Below the pieces are notes generated by a model that did no database searches, was not told the DNA's origin, and was given only the letters and a program-made list of their open reading frames with translations. Of a DNA stretch of 64,000 nucleotides, positions 1 to 64,000 are shown in pieces. The stretch covers positions 806,001 through 870,000 of the forward strand of contig NZ_BDCR01000003.1 of assembly GCF_001618385.1 (NCBI RefSeq), in the 5' to 3' direction. Within the stretch, counting starts at the first letter, position 1, and each line of letters begins with the position of its first letter. Origin of the DNA: Paludibacter jiangxiensis (GTDB lineage: Bacteria; Bacteroidota; Bacteroidia; Bacteroidales; Paludibacteraceae). A program made the translations under genes and the position numbers.

Positions 1-124
1 CAATCATAATATCCTTCGCCTTATAAAAAAGTTGCACTCCTCTACCTGCGCTTAGACGAAATCTAACATTTACTTTTTCTGTCTTTTTAGTGGATGTTCT
101 TATGAATGCCTTTACTGTAGCCAT
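1..124 (-). CDS. Tyrosine recombinase / integrase, N-terminal 41 codons (runs off window)
   Basis: Reading the minus strand from an ATG at 122-124 gives 41 uninterrupted codons to the window edge, beginning MATVKAFIRTS and containing VRFRLSAGRGVQLFYK. This is the start expected of Bacteroidales phage-type integrases, whose N-terminal arm-DNA-binding domain carries such an R/G-rich beta-hairpin. Only this domain is visible; the catalytic domain would lie outside, so family assignment rests on the N-terminus alone. The gene points away from the polysaccharide locus and is preceded by a palindrome at 144-172. It suggests that an integrative element ends close to this point. It could instead be a DNA invertase or a decayed gene. 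Confidence 0.65.
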   Translation of the reverse strand, partial: MATVKAFIRTSTKKTEKVNVRFRLSAGRGVQLFYKAKDIMI

Positions 125-143
125 AATACAATGATAAATGATG

Positions 144-172
144 GTTGTGCAAATATAATATTTTTGCACAAC
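144..172. promoter_or_regulatory. Perfect 10-bp inverted repeat upstream of the integrase
   Basis: Arms GTTGTGCAAA (144-153) and TTTGCACAAC (163-172) are exact reverse complements separated by 9 nt, ending 20 bp upstream of the integrase ATG. The left arm overlaps a minus-strand TATATTTG (150-157) that fits the Bacteroidetes -7 consensus TAnnTTTG. It may be an autoregulatory operator. The geometry of two short arms flanking a spacer also resembles a tyrosine recombinase core site. Confidence 0.5.
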
Positions 173-337
173 AAACATGCAATAATATAAAATATCATGC
201 TTAAATCTGCATTAAAAGCAAAGAATAAATACGTTGTAAAAGACTATTATACAATTGTTTTACGATACTCAATAAGCAAATTAGCAATTTCAATCTATTT
301 CATATTTCAAATATCATCCTGGGTACCATCAAAATAA
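173..337. other. Gene-free spacer with possible tRNA 3'-end remnant
   Basis: No coding region is visible. Around 306-328 the sequence TTCAAAT followed by CCTGGGTACCA resembles a T-loop and acceptor 3' end with CCA, directly followed by a terminator hairpin. No complete cloverleaf can be folded upstream and the expected C after the T-loop is absent. A remnant left by integration into a tRNA 3' end is only a possibility. Confidence 0.2.
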
Positions 338-372
338 AATCCTAATTGATTATAAATCAGTTAGGATTTTTT
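338..372 (+). terminator. Rho-independent terminator-like hairpin
   Basis: Arms 338-351 and 355-368 pair over 14 positions with one mismatch or wobble around a 3-nt loop, followed by a T run. It reads as a plus-strand terminator although no plus-strand gene precedes it in the window. That would fit a terminator orphaned from a tRNA or other gene by insertion of an element to its left. Confidence 0.6.
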
Positions 373-479
373 ATTTTCAGAATTATTCCCAATCACATTG
401 AATTATAGTTTTTCGTATTGCATAATATCTCTATTTCCCATAAAATTGAAAGGTACATACATCATTAACTCTTCCACGT

Positions 480-523
480 AAAAAAACCGGCAAACAGCGA
501 TAAAGATTCGCCATTTGCCGGTT
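480..523 (-). terminator. Rho-independent terminator of the xylan core operon
   Basis: Arms AACCGGCAAA (485-494) and TTTGCCGGTT (514-523) are perfect, with an inner GCGA/TCGC pairing (497-500 / 508-511). On the minus strand the stem is followed by a seven-T run. It lies 26 bp after the stop of the GH43 gene and closes the transporter-GH10-GH43 operon. Confidence 0.85.
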
Positions 524-549
524 ATATTTGAAATAAAAAAGTTTTCTCT

Positions 550-1521
550 CTACGCTAATCCGTCAAGAGTAATTATTTTTCCATCAGCGTCATATTCCAG
601 TTCTCGTACTTTTAGGCTACGCAACCAGGTGCGACCTCCTGAGGGTACGCTGTCGTGGTGAAACAAGTACCATTTCCCCTTGAATTCGGCGATGGCATGA
701 TGAGTAGTCCACCCTACTACCGGCGTCAGAATAACACCCTGATAGGTAAACGGACCGTAAGGATTATCCCCGATAGCGTAACACAACAAATGGGTATCGC
801 CGGTAGAATACGAGAAATAATATTTACCATTGTAGCGATGCATCCACGAGGCCTCAAAAAAGCGACTTTCGGTTTGTCCTGCTTTCATCGGCGTTCCATC
901 CTGATTAAGAATAACGACTGGACGTGGTTCCTCTGCAAAACCAAGCATATCTTCCGTTAAACGTACAATTCTTGAAGGCAAAGCCAGTTCATCCCCTTCG
1001 GGCAAATAAGCACTTTCGAGCGCTTTGTTGTCTTTGTAACGCTGCAATTGACCACCCCACAAGCCTCCGAAATACATGTAATGAGTGCCGTCTGTATCTT
1101 CAAACACAGCAGGGTCGATGCTATAACTACCACGAATAGGATCGGGCTGTGGAACAAACGGACCTTCTGGCTTATCTGCGATAGCAACACCCAGACGGAA
1201 AATATCATTTTGGTCTTTCAGTGGAAAATACATGTAATATTTACCGTTTCTGCAGGCCACATCACAATCCCACAACTGGCGACCAGCCCAAAGAATGTCG
1301 CTTACTTTCAGCACAACGCCATGATCGGTTACCGGTTCGGTTTCTATATCGGAGGTTGAGAAAACATGATAATCATTCATATCGAAATGATCTCCGTTAT
1401 CATTCTCCGGAATGCCTGATTCACGGTCGTGTGACGGATAAATATAGAGTTTACCATCAAAAACATGCACCGCCGGATCGGCCATAAAATCATTCTCAAC
1501 TAAGTATTTCGGCTGTTTCAT
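550..1521 (-). CDS. xsa: Cytoplasmic GH43 beta-xylosidase / alpha-L-arabinofuranosidase (Xsa type)
   Basis: A 323-residue single-domain GH43 five-bladed propeller without a signal peptide, so it should act in the cytoplasm. Length and sequence closely match what I recall of Bacteroides ovatus Xsa, a bifunctional beta-D-xylosidase/alpha-L-arabinofuranosidase. The three GH43 catalytic acids are visible: base Asp15 (MADPAV), pKa-setting Asp136 (SIDPAV) and general acid Glu223 (FFEASW). It is last in an operon with a GPH transporter and a GH10 xylanase, the arrangement known from Prevotella and B. ovatus xylan clusters. It probably hydrolyses imported xylo- and arabinoxylo-oligosaccharides. Family confidence is high; exact specificity is inferred. 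Confidence 0.93.
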   Translation of the reverse strand: MKQPKYLVENDFMADPAVHVFDGKLYIYPSHDRESGIPENDNGDHFDMNDYHVFSTSDIETEPVTDHGVVLKVSDILWAGRQLWDCDVACRNGKYYMYFPLKDQNDIFRLGVAIADKPEGPFVPQPDPIRGSYSIDPAVFEDTDGTHYMYFGGLWGGQLQRYKDNKALESAYLPEGDELALPSRIVRLTEDMLGFAEEPRPVVILNQDGTPMKAGQTESRFFEASWMHRYNGKYYFSYSTGDTHLLCYAIGDNPYGPFTYQGVILTPVVGWTTHHAIAEFKGKWYLFHHDSVPSGGRTWLRSLKVRELEYDADGKIITLDGLA

Positions 1522-1603
1522 CTATATATAATTTTGATTGTAAAGGACAACTGGAGTTGAATAAATCGGCTAACAGAATTCCACGTTACAACTCCCGATT
1601 GTA

Positions 1604-2725
1604 TTATTTTTTCACTTTGGTTTTTTGCGCCATTTTAATCATCTCGTCCACTACGCTCTTACGTTGATTTTTACGATCGAAGAGTACCGGATAATCCATA
1701 CGACCACGAATAGGGAAGCCATTGAGCCACGTTCCTGCATCGTTCAATCCCCATACGGTTACACGATCTACCACATCGCTGTATTTCAAGAACAAACCGA
1801 ACATATCCAGTACGCGTTTGTTCCATTTTTGCTGAACATCGGCAGGCACTCCATCACGGTAAGGATCCATCTCTTTTGAATATTTGAAACTTGCAGAGAT
1901 ATTTGCTCCGTCATAAGGACTTGGAAGAATAGAGACATCCCATTCGGTAATCAAAATATGTACGCCGGCAGCTTTGAGTTTCTTAAAGCTTGTTTCGGTA
2001 GCCTCCAGAGTTGGATTGACCATGTGCATGTGCGATTGCGAACCTACGGCATCGATACGGCAACCAGCAGCTTTCAGTTCTTTTACCAGTTGAACAATAG
2101 CATCACATTTAGCCGGAGTTTCAACATTATAATCGTTGTAATATAATTCGGCGTTAGGATCGGCTTCGTGTGCAAACTGGAAAGCATATTTGATAAAATC
2201 TTTGCCCAAAATCTGGTAGAACTTGCTTTTGCGGTATGTACCGTTATCTTCAAATGCCTCATTCACAACATCCCAACCTTTTACACGGCCTTTATATCTG
2301 CCTACAACAGCATAAATGTGCTGACGCATCCGTTCTTTCAAAACTTCGGGAGAAACATCTTTGCCGCTATCATTTACAAACATCCATCGACCGATTTGCG
2401 AATGCCAGATAAGACAGTGACCTGTAACGGTTTGCTTGTTCTTTTCGCCAAAAGCGACAAATTTATCTGCATCATCCCAAACATATTTGTTTTCCTGAGG
2501 ATGGGTAGGTTGTGGTTTCATGCAATTTTCGGCAACTACTGCGCTGAATTCGTTCGCTATCAAATCAGATTCAACCGGATTAACACCATTAACTTGTTGC
2601 ATATTAATCGCTACACCCATCAGGAATTTTCCTTTGGTAGCTTTGGCTAAAGTTTCTCTGGCCGACACGTTTGTCGATACCAGAATAATCATCGCAATAA
2701 TAGCGGAAATTGTTCTTGTTTTCAT
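1604..2725 (-). CDS. GH10 endo-beta-1,4-xylanase
   Basis: 373 residues with a signal peptide (about 1-22) and a complete GH10 TIM barrel. The acid/base is Glu156 (WDVVNEAF) and the nucleophile Glu261 (LITEWDV); the substrate-binding ENCMKP and HCLIWHSQ motifs are present. There is no carbohydrate-binding module and no obvious lipobox, so it is probably periplasmic, cutting xylo-oligosaccharides after uptake across the outer membrane. It sits between the GPH transporter and the cytoplasmic GH43. The gap to the transporter carries a strong hairpin at 2772-2814. The window holds a second, more diverged GH10 at 40555-41751. Confidence 0.95.
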   Translation of the reverse strand: MKTRTISAIIAMIILVSTNVSARETLAKATKGKFLMGVAINMQQVNGVNPVESDLIANEFSAVVAENCMKPQPTHPQENKYVWDDADKFVAFGEKNKQTVTGHCLIWHSQIGRWMFVNDSGKDVSPEVLKERMRQHIYAVVGRYKGRVKGWDVVNEAFEDNGTYRKSKFYQILGKDFIKYAFQFAHEADPNAELYYNDYNVETPAKCDAIVQLVKELKAAGCRIDAVGSQSHMHMVNPTLEATETSFKKLKAAGVHILITEWDVSILPSPYDGANISASFKYSKEMDPYRDGVPADVQQKWNKRVLDMFGLFLKYSDVVDRVTVWGLNDAGTWLNGFPIRGRMDYPVLFDRKNQRKSVVDEMIKMAQKTKVKK

Positions 2726-2771
2726 TGTTATCAGTTGTTTTTGGTTACGTTAGGGCATCGTATTTTATGTC

Positions 2772-2814
2772 AATCACGAATTCCAGACCTTAAAAAAGTG
2801 CGAAATTCGTGATT
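2772..2814 (-). promoter_or_regulatory. Intercistronic hairpin between transporter and xylanase genes
   Basis: Perfect 11-bp arms AATCACGAATT (2772-2782) and AATTCGTGATT (2804-2814) enclose a 21-nt loop in the 131-bp gap. No T run follows on the minus strand, so it looks less like a terminator than an RNA processing or stability element that could set the ratio of transporter to xylanase mRNA. Confidence 0.5.
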
Positions 2815-2856
2815 AATATATTCTATAAAATGACCAATATGAATTGTATTGTTCAA

Positions 2857-4314
2857 TTATTTTTCTGCGCGACGAGCTTTCAGGTCTGCTTCAATTTTAA
2901 CTTCCATTTTTTTGTCAATCGCATAGAAGAAAAGCAAACCAACCCCAATCAGGAAGGGAATTGAAGGATACACACTCACAAGCATTCTGGCACCGGTAGC
3001 TACCGATTCTGGTTGAAGTGCATGACCGGCAGCACCACTCTCGTTAGGAATATATCCGTAGAGGTGCAGAATCCATGTAACCAATGAACCTCCAATTGAA
3101 AGTCCGGCTTTAAGACCTACCATCATTGCAGAGAAGATAATTGCAGTTGCTCTGCGGTTTGTTCTCCACTCTGAAAAGTCGGCCACATCGGCAATCATAG
3201 CCCAAAGTACCGGAACTGTAATCCCGTAGAAGAAGCCATGCAGAATTTGCGAACAGAACATTAAAGCCACACTGGTTGGTGCAAAGAAGTAAAAAATCAG
3301 GATAAAGATGGTAGAGACGAACAAACCAAAACGATAGACATCCCGTTTACCATATTTATCAGCAAGTTTTTTCGACAGACCGATACCAATCAACTGGAAT
3401 ACGATGCCGCCACCGTTGAACAGTCCAAAACCTGTTGCCACAGGATCGGAACCCGAAATATTAATTCCCAAATGACCTAACAGAGCCAATATAGGACTGA
3501 TAAAGTTTGTCAGAGCCGTTTTATCCACATAATTATTAAAATAATAAACGTAAGATCCGCCCTTCATGGCAAGAGTAACAAAAATCAAAATGGTCAATGA
3601 AAGCATGATCAACCATGGCTTGTTCTTCGTAAGGTCGGAAAGGTCTTCCTTGAGTGAGGATTTTTGCTCTGCTGTGGGGACGATACGTTCTCTGGTTGTA
3701 AAGAAGGTTATGAGCAACATAACGGTACCCACAATGGCTAACCATGTCATAACGGCTTCAATCCCGACGGCTTTATCTCCGTGGCCGGCATATTCTATGA
3801 TAGGCAACATAAATACCTGAACAAAGAACTGAGCAAACATTACGGCAATAAACCGGTAAGAAGAGATACTGTTTCGTTCGCTCATTTCACCGGTTAGCAC
3901 ACCGCTCAATGCCGAATAAGGCAAGTTGCTGGAAGCATACAGTAACAACAGGAACGTATAGGTAACAGCTGCGTAAATAAGTTTTCCTTTGTAGGAAAAG
4001 TGAGGAGTTGAAAACGCCAAAAATGCCACAACCCCGAGAGGAATCGCCGTGTACAGAATCCACGGTCTGAATTTACCCCATTTGGAGTTTGTTCTGTCAG
4101 CGAGGGCTCCAATAATCGGATTGAAGATAAATGCTGCAACTAAGCCTACAGCAAGCATAATGATTGACGCATCGGTATTTTTCAGGCCATAAATATCCGT
4201 GTAAAAATACGCTAAATAGGTAATCAAAGTTTGGAAAACCAGATTGGCCGCCAAGTCACCAAGACTATAGCCAATCTTTTCAAATACAGACACTTTCTGA
4301 GATTTCAAATCCAT
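2857..4314 (-). CDS. GPH-family (MFS_2) sugar:cation symporter for xylosides
   Basis: 485 residues with about twelve hydrophobic segments. The loop around residues 67-86 (ALADRTNSKWGKFRPWIL) is the family signature of the glycoside-pentoside-hexuronide cation symporters (MelB/XylP group). It should carry short xylo-oligosaccharides or xylosides across the inner membrane. It is the first gene of an operon with GH10 and Xsa-type GH43; XynD of the Prevotella xylan cluster is the known parallel. It is the only recognisable transporter in the window. The exact substrate cannot be read from the sequence. Confidence 0.92.
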   Translation of the reverse strand: MDLKSQKVSVFEKIGYSLGDLAANLVFQTLITYLAYFYTDIYGLKNTDASIIMLAVGLVAAFIFNPIIGALADRTNSKWGKFRPWILYTAIPLGVVAFLAFSTPHFSYKGKLIYAAVTYTFLLLLYASSNLPYSALSGVLTGEMSERNSISSYRFIAVMFAQFFVQVFMLPIIEYAGHGDKAVGIEAVMTWLAIVGTVMLLITFFTTRERIVPTAEQKSSLKEDLSDLTKNKPWLIMLSLTILIFVTLAMKGGSYVYYFNNYVDKTALTNFISPILALLGHLGINISGSDPVATGFGLFNGGGIVFQLIGIGLSKKLADKYGKRDVYRFGLFVSTIFILIFYFFAPTSVALMFCSQILHGFFYGITVPVLWAMIADVADFSEWRTNRRATAIIFSAMMVGLKAGLSIGGSLVTWILHLYGYIPNESGAAGHALQPESVATGARMLVSVYPSIPFLIGVGLLFFYAIDKKMEVKIEADLKARRAEK

Positions 4315-4743
4315 GATATTAATTTAATTATTTGTATATAGTTTTTTATTCAACGCTAAATGAATATTATTGTTCTATCTAAAATTGTGCTACAAACAAG
4401 CTACCATGTACACTGGCATGGTTGTCAAACCCGATTCTTGATACCCCTTACCTTGCTAAAGAGTCTTTTTCAAAAAGTGCCATACAATTTTCATCTATAG
4501 GTTCCATGGAGACATTGAACAATGCATCGTATCTTTAACAAAGACAGAACATTCGGTTTCTCTCATCGCATCCGAAATAAACGGAAACAGGCAAAATACT
4601 CAAAGACTACAAAAATGCCATAAAATAATGGTTCTGGCTTTTTATTTTGAGTAATTCAGTTTCGATTTTGAATAATTTTCAACCTAGAAAAGAATGGTGC
4701 AACCTCTTTCTGCCCAAACTTACATTCCCACCAGAAACCACTT
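4315..4743. promoter_or_regulatory. Intergenic region upstream of the xylan core operon
   Basis: A 429-bp gap with no convincing gene. It must contain the promoter for the transporter operon and the 3' end of the SASA esterase transcript. A short inverted repeat, ACCATG (4403-4408) and CATGGT (4417-4422), lies about 90 bp before the transporter start and is a candidate operator. I could not find a well-spaced Bacteroidetes promoter here. Confidence 0.4.
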
Positions 4744-6678
4744 TCAATACAGCTCACTTGTTCTGAACGGAGATGCCGGGAGGCCTTCCTTGTTGTACAG
4801 GTTGGCGCCTTCAGGATTGTTACTCCAGGCATACCGCACCGCTACCGGCTGGGAGACTTTACTACTGCTAACAATAACAGAATTGCCCACAATATGAGCC
4901 TCGGCAGGAAGATAGTTGCCGTCTTTTCCGCAAACTTCAAAACAATTCAACGTTTTTCCATTCCTTGCAACCATACCGCTGCCGGTATTAGTAAAGCTCA
5001 GAATCACCTGATTACCTGCAATCTTCAGCGTGCGGTAAATCGGTCCCAAATATACGATTTTATTCTCTCCGTAAGCTACTTTTCGGGCAGCTAAGGCCAA
5101 ACGAGCACCCAAATCTTTCTTATTCACCGGATGAATATCGTTCCATTCGCCGATGTCGATGCTAACAGCCATACCTGTATTCGGCACAGCAGAAAGCGTT
5201 TTGAGCTGGGTTTCGCGCAGGTAAGCCCAGTCATATTTTGTACTCTCGATATTTACTTCGACAAAATTGGGCAATTGCGCGTAAATAAAGGGAAAATCGC
5301 CCTGCTGCCATTGATTCCTCCAATCGCTTATCAAGGTTTTGAACAACGAAAAATGTTCGAATGCCTTGCTGGTATTCGATTCGCCCTGATACCAGAGAAC
5401 TCCTTTGATGCGATAATTCAGCATTGGAGCAAGCATACTGTTGAAGAGTGCCGTCGGAATTTTACCGGTAAACAAACGCTCTTCCAGAGGATCAGCAACA
5501 AAACCGGCTTTATATTTCCAGTCGCCTTCCAGATTAATAGTTTGTCCGCCGGTAGTCAATTCGTATTTTTTGCCGGGGACAAAACCTCCGTGACGTATGT
5601 AGTTAATTATCCTGACAACAATCGTATTGCTGCCTTCATGCAGAACGCCCTCCGGTATCTTATAGTTTCGCTCCGAATATTGAGATCCAATGCCTCCTAT
5701 AAAACGCCCGTTGATAAAGACGGAATCGGCGTCCACGATTCGACCCAGCCGTATATTTGCGGCTTTACCTGCCATAGAAGCCGGCACTTCAACCTCCCGT
5801 CGAAACCAGAATACACCGTTCTCGGCACCAAATTGACTTTCCGGCCAATAACCCGGAACGTGCATGACAGACCAGTCGGAGGTATTAAGTTTCGGATCTG
5901 TCCATGCCGGTTCACTTTTATAACCTGCATCATTTTGCCGCAATGCGTGATTCCAGTTCACAACCCGCTCGTTATCCTGTTTATTGATTCTTTTCATCCA
6001 CCCGGGATCTTTGAAGCGCAAGGCATCCTCGTAATATTTCGGAAACGATTTGATGGCCTCCTCGCTAATCCACGCTTCTGCAGAAGATCCTCCCAGCGAG
6101 GCATTAATCAATCCGATTGGCACTTTGTAAATCCGGTACAGGTTCAAAGCAAAATAGTAACCGGCTGCCGTAAACATACGCAGGTTTTGAGGCGAAGCGC
6201 TTTTCCATTGCCCTGACTTGTAATCGACATCGCGACCATCGAAACGGTACCCCGACGGGACATAAAACTGACGTATGAACGAATTCTCCGACTTTGCAAT
6301 ATCATCTGGATAGACCGAGGCCAGTGCTCCCATAGAGAGCCCCATATTGGATTGTCCGGAGCACACCCACACATCGCCAACGGCAATATCCTTCACTGTT
6401 ATCGAGTTATTCCCGTCTATTTGCATGGTATACGGACCGCCCGCTTTAAGGTCGGAAAGCATGATACTCCACTCTCCAAGAGCATTTGCTGTTGTTTGAT
6501 AAGTGGCTCCGATAAACTGCACCGTTACTTTTTCGCCGCCGGAAGCCCAACCCCAGATTTTCACTTTGGCATTTCGTTGCAATACCATTCCGTCGCTAAT
6601 CAGTTTAGGAAGCTTTACCTCTCCAAAAGCGGATACTGAAGCTAAAAGCACAGATAGGATTAATAATTTGAATTTCAT
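4744..6678 (-). CDS. SASA-family (sialate O-acetylesterase-like) carbohydrate acetylesterase
   Basis: 644 residues with a signal peptide (about 1-18). The SGNH/SASA hydrolase is split: block I with catalytic Ser110 (CSGQSNM), a GH2-like jelly-roll insertion near residues 250-390 (FWFRREVEVP), then the rest with WYQGESN and the His-containing NDIHPVNK. This architecture is common for secreted acetylesterases in Bacteroidota hemicellulose loci, where removing acetyl groups from xylan is more likely than from sialic acid. It is the last gene of the group running down from 13391. Substrate assignment comes from the neighbourhood only. Confidence 0.85.
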   Translation of the reverse strand: MKFKLLILSVLLASVSAFGEVKLPKLISDGMVLQRNAKVKIWGWASGGEKVTVQFIGATYQTTANALGEWSIMLSDLKAGGPYTMQIDGNNSITVKDIAVGDVWVCSGQSNMGLSMGALASVYPDDIAKSENSFIRQFYVPSGYRFDGRDVDYKSGQWKSASPQNLRMFTAAGYYFALNLYRIYKVPIGLINASLGGSSAEAWISEEAIKSFPKYYEDALRFKDPGWMKRINKQDNERVVNWNHALRQNDAGYKSEPAWTDPKLNTSDWSVMHVPGYWPESQFGAENGVFWFRREVEVPASMAGKAANIRLGRIVDADSVFINGRFIGGIGSQYSERNYKIPEGVLHEGSNTIVVRIINYIRHGGFVPGKKYELTTGGQTINLEGDWKYKAGFVADPLEERLFTGKIPTALFNSMLAPMLNYRIKGVLWYQGESNTSKAFEHFSLFKTLISDWRNQWQQGDFPFIYAQLPNFVEVNIESTKYDWAYLRETQLKTLSAVPNTGMAVSIDIGEWNDIHPVNKKDLGARLALAARKVAYGENKIVYLGPIYRTLKIAGNQVILSFTNTGSGMVARNGKTLNCFEVCGKDGNYLPAEAHIVGNSVIVSSSKVSQPVAVRYAWSNNPEGANLYNKEGLPASPFRTSELY

Positions 6679-6751
6679 TTAATTACCATTTTAATCTACC
6701 AAAAGAACGACAGAAGAACTACGTTTCGGTATTGTTCTCACTAAAACGAAT

Positions 6752-9361
6752 TTATTTCTGCAGCAGATGATCTACCAGAGCTGCCAGATAAATGTAACCG
6801 GCACAACCATCGACCACAACTTCATTTTCGTACCAAATAAAAGGCCAGTCCTCTTTGTTTTCGTAGAAGTCAGGCTTGATAAGGTAGTTACCGGGAACCA
6901 TCCCGCCGGGAATAGAGGTGAAGTCGGCACGGTTGTTGCCGTAAGTCACCCGTTTGGAATTGACACCCACACCGGAAACAAACGAAATGCTGGATGCCGG
7001 ATGACAACCCAAAATATAGTTCAATCCGCGGATGGCATACTCCCTGCTGATAATATCGGGGAAGTATTCGTACAGCTTTGCATTATTCAGCGACCAGTCG
7101 ACGATGGAGAAATTACTGCCGGGAGAGTAGAATCCACCCTGTCCCAGAGGCACTCCGTAAGGATTTTTATCAATCAATGCATCCAACTCCCTCTTCGTAT
7201 TTTGGGCAATTGTTCTCAAATCGTTTTTATACTCTTCGCCCATGAAAGGAATGGCCTTCAACAAAGTCCGGAGAGAACTTGCTCCGAAGGACATACTCTG
7301 CTGACCTCCACCGAGACTCTTTTTCACTTCCGGCCATATTTTGGCAAGAAAATCGGAATATTTTTTGTCTTTGGTCGCCAACAGCAATTCAATCGTCAGC
7401 GTAGCTTCCTGACCGACAGACATCGATCTCATAAATGCCGGAGAAAAATCCGGCATATCGTTTTCGACCGGCGTTTCCTGCTTATTCAAAACATTGTCGA
7501 TCCATACCTTCTGAGCAGTAGCCAAACATTCGGCAGAGAGCCTGTTGTTATACGATTTTAAGGCACGACTGGCTGCTGCCAGTGCTGTGGCCGAACCGAC
7601 ATCGCCCATCGGACTGTGGCTGGTAAATGCCCACCGGTCGTCCATCGTTCCGGAGGTAAAACCGTCTTTCTGAAAAGGTTTCAGGTTTGGATTATAGACC
7701 AATCCATCAGTAAGATTTCCGGCATCGCCAATCATGTCGTACTGCCATAAGTGAGGTTGTACAATACCGCGGATGGAGTGTCCGAATGCACGGAACTGAG
7801 CCATCAGTGCCAGCGTTCCGTGTTCTATCTGTTGCAACAAATCGGGAACTCCATCGGGATGATGAATGGCCACATATTTGCGCTCTTTGTCCACCATAGT
7901 TTCGTCGTGATTCAGTTTCAGATCTTCCCATGCGCTAACCAGATATCCGACCACCGTATTGTGCGACCCTGTCTGAATATCGAAATCTCCGGCATCGAAC
8001 CAACCTCCTATATTCAAACCGGGAATATGTTCGTAAGGTTTATATTTGGTTTCTGTGGTGTGTCCCATGCGGTAACCATCATGAATAAGCGTGTCTGTAG
8101 GTGCCTGTAGCGCATCATCCTGATGCGGATTGCCATGCCATACCCGGTAGGCCTCTTTCACAAACATGTGATCCATTTGCACCGGCAACCAGGTATCGAG
8201 CGTGGGGTGCCAGATGTTGGCATACACATCTTTGCCGATGGGGAAAGGATCGGAACTGACGTTGCCGTATTTGATTTGATAAATGCCCGTTTCTTTGACC
8301 GAAGAGAAATCGAAACGGAGGTAATTGTAACGCATGAATTTACCCCAGTTTGCCAGTTTGCCATCCAGGACTTTCTCCTGTGTGCCGTTTTCATTCATGC
8401 GGTACAACGAGGCCGTAGCAAGCGCTTTGTCGTTGGGATCAATTTCAATTACAGCAACTTTCTGCTGATCGGGATAATAGCCTACCTGCGAATGCGATAT
8501 TACGGGTTCTTTCACCCAATTGGCAATGCTATTGGGAGTAAACATCCACTGAACTACCGTCCCGGTTTTGCCGGCAGGAATCAGTTCGCGAACCACATAC
8601 CATCCGTTGGGGGCAAGGTTGCGTCCATCCAGCAGGCTGATCTGGCCTGTAAGCGATTCGACCGAGACCAACGATTTAGGATCATCGGGTGAAAGGGTCA
8701 GCTTTTTACCCGAAGCAAGCGGTACAACCTTTGCGTAGGTATCTCCGAAGCGTTCGTTGGTCAACAGGTTGTTGAACTGCGGAATCTTTTCGGAAAAGGC
8801 ATCGGCTACCGTCGGACCGGCTGCCACCACAGGGCAAATGCCGGTTTTCTGATCCATCAGGTAAGTCTTTTTGAAATAAGTAGCCGGCAGAAATTCAATG
8901 TTCATACCAGCTTTCCCTGCTAATTTTGCTGGTAGAGGTTTATCGAGCGTAACGGTGATAAGGCAACCGTTGCCTTTGCCTTCCACCTTAATTTTGCTGG
9001 TAAAATCATACTCCTTATAGTAAAGGGAGACCGAGACCGAATTACCTTTGGCATCGATAGTGCGATCGGATGCCGTTGGAACCAGATCCCACTGTTCGGG
9101 CGTAGGACTGAGACGGACAGCTCCACCGGTTACGGTACGCACACCATGTTGTATCATCTCTATCCCGTTGACCTTCTCATCAAAAAATCCGCCTGCATTG
9201 TACGAGTCGTTGTAAATCATCAGATCGACACCCCGCTTTTTGAATACGCCCAAATCATTCAGTTGAAAGGCGCTCTGCTGACTATAGCCGAAAGCTGTTG
9301 ACAGTGCCAGAGCAACCACAACATGCAGGATTTTCTTGAGTTTATGGCTTGTGTTATACAT
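6752..9361 (-). CDS. GH9 glycoside hydrolase with extra N-terminal domain
   Basis: 869 residues: signal peptide (about 1-28), an N-terminal beta-rich region of about 250 residues I cannot assign, a CelD_N-type Ig-like domain (about 285-375, from EPVISHSQVGY), then the GH9 (alpha/alpha)6 barrel. The conserved GGWFDAGDFD places the base at Asp456/Asp459; the C-terminal YENEVVVDG contains the probable acid Glu847. GH9 enzymes cut beta-1,4-glucans, mixed-linkage glucan or xyloglucan, so this one broadens a locus otherwise aimed at xylan. An activity on substituted xylan cannot be excluded. Neighbour gaps are 73 bp and 47 bp, consistent with one transcript. Confidence 0.88.
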   Translation of the reverse strand: MYNTSHKLKKILHVVVALALSTAFGYSQQSAFQLNDLGVFKKRGVDLMIYNDSYNAGGFFDEKVNGIEMIQHGVRTVTGGAVRLSPTPEQWDLVPTASDRTIDAKGNSVSVSLYYKEYDFTSKIKVEGKGNGCLITVTLDKPLPAKLAGKAGMNIEFLPATYFKKTYLMDQKTGICPVVAAGPTVADAFSEKIPQFNNLLTNERFGDTYAKVVPLASGKKLTLSPDDPKSLVSVESLTGQISLLDGRNLAPNGWYVVRELIPAGKTGTVVQWMFTPNSIANWVKEPVISHSQVGYYPDQQKVAVIEIDPNDKALATASLYRMNENGTQEKVLDGKLANWGKFMRYNYLRFDFSSVKETGIYQIKYGNVSSDPFPIGKDVYANIWHPTLDTWLPVQMDHMFVKEAYRVWHGNPHQDDALQAPTDTLIHDGYRMGHTTETKYKPYEHIPGLNIGGWFDAGDFDIQTGSHNTVVGYLVSAWEDLKLNHDETMVDKERKYVAIHHPDGVPDLLQQIEHGTLALMAQFRAFGHSIRGIVQPHLWQYDMIGDAGNLTDGLVYNPNLKPFQKDGFTSGTMDDRWAFTSHSPMGDVGSATALAAASRALKSYNNRLSAECLATAQKVWIDNVLNKQETPVENDMPDFSPAFMRSMSVGQEATLTIELLLATKDKKYSDFLAKIWPEVKKSLGGGQQSMSFGASSLRTLLKAIPFMGEEYKNDLRTIAQNTKRELDALIDKNPYGVPLGQGGFYSPGSNFSIVDWSLNNAKLYEYFPDIISREYAIRGLNYILGCHPASSISFVSGVGVNSKRVTYGNNRADFTSIPGGMVPGNYLIKPDFYENKEDWPFIWYENEVVVDGCAGYIYLAALVDHLLQK

Positions 9362-9408
9362 GGGATAATGGTATTAAATTGGTAGTGCAATACGTTCTGC
9401 CGCCCTAC

Positions 9409-10515
9409 TTATTTCAGATCGATAGCTATTTTCCAATGATCGGCCACGGCTTTCAGTTCTGCTTTTGTGAGATAAGTGACGGCACCATGTTTGGGGCTTT
9501 TGAAATTGGTCGTTTTCATCTCACCTTCGTTGAAATGACCGATATTTTTGAAATGAACAAAATCAGTAGTTTCGCTGAAACCCATGTTGCTTGGGCGGGC
9601 ACCGTAGACATCGTACATCAACACGTAGGCATCGGTTCCAAGACGGCGAAAGAGGTTGGGAGCTTCGGTCGATACCTTTTCGGGATCGATACGGCCACCT
9701 TCGACTTTATAATCGCCGTTGATTTTATTGGAAACAGCATGTAGAACTTTGGCATCGTTTACGTAAAATAGTTGGTAGTTGTTACCCACCTTGGTGATAT
9801 CGCCATCCAACCCATCGATTCCGGTAATTTGTTTGGGTGTAGTTTCGAGTTTGGTAAAATCGGAATTGGCATAGGAGTAGTAGAGATGACAGGATTTGTT
9901 GTTATAACGAATCGTGAAATAGACCATCATTTTCTTGGCAACAGGATCGTAAACGGTTTCGGGAGCCCACGAGCAGTCGATATCTCCCAGTTCGGGAAAG
10001 GCTTTGTCAACGCGAAAATCGGCATGTGACCAATGGATCAGATCGTACGACTTCATAAGTACCAACGCCCGGTTGTTTCCCCATCCGTATTTTTCGGCAG
10101 GACGTTCAAATTCGGTATCGCGATAACCGGCACGCTTGCCGAAGATATGCAAATCGGTCATTGCCAGATAGAAGGCTCCGTCGGGACCACGTGTGATATG
10201 CGGATCGCGTACGCCCTTCTGTTCGGCCAGTTGAGAGCCTACAAACACAGGTTTACCGCCATTCACATCCGTAAAGGTGTATCCGTCGGCACTGATGGCC
10301 ATGTAGGCCGATTGATCCTGATCTTTGAAATAAACCAGCAGGTAACCGGCCAGATCTTTCTCGTTAAACTTTTTCTGTTTTAATGGCTTTTGAGCCTTGG
10401 GAACGATAACGATTCCGGTCTGCGGAACAGCAGTTGTTTCTTGTGCAAAACCGGAAAGAGAAAAGAGTATGCTTAAGAAAACGATCGAAAGAAGGAATGA
10501 ATAGTGCTTTACCAT
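9409..10515 (-). CDS. GH43-like five-bladed propeller glycosidase
   Basis: I place the start at the ATG ending at 10515 (MVKHYSFLLSIVF), which begins a clean signal peptide; an upstream in-frame ATG at 10614 would add 33 residues that hide it. The mature protein has GH43 signatures in order: base Asp in KGVRDPHITRG, SWAPETVYD, pKa-setting Asp in LDGDITKV and general acid Glu in STEAPNLF. About 368 residues, one catalytic domain, no binding module. Related Bacteroidota proteins are alpha-L-arabinofuranosidases or beta-xylosidases. The subfamily and linkage preference are not determined. Confidence 0.85.
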   Translation of the reverse strand: MVKHYSFLLSIVFLSILFSLSGFAQETTAVPQTGIVIVPKAQKPLKQKKFNEKDLAGYLLVYFKDQDQSAYMAISADGYTFTDVNGGKPVFVGSQLAEQKGVRDPHITRGPDGAFYLAMTDLHIFGKRAGYRDTEFERPAEKYGWGNNRALVLMKSYDLIHWSHADFRVDKAFPELGDIDCSWAPETVYDPVAKKMMVYFTIRYNNKSCHLYYSYANSDFTKLETTPKQITGIDGLDGDITKVGNNYQLFYVNDAKVLHAVSNKINGDYKVEGGRIDPEKVSTEAPNLFRRLGTDAYVLMYDVYGARPSNMGFSETTDFVHFKNIGHFNEGEMKTTNFKSPKHGAVTYLTKAELKAVADHWKIAIDLK

Positions 10516-10637
10516 GATTTTGGGATTTGAGATGTTTATGATTGCCGCATGAGGCTTGCAAAAGGAATAAGTTGATTGAGTTTTTACGTCCTCAATGCAA
10601 CTTACTCCAACCATCGACCGGCTTGTAGAAATGGACG

Positions 10638-11846
<1,209 letters not shown>

Positions 11847-11872
11847 TTATTAAAGTTCTATTTAGTAATAAA

Positions 11873-13033
11873 TTAAAGGTATCTGTTACCCAAAACAAGT
11901 TTATCACCCGAGTCGTCGACCTCCCATATCTGGGGTTTACGCGGGCCGTTACCTTCAGCATGATGAACAATAAACAATCGTTTGCCTTCAAAAGTGGTAA
12001 ATAACATTCCGTGACCGGAGTTATCTCCCTTGAATGCCTCTGCCTCGTGCACCCACGGACCTTTGATGCTGCCAGAAGTTGAATAAGCAATGCCCTGCGC
12101 ATACCGGTGTTCGCCCCAGCTCGACCACAACATGCCCAATTTGCCGGTTTTGGTGCGGAACATTTCGGGGCCATCTGTCACCCAACCGGGCATCTTCAAT
12201 CCAAATGTTGCTTCGCCGATACTGTTCATCTCTTTCGACCATGGTGCTGCACTGGCGCGAAACATAGTAGTAGGCTCGGCGGTACGGTGGGTCAAATCTT
12301 TGGAGAGTGGCATGTAATCCATTGTGCCGTCGATAAGTTGTGTCCATTCATGCACAAAAACCATGTATGCAGTGCCGTTCTCTTCGTAAAGCGTTCCGTC
12401 TATGATATCCCAGTTTTCAGGGCCGAGACAAAACTCATGATCGGCCACCAAGGGCTTGTAAGGGCCTTCGGGCGAGTCGGCCACCAACAGTTGAGTCTGG
12501 TTGCGAGGCACATTGTACCGAAGAGGTACATATTCGATCAGATGATTGTGATCACTCCACGTTCCGGCATAATAATATTTATTGCCGATGCGATGAATTT
12601 CAGCGGCTGCAACAAACAGTCCGTCCATCCAGGTACCCGACAGATCGATTATAGAATAGGGTCCTGTCCACATTTTCAGATCTTTGCTTTTGTACAAACG
12701 ACCGCCGGTTCCGGTAAGATAATATGTATGGCTCTTTTCGTCAGGGAAAATATATGGATCGCTCATGGAGATTTGTTCCAGTGCCACCGTCTCAATTTTA
12801 GGTTCGGGACGCGGCGTTATGGGCCGTCTGGCTGGTCTCGGTGCGCCTGTTGCAGGGAGCATTCCTCCAAAATTCCGTTGCCCCGGATCGGCTGGAGGCG
12901 CCTGTTCTCCGGGAACGATTTTACTCCGGGTTTCCGGCTGATCGTGTTGTTGAGCCGTAGCGACTTCCTGAATTGATGTAAACGACAGTGCAACCAACAG
13001 AATGCCTGTCCAGTTATTTTTTAAACGTATCAT
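11873..13033 (-). CDS. GH43 glycoside hydrolase with proline-rich N-terminal linker
   Basis: 386 residues with a signal peptide (about 1-27), then a low-complexity Pro/Arg-rich stretch (about 40-78), then a single GH43 propeller. Visible catalytic acids: base Asp in SMSDPYIF, pKa-setting Asp in DIIDGTLYE and general acid Glu in VTDGPEMF. The linker before the catalytic domain is unusual for the GH43 enzymes in this window and could be an extended tether. Probable role: removal of arabinose or xylose from xylan fragments. It follows the small secreted protein gene by 43 bp and precedes a CE1 esterase by 35 bp. Confidence 0.87.
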   Translation of the reverse strand: MIRLKNNWTGILLVALSFTSIQEVATAQQHDQPETRSKIVPGEQAPPADPGQRNFGGMLPATGAPRPARRPITPRPEPKIETVALEQISMSDPYIFPDEKSHTYYLTGTGGRLYKSKDLKMWTGPYSIIDLSGTWMDGLFVAAAEIHRIGNKYYYAGTWSDHNHLIEYVPLRYNVPRNQTQLLVADSPEGPYKPLVADHEFCLGPENWDIIDGTLYEENGTAYMVFVHEWTQLIDGTMDYMPLSKDLTHRTAEPTTMFRASAAPWSKEMNSIGEATFGLKMPGWVTDGPEMFRTKTGKLGMLWSSWGEHRYAQGIAYSTSGSIKGPWVHEAEAFKGDNSGHGMLFTTFEGKRLFIVHHAEGNGPRKPQIWEVDDSGDKLVLGNRYL

Positions 13034-13076
13034 TGTAAAGTATCTGCAATAAATTAGTTTGTATTATTGATAGGAA

Positions 13077-13391
13077 TTATGCGGTTTGCCGGTCACTTGA
13101 TAGATAAAAACCAAGCGGCATGGAAGTCGCTTGACCCCTTAGAAAATCGGTAAAAACAAAGAGATTGCTGTTGCAGGCGCTGGCGCTCATCGGACGCGAA
13201 ACAGGAGCATTGTCGTTGGTGGGTTTGGTGATTTGGGACATTCCAAATCCTGTAGAACCCAGCTGGGAGGGAATAGTTACTGTAGGAATCGGCTGTTTTT
13301 TAATTACCGACTGCGAAGTGTTTTCCGAAGTCTGTGCCATCATAACCGACGGTAAAACGGCGGGCATGACAAGAATAACGAGCTTCTTCAT
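13077..13391 (-). CDS. Small secreted protein of unknown function
   Basis: 104 residues with a clear signal peptide (about 1-19, ending VMMAQ), followed by a low-complexity Ser/Thr/Pro/Gln-rich region with no recognised domain. It begins the gene group 13391-4744 and lies just behind a putative promoter at 13470-13477. I do not recognise the family. It could be a genuine small secreted protein, a leader peptide, or the remnant of a larger enzyme. Confidence 0.5.
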   Translation of the reverse strand: MKKLVILVMPAVLPSVMMAQTSENTSQSVIKKQPIPTVTIPSQLGSTGFGMSQITKPTNDNAPVSRPMSASACNSNLFVFTDFLRGQATSMPLGFYLSSDRQTA

Positions 13392-13469
13392 GGATTTTAA
13401 AGGTTAATTAAAACGCTGAATATATGCAACATACAAGTATTTACAACAAAACAATTGTATGTTAATTAC

Positions 13470-13477
13470 CAAATGTA
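13470..13477 (-). promoter_or_regulatory. Putative Bacteroidetes -7 promoter element
   Basis: Minus-strand TACATTTG matches TAnnTTTG. No clear TTTG lies at the usual upstream spacing. A start near 13463 would give a leader of about 70 nt for the gene at 13077-13391, containing the inverted repeat 13428-13463. The identical octamer occurs at 53390-53397 upstream of the GH31 gene. Confidence 0.4.
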
Positions 13478-13709
13478 AGTAAAAAAACAATCCGTTATAA
13501 CGCAGGGTTCTGTTTTTTTTCAGGCCCGTCACTACAGGTTGACGACGTTATTGTACAATTTAAAATTGTGGCTCAAATTCCGACGACCATTTTCTTACTG
13601 TTCTACCGACAGCAAAACCGTAAAATCGAACTTTAAGGTGAAGATACCTGACAGGAAAAACGCTTCCCGATTTTGAACCTTCAATCGAAAATAAGGTGTC
13701 TCTATTCAA

Positions 13710-13787
13710 GAAAACCGGTAAAGTATCACTGCATTGCAGAGAATACCTTGCCCGGTTTTCTATAATCTATTTCCCGTTATGCGGGAA
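13710..13787 (-). terminator. Two hairpins downstream of the GH95 gene
   Basis: First after the stop comes TTCCCG/CGGGAA (13771-13776 / 13782-13787). Next is a larger structure with outer arms GAAAACCGG (13710-13718) and CCGGTTTTC (13752-13760) and inner stems including CTGCA/TGCAG. A short T-rich stretch follows on the minus strand. This probably ends or processes the transcript running through the esterase array and GH95. Confidence 0.45.
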
Positions 13788-13801
13788 TCACATTTTGGCT
13801 C

Positions 13802-16291
13802 TTAATCCTGTTTTTTTACTTTCAGAACATCGCCCTTTTTCATCAATACATCATACTCATATATTTTCTTCATCTCACTTTTTACCGCTGCCGTTGTCGC
13901 ATGTACGATAGGCGTGATAATGTTCGGAACATCATAAAATGAATTCGGATTGTTGCCGTTTGCTTTTTTCAGGCCGGCTCCGGTTAACGGAACGTAGGAT
14001 CTCAGACGGCAATTACCATCGATCGATGCTTTTACGGTAGCATCAGCAAGCTCTCCCTTTGCCCATTTAATATCAATTTCAAAACCACCCTTTGCTCTGA
14101 GGCCTTTTACACTTCCATCTTTCCAGAGAGTAGGCAATGCAGGCAGCAGCTGTATAGCTCCGTCGTAACTTTGCATCAACATTTCTGTGATTCCCGACGT
14201 ACAGCCAAAATTTCCATCGATCTGGAAAGGCGGGTGTGAATCGAATAAATTAGGATAAGTCCCTCCTTTTTGTCTGCCACCGGACTGAATAGCAGGAGTC
14301 AACTGATCGGTAATGAGTTTGTAGGCATGATTGCCGTCGAGCAGGCGCGCCCACCAGTTTACCTTCCAACCCATAGACCAACCGGTAGATTCGTCGCCAC
14401 GGGCGATCAAAGACGTTTTGGCAGCTTCGAACAACGCCGGCGTTCTGTAAGGCGATATTTGACCGGAAGGGAATAGTCCGTATAAATGAGAAACATGACG
14501 GTGATTATCTTTCGGATTGTCCCAGTCGTACATCCATTCCTGCAACTGACCCCATTTACCGATTTGCATCGGAGCTAGACGGCTCATTGTTGATTTAATT
14601 TTTGCCACCATCTCATTATCAACTTTCAACACTTCTGCCGCCTTTACGGTAATATTGAAAATATCGAATACCAGTTGATTATCCATGGTTGTTCCTGCCG
14701 AGATGGAATAATCGGGGTGATCTGTCGGGGCATTTTCAGGAGAAACGGACGGAGATATCACCAACCATTTGGTTTTAGGTTCTTCTACCAGAAAATCGAG
14801 GAAGAACTGCGCGGCTCCTTTTATGACAGGATAAACCGTTTTGAGATATTCCTTGTTGCCACTGTATTCGTACTTATAAAACAGATGTTGCGACATCCAT
14901 GCGCTTCCCATCGGCCACATTCCCCAGAATGCACCATCAACAGGACCGTTGATACGCCAGATATCGGTATTGTGGTGCAAAACCCAACCATTGGCTCCAT
15001 ACATATCTTTGGCCGTCTGCTGACCGGTTTGCGAAAGCTCTTTCACCATCTGAATCAGAGGCTCATTCATCTCGGTCAGATTAGTCGGTTCGGAAGGCCA
15101 GTAGTTCATCTCGGTATTGATGTTCACTGTATATTTGCTGTCCCATGCCGGCATCAGCTGATCGGCCCAGATACCCTGAAGGTTAGCGGGCTGACCGCCG
15201 GGTCGGGAAGAAGAAATCAGCAAATAGCGGCCAAACTGGAAATACAATGCGACAAACTGAGGATCGTTGCCCTTGGCAAACTGTGCCAACCGAACATCCG
15301 TCGGATTTTTTGCTGCATCGGTAGTTCCGAGATCGAAACTTACACGGTTGAAATATTTCTGAAAGTCTGCCACGTGAGCTTTAAGTATTTCTGCATAGTT
15401 TTTTTTCAATGCTTTTTGCAAATAGGCATCCGCTCTCGCACCGGCATCGGCACTAATATCATGATAATTATTGAAATTACTGGCCATGGAAATGTAGATT
15501 GTTACCACATTGGCATTGGCAATATTCAAAGTCGAATCCGTTGCAGATACAACACCGCCATCAGTGAGAATCTTCACCTTTGCTTCAAATTTCACCCCTC
15601 CTTTTACCGTTTCCTGATCGCTGGTAATACCCGTCAACACCAGTTCATTTTTACCGTTGGTTTTTACGGAGCAGGTTGGAATGCGGTCTCTTCCGGTGGG
15701 GCGATCCATCGAAGCTGTGAAACTGATAGCGCCCCGTTTATCGGCTGTAATCCGTTCAACAATTACCTGATCGGGAAACGAAGAAAATGTTTCCGTTTTG
15801 AAGTTAACCCCGTTCCTGGTATAACGTGTTGACGTAACAGCTCTTGCCAAATCAAGTTCGCGGTAATAACCGGAGTAGTTGCTGTTGCCCGGAGCACTCA
15901 GTCGGAGATTTCCTACCGTCTGATAGGACATGCCATGCGAAGTTTTACTGATGAAATTTTGATTGACAAGATCCTGAGCTTCTTTATATTTGCCTTCAAA
16001 AATAAGTTTCCGGACTTCGCTCAATGAAGCTTTGGCATTCGGATTGTCATTTCGGTTGGGACTCCCGGCCCAGACGGTATTTTCATTCAGCTGAATCGTT
16101 TCCTTCGCCGGATCTCCAAAAACCATCGCTCCCAAACGGCCATTTCCGACCGGAAGAGCTTCCACCCACTGTTTGGCAGGTTTTTCATACCACATAATCA
16201 GCTTATTTTGCTGAGCTTGTACCCATTGCACCGAAAAGCACACACTCAATGCAATACCTAAAAAACTTACTTTAAAGAGTCTCATTTTCAA
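13802..16291 (-). CDS. GH95 alpha-L-fucosidase or alpha-L-galactosidase
   Basis: 829 residues: signal peptide (about 1-26), N-terminal beta-sandwich, (alpha/alpha)6 barrel and C-terminal beta domain, full length for GH95. Recognisable motifs are [41 protein letters not shown] and [14 protein letters not shown]95 enzymes release alpha-1,2-L-fucose or, in some Bacteroides xylan loci, alpha-L-galactose from complex glucuronoarabinoxylan. The neighbouring esterases, GH43s and GH27s favour the xylan role, but xyloglucan side chains would also fit. It is the last gene of the group from 30816. Confidence 0.93.
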
Positions 16292-16316
16292 TATTTTATT
16301 GATTATACCATTTCAC

Positions 16317-17480
16317 TCATTTAAAAACCCTTGAGGCAAAGTCGTGCAATGATTTACGCCAAACCTGCCACTCGTGATCGCCGGGGAATGAGGCAAACTG
16401 CACCTTCAGTCCGCTATCCTGAAATTTCTTCACCTCCTTTTTTGTAAACTCAAAACGGGGATCCTGTTCGCCCACAGAGACGTAGAACAGTTTCAATTTT
16501 TGATTGAACGACGTTGAGTTGCTCAGCAAACCCGGAATTTCTTTATCCGCATCAAACACTTTCCCGTTCGGATTGGCGATGCCACCAAAGATTCCCGAAC
16601 TGAAAACGCCGACAGAAGAAAAACAATCGAGGCTGCCCAAGCCTGCATAAAAAGCCTGCCCGCCACCCATCGAAAGGCCGCATAACGCACGGTGGTTCGC
16701 ATCGGCAATCGTGCGGTACGTTTTATCGATAAAAGGAACAATATTTTTCGTCATTTCTTCTTTGAAAGCAGCCATCGCAGCATTGCTATACCCGCCTCCA
16801 CCTTTACCTGTAGTTACATTTCCGTTAGAAATCACTACAATCATCGGCTTGGCTTTGCCTTCAGCAATCAGGTTGTCGAGGATTATATCCGTTTTGCCCT
16901 GCACTGCCCAGCCGCGTTCGTCCTCTCCGCCACCATGCTGAATGTACACCACCGGATATTTTACCTTTGCATTAACATCGTATCCGGCAGGAGTATAGAC
17001 AAACAACCTGCGCCAGCTGTTGGTTACCTTCGAGAAATAGTATTTGGAACTCAGCGCTCCGTGCGGAACATCTTTCACTTCGTAAAAACCGGCACCTTTC
17101 TCAGGAATATCGATTGCGCTAGCCATGCGCCCCATGCCGTAAAACGTTTCGCTGGCAGGATCAACAACCTTCACGCCGTCGATCACCAACGAATAATAGT
17201 GAAAACCGGGAACCTGAGGCGCTGTGGTAACCGTCCAGAAACCCTGATCATCTTTGGTCATATCGTACAGTTTTCCCAAATCAATCTGCACCTTTTTAGC
17301 GTCGGGCGCTTTGATTTTGAAAACAACGCTCAGGTTGTCCAAAATACGCGGATATTCGACACCGGCAATATTGGTTGCAGCCGGTTTGCCGGGGTTCACC
17401 TCTTGCGCACTAACCTTGCCGATCAGTAAAATCATCAGAATGAAGAACAGCACCGCTGTTGTGATAAATTTCCGGATCAT
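16317..17480 (-). CDS. CE1-type esterase, array copy 1 (Asp-triad type)
   Basis: 387 residues: signal peptide (about 1-25), N-terminal E-set/CBM48-like domain (about 36-130) and esterase domain. The triad is canonical: Ser270 (GLSMG), Asp340 (GEQD) and His369 (GDHEW). It pairs most closely with the next gene (17490-18644); these two are the only copies of the eight with Asp in the acid position. Gaps of 25 bp to GH95 and 9 bp to the next esterase imply co-transcription. Expected substrates are feruloyl or acetyl esters on arabinoxylan. Confidence 0.91.
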   Translation of the reverse strand: MIRKFITTAVLFFILMILLIGKVSAQEVNPGKPAATNIAGVEYPRILDNLSVVFKIKAPDAKKVQIDLGKLYDMTKDDQGFWTVTTAPQVPGFHYYSLVIDGVKVVDPASETFYGMGRMASAIDIPEKGAGFYEVKDVPHGALSSKYYFSKVTNSWRRLFVYTPAGYDVNAKVKYPVVYIQHGGGEDERGWAVQGKTDIILDNLIAEGKAKPMIVVISNGNVTTGKGGGGYSNAAMAAFKEEMTKNIVPFIDKTYRTIADANHRALCGLSMGGGQAFYAGLGSLDCFSSVGVFSSGIFGGIANPNGKVFDADKEIPGLLSNSTSFNQKLKLFYVSVGEQDPRFEFTKKEVKKFQDSGLKVQFASFPGDHEWQVWRKSLHDFASRVFK

Positions 17481-17489
17481 AATCGTTTT

Positions 17490-18864
<1,375 letters not shown>

Positions 18865-20043
18865 TTATTTATCCTGAAATAGCAAGGGAGCAAAGCCATA
18901 GAGGCATTTACGCCAGGTCTGAAAGACATGCGCAGTACCCGGAGCTTCGTAATACACGTGCTTTATTCCGTTTTTTTGTAATTGTTCATGAATAGCACGA
19001 CCGGCATTCGGTCCCTCTGCCGAACCCTGACCGATATAGAATACCTTAACTTGCTTAGCAAAAGCATCCGGTTGGGTAAGCAAACCATTGTAAGCCTTCT
19101 CAATACCAGCAAAGCCAAAAGGAGCGGCACTAAAAACACCGATACTTGCAAATTTATCGAGATTAGTTTCGGAAATCTGATATGTTTGAGCACCGCCGAG
19201 AGAAAGACCTGCAATAGCCCGATGCTCACGATCGGTAAGCGTGCGGTATCTTGTATCGACCATCGGAATAATATCCTCTATCATAATCTTGGCAAAAGCA
19301 TTCCAGAAAGGATCCATTCCACCCAGACGTTGAGCTGCATTAGCAGATCCTGCAGGACTCTGAGCCCTGCGGGCCGCAAGATTAATTCCGGCAAGGCCTC
19401 CGTCTTCCATCACTAGAATCATCGGTTTTGCCTTACCCTGAGCAATGAGATTATCAAGAATAAAATTGGCTCTGCCCTGACTCTCCCACGCACGACGATC
19501 CTGATTCATACCATGCAACAGGTAGAGAACCGGATAACGCTGTTTGACATTCTGGTCATATCCCGGCGGAGTATAAATATAAGCGTGGCGCATTTCACCG
19601 GTCGATTTGGCTTTATACCAAACCGAGCGAACATCGCCATGCGGCACATCTTTTATGTCGTAAAAGTCAACGCCTTGCTCAGGCACTTCAATACAACTGT
19701 AAATATGGCCTGCATCATAGAATGTTTCGCTCGAAGGATCGTTGAGTTCAACACCGTCGATTTTGATCGTATAGCAAAGAAATCCGGGAGTCTGGGGCTC
19801 TGTTCTACCTGTCCAGAAACCATCTTCTCCTTTAGTCAGCGCCGTATTTCCAAGACTCACCACAACACTTGTCGCCTTTGGTGCATTAATACGAAAGAGC
19901 ACGCGGTGCTGTGCATCGACACGCGGATAATCGGCACCGACAACATTCGTTGATGCCGGTTTCGAATTATCAGCCTCCTGTCCGAAGCAGACAAAAGCAG
20001 TCTGCGACAGAACAGCCAAAAGGATCAGAATCGTTTTTTTCAT
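18865..20043 (-). CDS. CE1-type esterase, array copy 3 (Glu-triad type, mosaic N-terminus)
   Basis: 392 residues: signal peptide (about 1-21), E-set domain and esterase domain. Nucleophile Ser281 (GLSLG), probable acid Glu343 (GSAEGPN) and His372 (GTAHVF). From about residue 38 onward it is closest to array copy 4, whereas the signal peptide and the following residues resemble array copy 2. This suggests a recombination between neighbouring paralogues. It carries an Ala/Arg/Gln-rich insertion near residues 218-245, where copies 4 and 6 have Pro/Gly-rich loops. The gap to copy 4 is 8 bp. Confidence 0.9.
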   Translation of the reverse strand: MKKTILILLAVLSQTAFVCFGQEADNSKPASTNVVGADYPRVDAQHRVLFRINAPKATSVVVSLGNTALTKGEDGFWTGRTEPQTPGFLCYTIKIDGVELNDPSSETFYDAGHIYSCIEVPEQGVDFYDIKDVPHGDVRSVWYKAKSTGEMRHAYIYTPPGYDQNVKQRYPVLYLLHGMNQDRRAWESQGRANFILDNLIAQGKAKPMILVMEDGGLAGINLAARRAQSPAGSANAAQRLGGMDPFWNAFAKIMIEDIIPMVDTRYRTLTDREHRAIAGLSLGGAQTYQISETNLDKFASIGVFSAAPFGFAGIEKAYNGLLTQPDAFAKQVKVFYIGQGSAEGPNAGRAIHEQLQKNGIKHVYYEAPGTAHVFQTWRKCLYGFAPLLFQDK

Positions 20044-20051
20044 CGGATCAG

Positions 20052-24945
<4,894 letters not shown>

Positions 24946-24970
24946 TTAGATTAATAATAATACATATCAA

Positions 24971-24984
24971 TTCCTGATCAGGAA
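24971..24984. promoter_or_regulatory. 14-bp perfect palindrome upstream of array copy 7
   Basis: TTCCTGATCAGGAA is self-complementary and lies 35 bp upstream of the esterase start. A second small hairpin (ACCGG/CCGGT, 25027-25042) follows the preceding GH43 stop and is trailed by ATTTTAG on the minus strand. These could partially insulate the esterase array from the upstream genes or bind a regulator. Confidence 0.35.
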
Positions 24985-25043
24985 AAGAATCTGTTGTTTG
25001 ATAAATTTTCAATAATGGTCTAAAATACCGGGCTCATCCGGTT

Positions 25044-26168
25044 TCAATATTCCACCGTCTGCTCCGTCCATGTTGGTTCATGGATGTAGAACATTCCGTC
25101 TTTATAAGTTACCGGTTCGATACCCATCTGAGGCATCGGCTCCCACGGTTCGAGCGTCTGACAATAGGGATAAGGACGCTTTTCGTACATCATATAATGG
25201 CATGAGTTCCATAAATTTCCATCAGGACCAATAAACAACGCATTATGCCCCGTCTCGGAATATGGATCGGGCGTGTCCTGAAATTTCAAATGCGAGTATC
25301 CTCCTTCAGCAGCCAGTTCGGGACGATATCCTTTTTTTCGGGTTCCGAATATCGGATTCGGAGAGGCTAATTCCCAGGGCCCGAGAGGCGATTTCGATTT
25401 CAATAAACCAACTTCGTATCCACGAGTCCATGTCGAGAAAAACATGAAATAGGTACCTTCCTTTTTCACCACAAACGGTCCCTCAATACCTCCTATCATC
25501 CACTCCGGCCAACCGGGTTGCTTTTTATCCAGAAATTTCTGAATAGGAGTCATAAGTTTGCCGATGTTTAAATCAATTCTGGCCTGAAAAAGTCCGTTGC
25601 CGCTGCAATAGAGATAAGTCTGTCCGTCTTCGTCTTCAAATAAGGTAGCGTCGTTATTGTACTGCGGAGTGAGCGGTCCGTTGACAAGTTTATAGGGACC
25701 AGTCACCTTATCGGCAACAAACAACCAGACGCTATGAGTCTTCATTCCCTTCGGATCTTCCTTTGTCACCTTTCCGCTATTAACGGTAAGGTAGTATTTG
25801 TGTTGTATAAAATGAATTTCGGGAGCCCAGAAACGTCCGTTATAAGGACAATCGGCCGGCAACTTAGCAGCATCAATAATCCACGAATGCTGTTTCCAGT
25901 GGATAAGGTCGTCGGATTCGAGCAGGCGAACGCCCGGATTAGGACCTGTCCAAACAGGGTTGGAGGTTCCGGTACAATACCATTTGTCTCCCACTTTAAT
26001 GATGCAATGGTCGCGCATGGAGATTGCCGTGTCCCGCGTTATCGGGTTGGTATACCGAAAAATATGCTTCGCCCCTTTGACTGGGGATATGGCGGCATTC
26101 GCCTTTTCCTGTGCAAAACAGGAAACCGACAACACAAACAAGACAAGAAACAGGTTGATACTCCTCAT
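25044..26168 (-). CDS. GH43 glycoside hydrolase
   Basis: 374 residues with signal peptide (about 1-19) and a single GH43 propeller. Candidate catalytic acids are the base Asp in SMRDHCIIK, pKa-setting Asp in YNNDATLFED and general acid Glu in GGIEGPFVV. WAPEIHF marks the second blade. No binding module is present. Family members release arabinose or xylose from arabinan or arabinoxylan. The gene follows a GH43-CBM6 gene after 52 bp and precedes the esterase array. Confidence 0.88.
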   Translation of the reverse strand: MRSINLFLVLFVLSVSCFAQEKANAAISPVKGAKHIFRYTNPITRDTAISMRDHCIIKVGDKWYCTGTSNPVWTGPNPGVRLLESDDLIHWKQHSWIIDAAKLPADCPYNGRFWAPEIHFIQHKYYLTVNSGKVTKEDPKGMKTHSVWLFVADKVTGPYKLVNGPLTPQYNNDATLFEDEDGQTYLYCSGNGLFQARIDLNIGKLMTPIQKFLDKKQPGWPEWMIGGIEGPFVVKKEGTYFMFFSTWTRGYEVGLLKSKSPLGPWELASPNPIFGTRKKGYRPELAAEGGYSHLKFQDTPDPYSETGHNALFIGPDGNLWNSCHYMMYEKRPYPYCQTLEPWEPMPQMGIEPVTYKDGMFYIHEPTWTEQTVEY

Positions 26169-26220
26169 TCTATATACATTAACAGATTCAATACATTAAC
26201 TAAGCCGGAGCCGATCTTCG

Positions 26221-27546
26221 TTATTCGAACCGTATCCAATCAACTTCTACTGGTTTGCTATCCTGAGACACAACGCACAAATTATAAACTCCTTTTTTTA
26301 CGGCGGAAACTGGGACTTTGATGGTTGTCCAAGCACTGCTTTTCGGAACATTGATTTTGGCAACAACGACTCCATTTACATCGTTAAGTTTCAATTGCAG
26401 CGAACCTCCCGTTGCAGAAAGTGCTCTAACCTGAAGTGATTTGCCTCCTTTCTTAGCAAAGTTTACTGCGTTATATTGCACCCATGCTCCCTGAGCATCG
26501 AAAATTGTTTTCCACCCTTTGAATGTATCGGCCGTATCAAGCAAAGCTATCGAAGCTCCCTTTTCACTGATTTTGCTGTAGCGATCGAGTTGGATCTCTT
26601 TTGTAGCATCCGACAAACCTACACCACGGAACGTCGGAATAACTTTTTTGATGGTTCCGTCGGCATTAAAGGTCAGACTATCAACCCTTACCGAACGGTT
26701 TTTGTCAAACTTGGGAGAGTAGTCGCGGTCGTGATAGAAAAGATACCACTGATTTTTGTAATTGACGATAGAATGGTGATTCGTCCAGCAGTTAGATGGT
26801 GATTCGTCCATGATAACTCCGACCGGTTGATAGGGACCCATTGGGCTATCGCTCATGGCATATTCGAGACGTTCAATCTGGTTGGCTACGTGGGGATAGG
26901 TGAGGTAATATTTGCCATTACGTTCCATCGCAAACGGACCTTCAATCAGGCCTTTGGTTGGAAGATTTGCTATAGTTTGTACCGGACCATCCACTTCAAT
27001 CATGTTATCTTTGAGCTTGGCAACGCTGATACGCCCCATTGCCGTAAAAATGTATGCCTTACCGTCTTTGTCCAAAAGCACGCAAGGGTCGATACCACGG
27101 ATACCCTCAACTGGTTTATCCAGCACAGTATAAGGGCCTTCCGGCTTATCGGCTGTAGCTACGCCAACTCTTCCGCCAACCGGGAAGTAGAAATAATATT
27201 TGCCATTTTTGAACACGCAATCGGGTGCCCACATATCGTAATTAATCTTGGTCAACCAGGGTACTTTGGTTTGTGTAACAATCACCCCATGATCAGTCCA
27301 ATCGGTAAGATTATCGGACGAAAATACGTGGTAATCGGCCATACAAAACCAATCCTTCCGCAGGTTTTTATCCTGAGGTGTTGGTATATCGTGTGATGGA
27401 TAGAGGTACACTTTCCCGTTGAAAACACGTGCTGTAGGGTCTGCACTAAACTGGTTGCGGATAATCGGGTTTTGAGCGTTCACAAAAGAAACAGCTAAAA
27501 GTCCGAGCATAACGCCAAAAATCAACTTCATCTTATTGTTCTTCAT
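26221..27546 (-). CDS. GH43 arabinofuranosidase/xylosidase with C-terminal CBM6
   Basis: 441 residues: signal peptide (about 1-24), GH43 propeller (about 25-310) and a CBM6-like beta-sandwich (about 330-441, ending EVDWIRFE). Catalytic acids: base Asp in FSADPTARV, pKa-setting Asp in GIDPCVLLD and acid Glu in GLIEGPFAM. The CBM6 module should keep the enzyme on xylan chains. Its N-terminal motif (PTARVFNGKVYLYPSHD) resembles that of the cytoplasmic Xsa-type enzyme, but this protein is exported. It sits 25 bp from the next gene in the same direction. Confidence 0.9.
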   Translation of the reverse strand: MKNNKMKLIFGVMLGLLAVSFVNAQNPIIRNQFSADPTARVFNGKVYLYPSHDIPTPQDKNLRKDWFCMADYHVFSSDNLTDWTDHGVIVTQTKVPWLTKINYDMWAPDCVFKNGKYYFYFPVGGRVGVATADKPEGPYTVLDKPVEGIRGIDPCVLLDKDGKAYIFTAMGRISVAKLKDNMIEVDGPVQTIANLPTKGLIEGPFAMERNGKYYLTYPHVANQIERLEYAMSDSPMGPYQPVGVIMDESPSNCWTNHHSIVNYKNQWYLFYHDRDYSPKFDKNRSVRVDSLTFNADGTIKKVIPTFRGVGLSDATKEIQLDRYSKISEKGASIALLDTADTFKGWKTIFDAQGAWVQYNAVNFAKKGGKSLQVRALSATGGSLQLKLNDVNGVVVAKINVPKSSAWTTIKVPVSAVKKGVYNLCVVSQDSKPVEVDWIRFE

Positions 27547-27571
27547 TTGTAGTATGGTTATCAGAAATTTA

Positions 27572-29218
27572 TTACAATTTATTGTTGTTCAGGTTAATTT
27601 CAATTTTGTCGATATCAGGAGCCCATCCTTTTGCATTGGAAATCCGTATCGCATTATATCCTTTGTTCAGTTTCACCGATAGCGACTTCTTCGCCACAAT
27701 ACCTTTTCCGCCCGAATTCAGACCGGCAAGCGAAAAGGCCTTTCCATTGACAGAAAGCGTTGCGGTTTTGGTATCTTCGGAAGTGTAATACAAAACGAGC
27801 GTATAACTTCCGGCAGACGCAGCATACACATCACGGAATTCAATGTAATTATCTTCACGGTTGCCGATTTTGATTACTTTGGTTCTTCCGGAACAAGCCG
27901 CATCCGTCAGCGGCCTTGCCTGATCGGGAACAATTTCACTATTCTCCGTCAGGTTAAAGTTATTGATCCAGGCATATTCAGCTTCAAAGACTTCCTGCAA
28001 CTTCGTTTTTTGAGCCGTCACCTTCACCAACGACACGCCATGTGCGGGAATGGTAGCCGTATATTCCGACTCCATAGTTCCCAAATCAGTGCGAGCCCAA
28101 AGATCTCGTACTTTGGCAGAACCTACAATATTAAGATCTTTCCAGCTAACGGAGGCCGACGTCGGCGTTGTTTTCAGATTGAGCAGCGCTACCGCAAACT
28201 CTTTGCTCTGGCGACCGTTGAGATGTTTTGCCCACACCTGCACACTGTCTTTTTCGAACAGCAAATGTGCCTGCAAACCAGTCGGATCCTGATTAATGGC
28301 AATTACTTCGGGATTGGTAATAATCGATTTGGTTTCGTCGCTGATTTTGGTCATGTCGAGTCCCAGAGCCAATGGTGAAGAGAGAATACACCACATGGCA
28401 AAATGGCTTTTATCCTCTTCAAACGACAATCCACGTCCCACCTCCAACATATCCATGTCATTGTAATGCCCAGGACTGGCATACGGAGCCAGAAATTTAT
28501 TCTGATTGATAATGCCGATAATACTTTTCCATCGCGCTTTTGAACCGGGAACAAAGTTGATATCCTGCGACATACGCCAAGAGTCGGCAATCGTGGTCAC
28601 CCATGTGCCGGGAAATTGCCAGCGGCAAACGTTGAAGTTGATATCGATACGACCGGTATTGTTCATTGCTTTACGAATAGCGGTGTAGCGGGTTTTCTCA
28701 TCGAGTTTTTGCTTCAAGCCGCCGCAATAATCCACTTTCAGGAAATCAAATCCCCAAGTTTTGAAGAAGAGATCGATGTCCTGCTGATCGTGACCGTAAA
28801 GTCCGCCGCCAACACCTCCGGGTTGTCCGCTATACTGCGACCCGCAGGTATTCTCGCCGGCTTCGCTATAAAACCCGGCTTTCAATCCTTTTGAATGGAT
28901 ATAATCGGCCAGATATTTCATTCCATGAGGAAATTTGATCGAATCGATACGCAGGGTTCCGTTAGGATAGCGAAGATTAAAAAAACCGTCATCAATGTTG
29001 AGATACCGGAATCCGGCAGCGGCAAGCCCCGATGAAACCATTGCATCGGCCTGCCGTTTTATCAAAGCCTCATCGATTTTTGCTCCGAACTGGTTCCAGC
29101 TCGCCCACCCCATCAAAGGCGTACGCGGAGTTGAAGTGTGTGATTTACCTTTGGAATTCGCCGACATCGTTACCAGCAAGAAAGACAAAACAACCAGGCC
29201 AAGACTTAATTTTCGCAT
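27572..29218 (-). CDS. GH27 alpha-galactosidase-like enzyme with C-terminal CBM35-like domain
   Basis: I choose the ATG ending at 29218 (MRKLSLGLVV) because it starts the signal peptide; an in-frame ATG at 29242 adds eight residues. About 548 residues: GH27 TIM barrel with nucleophile Asp163 (LKVDYCGG) and acid/base Asp219 (RMSQDI), a C-terminal beta domain, then a CBM35/CBM6-like module (about 405-545, FEAEYAW...). GH27 members cleave alpha-galactose or beta-L-arabinopyranose. In this setting it would remove galactose from arabinoxylan side chains. One of three GH27 genes in the window, each with a different accessory domain. Confidence 0.92.
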   Translation of the reverse strand: MRKLSLGLVVLSFLLVTMSANSKGKSHTSTPRTPLMGWASWNQFGAKIDEALIKRQADAMVSSGLAAAGFRYLNIDDGFFNLRYPNGTLRIDSIKFPHGMKYLADYIHSKGLKAGFYSEAGENTCGSQYSGQPGGVGGGLYGHDQQDIDLFFKTWGFDFLKVDYCGGLKQKLDEKTRYTAIRKAMNNTGRIDINFNVCRWQFPGTWVTTIADSWRMSQDINFVPGSKARWKSIIGIINQNKFLAPYASPGHYNDMDMLEVGRGLSFEEDKSHFAMWCILSSPLALGLDMTKISDETKSIITNPEVIAINQDPTGLQAHLLFEKDSVQVWAKHLNGRQSKEFAVALLNLKTTPTSASVSWKDLNIVGSAKVRDLWARTDLGTMESEYTATIPAHGVSLVKVTAQKTKLQEVFEAEYAWINNFNLTENSEIVPDQARPLTDAACSGRTKVIKIGNREDNYIEFRDVYAASAGSYTLVLYYTSEDTKTATLSVNGKAFSLAGLNSGGKGIVAKKSLSVKLNKGYNAIRISNAKGWAPDIDKIEINLNNNKL

Positions 29219-29259
29219 AACAGTTTTTTGTTTGTATATCAATCAGGATTACAAAGGAG

Positions 29260-30816
29260 TTATTTGGAAATCTTATCGGAAATACGGAAATAGTCGAAAT
29301 CGACGTAACCACCCGGAGTTTTGGTCGAATAATTAAACAAGCCAAAACGGTACCCCATAAAGTGCGGCATCGAATACTCCATTTTCAGCTGAGAGCCTAT
29401 CGGCAGCCATGTTTTACCATCGAGACTATAGAAGAAATATCCGATATCGGTTTTATCCCTGAAATCGCATTCGGCTTTCAGATAGACTGTTTTCTGAGTC
29501 AAGGGAACAGATTGTGCCTCAACCGGAATCCGTGCCGAACCGTTTACCATTACAATTGATTTTACACCATTGGCAACCTTCACTCCCACCTGTCCGAACT
29601 TTTTCTGCAACAGAGCAAGTCCGGCAAAATCACCATCTTTCATGTTCGTCACATCAATAGCAGTGATGCCTGTAGAAACCGGACCGAAAGTACGTTGTGT
29701 CAACGTATTTCTGGCCTGCACGAACAGGGTATCGACGCGTCCGGTAGTCAGGCGCAGGTAGCCTTTTCGTTTGGTGACCGACCAAAGAGAGTTATCGGGA
29801 TTGTGGTTCCACTGCCAAACCAATGGTAAAGCGCGTTCGCCGGGTTTACGGGTAAACTCGTCGGATGCTACAATGCCCGGATTGATGCCTTTACTTGCTG
29901 GAAGGTCGAGCGATTCCGGCAATTTCCCGTTAACACCGATCACCGGCCATCCATTTTCCCACTTCATGGGTACGAGATACGGAATACGACCTACCGATCC
30001 GTGATCCTGAAACAAATAGGCAAACCATCTTCCATCAGGGGTATCTATCATACCTCCCTGTGCCACACCCTGATCCTGAAAAGCGACTTTGCCTTCCCAG
30101 GGTCCGGCAAGTTTATCGGCTCTATGAACAAGAACAGTTCGCATTCCGCCGCGTGGCCAGCAAATATTGAACAAATAGCATTTGCCATCGTGCTGAAACA
30201 ACTGAGATCCTTCGGCCGGAAGCATGATAGGACCGCCGGGCGCGCTTGCATTGTCAATAAGCACCCGTGTGGTCTCTTCTTTGACACCCGACAAATCAGC
30301 TTTCAATTCGGTTATCATAATTTTACCGCTACCGTAAACCAGATAGATATGACCGTCTTCGTCGAAAAATAGAGAATGGTCATGGAACGAAGGTTTGAAC
30401 GAATGCTCTGTCCAGGGCCCTTTTTCAATATTTTTAGTGGTAAAAATGTACGTCTTGCCCGTTGTTTGAGCAAAAGTTGAAATATAGTAAAGTCCGTTGT
30501 GGTAACGGATACAGCTTGCCCAGGAACCCTTTCCATAATTGTTTTTTCCGTTATTCAGATCCAGGGCATCCATACTGCCGAGAGTAGAATATGCATAACC
30601 TATCATCTTCCAGTTGACAAGATCCTTCGATTTCATAATAGGCACCCCGGGATTCATGTGCATGGTGGTGCTACTCATATAGTAAGTGTCGCCTACCCGA
30701 ATCATCGACATATCGGGTACGTCAGCAAAAATGATCGGATTATGGGCTTTACTTCCCTGAGCAAAAAGCATTGAAACACTCAAAAAAGAGAACAACAACA
30801 AAATATTTTTTTTCAT
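29260..30816 (-). CDS. GH43_12-like enzyme with C-terminal beta-sandwich
   Basis: 518 residues: signal peptide (about 1-19), GH43 propeller (about 25-315) and a C-terminal concanavalin-like beta-sandwich (DUF1349/GH43_C2 type, about 325-515). Base Asp in VPDMSMIR, pKa-setting Asp in HDHSLFFDE and acid Glu in PAEGSQLF are visible. Two-domain enzymes of this kind act as alpha-L-arabinofuranosidases or beta-xylosidases on xylan. The second domain resembles that of the neighbouring 31234-33333 product, so the two arose by duplication. First gene after the 417-bp gap. Confidence 0.9.
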   Translation of the reverse strand: MKKNILLLFSFLSVSMLFAQGSKAHNPIIFADVPDMSMIRVGDTYYMSSTTMHMNPGVPIMKSKDLVNWKMIGYAYSTLGSMDALDLNNGKNNYGKGSWASCIRYHNGLYYISTFAQTTGKTYIFTTKNIEKGPWTEHSFKPSFHDHSLFFDEDGHIYLVYGSGKIMITELKADLSGVKEETTRVLIDNASAPGGPIMLPAEGSQLFQHDGKCYLFNICWPRGGMRTVLVHRADKLAGPWEGKVAFQDQGVAQGGMIDTPDGRWFAYLFQDHGSVGRIPYLVPMKWENGWPVIGVNGKLPESLDLPASKGINPGIVASDEFTRKPGERALPLVWQWNHNPDNSLWSVTKRKGYLRLTTGRVDTLFVQARNTLTQRTFGPVSTGITAIDVTNMKDGDFAGLALLQKKFGQVGVKVANGVKSIVMVNGSARIPVEAQSVPLTQKTVYLKAECDFRDKTDIGYFFYSLDGKTWLPIGSQLKMEYSMPHFMGYRFGLFNYSTKTPGGYVDFDYFRISDKISK

Positions 30817-31026
30817 TTTGATTATATATTATCAATTGACAAATAATCGCGTAATGCGATGCCAATCAGACCAATGCATTACTACAAACACATTGGCTCA
30901 GTTAAAATTAAATTCGATTAAGCGTATAAAAGAACGATACCAGCAACAACCAATAACCTGATTGCATCACAAGTCAATTCCCGGTACGATAAAGTGTATC
31001 AGCCGACATCAAAGAATGAATGCCAA

Positions 31027-31040
31027 CCAAACCGGTTTGG
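31027..31040. promoter_or_regulatory. 14-bp palindrome, candidate operator
   Basis: CCAAACCGGTTTGG is perfectly self-complementary and lies about 210 bp upstream of the start at 30816. It could be a regulator binding site or part of a terminator; no T run follows. Confidence 0.35.
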
Positions 31041-31108
31041 ATAATACGCTGTAAGTAGAAAGGTTTATATCTTCAAAAATCCCACGTGATCGGGGCAAAA
31101 ATCACTCT

Positions 31109-31147
31109 TCCGTTTAAGATCTGATAAACAGATAAACCTTAAACGGA
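31109..31147 (-). terminator. Hairpin downstream of GH43 gene (probable terminator)
   Basis: Arms TCCGTTTAAG (31109-31118) and CTTAAACGGA (31138-31147) pair perfectly, extended by ATCTG/CAGAT inside with a 4-nt bulge. On the minus strand an ATTTTT tract follows a few bases later. It lies 87 bp after the stop at 31234. Confidence 0.5.
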
Positions 31148-31233
31148 CAAATTGTCATCTTGTTCGTTAGATAGCTTTTCTTTCACTTGGTTTAAATGCG
31201 CTCCTGTTTTTTTATAACAAATCTTATCAACAA

Positions 31234-33333
31234 CTATTCTCCAACAATTGTCCAGCTCAATACCGTTCCATCCTTACGGTTGGGCAGTGTTCCCGGACGG
31301 TCGGCAGCGTACGGTTCGCCGGTACCCGGAGTCAAACCTACATAGCGGTTTGTTTTCAACGACAGCAACATGCACTGGTTGTGCAACATATCCTGCCACT
31401 GGAACAGGCTTCCTTCCGACTCCTGCTTCATCAACCGCACATCGCCCGAAATACCGATTCCCACAACAGTCAGGAAACCGGTGCCGTTCAATGCTTCGAG
31501 TGCTACCCTACCCTTACCGCGGTCGTGCACCCGAAACTGGCAACCATTGCCCTGAGCCTCTTTCGACCCTGTGGCGGCTGAATGCATCATACCGTGCGGG
31601 TTGGCCCATACCGGAGCGTCGGTTCCTAAATTAGTCAGAGTAATGATTTTCCCGACAGGAATATTGTGCGAACGGTCGGCAAGCGGTTCCACCACCCTGA
31701 AGTTATCAAAGTCGGCATATCCACCTTCTTTTCCTTGCGTATTATAGGCAAATAAAGCATAGCGCGAACCCTGAAAAGTCTTCAACTGATAGGGCAACCG
31801 GATAGAATCGCCGATATTGGTAAAATTCATTCCATCGACGCTATAGCTGAACTGAGCAATGTCTTTTTCGTAATCGCCCGATGCACGGAGGCTTATCTTT
31901 CCTGATGTCAGTTTTTCTTCAATCGTTTTGTTTTGGTATTGATCGTAGAATCGAAGGACGAAGCCGTCGTTATTTTTCACTATACCCAAACTGGCATAAG
32001 GCATGTTCAGATACGCCAAACCCGCATAGTCACCCGACTTCAAAGCACTTGCATCCAGCACTGCGGTGGCATACGATTCGGGGCCGATGACGCGTTGAGT
32101 CAAGGTGTTTTTTGCCCAGAGAAAATCGTTGGCAGGCAAAGTATGCAAACGCAATGCTCCTTTTTTCTTATTAAGCTCCCATTTGGCATCCACCGGATTG
32201 TGGTTCCATTGCCAAACGGATTGAAGTGCCGGACCTGAAAAATCGTCATTGCGCTGGTAAGGAGCCGAAGGACTTGTCTGTGCAGCCACATTCGGTTTGA
32301 GCCAGGTGCGGGGCGAGCGACCCAAATTGCCCGGAAGCCCAAAATAGGGCCAGCCATCCTGCCAGGTAACCGGTGAAAGGCATGTGGTGCGACCAACAGA
32401 CATAAAGTCGATCATCGAAAAGCCCCACCAATCGCCATTGGGCAAATCGACAATACCACCCTGATGCATTGGCACAGCCCCGAAATAGTTGTTGCCAGCC
32501 GGTGTAAGTTGGAACTTGAAGCCCGGAGCCGGAACCTTAGACCCGAGACCAACATTGTCCGTCAGCCATCCCCGCTGAAACCCGAAAGTTTCTTCTGCGC
32601 TGATAACAGTAGTTTCATACGGACCGTAAGGCTTATCAGCACGGGCACATTGCATCCGCCCTGTGGGGGAATAATTGGCACTGATAATGTAATATTTCCC
32701 CTTTATTTTGTACATGTGATGTCCTTCGCCCATGTTGTTTCCGGCAGGAATAATAATCTTGTCACTACCATCCACAATGCCGCTAAAGTCTGGTTTCAGT
32801 TCTACCAAATGCACCTCATTGTATTTGTAAACAGCATAAATCTTCCCGTCTTCGTCGAAGAGAATGGACAAATCATAAATCTCGATATTGAGCGGTTTAT
32901 GTATCCACGGCCCTTTCGGATCTTTGGACATAAACACCTGCATTCCATGATTGTTCACATTGGTAAAAATGTAGAACATGCCGTTGTGATAGCGGATACA
33001 CGGCGCCCAAATTCCCTGCCCGTAAGCCTCCTTGCCATTTTCGAGATTAAAATCATCTCCCAAATTGAGGTTTTTGAAACAATAACCTAAGAATTCCCAG
33101 TTGACCAAATCTTTGGAGTGCATCACTACCACGCCCGGCATGGCATGCATGGTGGTACCGGCAAGGTAAAAATCGTCTCCCACACGGATCATATCGGGAT
33201 CGGAAAACTCGTCGTAAAACAGAGGATTGGTGTAGGTCCCGTTGCCATTATCGGCCGTCCACGTCTGGGCATACGACATACAGGAGGCAAAAACACACAA
33301 AACGATCAGAATGAGACTCTTTCTATGGTGCAT
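31234..33333 (-). CDS. GH43_12-like enzyme with beta-sandwich and C-terminal beta-trefoil-like domain
   Basis: 699 residues: signal peptide (about 1-22, possibly a lipobox at FASC), GH43 propeller (about 30-340), beta-sandwich as in its neighbour (about 350-550), and an extra domain of about 140 residues at the end with fascin/trefoil-like repeats (LEALNGTGFLTVVG, LLSLKTNRYVGLTPG). Catalytic acids: base Asp in FSDPDMIR, pKa-setting Asp in IYDLSILFDE and acid Glu in GEGHHMY. The trefoil assignment is from pattern only. Probable exo-acting arabinofuranosidase or xylosidase on substituted xylan. It follows GH51 by 8 bp, so the two are co-transcribed. Confidence 0.88.
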   Translation of the reverse strand: MHHRKSLILIVLCVFASCMSYAQTWTADNGNGTYTNPLFYDEFSDPDMIRVGDDFYLAGTTMHAMPGVVVMHSKDLVNWEFLGYCFKNLNLGDDFNLENGKEAYGQGIWAPCIRYHNGMFYIFTNVNNHGMQVFMSKDPKGPWIHKPLNIEIYDLSILFDEDGKIYAVYKYNEVHLVELKPDFSGIVDGSDKIIIPAGNNMGEGHHMYKIKGKYYIISANYSPTGRMQCARADKPYGPYETTVISAEETFGFQRGWLTDNVGLGSKVPAPGFKFQLTPAGNNYFGAVPMHQGGIVDLPNGDWWGFSMIDFMSVGRTTCLSPVTWQDGWPYFGLPGNLGRSPRTWLKPNVAAQTSPSAPYQRNDDFSGPALQSVWQWNHNPVDAKWELNKKKGALRLHTLPANDFLWAKNTLTQRVIGPESYATAVLDASALKSGDYAGLAYLNMPYASLGIVKNNDGFVLRFYDQYQNKTIEEKLTSGKISLRASGDYEKDIAQFSYSVDGMNFTNIGDSIRLPYQLKTFQGSRYALFAYNTQGKEGGYADFDNFRVVEPLADRSHNIPVGKIITLTNLGTDAPVWANPHGMMHSAATGSKEAQGNGCQFRVHDRGKGRVALEALNGTGFLTVVGIGISGDVRLMKQESEGSLFQWQDMLHNQCMLLSLKTNRYVGLTPGTGEPYAADRPGTLPNRKDGTVLSWTIVGE

Positions 33334-33341
33334 GGCAATAC

Positions 33342-35315
33342 TTATTTTTTTGTTTTGATTCTAACCACAGTCAACGACATGGCCGGAGCTGAATAATTGA
33401 ATGATTTACCGACTTTCACCGTTGATGACACCGGAGACACTTTTTGCGGGTTATCGAGTGTGTTTTCGGCATCGGCCTCTCCGCTCAAAACAGTCTGTTC
33501 AGCCAGTGATGCGATACTACCAAACTTACCCAGATTAATTTTCATCGGTTTCGGAGCGTTCCCGAAATTGACCATTTTCACTATAATGTCGCCGGTTTTG
33601 CTATCGCGAACACACGAAGCTGCAAGGTTTTGATCTTTTTCATCCTTCAAAATCACCTTGTCAAAATAGTAATCACCCTGATTGGCCGAGAACATCTTTT
33701 GCACATAGTAATTGGGAGTCGGATTGATTTTTACATTATTAAAAAAGATCATGTCGGTTTTCCACTGTGTGAAATCTTTCTTGGCCAGCAAGGGAGCATA
33801 CGAAGCCATACGAACCACATCGCCATTACGTTCGAGCGAGGTCATGTAAGCCGCCTCGGCAATCGCGTTACGCAACTTGTTTCCCCACGAAGCATATTCG
33901 CCCAGATAGACCTCCGTTGCATTGCGCTTATACGAATCATAGCGGTTTTGATGAGAAATAAACCATTCGGGACTGGTATAGTAATGTTCGTCCACAATAG
34001 GAACTTTCAGGTCATCCGCCAATTTCCAACCCTTGGTAAAATCTTCACCATCGGGAGCCGGGCCTACCGTTCCAACAACAGTCACTTCGGGATGTTTGGC
34101 TTTGACAGCTGCAAAAATCATTTTGAAACGTTCTTCAAATTCAGGAGTAATTTTATCCTCGTTACCAATGCCGATATACTGGAGATTGAACGGAGCCGGA
34201 TGACCTGCTGCCGCACGTTTGGCACCCCAAACGGATGTCACGGGGCCATTAGCCCATTCAATCAGATCCAGCACTTCCTGAACGTACTCCTGCATTTCGT
34301 TCATCGGCAACGCCTTTTGTCCGGTTCCGCCAACCCTCCAAGTATCTCCCGAGTTCTGACAACTTACAGCTGCCGGCAAAACGGGCAATGGTTTGGCTCC
34401 GATGTCTTCGCAAAAACGGAAATACTCATAATAGCCCAGTCCTGCTGTTTGATTGTAGTTCCAGATATTGCGTTGCTCCTTGCGTGTTTCGAGCGGACCG
34501 ATGGTGTTTTTCCAGCGGTACATATTACCTAATCCGTCCCCATGCGCCAGACAACCACCCGGAAAACGGATAAAGCGCGGCTTCATGTCGGCCAGCATCT
34601 GCGCCAAATCGGCACGCATCCCATTCGGACGGTTTTTAAAGGTCTTTTCCGGGAACAACGAGATCAGATCCAATCCCACTTTCCCTGCATTAGTCGCCAA
34701 AATAACCAGATTAGCTGTATCGCAATTCGCCGAAGGAATAAGAGTAGCGCTATATTTTTTCCAGTCGGAAGCAGCCACCGAAACTGTTGTCTGAGCAAGA
34801 ATTTTCCCTTTCAATGTTTGCAGGCAAATGGTAAATGCCACCGGCTCGTTGCCAAGTTGGCGGGCAAACATCGAAAAATCATATTTGTCGTTCGCCTTTA
34901 CCACCATACCTTCAAAGCCGGAGTTCTTGATTCCGACCCCCGAAATCCCGGTGTATTTTGCCTCATGTCCGATATGCTCGACATCCAGAACCACGTAATG
35001 CGGATTGTTGGGATGAATGGGTGCGGTAGTTTCCACATTGATTCTGCCATACGAAAATCCGGGAGCAACATATTCCCAATACGAAAAGGGATTCCATGTT
35101 TTCTGCTCAGTAGGATTATACTCGAACGAACGGTTCTGTACCATTTCGGCATACAACCCGCCATCGGCAGAATAGTTGATGTCCTCAAAAAACAACCCGA
35201 AAAGGTCGGAGCTGATTTTTTTACCCCCTTTGGCCGCCTGCGAAGAAAACGAGAGAAACAGGAAGAACGAGAGAATAATAATTGTCGCAAACAGCGAATG
35301 AGATTTTAGATTCAT
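33342..35315 (-). CDS. GH51 alpha-L-arabinofuranosidase
   Basis: 657 residues: signal peptide (about 1-27), N-terminal segment with an inserted CBM4-like domain (about 95-225), TIM barrel and C-terminal beta-sandwich, as in exported Bacteroidota GH51 enzymes. Acid/base Glu386 (IGIGNED) and nucleophile Glu473 (YLGEYAS). It should release alpha-1,2- and alpha-1,3-arabinofuranose from arabinoxylan or arabinan. It forms a tight pair with the GH43 gene downstream and is preceded by a 461-bp spacer rich in repeats. Confidence 0.95.
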   Translation of the reverse strand: MNLKSHSLFATIIILSFFLFLSFSSQAAKGGKKISSDLFGLFFEDINYSADGGLYAEMVQNRSFEYNPTEQKTWNPFSYWEYVAPGFSYGRINVETTAPIHPNNPHYVVLDVEHIGHEAKYTGISGVGIKNSGFEGMVVKANDKYDFSMFARQLGNEPVAFTICLQTLKGKILAQTTVSVAASDWKKYSATLIPSANCDTANLVILATNAGKVGLDLISLFPEKTFKNRPNGMRADLAQMLADMKPRFIRFPGGCLAHGDGLGNMYRWKNTIGPLETRKEQRNIWNYNQTAGLGYYEYFRFCEDIGAKPLPVLPAAVSCQNSGDTWRVGGTGQKALPMNEMQEYVQEVLDLIEWANGPVTSVWGAKRAAAGHPAPFNLQYIGIGNEDKITPEFEERFKMIFAAVKAKHPEVTVVGTVGPAPDGEDFTKGWKLADDLKVPIVDEHYYTSPEWFISHQNRYDSYKRNATEVYLGEYASWGNKLRNAIAEAAYMTSLERNGDVVRMASYAPLLAKKDFTQWKTDMIFFNNVKINPTPNYYVQKMFSANQGDYYFDKVILKDEKDQNLAASCVRDSKTGDIIVKMVNFGNAPKPMKINLGKFGSIASLAEQTVLSGEADAENTLDNPQKVSPVSSTVKVGKSFNYSAPAMSLTVVRIKTKK

Positions 35316-35776
35316 AAATCGAATGTAATTTGTTTTATGGCATTAAAGCCATTGTCTTTTGATAGAATATGTATAGAAGTGAATTATTTGCTACATTTTG
35401 ATTGCTGACCCCTCCTAACCTCCCCTAAATGGCAGGGCTGTTAAGTTCTGACAAATTGTAGCCCAGAGGGCTTTCCTATCAATAGAAAAATTGTCTCAGT
35501 TTGCACATTATTGTCCGTAGGACATTCATTGTGTATTCCCTACGGGAAATAAATCCTAATGACGATATTCTTTTTCTATTGCTATGTATGCCCTAACGGG
35601 CAAAACTACAGAACTTAACAGCCCTACCCTAAATGGGGAGGAACTAACCCGTAAAATCAGTAAACTTTGTATATTTCATAAAGTTACAGCCCCCATTTTG
35701 GGGGTTGGGGGTCAAGAAATAAAAAATCAAGACAGCTTCATTAAGTTGACTATGTGATGACCTACGAAAAATCAGG
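35316..35776. repeat. Repeat-rich spacer with nested inverted repeats
   Basis: No gene. Outer arms AGGGCTGTTAAGTTCTG (35434-35450) and its exact complement (35609-35625) enclose inner arms CAATAGAAAAA (35480-35490) and TTTTTCTATTG (35571-35581), with GTCCGTAGGAC and CCCTACGGG motifs in between. Flanks carry CTCCTAACCTCCCCTAAATGG and CCCCCATTTTGGGGG, sequences I associate with dispersed Bacteroidetes intergenic repeats. It looks like a small non-coding repeat element, not an insertion sequence, because no transposase is present. Confidence 0.55.
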
Positions 35777-38176
35777 TTATTTTCTCAACAATCGGATATA
35801 ATAGACTGATGCGGTCATATTTTTTTGTTGAGGGACAAACTTGACTCTCACAAAGTCTTTACCGGCAACGGCAGCATCAGGAATCGGATATTCCACGTTC
35901 TGGAACTTGTTGCTGTTCCATTTGCCGGAGAGATTTTCCGAAGTCAGCTTCACATCATCAATATAAATATCGAAGTTGCGCGGCCCCCTTTCATTGCCCC
36001 AATATCTGATAAGCAGGCTCAGGTTCGATTCTTTATTGGTGCTCAAGCGATAGCTGAAATAACCACCGTCGCGGGCATCGCGCCAAAATTCGTCCTGATT
36101 GTTACCTGTGTTGGAATTCTCTTTCTGAATAAAATGGTCGGCTTCGGGTTGTTGTTCGCCCGGAGCAACAAAGTCCACTGTACGTTTCTGCAAGGCCAGC
36201 TTTTGTTGTTCTACCTGAGCAAGTGAATCGGCAAAAGAGCGATACTGACTGTCGGACAACCGCATCCAGTACATTTCGTAACGGGCATCGTGAATTTTAT
36301 AGAATGGCTCAAGCACCGCGTCGATCTTATTCGCCATTTTAATACCAGACAGGCTGAAGGTCATTGGTTTTCCGGTTACAGGAACAATCTTATCGGCCAG
36401 AGTAGACTCGTCATCTTCAATAATGACAGGAGCTTCATTCAACGGCATCTTTTTACCTCCGGCAATATGTCCCCAGCGGCTATCTCCGGCCACCAATCCG
36501 GTCAGATCGTTCGTGCCGGTTTTGGCAGCAAGCACAATCGGGCCGTGCATGAATGCTATGTAATTAGGCACGTTGGGCAATTGCACCACCGAATTGTGCA
36601 TCGGAAGTTCAACCGCTACCACATCTCCTTGTTTCCATGTCCGTTCTACGGCAACATACGATGACGGATGAGCGGTATAGGCAACCGCTTTTCCGTTAAC
36701 CGTGATTTTTAAGGCACCGTCGGCCACCCAGTAAGGATAACGAATCATCAGCTTGAAACGGGTATTACCGGCTGTAACCGTCAATTTCGTCTTTTCTTCA
36801 TTCGGAAAATTGGTCTCTTGTTTGATTTTCAGCCCTTTTTCTTTCCAATTCAACACCGAAGCCACAAACAGGTTGACAAATAACGAATCGTGTTGATGGG
36901 TATAGATAAACTGGCTGTATTTCCCGTGGTTTTCCATGCCGCTACCCACACAGCACCACATGCCTTCGTTGGGAGCCGAATAGACCCGGTAGTGACGCGG
37001 ACGCGCCGGAGTAAAATAGACATATCCGCCGTGATCGGGATGTTGCGTCGAAAGAATATGGTTGTACATGGTTCGTTCGTAATAATCGGCGTAGTTTGCC
37101 GACGGATGCAGGCGGAAAAGATCTTCGGTAAGCTTGAGCATATTGTACGAGTTGCACGATTCGGGACCTTCCACATCGTTCACAAAATCGATGCAGGATG
37201 CCACGCTGGGGAAAAACTCGCGACGGCTGTTGCCTCCGAATGCCAGGGTACGGTTCGTGGTCACCGTTTCCCAAAAGAATTTTCCGGCTTGCAGGTAAGC
37301 GGCATCATTGCTCAACTCACCTATCCGCTGAAAGCCGATTGCTTTCGGGACTTGCGTATTGGCGTGTTTGTTATCCAGATTATCTTTTCTCTGCGACATC
37401 GGATCGAGCAACATTTTATGCGAAAAACGTTCTGCCGCAGTGAGGTATTTTTTATCGTGGGTCATCTGATAAGCATCGGCAAGCACTTCATTCATCCCTC
37501 CCTGCTCGGTATCGAGCATCGATTGCATCTGAGCTTCGGAAAGTGACGCGGTAACTGATATTGCCCAGTCACAGAATTTCAGGAACATTGTTTTGGCCTG
37601 CTCATTTCCGGTATACAACCAGGCATCCCGGAGTCCGGCATACATCTTATGCACATTGTACCAGGGAACCCATGCCGCACGAAAAGCCGCAAAATCGCCT
37701 TTCTGAAAAGTGCTCCAGATGGCTTTGCTGTTGGGAACAGCTCCCACATACCCTTTGCCCCAGTCGCTATTTTTAGCGGTATTCGCATCCTGACAGGCTT
37801 TCAGTTCGGCAATCATGTAATCCATCCGTTTTTTGCATTCTGCATTGCCCGTTGCAGCATAGTTGATTGCCAACGCCGACAGATAATGGCCGCCCACATG
37901 GCCGTCCAGGCCGTCCCAGTTGACATAACTTTTCGCTTTCGCCGACAATCCGGCCTCTTTGCGATAACCTGCCAACAGACGGTCAACATCATATTTCAGC
38001 AGGACCTGAATATTCAAATCGCGGGCGTGTTTGAACGGACCGTCAAGTAAGGTCACATCCCGCAATGGGAATTCGTTGGGATATAGTTTTGTCTGTGCGA
38101 AGGCATTGGTGGATGCCGCTAAAAAACAGGAAAAAAGCAATGATGCTAAAACGGTTTTTTTCAAAAGTCTGTTCAT
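35777..38176 (-). CDS. GH127/GH146 (DUF1680) beta-L-arabinofuranosidase-like enzyme
   Basis: 799 residues: signal peptide (about 1-27), (alpha/alpha)6 barrel (about 35-420), beta-sandwich domains and a C-terminal jelly roll (DUF4986/DUF6805-like). The cysteine-glycosidase and zinc site is intact: Glu339 and Cys341 in PESCNSYN, and Cys408-Cys409 in MWCCVGSG. Characterised relatives (HypBA1, BT_0349) cleave beta-L-arabinofuranosidic linkages of hydroxyproline-linked arabinans or rhamnogalacturonan II/arabinan. A beta-L-arabinofuranosidase is unexpected in a xylan locus. The long C-terminus favours GH146, but I cannot decide between the families. Confidence 0.9.
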   Translation of the reverse strand: MNRLLKKTVLASLLFSCFLAASTNAFAQTKLYPNEFPLRDVTLLDGPFKHARDLNIQVLLKYDVDRLLAGYRKEAGLSAKAKSYVNWDGLDGHVGGHYLSALAINYAATGNAECKKRMDYMIAELKACQDANTAKNSDWGKGYVGAVPNSKAIWSTFQKGDFAAFRAAWVPWYNVHKMYAGLRDAWLYTGNEQAKTMFLKFCDWAISVTASLSEAQMQSMLDTEQGGMNEVLADAYQMTHDKKYLTAAERFSHKMLLDPMSQRKDNLDNKHANTQVPKAIGFQRIGELSNDAAYLQAGKFFWETVTTNRTLAFGGNSRREFFPSVASCIDFVNDVEGPESCNSYNMLKLTEDLFRLHPSANYADYYERTMYNHILSTQHPDHGGYVYFTPARPRHYRVYSAPNEGMWCCVGSGMENHGKYSQFIYTHQHDSLFVNLFVASVLNWKEKGLKIKQETNFPNEEKTKLTVTAGNTRFKLMIRYPYWVADGALKITVNGKAVAYTAHPSSYVAVERTWKQGDVVAVELPMHNSVVQLPNVPNYIAFMHGPIVLAAKTGTNDLTGLVAGDSRWGHIAGGKKMPLNEAPVIIEDDESTLADKIVPVTGKPMTFSLSGIKMANKIDAVLEPFYKIHDARYEMYWMRLSDSQYRSFADSLAQVEQQKLALQKRTVDFVAPGEQQPEADHFIQKENSNTGNNQDEFWRDARDGGYFSYRLSTNKESNLSLLIRYWGNERGPRNFDIYIDDVKLTSENLSGKWNSNKFQNVEYPIPDAAVAGKDFVRVKFVPQQKNMTASVYYIRLLRK

Positions 38177-38219
38177 ACCGGAATTCGATTTATTTTAGTA
38201 CTGTTATCGTAGAATCGGA

Positions 38220-40235
38220 TTATTTTGCGGGGGTAAACTTATAAAATACTACCCCATGCACAGGCACTTTCAGCGAAAGTTGTCCGTTCGTGGCGTTGAT
38301 TACGGATACATTCTTTTGTCTCCACAAATCACGCACAAGCTGCTTCCCGGATATTCCGAGTTTTGCAAAATCTTTGTATGAAAGTTGGGCTATATCAAGA
38401 CCGAAATTACAAAAACCAACTGCTTTGCTACCATCTTCGAGCTCTTTCACGTAAACGCGAACATCACCCATCGTCTGAACACAGACTGCCTCTTTCCCCA
38501 ACGGATCCTGATTTACTTCAATCACCTCATCATTCGTCAGCAAACTATAGGTGAAATCGTCCAGTTTTTCCATGTCACAACCAATAAGAAGTGGTGACGA
38601 GAAAAGACTCCAAAGGCTAATGTGAAGGTATTGTTCATCGGGTTTCAGCTTGCTTTTATGCGGATTACCCCAACCGACAGTACCTACTACCAGCATATCA
38701 GGATCGTTCCAGTTGCCCGGTTTTGCCCATGCGGCAGATTTGTCCTGATCGAGAGCAATGCTTCTCACGCTTTCCCATGTATCGGTAATATCGTTGGTGG
38801 TACGCCAGCAATTGCCACTCACCGAGTCGCCCCATTTCCACACATCCGACATGCCGTACTGGCACAAGCTGTACACAATATCACGGGGTTGCTGACGAAG
38901 GTATTCGCCCATCACTTTATATGGTTTGATTGCTGTATTCAATTCATTTCCGCCTTTGTACGACAAAGAAGACACTTTGTTCGGGTCGTTTTCAGGCAAT
39001 CCGTCAATCACGTTACCATAGCTGCACCAGTCGTATTTCAGGTAGTCGAAACCCCATTTTGCATAGCTTTCGGCATCCTGTTTTTCGTAACCATAGCTTC
39101 CGGCGCAACCTCCGCAGGTCCATGGGCCTGGGCTGGAATACAAACCGATTTTCAGACCAAGGCCATGAACATAATCAGCCAGCGGTTTCATGTCGCCAAA
39201 GCGGGCGTTTGGAATAATATATCCGGCTTCATCGCGGAATTTACCCCGCAACGATTGATCTTTCGAATCGCGGTGATTCTGCCAGAAGTCATCAATATTA
39301 ATGTATGTCCAACCGTGATTGACAAGACCGCTTTTTACCATCGCATCGGCAGCCCGTTTCACCTTATCGGCCGAAACTTCGCCTGCAAAGCAGTTCCAGC
39401 TGTTCCATCCCATCGGCGGAGTGAGTGCAATACGATCGCCACAAACAATGCGGAGTTTTTTGTCTGCTTTTCCCTTTGCATTTTTAGCGCTAAGCATCAC
39501 CTCGTATGTTCCCGCTTTGGTAAGCGAGCCGGTGACGATACCGGTTTTGGAGTCCAGTTTCAGACCTTCGGGCAGACCTTTTGCAGAGAACGTCATGGGA
39601 CGGTCGCCGGTTGCGGCAACAAAATACTGGAACGGAGAGCCCGGACGTACGCCGAAAACCGCAGCACTATTAATGCGTGGTTTGTCCGAAGCTTTAGGTG
39701 TGAGTATATACGGAACGCTGCTTACCGGATTGTAGGTTTTGAAAATAGTAACACCTTTTGCCTCAAATTTGGCATCTGCCCAATCGGCATGGTCGTAATA
39801 ATTACCGTTGCCGCCATCGGTTACCACCAATTCGAGCTTGTTTATGCCTGTAAGTTGTACTGAGCAAGCCTTTGCTGCGTCTCCCAGTTTCATCAGACCG
39901 CTGGTCCATATTTTTTTGCCGTCGCCAAAGAGTTGAAATTCAACCGCAGGATCGTGGCCGGCAACCTCATCGTCAATCCCCACCTGAGCAGTAAAATTAA
40001 CCGCCTTGCCTTCAAGCAAAACCAACAACGAACTCACCGAATGAGTTGAGAAACCACGCTCGAATGTTTTTCCCGCAATCGTTATCGTTTTGCCATCCAA
40101 CGATTTATTTTTTCCGGGAACGCCGTAACCCTGCGTGGCTGCACTAAGATCCAACTGGTCGAGCCAGACGGTTTGAGCGTTAACACTCAACGTTAACAAG
40201 AAAAACGCCATGGCATATAAAAGTTTCTTCATCAT
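38220..40235 (-). CDS. NPCBM-Ig-GH27 alpha-galactosidase-like enzyme
   Basis: 671 residues: signal peptide (1-20), NPCBM domain (about 21-158), putative Ig-like domain (about 185-265), then GH27 catalytic and C-terminal beta domain (about 268-671). Nucleophile Asp402 (LKYDWCSYG) and acid/base Asp482 (WRTTNDI) are present, as is PPMGWNSWNCF. Candidate activities are alpha-galactosidase or beta-L-arabinopyranosidase. It lies 43 bp upstream of the GH127/146 gene in transcription order; co-expression with a beta-L-arabinose enzyme makes beta-L-arabinopyranosidase activity worth considering. Confidence 0.92.
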   Translation of the reverse strand: MMKKLLYAMAFFLLTLSVNAQTVWLDQLDLSAATQGYGVPGKNKSLDGKTITIAGKTFERGFSTHSVSSLLVLLEGKAVNFTAQVGIDDEVAGHDPAVEFQLFGDGKKIWTSGLMKLGDAAKACSVQLTGINKLELVVTDGGNGNYYDHADWADAKFEAKGVTIFKTYNPVSSVPYILTPKASDKPRINSAAVFGVRPGSPFQYFVAATGDRPMTFSAKGLPEGLKLDSKTGIVTGSLTKAGTYEVMLSAKNAKGKADKKLRIVCGDRIALTPPMGWNSWNCFAGEVSADKVKRAADAMVKSGLVNHGWTYINIDDFWQNHRDSKDQSLRGKFRDEAGYIIPNARFGDMKPLADYVHGLGLKIGLYSSPGPWTCGGCAGSYGYEKQDAESYAKWGFDYLKYDWCSYGNVIDGLPENDPNKVSSLSYKGGNELNTAIKPYKVMGEYLRQQPRDIVYSLCQYGMSDVWKWGDSVSGNCWRTTNDITDTWESVRSIALDQDKSAAWAKPGNWNDPDMLVVGTVGWGNPHKSKLKPDEQYLHISLWSLFSSPLLIGCDMEKLDDFTYSLLTNDEVIEVNQDPLGKEAVCVQTMGDVRVYVKELEDGSKAVGFCNFGLDIAQLSYKDFAKLGISGKQLVRDLWRQKNVSVINATNGQLSLKVPVHGVVFYKFTPAK

Positions 40236-40554
40236 TGTTTTGATTGATTATTTATGGGTTTTGATATATATTGTCGCTTCTGTCTGATTGTGCGATTTTA
40301 CGGTTGGTTGAGGATTCCTATCTGCAGGAGTTTTTAAATGATTTACATTGCATCAAGATATTCAGAATTCTCTGCTCCGTTGTATCTTACTGCCAGAACT
40401 TCCAATTTCTCCCAAAAGCATCTTCCATTGAAAAATTTTGGACAAAGCCAACTAAGATAAAACAAACAGGCTATAATTGGCAATACTATTGAGATGCGAT
40501 AGCTCGTTATTGTTTCATCTTATGTTTGCTGTTTTATAAAACTAAAATCAAAAA
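40236..40554. other. Intergenic region without recognisable feature
   Basis: A 319-bp gap upstream of the NPCBM-GH27 gene. I see no supported gene, no strong hairpin and no well-placed Bacteroidetes promoter element. It presumably holds the promoter of the 40235 gene pair. Confidence 0.35.
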
Positions 40555-41751
40555 TTATTTGGTTTGACTTGTCTCAATAACAGCTTTGTAAGCTGGTTTT
40601 GGATTCAATTGTCCATCGAACAAAAGCGCGTCCTGTCCACGTCGCCATGAACGGGTATCACTTAAACCCCAGAAGGTTACACGTTCGATTACGTCGGAAT
40701 GGCGCATGAATATTTCGAATAATTTCTTATATACCTCAGCCTGTTTAATATAGTTCTCAGCCGGGATTTTTTTAGCACCCTGATTCACGCTAAAAGCACC
40801 ACTGTTCTCGCCTGTTGCGGTTACGTCAAGTTCTGTAATAGAAACCTTTAGTCCCAGCGACGCGTAATCTTCAATGGCTTTTTCAACATCGGCAAGGTTG
40901 GTATCCAAATGCCAGTGACCCTGAATTCCAACACCGGTGATAGGTGCTCCTTCTTTAAGGAGACGTTTCAGCAGCAACATGGAACTTGCATGTTTTCCTT
41001 TGTTTTCAACCGCACCCTGTTCGATGTTGTAGTCGTTGTAGTATAATTTCGCTTTCGGATCGGCCTGATGCGCCCATTGAAAGGCTTTGGTCAATACCTC
41101 CGGTCCGACAACTTTATACCAACTGAAAGTGCGCAAATTTTCCGTCGAACCGTCGCCACCATCGGCAATGGACTCGTTGAAAACATCCCAACCAATGATA
41201 CGTCCTTTGTATCGCCCTACCACGGTTTTGATATGTTTCTCCAACCGTTTCAGCGCAACTTTTTTACTTGCCATCTCACCTTTGATGCTGCGTGCCCACA
41301 TCTCATCCATCGAGAGGCGCGGTGCTTTCGGATCAAAGCTCATTCGCGGTCCTCTTGCCGGTTGAGCCTCTTCGGTTTTCGGATTTACTGCCTGGAAAAA
41401 CCATGCCGGAGTTTGTGAATGCCAGCCCAGGGTATGTCCCCACACTTTTAATCCGTTTTTCTGACACCAATCAACCATGGCATCGGTAGTTTTGAAATTA
41501 TACGTATTTTCCGACGGATGAATTGGCTGCGGTTTCATGCAGTTTTCCGGCGTAACAATGTCGTACTGCGCTTTAATACTTGCCTGATAGGCCTCGTTAT
41601 TCGAGGTCAGATCATCAGCGCAGCCGATAAGAAATTTATCAGCAAATGCTTGCTTTAGAGTCTTCTGTGACAATGTATTGTCCTGGCTATATCCAGAGAC
41701 AGCCAAAGTCTCGATCAGGATAAAACCTGCCATAAAAAGTTTTCTCATCAT
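40555..41751 (-). CDS. GH10 endo-xylanase, second copy, with loop insertion
   Basis: 398 residues with signal peptide (about 1-22) and a single GH10 barrel. Acid/base Glu193 (WDVFNES) and nucleophile Glu307 (SITELDV) are intact, with ENCMKPQP and GHTLGWHSQ motifs. Compared with the first GH10 it has about 40 extra residues at 121-162 (Pro/Arg/Lys-rich) after the third strand, which would lie over the glycone side of the cleft and may adapt it to decorated xylan. It stands alone between gaps of 319 and 196 bp and may be its own transcription unit. Confidence 0.95.
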   Translation of the reverse strand: MMRKLFMAGFILIETLAVSGYSQDNTLSQKTLKQAFADKFLIGCADDLTSNNEAYQASIKAQYDIVTPENCMKPQPIHPSENTYNFKTTDAMVDWCQKNGLKVWGHTLGWHSQTPAWFFQAVNPKTEEAQPARGPRMSFDPKAPRLSMDEMWARSIKGEMASKKVALKRLEKHIKTVVGRYKGRIIGWDVFNESIADGGDGSTENLRTFSWYKVVGPEVLTKAFQWAHQADPKAKLYYNDYNIEQGAVENKGKHASSMLLLKRLLKEGAPITGVGIQGHWHLDTNLADVEKAIEDYASLGLKVSITELDVTATGENSGAFSVNQGAKKIPAENYIKQAEVYKKLFEIFMRHSDVIERVTFWGLSDTRSWRRGQDALLFDGQLNPKPAYKAVIETSQTK

Positions 41752-41947
41752 AGTTTATCAGATTTATATTTGGTTATTATTTATCTATTCAATTTAATAG
41801 TTCCTCATTATAGCATATACGCCATATGTGGATTGTCAATATCCAGAAAGGTTTAAGACAACAGATATTTTTCAAATACTATTGGAGATTTATTCAAGAG
41901 CACATTTTCTATTTAACTGGATAAATAACAAATGCAGCTCTCAGGAA

Positions 41948-43738
41948 TCAACGTAGCGGACTGATTCGGTAAAGTCCGGCGCCGTGTTGTTTCAATTCCC
42001 GACTGAATGCTCCGCTAAAAGTGCCCAAATCCTTATGCGCCCAAAGGTCACGCACTCTCGCGTTTCCTTTGATGCCAATGGATTGAAAATTAACCTTCAC
42101 ATCCGCTTTGTCCGGAAGGTCTATTTTGCCTTTATCCACAAGCGCTCCAAAAACAACCGAGCCCGTTTCCTGAGTTACATAACCTGTTGCAGAGAAGGTA
42201 TCATACCCTTCCGGCAAGTCGTAAATAATTGTTGATTCGGCATGAGTGCCAATGCCATTCACTGCTTGACCATTCACCTGCAATGGTTTACCATCGCAAG
42301 CCTTATTTATCTGAGCAGCTCCCCAACCGGCAGTTGCACTGATCCACTTCAAATCGGTCAGTTTCAGATCGCCTTTCGGACCGTGAAGCACAGGATCGAC
42401 CCAGGCCACATGATCCCAATCGTTACCATTGCCGCCGTCTTTCACAAAAAGCACCAGTCGTTTGCCGTCTTTTATCGACACTTCCACTTTTTGAGAACGT
42501 CCCTTGCCGGCAATTACCGGACTGGCATAGTCGGCATTAGCAAAATCGATGTTGTCTCCTTTGCTTTGGGCATTGAAAAGCGCCACGTATTTATCTTTAC
42601 TACCGGGCACATCAGCAGTCCAAACTATCAGATTCTTATCGCGATATACCTGACGGTTATTCTTGCTATGTTGATTCACTTTCAACATTTCGGGGTTCGT
42701 CAGCATTTCTTTGGTAAAAGCGTCGATCTTTGTCATGTCGCCTCCAAAAATCAACGGTGAACGACCGATAGCCCAAAGGCTCATCAAAGTATATTGTTCC
42801 TCTTTTGTGAAATGAGTCGGACGGTTGAATTCGATCAGTCCGATAGGTAGCATGTCGGCATCGGGGAAATGGCCGGCGCCGCGATACGGAGTCCAGACAT
42901 CCATCCGCTCGAACATAGCCAGCAAAGCACCCCAGCGATCCCAAAAATCGTCGGTAATACGCCACATGTTGGCATGATTCATAACGTGTTCGCCCATCTT
43001 CACCGGCGTTGCACCTGGCGATAAGCTCAACACGATGGGACGACCGGTTTTATCGATAGCCATGCGCAGGGCTTCAATTTCAGCTTTCTGCACATTGTCG
43101 TAAGGACGTGATATATCGTCACACTTAATATAGTCCACGCCCCAATCGGCATACATTTTTACAATGGAATAATAGTAGGCCTGTCCTTCCGGTTTGGTAG
43201 CATCCACCCCGTACATATCAGGATTCCAGGCGCAGGTAGAACTTTTCACGGCAATATCCTGAGCCTTAACATTTGTTCCCAATACCGGCAGATTTTTATC
43301 GACCGCTATACGAGGAATACCCCGCATGATGTGAATACCGAATTTCAATCCTTTGGAATGAACATAATCGGCCAGAGGCTTGAACCCTTTGCCATTGGCT
43401 GCGGAGGGAAACTTCTTCAAACCCGGAGTCAGGCGACCGTACTCGTCCATCGTAAGCATTGCTCCCGGTTTGTAGGCATGCCCTTTTGATTCGGGCTCGT
43501 ACCATTGTATGTCTACGGTCAGATATTTATAACCGCTTGGCAAAAGGTATTTAGCCATCGCATCGGCTTGTTCCTTCACCTGTTGTTCGGTAACGGTTGT
43601 CCCAAAACAATCCCAACTGTTCCATCCGAGTGGTGGAGTTGCAGCAAATTGCCAGTATTTGGGCGTTGTTTGCGCATGTAAAATGCAGCAACCTGCGAGC
43701 AAAAACACACAAAGAAGTTTGAATGATCTAAGGTTCAT
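41948..43738 (-). CDS. GH27 enzyme with NPCBM inserted in its C-terminal domain
   Basis: 596 residues. The N-terminus (residues 10-22) holds LLAGC, a good lipobox, so it may be a lipoprotein. GH27 barrel with nucleophile Asp207 (YIKCDD) and acid/base Asp264 (WRITDD). The terminal beta domain begins near residue 350, is interrupted by an NPCBM-like segment (about 405-545, with LVLFVKDGGNGNDWDHVAW) and resumes at ARVRDLWAHKDLG. This nesting differs from the N-terminal NPCBM of the 38220 product. Predicted alpha-galactosidase or beta-L-arabinopyranosidase. Confidence 0.9.
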   Translation of the reverse strand: MNLRSFKLLCVFLLAGCCILHAQTTPKYWQFAATPPLGWNSWDCFGTTVTEQQVKEQADAMAKYLLPSGYKYLTVDIQWYEPESKGHAYKPGAMLTMDEYGRLTPGLKKFPSAANGKGFKPLADYVHSKGLKFGIHIMRGIPRIAVDKNLPVLGTNVKAQDIAVKSSTCAWNPDMYGVDATKPEGQAYYYSIVKMYADWGVDYIKCDDISRPYDNVQKAEIEALRMAIDKTGRPIVLSLSPGATPVKMGEHVMNHANMWRITDDFWDRWGALLAMFERMDVWTPYRGAGHFPDADMLPIGLIEFNRPTHFTKEEQYTLMSLWAIGRSPLIFGGDMTKIDAFTKEMLTNPEMLKVNQHSKNNRQVYRDKNLIVWTADVPGSKDKYVALFNAQSKGDNIDFANADYASPVIAGKGRSQKVEVSIKDGKRLVLFVKDGGNGNDWDHVAWVDPVLHGPKGDLKLTDLKWISATAGWGAAQINKACDGKPLQVNGQAVNGIGTHAESTIIYDLPEGYDTFSATGYVTQETGSVVFGALVDKGKIDLPDKADVKVNFQSIGIKGNARVRDLWAHKDLGTFSGAFSRELKQHGAGLYRISPLR

Positions 43739-43967
43739 AATTCGTTAATTTATATCTAATTGTTCATTAATATTCAGACAAGAGGAAAGCTACTGAGACG
43801 CGGTAGAGCTCCCCCTGGTCTTTTCTGGCGTAAGAGAAACAAATATACACTTTTTGCCTGATTCTATAAATCTGTAATTGACTCAATTACACTAAATTTT
43901 ATTCAAATTCACCGGCTAACAGACAGTTTCAACACAAACAGCACATTTCAAACCACCGCCATATCAT
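43739..43967 (-). promoter_or_regulatory. Promoter and palindromic operator upstream of GH27 gene
   Basis: A minus-strand TATATTTG (43840-43847) fits the Bacteroidetes -7 element, with TTTA (43867-43870) at the consensus 19-nt spacing. Three bases further upstream lies a perfect 19-bp palindrome, TGTAATTGACTCAATTACA (43873-43891). Transcription would begin near 43833, giving a leader of about 95 nt. The palindrome position suits an activator or repressor of this gene. Confidence 0.5.
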
Positions 43968-46364
43968 TCACCTGATTATCAACGCATCAACAGACACTCT
44001 CCCATCACCTTTGTTAACGATCTCTATGGAATGTTTCCCTGCCGGCAAATTACTTTCTACAAACACCATCTGCTGAGGTTTCCGTTCTCCGCTGGTTGAC
44101 AAGTCGATTATTCCCCGGCTTTTCTCATCAATGAGCACTTCTATCTTCCCTGCACCCGGTTCTTTCGGAGCAATAACAGAAACGCTACAGCCTGTAAATG
44201 TTGTGCTCCAACTATCGCCGGACGTATTACTTGTCGTCAAATCATCATTAAAATCTCCGGTTGTAAGATTACAGCTTCGAGTCCAGCCGGGAGCTGCGAC
44301 GCCCGGATCATCATCATTGAACCAGACTTTATCGTGCGTAATGCGCAATACCCGGCTTCGTTTTGTCAAAAGTGTATCGGCTATACCAACCAACGGTAGG
44401 GCAATTCCGGCAGGGATTACTTTCAGTCCTTTTTCATCCTGAACGAAATCTATTTTTTCATCCGAACCGAGAAGTTCTACTTTTGTCACTTTGCCGATCG
44501 TATTTCCTCCGGAACGAAGGGACTTGATCACAAGAACGCTATCGTTCCAATTCAAAATAGTTGCGTAAACACAACCGTTGTTTCGGGTGAACCGGATTGA
44601 ATTCTCTGCACATACTTCGTAAGGACGGGAACCGTAAACAGCTTCGCCATTCACTTTCAACCACGCACCGACATCTTTACAAATGCGAATTGCTTCAGGA
44701 TCAAGATCGCCACGCCCATGTTGAGTAATATTCAGCAACATAGTGCCGTTACGGGAAACATTCTCCATCAGCAACTGAACTACTTTCAGCGCATCCATAT
44801 ACTTCAGCCCCGTTTGATAATGCCAGTCGGAAATGCTGGTTTCTGTTTGAAAGGGATACGCCATTATTTCGGGTTCAATAACAAATTCGGAACTTTTCAC
44901 CAATGCCCGATCAACAAATGGCAAAAGTTCAGGCGTGTTCTTAAAGCTATTGTACTGTCCGCCTACCCCTTTGAGGTTAACAACAGCCTCCATTTTCCCG
45001 TGGTTCCATTTCAATGATTTGTTGTAATAATTGGAGATGAGGGTCGGAGCCAGAAAGCCAAGACCCATCTTTACCCCTAAATCCACTTGCGAATCACCAG
45101 CATGTTCGTCGAAATAGATCATATCGGGATGATATTTTGAAATTGCATCATCGACCCGCCACATAAACTGATTGGCAAAAGGCGACTGCAACGGATTGCT
45201 TTTATCATGAGCAGGTCCGTACAGGTCAACCGGATCCATTCCGTCCCACCATTTGCCTTTTCCATCGCTAATGGTTTGAAGAGCATCATACGGAACGCCT
45301 TGTTTCGATCCTTTTTTGTCGCTGGTGTAGCGAACGGTCATAAACTGGCCCCAGGTGCGTGCCGGAGTATTGTGAAACCCAATACCAAAACGCAATCCAT
45401 GCTGTCGTGCAATTCGTTCCCATGTGCCGACAATGTCCGTTTTCGGACCGACATGTACCGAATTCCAGGGTTGATATTTTGAATCCCAGCAATCGAAATT
45501 ATCGTGATGCACTCCCATTGCCATGAAATATTTCACACCCATTTCCACGTATAAATTCATCAGCTCTTCGGGATTCCATTTGTCAATCACCCAATTGTGG
45601 CAAATGTCTTTATAACCGTATTCGGCCGGATGCCCGAAATGTTGAAGATGGTAGTTGTATTGCCGGTCGCCTTCCATATACATGCCACGAGCATACCAAT
45701 CGCCCTGTTCGGGCATAGACTGCGGATCCCAATGTGACCAGGCTCCGAATTTTGCCTCACGCCACCAAGCCGGTACGGTATACAAACGACTGATTTCTTT
45801 CCAATCCGCTTTATAAGGGCCATCGGCGGCCTTTAAGGGAGGTAAATTCCAACTATCGGGGGGCAAACCCAAATCTCCGTCACCAACCATTACGTAGTCA
45901 ATGCTCAGGGCAACATCCGACGAGTCACTCCTAATTTCTAATTTAGCCCCTGAAGGAATGGCCACATCGATTATTGCGTTAAGGAAAGATCCCGATTTAG
46001 CTCCGGACGAATGAACATTTACTTTAACATCAGGCTGATTATCAATCACTACGCTTATTATACCAACATTAACCGATGCGTATTTTATCGACAGTTTACT
46101 TGCTTTGGGGAGATTCGCAAATTGTATAGCCTGATCCGGTTTAACCAAACCTACAATGAATCCCCCTGATGCAGAACTATCGCTTATCTTTTGTGCCCCA
46201 CCAATTAATCGGGCTTTTTCAGCTTCAAGCTTGACATTTTTGGCAGCATTAGCATTGCTAAAAGCAGAACAAACAAAAGCTAAGAGCAACAAGGAATACC
46301 TTATTCCGCATAAAAAGATATCAATCATTTTATTAGCTAAAAGAACGTGATGAAGTTTCCTCAT
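43968..46364 (-). CDS. GH29-type alpha-L-fucosidase with N- and C-terminal carbohydrate-binding domains
   Basis: 798 residues. The signal peptide is best if translation starts at the internal ATG ending at 46328 (MIDIFLCGIRY); the longer start is kept here. Domains: CBM35/CBM6-like (about 40-165, VKLEAEKARLIGG), GH29 TIM barrel (about 195-530) with probable nucleophile Asp in MIYFDEH, a beta domain, and a C-terminal galactose-binding-like domain (about 660-798). GH29 enzymes release alpha-fucose, though some large relatives have other specificities, so the fucosidase label is provisional. Preceded by GH115 with a 58-bp gap. Confidence 0.85.
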   Translation of the reverse strand: MRKLHHVLLANKMIDIFLCGIRYSLLLLAFVCSAFSNANAAKNVKLEAEKARLIGGAQKISDSSASGGFIVGLVKPDQAIQFANLPKASKLSIKYASVNVGIISVVIDNQPDVKVNVHSSGAKSGSFLNAIIDVAIPSGAKLEIRSDSSDVALSIDYVMVGDGDLGLPPDSWNLPPLKAADGPYKADWKEISRLYTVPAWWREAKFGAWSHWDPQSMPEQGDWYARGMYMEGDRQYNYHLQHFGHPAEYGYKDICHNWVIDKWNPEELMNLYVEMGVKYFMAMGVHHDNFDCWDSKYQPWNSVHVGPKTDIVGTWERIARQHGLRFGIGFHNTPARTWGQFMTVRYTSDKKGSKQGVPYDALQTISDGKGKWWDGMDPVDLYGPAHDKSNPLQSPFANQFMWRVDDAISKYHPDMIYFDEHAGDSQVDLGVKMGLGFLAPTLISNYYNKSLKWNHGKMEAVVNLKGVGGQYNSFKNTPELLPFVDRALVKSSEFVIEPEIMAYPFQTETSISDWHYQTGLKYMDALKVVQLLMENVSRNGTMLLNITQHGRGDLDPEAIRICKDVGAWLKVNGEAVYGSRPYEVCAENSIRFTRNNGCVYATILNWNDSVLVIKSLRSGGNTIGKVTKVELLGSDEKIDFVQDEKGLKVIPAGIALPLVGIADTLLTKRSRVLRITHDKVWFNDDDPGVAAPGWTRSCNLTTGDFNDDLTTSNTSGDSWSTTFTGCSVSVIAPKEPGAGKIEVLIDEKSRGIIDLSTSGERKPQQMVFVESNLPAGKHSIEIVNKGDGRVSVDALIIR

Positions 46365-46422
46365 TATTTGTTTATATATTTTACCGACCGTACTTGCGAT
46401 CTACGCACCTATAACAATAGAT

Positions 46423-49404
46423 TTATTTAGCATTATGCTGAATAGAGGGTGCACCGAAATAACTGGGATGATTATTATCCGGATTTACTACGATCTTTTC
46501 AACCACCACTTCAGGATCAATCATAATTATTTTCAGGGCATGAATACCCGGTTCTTTTACATTCACTTCAAAGTCAAGCCAGCGCATATTGTCAAAAATC
46601 TCATTTCTTCGAAATTGACCGGCGCCAATTAACGCAATTTTTTTGTTGAGTGGAGGATAAGGCTTCAACACCGTTGATCTGGCCAGAATTTCGGGAGTAT
46701 ATTCTTTAAACTCATCATAAAACCCTTTTCGTGCATCCAATACCAGCGGCTCCTGATCGTCTAATGCAACAGCGATTCTCAACCCACGTTGTGGATAGAC
46801 ATCCTGAGTTGGGAGGATACCCAGACAAACAGTAGTTTTTCCTGTAGTTGGGAGGAATACTTTATACTCAAGTTTCGGACCATCAGCTGCTGTAGTACTT
46901 GGGGTGGTTACGGGGTAAATACCCATGCAAGCTTTTCCCTTTCCCAGATCAGGCAAAATAATCCATTTCGCATTTTTGCCCGGGGTACTAACATTAAATT
47001 CCTCAGCAGGAATGGTGAATTCACCCGTAAAGTTACCAAAATAAGGCTCTTTTACTTTGGGCAAGGCTGCTTTTACTGCACTAACCGATACAGAAACAAG
47101 CTCGTTGCCTTTCCTTATTTCAACAATGCCATCCGATTTGCCTTCGGGCAATGTTTTCCAGTCAACATCTACCATTAGTCGCACATCCTTTTCAACCTTA
47201 CCCTTGGTCATATTTAATTTAATCCAGGGCTTATTGGTTTTTGCTTCAAACAGAAAAGAACCGACACCTCTATTGAAGATATCTATATAATATGATTGAT
47301 TTTTAAGTCTTTCAAATACAGGAAGCTGAGGTTTTCCGGCACCGCCTGGCCAGGCAGCCTCTGACCCTTCGACAGCAACACCCAAAGTTGGTTCGGCAAG
47401 CGGTGCTACATTCTTCATTTCGGGCAGTTTGCTTTCCCGGGGCATTTGCCAACCAGTGTAACCGATATGAATATCGGACATCATGTTTTTCCACTTACCG
47501 TTGGACATTTGATTGTTATAATAATCACTTAATTCTTTATCGAGACTGAAAAGATCTCTTGCCCGTTGGGCATAATCATTGGCATTAACCCGTCCTTGTT
47601 TGGCATAGAGATGATTTTTTCCTATTGAAAGATAAATTTCGGCAATGCCGGCAGAAGCCTTGGCGGGATAAAGCACCAACTGGTAGTAAGCATCTTTTGC
47701 TTCAGGTGCAATTTTCACTTCCAACGCTTCGGCTTTTGCCACTACATCTCGCCAAAGTTTAAGCATTCGGTCGGCTTCGTTATAGTTGACATAGCTGAAT
47801 ATTTGGGGAGATTGAACTTCTGCCTTTCTTAAAAGATTGTATTTTGAATACTTAGAAACAATATCAGCAATTTCTTCGGCATGTGCTTCGCCAAAAATAC
47901 CTTTAGCCCAGTTAATCGTATAATCCAATGCTTTGTCTGCCGGATAAGCATTTGGATTCCAGGCAAAATGCATAATGAAGTCGATAGGAAGTTCCTTCGG
48001 TTTCAAATCGCCTACGTTAACGATCCATATACGGTCAAGTCCGCTTTGGTATGCCAGATTGAACTGCTCACGAAGTTTCGGAATAGTGGTCGTATTAACC
48101 CAACGGTCGTTATTTGGCCCTCCATTCATATCGATGTGATAATACAATCCGGCGCCACCTTTCCTGTTCTTTTCTTTTGGAGGCAAAATACGTCGAATAT
48201 ACCCCCAGTTGTTGTCGCAAAACAGCAGTGTAATATCCTCCGGCACGTTGAAGCCTGCATCATAGTAGCGCTGAACTTCGGTAAAAATAGCCCACAACTG
48301 AGGATGATTGGCGGGATCATCATTATACACCTTTTGGATAATATCCCGCTGGCTTTTTATTACATCCTGCAACGTTTTGATATTTTCAAGGTCATTCCCT
48401 TTTCCCATGGCCACATCACCGTCACCACGCATGCTCATAGTAATCAGGTTCTCATAATTTTTGTTCCGGCTAAGACCGTCAAACCAAAATTTTTCAAGAT
48501 TCGCACTATTTGTAATAAAGTCCCAAGCGCCGATTTCGTCCTTGCGTTTGGTATATTCCTTTTGAGCCCGCATCATAGGTTCGTGGTGCGAAGTTCCCAT
48601 CACAATACCGTATTCGTCGGCTAAAACCGGACTCATTGGATCATCTTCATTAAATGCATTGCCCCACATGGCTGGCCACAAGTAATTGGCTTTTAACCGT
48701 AAAAGCAATTCAAACATATTTACATACATCTTGGAGTTGACACCGCCAAATTTAGCGTTGCACCAACCGGTGAAAGATGGAGATTCATCGTTGATAAAAA
48801 TACCTCGATATTTTACTTTGGGAGAATCCTGCACGTAACGACCGCCCTTAACATATAATGCGTTACTTTTTTTTGCAGGAACATCAGCCCAGAAATACCA
48901 TGGAGATACTCCTATTTTTTCGGAGATGTCGTAGATTCCATAAATAGTCCCGCGTTTGTCGCTTCCGGCAACGACAAGGTTCCCATCCACTGTCTGAATA
49001 AGAAATGATTCCCATTGCCCCTTAATATCTGAGACATCTATTTTCTTATCAGCTATAAGTTTGTCAATTACACGGCTTTTACCAATCGTACCGATAATTA
49101 TGGAACCTGGTTCGGGAGTTACTGCTTGCTTAACGTTGGCAGCAACACCAGAAACTTTGCGAACATCATCGCCCAAGTCGTTCGCTGCGCGTATAACGCC
49201 TTTCCAGTCGGCAGGATCGACAACAATCTGTGCTGCAGCTCCATTAGCCACAATTTTAAAAGATTTTGATGTCGCAACGTGTTGAATGTATTGAGATGGA
49301 GTTCTGAAATTGACCTTATCTGATGCACTAACAGACAACGATTTAATCAAGAGAATTACTGCAAGAACGAAAAGATATGTTAGGTTACTGTTACCTTTCA
49401 TCAT
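46423..49404 (-). CDS. GH115 xylan alpha-1,2-glucuronidase
   Basis: 993 residues with signal peptide (about 1-27) and the four-domain layout of GH115: N-terminal domain, TIM barrel with GTSHHEPMMR, NDESPSFTGW and the LLFCDNNWGYIRRI motif, helical domain, then a C-terminal beta domain with YFGAPSIQ near the end. It removes 4-O-methylglucuronic acid from internal and terminal xylose units, which is the best single indicator that this locus targets glucuronoxylan or glucuronoarabinoxylan. Upstream, GH43-CBM6 ends 14 bp away; they are surely co-transcribed. Confidence 0.96.
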   Translation of the reverse strand: MMKGNSNLTYLFVLAVILLIKSLSVSASDKVNFRTPSQYIQHVATSKSFKIVANGAAAQIVVDPADWKGVIRAANDLGDDVRKVSGVAANVKQAVTPEPGSIIIGTIGKSRVIDKLIADKKIDVSDIKGQWESFLIQTVDGNLVVAGSDKRGTIYGIYDISEKIGVSPWYFWADVPAKKSNALYVKGGRYVQDSPKVKYRGIFINDESPSFTGWCNAKFGGVNSKMYVNMFELLLRLKANYLWPAMWGNAFNEDDPMSPVLADEYGIVMGTSHHEPMMRAQKEYTKRKDEIGAWDFITNSANLEKFWFDGLSRNKNYENLITMSMRGDGDVAMGKGNDLENIKTLQDVIKSQRDIIQKVYNDDPANHPQLWAIFTEVQRYYDAGFNVPEDITLLFCDNNWGYIRRILPPKEKNRKGGAGLYYHIDMNGGPNNDRWVNTTTIPKLREQFNLAYQSGLDRIWIVNVGDLKPKELPIDFIMHFAWNPNAYPADKALDYTINWAKGIFGEAHAEEIADIVSKYSKYNLLRKAEVQSPQIFSYVNYNEADRMLKLWRDVVAKAEALEVKIAPEAKDAYYQLVLYPAKASAGIAEIYLSIGKNHLYAKQGRVNANDYAQRARDLFSLDKELSDYYNNQMSNGKWKNMMSDIHIGYTGWQMPRESKLPEMKNVAPLAEPTLGVAVEGSEAAWPGGAGKPQLPVFERLKNQSYYIDIFNRGVGSFLFEAKTNKPWIKLNMTKGKVEKDVRLMVDVDWKTLPEGKSDGIVEIRKGNELVSVSVSAVKAALPKVKEPYFGNFTGEFTIPAEEFNVSTPGKNAKWIILPDLGKGKACMGIYPVTTPSTTAADGPKLEYKVFLPTTGKTTVCLGILPTQDVYPQRGLRIAVALDDQEPLVLDARKGFYDEFKEYTPEILARSTVLKPYPPLNKKIALIGAGQFRRNEIFDNMRWLDFEVNVKEPGIHALKIIMIDPEVVVEKIVVNPDNNHPSYFGAPSIQHNAK

Positions 49405-49418
49405 ACTATTTTTGGATG

Positions 49419-50813
49419 TTACTTAAACTGCCACCAGTCGAAATTGAGCAGGTCTTTTTCTCCTTTGAAAACGAAATAAAGATCGTGAACACCTTTAATG
49501 CTTTTTACTTTGGCAGTAATCGTTTTCCAAACGTCACCTTCTCCCGAAGTTGCAACATCAGCAATGCCAACGACCGGGCCATCCTTTTTATCTAAGCGAA
49601 TTTCTATCTTGCCACCATAAAGAGATGCGACTCTTAAATCGACAGAAGAGCAACCTTTTGAAAAATCGACACCCTGAACCTCTATGTAATCGCCATTATG
49701 GATGGATGTCACAAACATTATATCGCCAAGTTTCTTCCCTCTGTTCCAAATATCATCGCGTTCCCAGACTGGTAATTTATCTGTTTTTACGCCTTCGCTG
49801 TAAGCCATAGTTTCTGCTTCGTTTTGCTTGTAAGGATCTAATGCGCCTATTTGCTTAACACCCGTAGTTGACCACCACGGCAGTTTCTGAATCGTCCCGT
49901 CGGCATTATAAGTCATTTTCTCGACACATATCGAACGACGCTCATAATGTTTGGCCAGGGTTTGTTTCGTAATGGCATAATTGAACCCGAACACATACGA
50001 ATTGCCTTTGAAATCAACTATTCCGGGGTGATTCCCTGACGATCTTTGATCCGGATCCATAATCGTTCCCTTGCATCTCCATGGGCCTGTCGGACTATCA
50101 CTCATAGCGTATCCAATTCCTTCAGGACAACAACGCGATGCCCATGCCAGATAATAATGCTTGTTTTTCTTCCACAACCACGGACCTTCGGTATATGAAG
50201 CTTCAGGCGGAGTTCCGGTAAAATCAATTGAAGCAACCTGAATATCTCCTGCAAGTGAAATCATATCTTCTTTCAATTTAGCATAATAGCAAGGTCCGTT
50301 TCCTCCCCAATAAATATAAGCCTGGCCGTCATCATCCACAAACACTGTCGGATCGTAATCGCCAGGGTTAGACCGGTAGATGAGAGGTTTCCCGAGCTCG
50401 TCAACAAAGGGGCCATAAGGACTGTTGGATACTGCTACTCCAATTGCCATTTTCCCCTGATAAATCGTAGGACAGTATAAATAAAATTTGCCGTTCCGTG
50501 CTACGCATTGAGGTGCCCATGCGCTATGACCATCTGCCCATTTGAACGTTTTATATGGTTCTGAAACACCTGCAATGATTCCTCTGTCAGTCCAGTTTAC
50601 CATATCGGTAGAAGTGTATAACATCCAGTTTTGCATCACAAACCGCTCAGCATTATCTTCGTCGTGACTTGTGTAAAGAAAAACCGTGTCGTTATATGCC
50701 AGCGGCGCAGGATCGGCCGTATGTTTGGTTTGTATAATAGGGTTGTGAGCATTGCTATAAAAACATGAAAACAAAGCCAACAAGCATGCGAAACCCTTCA
50801 ATGTTGTGTTCAT
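49419..50813 (-). CDS. GH43-CBM6 arabinoxylan arabinofuranohydrolase-like enzyme
   Basis: 464 residues: signal peptide (about 1-22), GH43 propeller (about 23-320) and CBM6 (about 340-464, ending NFDWWQFK). Base Asp in HTADPAPLA, pKa-setting Asp in GDYDPTVFVD and acid Glu in SYTEGPWLW. This architecture is that of arabinoxylan arabinofuranohydrolases (XynD/AXH-m type, GH43_16-like), which remove single arabinose units from xylose. Two close paralogues lie at 59413-60798 and 60832-62208. The gene is between GH31 (20 bp) and GH115 (14 bp). Confidence 0.9.
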   Translation of the reverse strand: MNTTLKGFACLLALFSCFYSNAHNPIIQTKHTADPAPLAYNDTVFLYTSHDEDNAERFVMQNWMLYTSTDMVNWTDRGIIAGVSEPYKTFKWADGHSAWAPQCVARNGKFYLYCPTIYQGKMAIGVAVSNSPYGPFVDELGKPLIYRSNPGDYDPTVFVDDDGQAYIYWGGNGPCYYAKLKEDMISLAGDIQVASIDFTGTPPEASYTEGPWLWKKNKHYYLAWASRCCPEGIGYAMSDSPTGPWRCKGTIMDPDQRSSGNHPGIVDFKGNSYVFGFNYAITKQTLAKHYERRSICVEKMTYNADGTIQKLPWWSTTGVKQIGALDPYKQNEAETMAYSEGVKTDKLPVWERDDIWNRGKKLGDIMFVTSIHNGDYIEVQGVDFSKGCSSVDLRVASLYGGKIEIRLDKKDGPVVGIADVATSGEGDVWKTITAKVKSIKGVHDLYFVFKGEKDLLNFDWWQFK

Positions 50814-50833
50814 TTGATTTTCTTCTGTGGATA

Positions 50834-53281
50834 TTATTTAACCGTCACTTTTTTATCCTTGTAGACCACCTCTTTTTCTGTCTTATTGCCGTTAGCTGCA
50901 ATTTTCACTACGTGAAATTTCCGTTCTGCAAGCATACCGGGAAATGTTCCTTTGCGATCGGCAATAGTCAGGGTTTTCGATTTATCATCCCATTTGAAGT
51001 TAATGGTAGAGTAAATTCCTTTTTCGTAATTGTAGTTATCGTTTTCATCTTCGTACAAAGAGAACTCGCCGTTTGCTCCTTCATAAACGCGGATTTCAAG
51101 GTCATCCCATTTTTTCTCTGTAGCAAACTTTACTTTTGGGCCAAAAGGAATAATGCTTCCGGCTTTGACGAACAATGGCATTTTATCGATAGTGGTGGCC
51201 AGCGTAATTTCCTGTCCTCCGTTATATTTTGTATTCGTCCAGAAATCAAACCATGATGTCCCGGCCGGCAGGTATGCTTTTGCCGATTTCGACTGGGTAA
51301 AGTCCACTGCAACGGCTTTATTATCTTTCTTATCTCCTTTATTCCAACCCGAATTTTCGTCTGTTTTCACTATCGTTTCGGGTGTATATTGAGCATGCAC
51401 GACAGGTGCAACCAATATAGATTTCCCGAACATGTATTCATCATTTATGTTCCGGACATTATTATCCTGAAAATCCATTGCCAGCGCACGCATCATGGTC
51501 GACTGATCTTTCGTCACGCTCCATGCAGTAGAATAAATATAAGGCAGCATGGCATAGCGCAGGTTGATCGATTTCTCAATGGCATCGAAAATCGGTTCGC
51601 CCTTCTTTCCGAAATTGTATATTTCACGCGGCACATCAGTCCCGTGCGAACGCATCATCGGTGTGAATGTACCAAACTGAAGCCATCTTACATACAACTC
51701 CTGATACAAGGGGTTTTTAGCTCCGCTTCCATCTCCCCAACCCCGGTTATAGCTACCGGCAAAGAATCCGCCAATATCAGTGTTCCAATAAGGGATACCG
51801 CTCAATGAAAAATTAAGACCGGCAGGAATCTGGTTTCGGAGCGATTGCCAGGATGAGTTTACGTCTCCCGACCAGGTATTTGCTCCGTAGCGTTGTTGCC
51901 CGGCAAAAGCAGAACGGGTAAGAATAAATACACGCTTGTCGGAACTTACGCCTCGCTGATGTTCGGAAACTCCGCCAACCGCCATCAGCGGAAACGCGTT
52001 GCGCACTTTGCGAAAAGAGCCAAGATAAGTTTTCAAATCGAAATCGGAAGGTTTGAAATCCAAATGGTCAGGCTCGGTAGAGTCCATCCACCAACCGTCG
52101 ATGCCGAGAGAGAACAGTCCTTTATTGAGGTATCTCCAGTAAATATCACGAGCTTCCGGGTTGTAAGGATCATAGGGTTGTACGCCCGACGGATAATCAC
52201 GGTTGGGCGGCCATGCTTCCATACCCGACTGTGGCCATGTGCCGAAGTTCAACAACATCCCTTTCGGTTGCATCTCGCGGTATTGCTTTGTTTGCGGGCC
52301 GAACGACGACCAGATCGAAATAATCAGGTGTGCATTCATGTTGTGGATGTCGTCTACCATCTTTTTCGGTTCGGGGAATTCCGTATTCAGAAACTCCATG
52401 GCATTCCACAGGTAGTTATTGCCCCAGTATTGCCAGTCCTGAATAATACCATCGAGCGGCACTCCAAGCTCTCTGTACTTTTTCACAACACCCACCAGTT
52501 CGTTCTGACTTTTATATCGTTCTTTGCTCTGCCAAAAACCAAACGTCCACAATGGAAACATAGGAGCCTGGCCTGTCAGGTCGCGCATGCAGGCCACCGA
52601 TCCGTCGAGACTTCCGCCAACCATAAAATAATAGTCGATGCCATCGCCTACATCCGACTTAAAGAGTGTAGTTTCCGGCTTATCTTCAAAAATGGTGGGA
52701 GAATAGTTATCCCAGAACAGGCCGTATCCTTTGGTTGAGACAAAAAACGGCACATAATCGTCCGTATTGCCCTGCACCATGTGGAGCGTCACATTGCGTT
52801 GCGACATTTTACCACCCTGCTGCTGGCCCAGGCCATAGATTGCTTCGTCTTTATCGAGTGTAAATTCTTGCCCCACGCTATATGTACTGGTTCCGGCATC
52901 GTTGAAAGGAGTAAACGATGCGCCCTGAGCCTTCTCATTCAGCAATGCATTGCCGCGAACATCCTGAAACGACACGGCTCCGTCTTTCAGATTCAGCGTC
53001 ACAAGCATTTTGCTGCTTTTCAACAAAAGCCGATCACCCTGTTGCGCTACGGAAAATTTTGTTTTTTCAGGGGTCTTTGTCACCGAAAGGCTTTGCTTGT
53101 TGAAATCGCTTCCGGCAGGCCATTTCTGTATTCGCACGATGGAGGGAGAGTAAAACCGGACCTCAACTCCGGTAGAATTAATGACGGCTTTTGCACCCCA
53201 GTCGGTTTTTTGGAAGATTTGAGCTTGGGAACTCATTACCGACACCATGACTAAGCATAGCAGAGAGAAAATACACTTCAT
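50834..53281 (-). CDS. GH31 alpha-xylosidase/alpha-glucosidase-like enzyme (no PA14)
   Basis: 815 residues: signal peptide (1-20), N-terminal beta-sandwich, TIM barrel, two C-terminal beta domains. Nucleophile Asp400 (DGWWMDSTEPD) and acid/base Asp473 (NTWSGDVNSS). The barrel sequence DWQYWGNN and the WMDSTEP pattern resemble the alpha-xylosidase branch of GH31. It lacks the PA14 insertion present in the other GH31 at 56802. First gene of the operon GH31-GH43-GH115-GH29 and divergent from the regulator, the most likely direct target of it. Confidence 0.92.
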   Translation of the reverse strand: MKCIFSLLCLVMVSVMSSQAQIFQKTDWGAKAVINSTGVEVRFYSPSIVRIQKWPAGSDFNKQSLSVTKTPEKTKFSVAQQGDRLLLKSSKMLVTLNLKDGAVSFQDVRGNALLNEKAQGASFTPFNDAGTSTYSVGQEFTLDKDEAIYGLGQQQGGKMSQRNVTLHMVQGNTDDYVPFFVSTKGYGLFWDNYSPTIFEDKPETTLFKSDVGDGIDYYFMVGGSLDGSVACMRDLTGQAPMFPLWTFGFWQSKERYKSQNELVGVVKKYRELGVPLDGIIQDWQYWGNNYLWNAMEFLNTEFPEPKKMVDDIHNMNAHLIISIWSSFGPQTKQYREMQPKGMLLNFGTWPQSGMEAWPPNRDYPSGVQPYDPYNPEARDIYWRYLNKGLFSLGIDGWWMDSTEPDHLDFKPSDFDLKTYLGSFRKVRNAFPLMAVGGVSEHQRGVSSDKRVFILTRSAFAGQQRYGANTWSGDVNSSWQSLRNQIPAGLNFSLSGIPYWNTDIGGFFAGSYNRGWGDGSGAKNPLYQELYVRWLQFGTFTPMMRSHGTDVPREIYNFGKKGEPIFDAIEKSINLRYAMLPYIYSTAWSVTKDQSTMMRALAMDFQDNNVRNINDEYMFGKSILVAPVVHAQYTPETIVKTDENSGWNKGDKKDNKAVAVDFTQSKSAKAYLPAGTSWFDFWTNTKYNGGQEITLATTIDKMPLFVKAGSIIPFGPKVKFATEKKWDDLEIRVYEGANGEFSLYEDENDNYNYEKGIYSTINFKWDDKSKTLTIADRKGTFPGMLAERKFHVVKIAANGNKTEKEVVYKDKKVTVK

Positions 53282-53389
53282 GACGTTTTTAGATTTGAGT
53301 TAATAATCGATATAAAGCTTTTTATTGTTTGCGATATCCAAAACATAAACCGGACGCTTTTCATGTTTTCCGCTCTATGTTTCACGTCA

Positions 53390-53397
53390 CAAATGTA
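53390..53397 (-). promoter_or_regulatory. Putative -7 element of the GH31 operon
   Basis: Minus-strand TACATTTG matches TAnnTTTG. At the consensus distance upstream the sequence is AAGT, a poor -33, as expected for an activator-dependent promoter. Predicted leader is about 100 nt. Confidence 0.4.
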
Positions 53398-53427
53398 CAT
53401 TTTAGTTGCGACGCCCACTTGTACTTA

Positions 53428-53456
53428 TGTTACAGAAAAGTGGTGAATTTGTTACA
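53428..53456. promoter_or_regulatory. Direct repeats TGTTACA, 22-bp period, candidate AraC-type activator site
   Basis: TGTTACA occurs at 53428-53434 and 53450-53456, start-to-start distance 22 bp, about two helical turns, immediately upstream of the minus-strand promoter. Paired direct repeats at this spacing and place are typical for AraC-family activators. The divergent gene encodes an AraC-type DNA-binding domain. Confidence 0.4.
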
Positions 53457-53537
53457 CTTCTTCAATTTCAGACCATTAACACGCATTTATTGCACATTTT
53501 CAGCCTTTGGCAACACCTAAAAACAGCAGTTCATCGC

Positions 53538-53568
53538 CTTGAATTATTCCAATATATCCGTACCTTTG
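53538..53568 (+). promoter_or_regulatory. Putative promoter of the regulator gene
   Basis: CTTG (53538-53541) and TACCTTTG (53561-53568) are separated by 19 bp and match the Bacteroidetes -33/-7 pattern TTTG-N19-TAnnTTTG with one mismatch. Transcription would start near 53575. Confidence 0.55.
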
Positions 53569-53779
53569 AAAGCCTCAAATACGAGTCGGATGGCTTCTTC
53601 TGTCTGGTCCATTTCATCCACGTTATCGTAGCATCAGGAATAGCATTCCAATTTTTGGTCACTATGAAACGAGCATGTTTATTGAGAAACCAAACACGAA
53701 TGAACAACATCATGCGGGTTAGCTTCGCTTCAATTCGCAAGCACAATTCCATCTGACCTAAAAAAACAATTTTGTACGG

Positions 53780-56659
53780 ATGAAATACAAGCTTTTGCTA
53801 CCTCTGCTCTTATTCTGTGTGCTGGCCAAAGTACAGGCACAGGGAGCAAGACTGTTTACTTCCGCTGATGGCCTGCCGGGCAGTCAGTTCATCTTCATGA
53901 ATCAGGATAGCAAAGGCAATATATGGATTTGCAACTATGGAGGTTTAGCCCGTTTTGACGGATTCGGCCTGACAGCCTTTTATGAAGCAAGAGGCCAAAA
54001 CAGATTGCGAAGCAACAGCGTCTACCGCTTAACCACCGATCCGCTGGGACAATATTGGGTTGGAACCACTCGCGGCTTACAGCTGTTTCATCCCGAAAAA
54101 GAGACCTTTGAGCACATTCGTCTGGAAAAAGGCGAAGATGATAATACCTCCCGAAAAGGGAAAGCAATCACTATTTCCGACATCATCCTTTTGCCTGGTG
54201 GCAAGCAATTGCTGCTCGGCAGCGGAATAGACGGCTTCTACATTATCGACATACGAACCCATAAAGTGGCAGAGAAAGCCACCGCCGCTCTCAGACAAGC
54301 TCTGAAAAATATCGTACCAAGACGCATCTACATCGATTCCAAATCGCGTCTCTGGGTCGTTGGCTCCAATCTGGAGGTGATTGACCTGAAGAGTTTTCGC
54401 CCGTTACCAATCAACTCCAAAGGATTCGGCATTCAATCGTCCGACATGGAAATCACCGATTTCCTCGAAGACAGAGTGACTCATACACTCCTGATATGCG
54501 ATAAATGGAATGGGGTTTTGGTCTTCGACGAAGGCAAACGTCAATTGAGAAAATTAACATCGCAACCTACCAAATTCACGAGTGCTCAATGCCTGATACA
54601 ACGCAGGGATGGTACGCTGCTGGTTGGATGCGAAAGCAATGGCATCGGCAAAATAGAGCTTGCCCAAAATACCATTACCGACTACAAAATACAAGATACG
54701 CCGCTCGATCTGGCATATTGCAAAATCCACAGCATGATTGAAGATCGCTGGGGAAATCTTTACATTGGCATCTATCAAAAAGGCATGCTGGTAGTGCCAT
54801 CGGCATCGGGCAATTTCAATTTTCAGCAAATTACGGGCACATCCTCCATCCCTATTCAATCGGCGATCACCTCTTTTAACCATGCCAATAACGGAAACAT
54901 CATGGTCTGCACCGACGGGAATGGCGTTTTCTACGGTAAAAGCTACGATAATCTTCAGCAACTTCCCCTGCCCTCTTTCTGCAACAACGCCATACAACAT
55001 ATGGTTACCGACCCTACAGGAAAAATATGGATAGCCACCTATGGAAGCGGGCTCTATTGCTACGATCGCGGGGCCGTAAAAAAGATTCCCGACACAAAAG
55101 ACATTATCAACAAAAACAGCTGCTATCTGGAATGCGACCCGGCACGCAAAGTGTTGTACATCGCCAACATCGGCACGGGGCTTAACCGCATCGACCTTCG
55201 TTCGGGTGAAATGAGCCACATCGCAATTGCCAGTCCCTGGGTATTTGCACTGAAGCTCGATTCAAAAGGGCGCTTATGGATAGGAAGCTCCAACTGCGAC
55301 TGCTACGATCCGAAGACGAATCGTCTGTACAACTACAGACTGGAGACAATCGACAACAGTTCGGTACGCGCCTTTCTTGAAAGCAACGGATTAATATATA
55401 TCGGCACAAACAACGGTCTGTTTGTGTACAATGACAAAAATAATTCATGCCGGCACTATTCGTTAGACTCCGACAACAAAGCTATTTCGGTGCTTGCACT
55501 GGCTGCAGGCAACGACAATGCTATCTGGATGAGCACCAACAAGGGAATCGTACGGTTTGACCCCAAAAGTGGCAGCATGCGCCTGTTCGCTTCATACGAC
55601 ATCCGGAAAATAGGAGATTTTCACAGCAACGCCGTATATTGCTACGCCAACGGAACAATCGCATTCGGAGGCGATAACGGAATTATTACCTTCAACCCGG
55701 TTTCAATCATCAACAGCAAAACAGAATGGAATCCGATACACTTCAGTTCGCTCAATGTAAACGGGAAACCGATAACCTACGACTTCAATGCCGGGCACAA
55801 CTTTCTTGATGCGGCAATAGGATATGCAACCCGCATCACCCTCCCCTATAATCAGAACTCCTTTTCCATTCGCTTTACCACCTCCAACTATGCAGCGTCC
55901 TCTCAACTTCGCTACGTGTATCAGTTAAAAGGTTACGAATCCGTGTGGCACTCCACCACTGCCGACAATCCGCTGGCAGTGTACAACCAGCTGCCTCCGG
56001 GGCACTATACGCTCCGCGTGCAAAGCATCAGCGAAGGGAAAAACCTGCAAACCACCGAAGCCTCTATCGATGTGATCATCAACGCTCCCTGGTATTGGTC
56101 GTGGTGGAGCAAACTGTGTTATTTTATCATTCTCCTTTCGCTCGTATACAGCCAATACCGAACCTATCAAACACGCCAGCGGAGCAAAAAACGCTTACGT
56201 ACCGTTATCGGCGAAATGCTTCGTATCAAAGAGAACTACCTCAACGTAATACAAACGCAGCAGGTTGACCCTTCCAGGTCCGTCGATTCAGGAGACGACA
56301 AATGGAAAAAGAGAGTGATGGATGCTATTTCGAGCCACATCTCCGATGCGGATTTCGGGGTAGAAGAACTAAGTCATGAAGTCGCTTTGAGCCGCGTTCA
56401 CCTCTACCGGCGTACCAAGGAGCTATTCGGAAGTTCGCCCAACGACCTTATAAAGTCGGTGCGCATGAAAAAAGCGGGACTGATGCTTATTCAGGACAAA
56501 ACATCCATTTCGGAGGTTGCCTACGAGGTGGGCTTCTCAGAACCTTCCTATTTTTCAAAATCGTTTAAGAGCTATTTCAACATGTCGCCCAAGGACTTTG
56601 TGGCCCGCTATCGCGACAATGCCAATGACGAAATCGTGCAACAACTGTTTGAGCTATAG
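53780..56659 (+). CDS. Membrane-bound sensor/AraC-type regulator (HTCS-like, without kinase and receiver)
   Basis: 959 residues: signal peptide (1-20), two-component-regulator propeller repeats (about 24-690; DGLPGSQF and repeated D.KGRLWIG motifs), Y_Y_Y domain (about 700-768), one membrane helix (about 777-793), a basic, possibly coiled-coil linker of about 47 residues, then an AraC-type helix-turn-helix (about 840-945). Hybrid two-component regulators of Bacteroidota PULs have the same ends but carry HisKA, HATPase and receiver domains (about 400-500 residues) between them. Here nothing remains of these. It would sense an oligosaccharide in the periplasm and bind DNA directly from the membrane. 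Only plus-strand gene in the window; divergent from the GH31 operon. The frame is intact, so this is not a fresh deletion. Confidence 0.93.
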   Translation: MKYKLLLPLLLFCVLAKVQAQGARLFTSADGLPGSQFIFMNQDSKGNIWICNYGGLARFDGFGLTAFYEARGQNRLRSNSVYRLTTDPLGQYWVGTTRGLQLFHPEKETFEHIRLEKGEDDNTSRKGKAITISDIILLPGGKQLLLGSGIDGFYIIDIRTHKVAEKATAALRQALKNIVPRRIYIDSKSRLWVVGSNLEVIDLKSFRPLPINSKGFGIQSSDMEITDFLEDRVTHTLLICDKWNGVLVFDEGKRQLRKLTSQPTKFTSAQCLIQRRDGTLLVGCESNGIGKIELAQNTITDYKIQDTPLDLAYCKIHSMIEDRWGNLYIGIYQKGMLVVPSASGNFNFQQITGTSSIPIQSAITSFNHANNGNIMVCTDGNGVFYGKSYDNLQQLPLPSFCNNAIQHMVTDPTGKIWIATYGSGLYCYDRGAVKKIPDTKDIINKNSCYLECDPARKVLYIANIGTGLNRIDLRSGEMSHIAIASPWVFALKLDSKGRLWIGSSNCDCYDPKTNRLYNYRLETIDNSSVRAFLESNGLIYIGTNNGLFVYNDKNNSCRHYSLDSDNKAISVLALAAGNDNAIWMSTNKGIVRFDPKSGSMRLFASYDIRKIGDFHSNAVYCYANGTIAFGGDNGIITFNPVSIINSKTEWNPIHFSSLNVNGKPITYDFNAGHNFLDAAIGYATRITLPYNQNSFSIRFTTSNYAASSQLRYVYQLKGYESVWHSTTADNPLAVYNQLPPGHYTLRVQSISEGKNLQTTEASIDVIINAPWYWSWWSKLCYFIILLSLVYSQYRTYQTRQRSKKRLRTVIGEMLRIKENYLNVIQTQQVDPSRSVDSGDDKWKKRVMDAISSHISDADFGVEELSHEVALSRVHLYRRTKELFGSSPNDLIKSVRMKKAGLMLIQDKTSISEVAYEVGFSEPSYFSKSFKSYFNMSPKDFVARYRDNANDEIVQQLFEL

Positions 56660-56662
56660 GAC

Positions 56663-56707
56663 AAAAGCGACAACACCCTCTTTAAACCGGAGGGCATCAT
56701 CGCTTTT
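56663..56707 (+). terminator. Terminator of the regulator gene
   Basis: Outer arms AAAAGCGA (56663-56670) and TCGCTTTT (56700-56707), inner arms CCCTC (56676-56680) and GAGGG (56690-56694), starting 4 bp after the stop and followed by a T-rich tract on the plus strand. Confidence 0.7.
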
Positions 56708-56772
56708 ATTATCAATCAGGACAATTCGCACCACGATACGATCCTGCATATTATAGCTTCAAAATTCAATGA

Positions 56773-56790
56773 AGGGAAATAACGTTCCCT
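56773..56790. terminator. Small hairpin at the convergent gene ends
   Basis: AGGGAA (56773-56778) and TTCCCT (56785-56790) flank six bases, 12 bp after the stop of the minus-strand GH31. No strong T run follows on the minus strand, so termination here is uncertain. Confidence 0.35.
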
Positions 56791-56801
56791 CTTTCCAATT
56801 A

Positions 56802-59396
56802 CTACTGTAACTTCAATTGTATCTGCTTTCCTGAATAATTCAAAGTCTTAGTACTTTTCTGACTGCCGTTCACCAAAACAATACGGAAACGACGGTTTGC
56901 TATCATTCCCGGATAAGTGCCTTTGCGACTTTCAACGGTCAGCGTTCCGGCTTTGTCATTCCACACAAAGCGAATGGTTGAGTACGCTCCTTTTTCGTAA
57001 TTGTATGTATCGTTTTCATCTTCGTACAAAGTAAAACTGCCGTTCGTTCCCGGATAAACCCGGATTTCGAGATCGTCCCACTTTTTCTCGGATGCATACT
57101 GCACTTTGGGACCGATGGGTAAAATAGTACCGGCTTTCACGTAAACCGGAATCATATCCAGACTAACCTGACTGACGGTTTCCTTGCCTCCTGCCAGTTT
57201 CTCTCCTGTCCGGAAATCATACCATGCGGCAGCCTGCGGAAGATAGGTCTTCCATTCTTTGGCTCCGGCTTCAGTGACAGGCGCTACCAGCAATGATTTT
57301 CCAAACATGTATTCGTACGGATACTGCAAAGCGGAAGCATCGTTACAAAAATCCATTACCAGCGGGCGCATCAGCGTGGAACCATTTTTTGTAATTTGCC
57401 ATGCCTCGGAATAGATGTACGGCATCAGGCTATAGCGCAGATCCAATGCTTTGCGCATGTTATCCTCCACCTTTTGCCCGTATCTCCAGGGTTCGGTTTC
57501 GGTCATGTAGCCGTGTATGCGGAATACAGGATTGAACACACCCCATTGAAACCAACGGGTCAACAGTTCCTGATATTTTTCGTCGGTATATTGCGAACGC
57601 CCCGGACGGAAGAACCCTCCGATATCGGTTGTCCAGTAAGGAAATCCGGTGACGGAATAATTCAATCCGGCTACAATCTGACGTTTAAAGGTGTCCCAGG
57701 TTCCGCCAATATCGCCCGACCAGTTGATGATGCCATAGCGTTGCTGCCCCAAATATGCCGAACGGGTCAGGATGCACACCCGCTTTTGGTCGGATGTTGC
57801 ACGTTGGCCTTCATACACCGATTTACTTACAAAATAAGGATAAGTCAGGCGGTAAAAGTCACCAAGACCAAAAGTGGTTTTTTCTCCTTTCAAGGCATCG
57901 TTTTCAGGTTCTACAGCGTCCATCCACCACGAATCCACTCCATTATCGAACATATTTATTTTCAACACATTCCAATAATCCTTTCTGGTTTCGTGATTGA
58001 AATAGTCCAGCCATTTGGTATTCGGGATAAAGCGGTTTTTAGCAACAAACTCTTTCCCTATATCGGAATTTTTATCGGGATTCGACCAGATTGAGATATT
58101 GAAATGAGCATTCAAATCATGCAGTTTTCCAATAAATTCTTTTGGATTCGGGTAATTCTTCTCATCGAATTTTGGCACGCCCCAACCATTATTGCCCCAA
58201 TATTGCCAGTCCTGCACAATCACATCTACGGGCAAATTGCGTTTCCGAAACTCTTCTACAGTTTCTACCAATTGTTTGCCTGAGGAATAACGTTCGCGAC
58301 ATTGCCAGAAGCCGTAAGCCCATTTGGGAAATAAAGGAGCGTTGCCCGAAAGCTTGCGATAAGCTGCTATAACATCGTCAGCCGATCCGGCAAAAACCAC
58401 GTAATCCAATGATTTGGCAACAGGCGAACGAAAGGTAGTAGTATTTGACAGCGCTTTCCACGACAAACGCGGCGTGTTATCGGATTTGCACAACACCTGC
58501 ACCTGATGCTCTCCGGTTGTTAGCTGCACCAACGCGCCCACGGTAGGCGGCAGCCACATATTACTCTGATCGACAACCGGTTTACCGTCAATAGTGACAA
58601 AATGACGATTCCCCATATCGCCTAAATCAAGGAATAGCGAGTATTCTCCATTCTGGGGAACGCTGAACTTTCCATTATAAAGCGATTGGTTTTGAGAAAC
58701 TTTTTGAGTACCAGCTGTCGTGGTTACTTCCGCTTCCTGATTGCCGGTAGCCACCTGCTCCTGTTTATTCAGGGCAATAGCGTTGTCGGCAGGATTGAAA
58801 TCGGTGAGACCGTACTGATGCCATAGCAAACCGTAGCCCCGACTGGAATAGATAAACGGAATCGAAATCTGTGTATTTACCTGCGTCAAACGACGGGTAA
58901 CACCGCGCAGGTTGTAATGCCCGTCCTGAAACTGGCCCAACCCAAATATTGCTTCATTGGCTGGAGAGTCAAATGTTTGTTCGACCATAAAGCAGGGCTC
59001 ACCCTGAATTGTGCCAAGCTCTAGCTTGCGGGAACCTGCCGATTCATTCACCAAAGGCTTACCGGTAGCATCAAAAAACGACAACTTACCCGATTGCTTA
59101 TCTACAGCGACACTTATTTTAGCAACTTTCACTTCCACCGCAGAAGCCGACTCCTGCATCTTAAAAGCAGGAGTGGAAACATTGGATGTAAATACAAGTT
59201 CCTGCAAGTTGTCTTCTGCGCCTTTGCACAACTTCACCCTCACGCTGTTTTCGGTCAACGGACAAAGAGTTAACGTACCTTCATTTAGAGTAACAATCAC
59301 TCCTTTTTTATCTTGCTTGAAACTTTTTACTGCCTGAGCAAAACAAATGAATGGAAGCAGGACGGTTAATAAGATTATTTTTAGCTTCATGGTCAT
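56802..59396 (-). CDS. GH31 alpha-xylosidase-like enzyme with PA14 insertion
   Basis: I place the start at the ATG ending at 59396 (MTMKLKIILL; 59390 is an alternative), because a longer frame to 59498 overlaps the upstream gene and buries the signal peptide. About 864 residues: signal peptide, N-terminal beta-sandwich with a PA14 domain inserted at about 220-320, TIM barrel with nucleophile Asp493 (SWWMDAVEP) and acid/base Asp562 (INWSGDIGG), C-terminal beta domains. A PA14 insertion at this site is known from the Bacteroides ovatus xyloglucan alpha-xylosidase BoGH31A. It is last in the operon GH2-GH43-GH43-GH31. Confidence 0.92.
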   Translation of the reverse strand: MTMKLKIILLTVLLPFICFAQAVKSFKQDKKGVIVTLNEGTLTLCPLTENSVRVKLCKGAEDNLQELVFTSNVSTPAFKMQESASAVEVKVAKISVAVDKQSGKLSFFDATGKPLVNESAGSRKLELGTIQGEPCFMVEQTFDSPANEAIFGLGQFQDGHYNLRGVTRRLTQVNTQISIPFIYSSRGYGLLWHQYGLTDFNPADNAIALNKQEQVATGNQEAEVTTTAGTQKVSQNQSLYNGKFSVPQNGEYSLFLDLGDMGNRHFVTIDGKPVVDQSNMWLPPTVGALVQLTTGEHQVQVLCKSDNTPRLSWKALSNTTTFRSPVAKSLDYVVFAGSADDVIAAYRKLSGNAPLFPKWAYGFWQCRERYSSGKQLVETVEEFRKRNLPVDVIVQDWQYWGNNGWGVPKFDEKNYPNPKEFIGKLHDLNAHFNISIWSNPDKNSDIGKEFVAKNRFIPNTKWLDYFNHETRKDYWNVLKINMFDNGVDSWWMDAVEPENDALKGEKTTFGLGDFYRLTYPYFVSKSVYEGQRATSDQKRVCILTRSAYLGQQRYGIINWSGDIGGTWDTFKRQIVAGLNYSVTGFPYWTTDIGGFFRPGRSQYTDEKYQELLTRWFQWGVFNPVFRIHGYMTETEPWRYGQKVEDNMRKALDLRYSLMPYIYSEAWQITKNGSTLMRPLVMDFCNDASALQYPYEYMFGKSLLVAPVTEAGAKEWKTYLPQAAAWYDFRTGEKLAGGKETVSQVSLDMIPVYVKAGTILPIGPKVQYASEKKWDDLEIRVYPGTNGSFTLYEDENDTYNYEKGAYSTIRFVWNDKAGTLTVESRKGTYPGMIANRRFRIVLVNGSQKSTKTLNYSGKQIQLKLQ

Positions 59397-59412
59397 CTCA
59401 ATAAATTGATTC

Positions 59413-60798
59413 TTATTTTTGGTTGAATTTCCACCAGTCGAAATTGAACAATTCACGTCCGGCTGTGATATTCTGTCCATTGAAATAGAAATAGACATCG
59501 TGCGTACCGGTTACCTCTTTGCTCAGGTTGGAGGTAAAACTTACAAATTTATCCCAACCTCCTGTGCGTGGAAGAGTAACAAAAGCAATAAGCGGTCCGC
59601 CGACACTATCGAGACGGGCTTCCAAAACCCCACCGTCTACTCCTGCTGCTAAAGTTGCTGTAAAGGATTTTGGCGATTGATTTCCAAAGTTCACCTCACG
59701 AACTTTAATGTAGCCTTTCAAGCGTGTTGACGACACGTAAACTCCAAGTTTATCATTTTGAGAGATAGTACATTTTTCCGACCAGGCCATTGTTTCTGCT
59801 TCCTGACGTTTGTACGGATCGATAAATCCGACCGGTTTCGGACCTTCTTTCGTTGCAGTCACAGCAGGAATGGTACCATCGGGATTGTAGGTAAACTGTT
59901 CCACGCAGGCCGCACGACCATAACTTCCACCGTTTGGCAGCAAACCGCTATGATAGAACAAGTAGGAATTCCCCTTATAATCTATGATACCACCATGATT
60001 GGTGAAGCTGTTCAATTTTTGGTTTTCCATGATCTTGCCCTGATATTTCCAGGGGCCAGTAGGTCCATTGCTGGTAGAATAAGAAAGACATTCGCCACCT
60101 TTGCCCATTCCGGCATACATCATGTAATATAGATTGTTACGTTTGTAGAACCAGGGACCTTCCACATACATGTCTTTGTTGGGATTTTCCACGCTTTTGT
60201 TTCCTCTCGTACCACCGAATGACTCTACTGTAACCGGAACTGTTACAATATCTCCGGAATAAGAGATCATATCTTTGTTCAGTTTTACGTAAAACAAACT
60301 ACCGTTACCCCAGTAAAGATAAGCCTGCCCATCGTCGTCGATCCATACGGTTGGGTCGATGTTCGACCAGCTACCATTCATAATCAACGGCTTGCCGAGT
60401 GCATCTTTGAACGGGCCGGTAGGGCTGTCAGAAACAGCCACGCCGATTGCCATATCATTTTTGGTACTTTGCGCACAGATGTACCAGTAAAACTTACCGT
60501 TACGTTCGATACACTGAGCAGCCCAGGCACGATCGCGCGCCCATTTGAACGATTCGAGTGAAATTGGAGAACCGTGGTCGGTCCAGTTCACCATGTCGGT
60601 AGTGGACAGGACTCGCCATTTGGTCATATAATAAAAATCGGTTCCAGGAATATCGTCGCCCACATAGGAATACACCGTGCCGTTATAAACCATTGGCGCC
60701 GGATCGGGTCCGAAATGAGTTTGCATAATCGGGTTTTCGGCCTTGGAAACACCACAAAAAAACACTAAAAACAAAGCAAATACAATATATTTTTTCAT
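59413..60798 (-). CDS. GH43-CBM6 arabinoxylan arabinofuranohydrolase-like enzyme, tandem copy A
   Basis: 461 residues: signal peptide (about 1-20), GH43 propeller, CBM6 ending ELFNFDWWKFNQK. Catalytic acids: base Asp in FGPDPAPMV, pKa-setting Asp in SNIDPTVWID and acid Glu in MYVEGPWFY. It is a tandem duplicate of the 60832-62208 gene (33-bp gap) and a paralogue of the 49419 gene. Its first blade has GPDP where the others have TADP. Probably exo-arabinofuranosidase with a xylan-binding module. Confidence 0.9.
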   Translation of the reverse strand: MKKYIVFALFLVFFCGVSKAENPIMQTHFGPDPAPMVYNGTVYSYVGDDIPGTDFYYMTKWRVLSTTDMVNWTDHGSPISLESFKWARDRAWAAQCIERNGKFYWYICAQSTKNDMAIGVAVSDSPTGPFKDALGKPLIMNGSWSNIDPTVWIDDDGQAYLYWGNGSLFYVKLNKDMISYSGDIVTVPVTVESFGGTRGNKSVENPNKDMYVEGPWFYKRNNLYYMMYAGMGKGGECLSYSTSNGPTGPWKYQGKIMENQKLNSFTNHGGIIDYKGNSYLFYHSGLLPNGGSYGRAACVEQFTYNPDGTIPAVTATKEGPKPVGFIDPYKRQEAETMAWSEKCTISQNDKLGVYVSSTRLKGYIKVREVNFGNQSPKSFTATLAAGVDGGVLEARLDSVGGPLIAFVTLPRTGGWDKFVSFTSNLSKEVTGTHDVYFYFNGQNITAGRELFNFDWWKFNQK

Positions 60799-60831
60799 CG
60801 CAAGCTTAGAGATTAATAATCAGATTATAAT

Positions 60832-62208
60832 TTATTTGGCAACAAATTTCCACCAGTCGAAATTGAATAGATTTCCATCTCCACCTTTGAATACAAAGAA
60901 AATATCGTGGACTCCTTTCACTGCATTCACCTTGCACGACTGCGTTTTCCAGCTTAAATCATCGCCGGTAGTTTTTACCGGTAATGTGCCGAGCAATTTA
61001 CCATCTTTGCTGTCGATGCGGATTTCGATGGTTCCTGTTGATGCTTTTCCAGCAACACTTGCCAGAAAGGTTTTTGCCCCTTTACCAAAATCAACGCTGC
61101 GCACTTTGATATAGTCGCCGTTGCTAATTTCGGTAACATACACTCCTTTTTGCTGATCTTGTGCCGTTTTCAGGCCTTCGGACCAGGCAATAGTTTCGGC
61201 TTCTGTTCTTTGGTACGGGTCAACATTGGCGGCACTCTCAACCACGCCCTTACTTGTCGGGGTAATCAAAGGGATAGAGCCGTCGGCATTGAAATTGAAC
61301 GGCTCGATACATACCGAACGTTTGAATCCGCCACCACCGGGCAAACCTCCATCATGATAAAAGAGATACGATTTACCTTTGAATTCGATATATCCCGGAT
61401 GGTTGGTAAATGCTCCGTGGTTTTTAATCACGTGCATGATGGTATCGCCATATACCCACGGACCGGTAGGACCGTTACTGGTAGAATAGGCCAAATGTTC
61501 AGGGACACCACCTGCCGGATAAAGCATGTAATATTTCGCGTTGCGTTTGAAAAACCAGGGGCCTTCCTCGTAAGCAGCAGTGCGGTTATCTATTTTCTTG
61601 GCGCGATAGCCAAAATTTGCGTCTTTCAGGTCTTCTTTTACAATACCCAATTTCTGGTCGTAAGATATCATGTCCTCGTTCAACTTTACATGCCACAAAT
61701 TGGGATTTCCCCAATAAAGATAAGCCTGACCGTCATCGTCGATATAAACCGTCGGGTCGATGTAGCCGTACCCGATAAGCAGAGGTGCTCCGATGGCATC
61801 TTTGAAAGGACCGGTAGGGCTGTCGGCCACAGCAACACCAATCGCATTCCCTCCGTTTTTCATGTTAACAGGAACATAATAATAGAACTTGCCATTTCGG
61901 GGGATGCACTGTCCTGCCCAGGCATCGCCGCGCGACCAACTGAACCCTTTATACGAAAAAATAGTTCCCCGATCGGTCCAGTTCACCATATCTTTCGAAG
62001 AATAACATTTCCAGTCGTTCATCGTAAAAAAATTACGAACCGTTTTATCCTCATCGTGCGATGTATAAAGATAAACCGTTCCATCATACAACATTGGCGC
62101 CGGATCAGCGGTATAGTTGGTTTGAATAATGGGATTGTCGGCCTTTGCGGCTGTCATCGACAACAAAGCTACCGAAGTAGCTATAATGGCATTTTTGAGT
62201 TTACACAT
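60832..62208 (-). CDS. GH43-CBM6 arabinoxylan arabinofuranohydrolase-like enzyme, tandem copy B
   Basis: 458 residues: signal peptide (about 1-23), GH43 propeller and C-terminal CBM6 (ending NFDWWKFVAK). Base Asp in YTADPAPML, pKa-setting Asp in GYIDPTVYID, acid Glu in AYEEGPWFF. It lies 24 bp after the GH2 gene and 33 bp before its duplicate, so all belong to one operon. The three GH43-CBM6 enzymes may differ in handling mono- and di-substituted xylose. Confidence 0.9.
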   Translation of the reverse strand: MCKLKNAIIATSVALLSMTAAKADNPIIQTNYTADPAPMLYDGTVYLYTSHDEDKTVRNFFTMNDWKCYSSKDMVNWTDRGTIFSYKGFSWSRGDAWAGQCIPRNGKFYYYVPVNMKNGGNAIGVAVADSPTGPFKDAIGAPLLIGYGYIDPTVYIDDDGQAYLYWGNPNLWHVKLNEDMISYDQKLGIVKEDLKDANFGYRAKKIDNRTAAYEEGPWFFKRNAKYYMLYPAGGVPEHLAYSTSNGPTGPWVYGDTIMHVIKNHGAFTNHPGYIEFKGKSYLFYHDGGLPGGGGFKRSVCIEPFNFNADGSIPLITPTSKGVVESAANVDPYQRTEAETIAWSEGLKTAQDQQKGVYVTEISNGDYIKVRSVDFGKGAKTFLASVAGKASTGTIEIRIDSKDGKLLGTLPVKTTGDDLSWKTQSCKVNAVKGVHDIFFVFKGGDGNLFNFDWWKFVAK

Positions 62209-62232
62209 ATCTTTTTCGAAAATAAATTCTTG

Positions 62233-64000
62233 TTATTTCAACTGAAGGCTATAGGTAAAGCGGGTATTATCCGACCAAATCAAATATTTATCCAGGGGTT
62301 TTGGACCACAACTGTTCGATCCCACACCCATTGTTTTGGTCGAAATTCTGAATACTGTTGCCGAACTTGCCGGAAGATCAATTTTGTATTCTACCGGATT
62401 CATCTGCTCGTCGGTATAGGGCAATGCAGCCACCTGCATCAGGTTTTCGTCGGCTTGCACCAATAAACGCGGCATGCCGGTACCTTTCAGTTCTGCCCAC
62501 CTTACTTCTTCATGATTGCCCTGTTCCATCGGCTTTTCGTATTCGTACTGATTGTTTACCGCCAATTCGTACAAACCAACATCAGCAGCGCTTTTGCGGT
62601 CGGCATAATTCTCCTGCGGACCACGTCCGAAATAAGCCATGCGGTCGAGTTTCTTATCCAGCAACATACGCACCCCTATCTCTGCCAGATTAATACGCAA
62701 GCCCGTGAATTCAATTTTATTATCAACTTTCACCTTTCCATCGCCTGTGATGAGGTAAGTTGCCGTATGATAAGCCCCGAAACCTTCTTTGCCTTCGGCC
62801 TTAACGGTGGCAATTACCTTGACGGAAGCATTATCCACTACCTCAGCTTTGAAATCGACCAGAGAGTATTGAAGCGCATTCACGCCAAATTTCTCCCATT
62901 GACGGAATGCCCAGTCATCATCGGTACGGTGAGCTGCGCGCCAGAAGTGCAGTTTGGGTGCACCATCGGAAGCCAACAGATCGGTTCCATTTTTAGTGAG
63001 CTGGCTCATAAAGCCCGTTTTCTTATCAAAAACAACAGAAAAGCCATTACCCGAAATCGTTGCGAGATCTTTTGTTTGAACAAGTTTTACAGGCTGTGTA
63101 GCTTTTGCATCTACTACAGGTAGCGTATTGACCGGAAGCTTAAACTGAGCAGAAGCTACTTCAAAACCTTTGTCGGCCCAAAGCGTTTTTTCTTTTTGTT
63201 TGTACGAAATACAGAGGAAGTATTCAGCACCGGCTTTCGGATGTTCTATTTTGTATGGAATCATGGCCTGAAAAACTCCTTTGCTCCAGGTAGGACGCAT
63301 TTTCACCTGCCCGTTGTCAATTTCCTGTCCGTTTTCGGTCAGGCTCCAAGTTGCATCAAATCCATTCAGCGAAATAAACTGGTATTTGTTTTTTATACGA
63401 ATCTCTCCCGTAGCCGCATCGCTCAGTTCCGTATCGATCCACTGGAAGGCTTTTTTCATTTCCGGATAATGCGGTTTCACTTTGGGTCCTTCGGTAGTAC
63501 GATCGAAGGACACTACTCCTTTGTGAATGAAATAGTGGTCGTTAGGAGCTTCACCAAAACCACCGCCGTAAGCTAATATCGGATGCTTGGGATCACGTTT
63601 GTTCCACAATGCCTGATCCTGAAACTCCCAGATTGCACCTCCCAAAATTTCGGGATTCTCATCAAACGCCTTGGAGTATTCGTCAAGAGAACCCATTGAG
63701 TTGAACATGGCGTGAACAAATTCGCAGATATACAAAGGTTTCGTTAACCCCCAGTTTTTTACCATATCGACATAATCAGCAGCTGTACCATACATTCTGC
63801 CATCGAAATCGGCTGGATTATTTTTACCTGTTCCAAAACGTTCGTAGTGCACAAAACGCGAAGGGTCAAGACTTTTTACCGTATTTAAGGCGGCAACAAA
63901 ATTGGAACCGACCCGGCCACATTCATTTCCGAGCGACCAGATTATTACCGACGGATGGTTTTTGAAGTTCTCAACATTAGCAACGTTGCGGTCAATAATG
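62233..64000 (-). CDS. GH2 beta-galactosidase (LacZ type), 5' end beyond window
   Basis: The frame stays open to the window edge, so the gene is truncated at its 5' end. The visible part includes the acid/base motif NHPSVIIWSLGNECG (about 63888-63932), the nucleophile in LYICEFVHAM, a middle Ig-like domain and the C-terminal Bgal_small_N/supersandwich domain with YFGRGPQENYADR. This is the C-terminal half of a LacZ-like GH2. Galactose could come from xylan or xyloglucan side chains. GH2 also contains beta-xylosidases and arabinosidases, but the C-terminal domain favours beta-galactosidase. Confidence 0.93.
   Translation of the reverse strand, partial: IIDRNVANVENFKNHPSVIIWSLGNECGRVGSNFVAALNTVKSLDPSRFVHYERFGTGKNNPADFDGRMYGTAADYVDMVKNWGLTKPLYICEFVHAMFNSMGSLDEYSKAFDENPEILGGAIWEFQDQALWNKRDPKHPILAYGGGFGEAPNDHYFIHKGVVSFDRTTEGPKVKPHYPEMKKAFQWIDTELSDAATGEIRIKNKYQFISLNGFDATWSLTENGQEIDNGQVKMRPTWSKGVFQAMIPYKIEHPKAGAEYFLCISYKQKEKTLWADKGFEVASAQFKLPVNTLPVVDAKATQPVKLVQTKDLATISGNGFSVVFDKKTGFMSQLTKNGTDLLASDGAPKLHFWRAAHRTDDDWAFRQWEKFGVNALQYSLVDFKAEVVDNASVKVIATVKAEGKEGFGAYHTATYLITGDGKVKVDNKIEFTGLRINLAEIGVRMLLDKKLDRMAYFGRGPQENYADRKSAADVGLYELAVNNQYEYEKPMEQGNHEEVRWAELKGTGMPRLLVQADENLMQVAALPYTDEQMNPVEYKIDLPASSATVFRISTKTMGVGSNSCGPKPLDKYLIWSDNTRFTYSLQLK

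Follow-up and report, generated by a model that had tools for sequence, protein, structure and literature searches.

In Bacteroides, hybrid two-component systems (HTCSs) form one of the major classes of glycan regulators (PMC11253607). How the binding of a ligand reaches the tethered DNA-binding domain across the membrane is not fully settled for HTCSs, and natural forms without the kinase and receiver isolate this first signaling step. An aspartate (D) in helix 6 and a lysine (K) in recognition helix 8 of the HTCS DNA-binding domain have been proposed to contact the receiver and thereby hold the domain off, and their reported conservation is 95% and 96%, respectively (PMC11253607). The operators of HTCSs are predicted to be direct repeats approximately 21 bp apart, and this has been taken to imply dimers (PMC3878776). 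The DNA-binding domain of another glycan regulator, SusR, is described as not significantly similar to that of any other factor, and its predicted sites lie 67 or 77 bp apart (PMC3878776). Y_Y_Y domains have also been reported in 7.7% of 50,302 transmembrane transcription regulators, or TTRs (PMC10269533).

In this report, we analyze a gene from Paludibacter jiangxiensis that encodes an HTCS-like sensor joined to an AraC-type DNA-binding domain. The window is the whole stretch of DNA that was analyzed, at its full length of 64,000 nucleotides. The coordinates of the features are collected in Table 1.

Table 1. Features of the regulator, its upstream region, and the other sensors of the genome
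Feature	Coordinates	Strand	Basis or remark
Kinase-less membrane regulator, 959 aa	53780..56659	+	ORF with ATG start, Pfam, same-length orthologs, dN/dS 0.07-0.10
Probable signal peptide, ~aa 1-21	53780..53842	+	hydrophobic stretch aa 4-23
Periplasmic two-component-regulator propeller region	53843..55879	+	Reg_prop 2.5e-25; PDB 4a2l, 3v9f
Y_Y_Y domain, aa 703-767	55886..56080	+	Pfam 2.1e-15
Predicted single membrane helix, ~aa 773-791	56096..56152	+	weak hydropathy 1.12; HTCS-like position
Cytoplasmic linker, ~49 aa	56153..56299	+	stands where full HTCSs have kinase and receiver
AraC-type HTH_18 DNA-binding domain, aa 864-942	56369..56605	+	Pfam 3.8e-20
Divergent intergenic region, regulator / GH31 gene 50834-53281	53282..53779	.	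conserved in three species
Candidate operator, TGTTACA direct repeat, 22-bp period	53428..53456	+	a lead only
Full HTCS of the island (L004 4260-8153)	G000:C3:904259-908152 = window coordinates 98259-102152	minus-strand run	~42 kb on from the regulator
Three propeller/Y_Y_Y membrane proteins without kinase, 948-965 aa	L001 2816-5713, L002 3111-5957, L003 3113-6001		genome of the regulator

Domain Organization of the Regulator

The original prediction held that the protein combines a propeller/Y_Y_Y sensor, a single membrane helix, and an AraC domain, with neither a kinase nor a receiver and with some 47 residues between the membrane and the DNA-binding domain. The sensor, the helix, and the AraC domain were all located by Pfam searches and hydropathy, although the helix is weak. 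The two-part HTH of the AraC/XylS family is present as HTH_18 together with HTH_AraC, which was matched at 1.6e-14 (Pfam, E ≤ 1; aa 904-940, the better of two stretches). The domain search proposed with the prediction found no HisKA, HATPase_c, or Response_reg in the 959-aa regulator, even at E ≤ 1. As a control, L004, one of the full HTCSs encoded in this genome, was searched with Pfam and gave Response_reg (5.7e-25), HATPase_c (2.4e-22), and HisKA (2.2e-10). When compared with the PDB, the sensor matched the solved two-component sensors 4a2l (2.4e-52), 3v9f (2.1e-38), and 3ott (1.9e-23), and the HTH matched an HTCS structure, 12aw (4.5e-19). The protein of structure 4a2l is presumably BT4663.

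The mean hydropathy of the membrane helix was determined to be 1.12 over 19 residues (aa 773-791), which is below the cutoff of 1.4. The helix nevertheless falls at the position of the membrane helix in HTCS relatives and, because it missed the cutoff, its assignment rests on this position more than on hydropathy. A single-sequence AlphaFold model of aa 763-959 contains a low-confidence helix at aa 775-796, but with a mean pLDDT of 56 this fragment model is too poor to support any argument. The distance from the membrane helix to the start of the HTH model (aa 841) is 49 aa, close to the predicted value, whereas the same distance is 424-450 aa in the four full HTCSs of the genome. The regulator is probably a membrane-anchored one-component AraC-type protein, and the kinase and receiver are absent from it. 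Since both domains were looked for and are absent, the protein falls outside the HTCS class by definition, and their absence supports the phosphorylation-free, one-component reading that had been put forward.

Occurrence of the Kinase-Less Layout

Relatives with the same layout were surveyed using a profile composed of Y_Y_Y, membrane, linker, and HTH segments. A match was considered to be in one piece when it started at profile position 33 or earlier and ended at position 245 or later. At least 31 such matches were found in 29 of 250 genomes from the same family (up to 10 candidates scored per genome) and at least 35 in 22 of 393 genomes from the same order (up to 6 candidates scored per genome), with the genome of the regulator included in both sets. 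Of the 66 survey rows, eight contain a single stop within the match, and one comes from the contig edge of a contaminated MAG. A broader profile gave eight matches in 6 of 295 genomes from the class, of which only G700 lies outside the order, and three matches in 3 of 296 genomes from the phylum, again with the regulator's own genome included. The layout recurs across the order and is not unique.

A full-length set of 41 kinase-less proteins was assembled from the regulator, six first-round proteins, and 34 proteins selected from the family and order surveys. None of the 41 matched the kinase or receiver models of this analysis. Pfam identified Reg_prop, HTH_18, and HTH_AraC in all 41 proteins and Y_Y_Y in 39; the 25 of 32 Pfam families listed for them include neither a kinase nor a receiver family. 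The hydropathy of the most hydrophobic window beside Y_Y_Y ranges from 1.12 to 2.98; the lowest values belong to the regulator and its two orthologs (1.12-1.16), followed by 1.60. The distance from this window to the HTH is 19-68 aa.

Among 20 regions taken as candidate kinase-less genes, five proved to be kinase-less, including the ortholog from G001. Another 14 were rejected, as they have a kinase and receiver behind a shorter sensor. A protein of 962 aa (L055 623-3511, G055:C92) has a receiver and an AraC HTH with no kinase called by the model, and is perhaps another partial loss. Two kinase-less paralogs are found approximately 4.5 kb apart in one genome (L121 401-3145 and 7624-10326, G139:C8), and these sit within a family clade of nine kinase-less proteins.

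Relationship to Full HTCSs

Beyond the orthologs, the best match for both halves of the regulator among 61 genomes searched is the same genus-level HTCS. The sequence identity is 27-28% over the whole length of the sensor (~750 aa) and 39-45% for the HTH. Trees were calculated for the sensor (75 proteins: 41 kinase-less, 31 HTCS, and 3 LuxR-like) and for the HTH (71 proteins). Both are quick calculations in which long branches are numerous; the program warned that long branches meet, and the roots were not inferred. The clade that contains the regulator comprises 12 HTCSs and 4 kinase-less proteins in the sensor tree (SH-aLRT 98) and 11 HTCSs and 4 kinase-less proteins in the HTH tree (support 96). 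The second clade is the first minus L149, whose HTH is lost at the end of a contig. The internal arrangement differs between the trees: measured by path length, the HTCS closest to the regulator in the sensor tree is L166, which belongs to another family, whereas in the HTH tree it is the genus-level HTCS. The kinase-less pair L039 and L130 falls inside another HTCS clade in each tree (support 100 and 86).

Along the sensor tree, the kinase/kinase-less label switches 12 times, with at least five switches forced by supported branches; along the HTH tree, it switches 11 times, with at least two forced. The sensor data reject an arrangement in which all 41 kinase-less proteins form one clade, with a log-likelihood that is lower by 455 and a p-AU of 5.6e-5. 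The trees indicate that the kinase-less layout arose more than once. Repeated loss of the kinase and receiver is the likeliest course of events, and we infer loss over gain because many regains of a kinase and receiver at one place would be implausible.

By eye, the linker of the regulator seemed to retain a good relic of receiver helix alpha-5, but this was set aside after comparison with 300 shuffles, in which the best score had a p value of 0.27 and the mean score one of 0.01. For the juxtamembrane helix, as the alternative origin of the linker, the corresponding values were 0.30 and 0.26. The similarity of this linker to the receiver tail is only suggestive. Seven kinase-less proteins were tested in this manner. 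The linkers of L130 and L056 gave a p value of 0.003 for the best score against the receiver tail, with means above 0.05, and that of L138 gave 0.017; for L139, it was the juxtamembrane helix that the linker matched (p = 0.007). The deletion junctions of the seven proteins, as far as they can be read from these scores, give no single picture.

Proposed Receiver-Contact Residues of the HTH

The columns for D and K were located here from their spacing of 39 positions, and the kinase-less proteins were compared with 30 HTCSs chosen from matches to the HTH of the regulator. D is kept in 26/30 HTCSs versus 16/41 kinase-less proteins, K in 30/30 versus 25/41, and the two together in 26/30 versus 11/41; these counts are not independent, because the proteins are related and nine of the 41 are from one clade. 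When D was allowed one column to either side, the gap was smaller (29/30 versus 25/41). Nineteen columns are conserved in at least 25 of the 30 HTCSs and, among these, D is the least kept in the kinase-less proteins and K the fifth least. K is also the least kept of the seven columns that are invariant in the 30 HTCSs. Four other conserved columns are lost about equally, being kept in 20 to 26 of the 41. Where K is missing, it is replaced by R in 15 of 16 kinase-less proteins. A loose version of the motif on the receiver side was detected in just 22 of the 30 HTCSs. The regulator itself has kept D and has the mild change of K to R, and the ortholog from G003 has N at the D column.

The two proposed receiver-contact residues are less conserved in the kinase-less proteins, and these natural forms allow the lock that the receiver is proposed to exert (the S/CHIP-DK contacts) to be tested from its DNA-binding side. 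We consider it fairly likely that in several lineages of the Bacteroidales full HTCSs have repeatedly shed the kinase and receiver to become phosphorylation-free one-component regulators, and that freedom from the receiver has relaxed the receiver-contact residues of the DNA-binding domain.

The Xylan Island and Its Sensors

The rest of the window was tiled with 36 ORFs of at least 100 aa, of which three are without any family (Pfam, E ≤ 1e-4). The glycoside hydrolases include two GH10, many GH43, two GH31, GH115, an alpha-L-arabinofuranosidase, GH127, GH95, alpha-galactosidases, a fucosidase, and others, and the window also encodes esterases and one sugar transporter (Pfam, E ≤ 1e-4). The esterases of PF00756 represent a notable expansion for one xylan locus, with eight genes, seven of them in tandem, at positions 16317-24936 and 10638-11837 of the window. 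The plus strand of the tiling holds the regulator and one 109-aa ORF without a family, and nothing else.

The regulator had been described as the only one in a very large locus. This description agrees with the window, in which Pfam (E ≤ 1e-4) called none of the 36 remaining tiled ORFs (100 aa or longer) a regulator, but it does not extend to the island. The minus-strand run of CAZyme genes continues beyond the window, via L059 and L060, to a SusD (PF07980, 1.2e-22) and a SusC-type TonB receptor, and at this end is a full HTCS of 1297 aa with HisKA, HATPase_c, Response_reg, and HTH_18 (Pfam). The xylan island has two sensors of one type, one with a kinase and one without. There are eight Y_Y_Y matches in the genome, which comprise four full HTCSs, the regulator, and three other kinase-less proteins (L001, L002, and L003). 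These three resemble the regulator in having Y_Y_Y and a predicted membrane helix and in giving no match to the kinase and receiver models of this analysis. Their C-terminus differs from the AraC HTH of the regulator and is LuxR-like by eye only; in L001, the one of the three that was scanned, Pfam called no HTH at 1e-4.

Within the genome, both halves of the regulator have as their best match a full HTCS, the paralog at G000:C4:134361, and a full HTCS heads the same island. The regulator might for these reasons work in trans, by pairing with the HTCS at the SusC/SusD end or with the C4 paralog and then tuning or blocking its partner. We regard this arrangement as unlikely. The sensor is only 28% identical to that of the HTCS paralog, so that heterodimers would not be expected to form readily, and a SusC-like gene is found near at least two of six other kinase-less genes (L174 and L178, from protein starts), as it often is for HTCS genes.

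Orthologs and Selection

The gene for the regulator is present in three of eight genomes of the genus (P. jiangxiensis, G001, and G003), and one of the five genomes without it is 78% complete. The orthologs from G001 and G003 (JAUZOL010000107) are both 959 aa in length and 95-96% identical to the regulator. As in P. jiangxiensis, they are flanked by GH31-like genes, judging from protein starts and gene order. An ortholog with 95% identity is represented by a fragment at a contig edge (L063 2-730, JAUZOF010000145), apparently from G546:C52, and is likely a binning error; G546 is a MAG assigned to another family, with 8% contamination.

The dN/dS values for the whole gene were determined to be 0.090, 0.100, and 0.073 for the own-G001, own-G003, and G001-G003 pairs, respectively. 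The corresponding values were 0.020, 0.053, and 0.026 for the HTH, and 0.112, 0.139, and 0.072 for the membrane helix plus linker. These values indicate that the gene is under purifying selection as a kinase-less regulator. The HTCS receiver has been proposed to restrain the DNA-binding domain (PMC11253607), and it is missing from the regulator. If nothing restrains the HTH, the protein could bind DNA constitutively and the sensor would be irrelevant. This is very unlikely, given that the sensor is also under purifying selection, with dN/dS of 0.08-0.10 between the orthologs. Slightly less credible still is a model in which sensing leads to a cleavage that frees the HTH from the membrane to work as a soluble factor. 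The linker of ~49 aa is long enough for cleavage, and the membrane helix plus linker is more variable than the sensor (dN of 0.034-0.040 versus 0.020-0.025 between the orthologs), but Pfam found no protease family among the other ORFs of the window. That the gene is a decayed or misassembled HTCS, as might be suspected of a gene that encodes no kinase when most of its relatives do, is barely credible, because the frame is open and copies of the same length, with dN/dS near 0.1, are found in the assemblies of two congeneric genomes. A sequencing deletion or assembly error and sister relatives that are all full HTCSs were the two outcomes named as speaking against the original prediction. Purifying selection and the two other assemblies run counter to the first, and the second is contradicted by the 959-aa kinase-less layout that both congeneric genomes share.

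The Divergent Intergenic Region

The region between the regulator and the divergent GH31 gene is conserved throughout, with a mean column identity of 93% over three species, and the TGTTACA repeat with its 22-bp period is present in all three. There is one exact copy of TGTTACA-N15-TGTTACA in the genome and three more with one mismatch. The window has no excess of this pattern at up to three mismatches (8 found versus 5.6 expected). The pattern was picked after inspection of the region, and the chance of such a repeat at spacings of 20-22 in a region of like make-up is 0.13. Of 13 further intergenic stretches that were listed, 4 also contain a repeat of 7 or 8 bases at such spacings. Since the region is 93% conserved throughout and the chance is 13%, the repeat is kept only as a lead, as a candidate operator. 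Two other intergenic regions, at positions 30817-31233 and 40236-40554 of the window, contain eight-base direct repeats spaced at 22 and 21 bp, respectively, which may serve such a regulator as operators or may have arisen by chance.

Proposed Mechanism

We consider it quite likely that the regulator is a one-component, membrane-anchored AraC-type protein that was derived from a full HTCS by losing the kinase and receiver, and that the sensor signals to the HTH via the membrane. In the proposed mechanism, a glycan fragment, which the neighboring genes suggest is probably derived from xylan, would bind to the sensor dimer (propeller/Y_Y_Y) in the periplasm. The resulting change in this dimer would travel via the membrane helices and the short linker, the two AraC domains would take up the spacing for a direct-repeat operator, and the nearby xylan genes would be switched on. 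We infer the ligand, the dimerization, the direction of control, and the target promoters, together with dimer rearrangement as the path of the signal. Binding of DNA from the membrane is known for CadC (PMC7888679). If the regulator responds to glycans, a sensor dimer can drive an AraC domain directly and, if the mechanism is true, the phosphorelay is dispensable for the HTCS sensor class. Annotation from the sensor domain alone would mislabel such genes as kinases.

Comparison with Known Systems

The propeller-type HTCSs of the Bacteroidetes, such as BT4663 and the paralog at G000:C4:134361, have the sensor, Y_Y_Y domain, and AraC HTH in common with the regulator, whose weak, predicted membrane helix is at the position of theirs. 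The regulator is without the HisKA, HATPase_c, and receiver domains of these proteins, yet both of its halves are found in one HTCS clade. ToxR is a membrane one-component regulator, and proteins of the CadC/ToxR type bind DNA from the membrane without phosphorylation, as is proposed here for the regulator. The sensor and the ancestry of the CadC/ToxR-type proteins are different, however, and their DNA-binding fold differs from the AraC type. The SusR-like regulators also are membrane proteins with a periplasmic sensor and a cytoplasmic DNA-binding domain that control glycan genes (PMC3878776), but the C-terminus of the regulator is an AraC HTH (Pfam), unlike the SusR domain as described (PMC3878776).

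The TTRs, like the regulator with its weak, predicted helix, combine a DNA-binding domain and a membrane helix in one protein. The main account of the TTR survey does not appear to single out kinase-less Y_Y_Y-AraC proteins or descent from HTCSs, and its supplements may list such proteins (PMC10269533). A literature search, with most subscription journals outside its scope, found no recognized account of propeller/Y_Y_Y-AraC proteins without a kinase, and neither a repeated origin of HTCS-derived kinase-less AraC regulators nor a loss of the lock residues. The TTR class is already known, and the recurrent HTCS-derived kinase-less form is a new variant.
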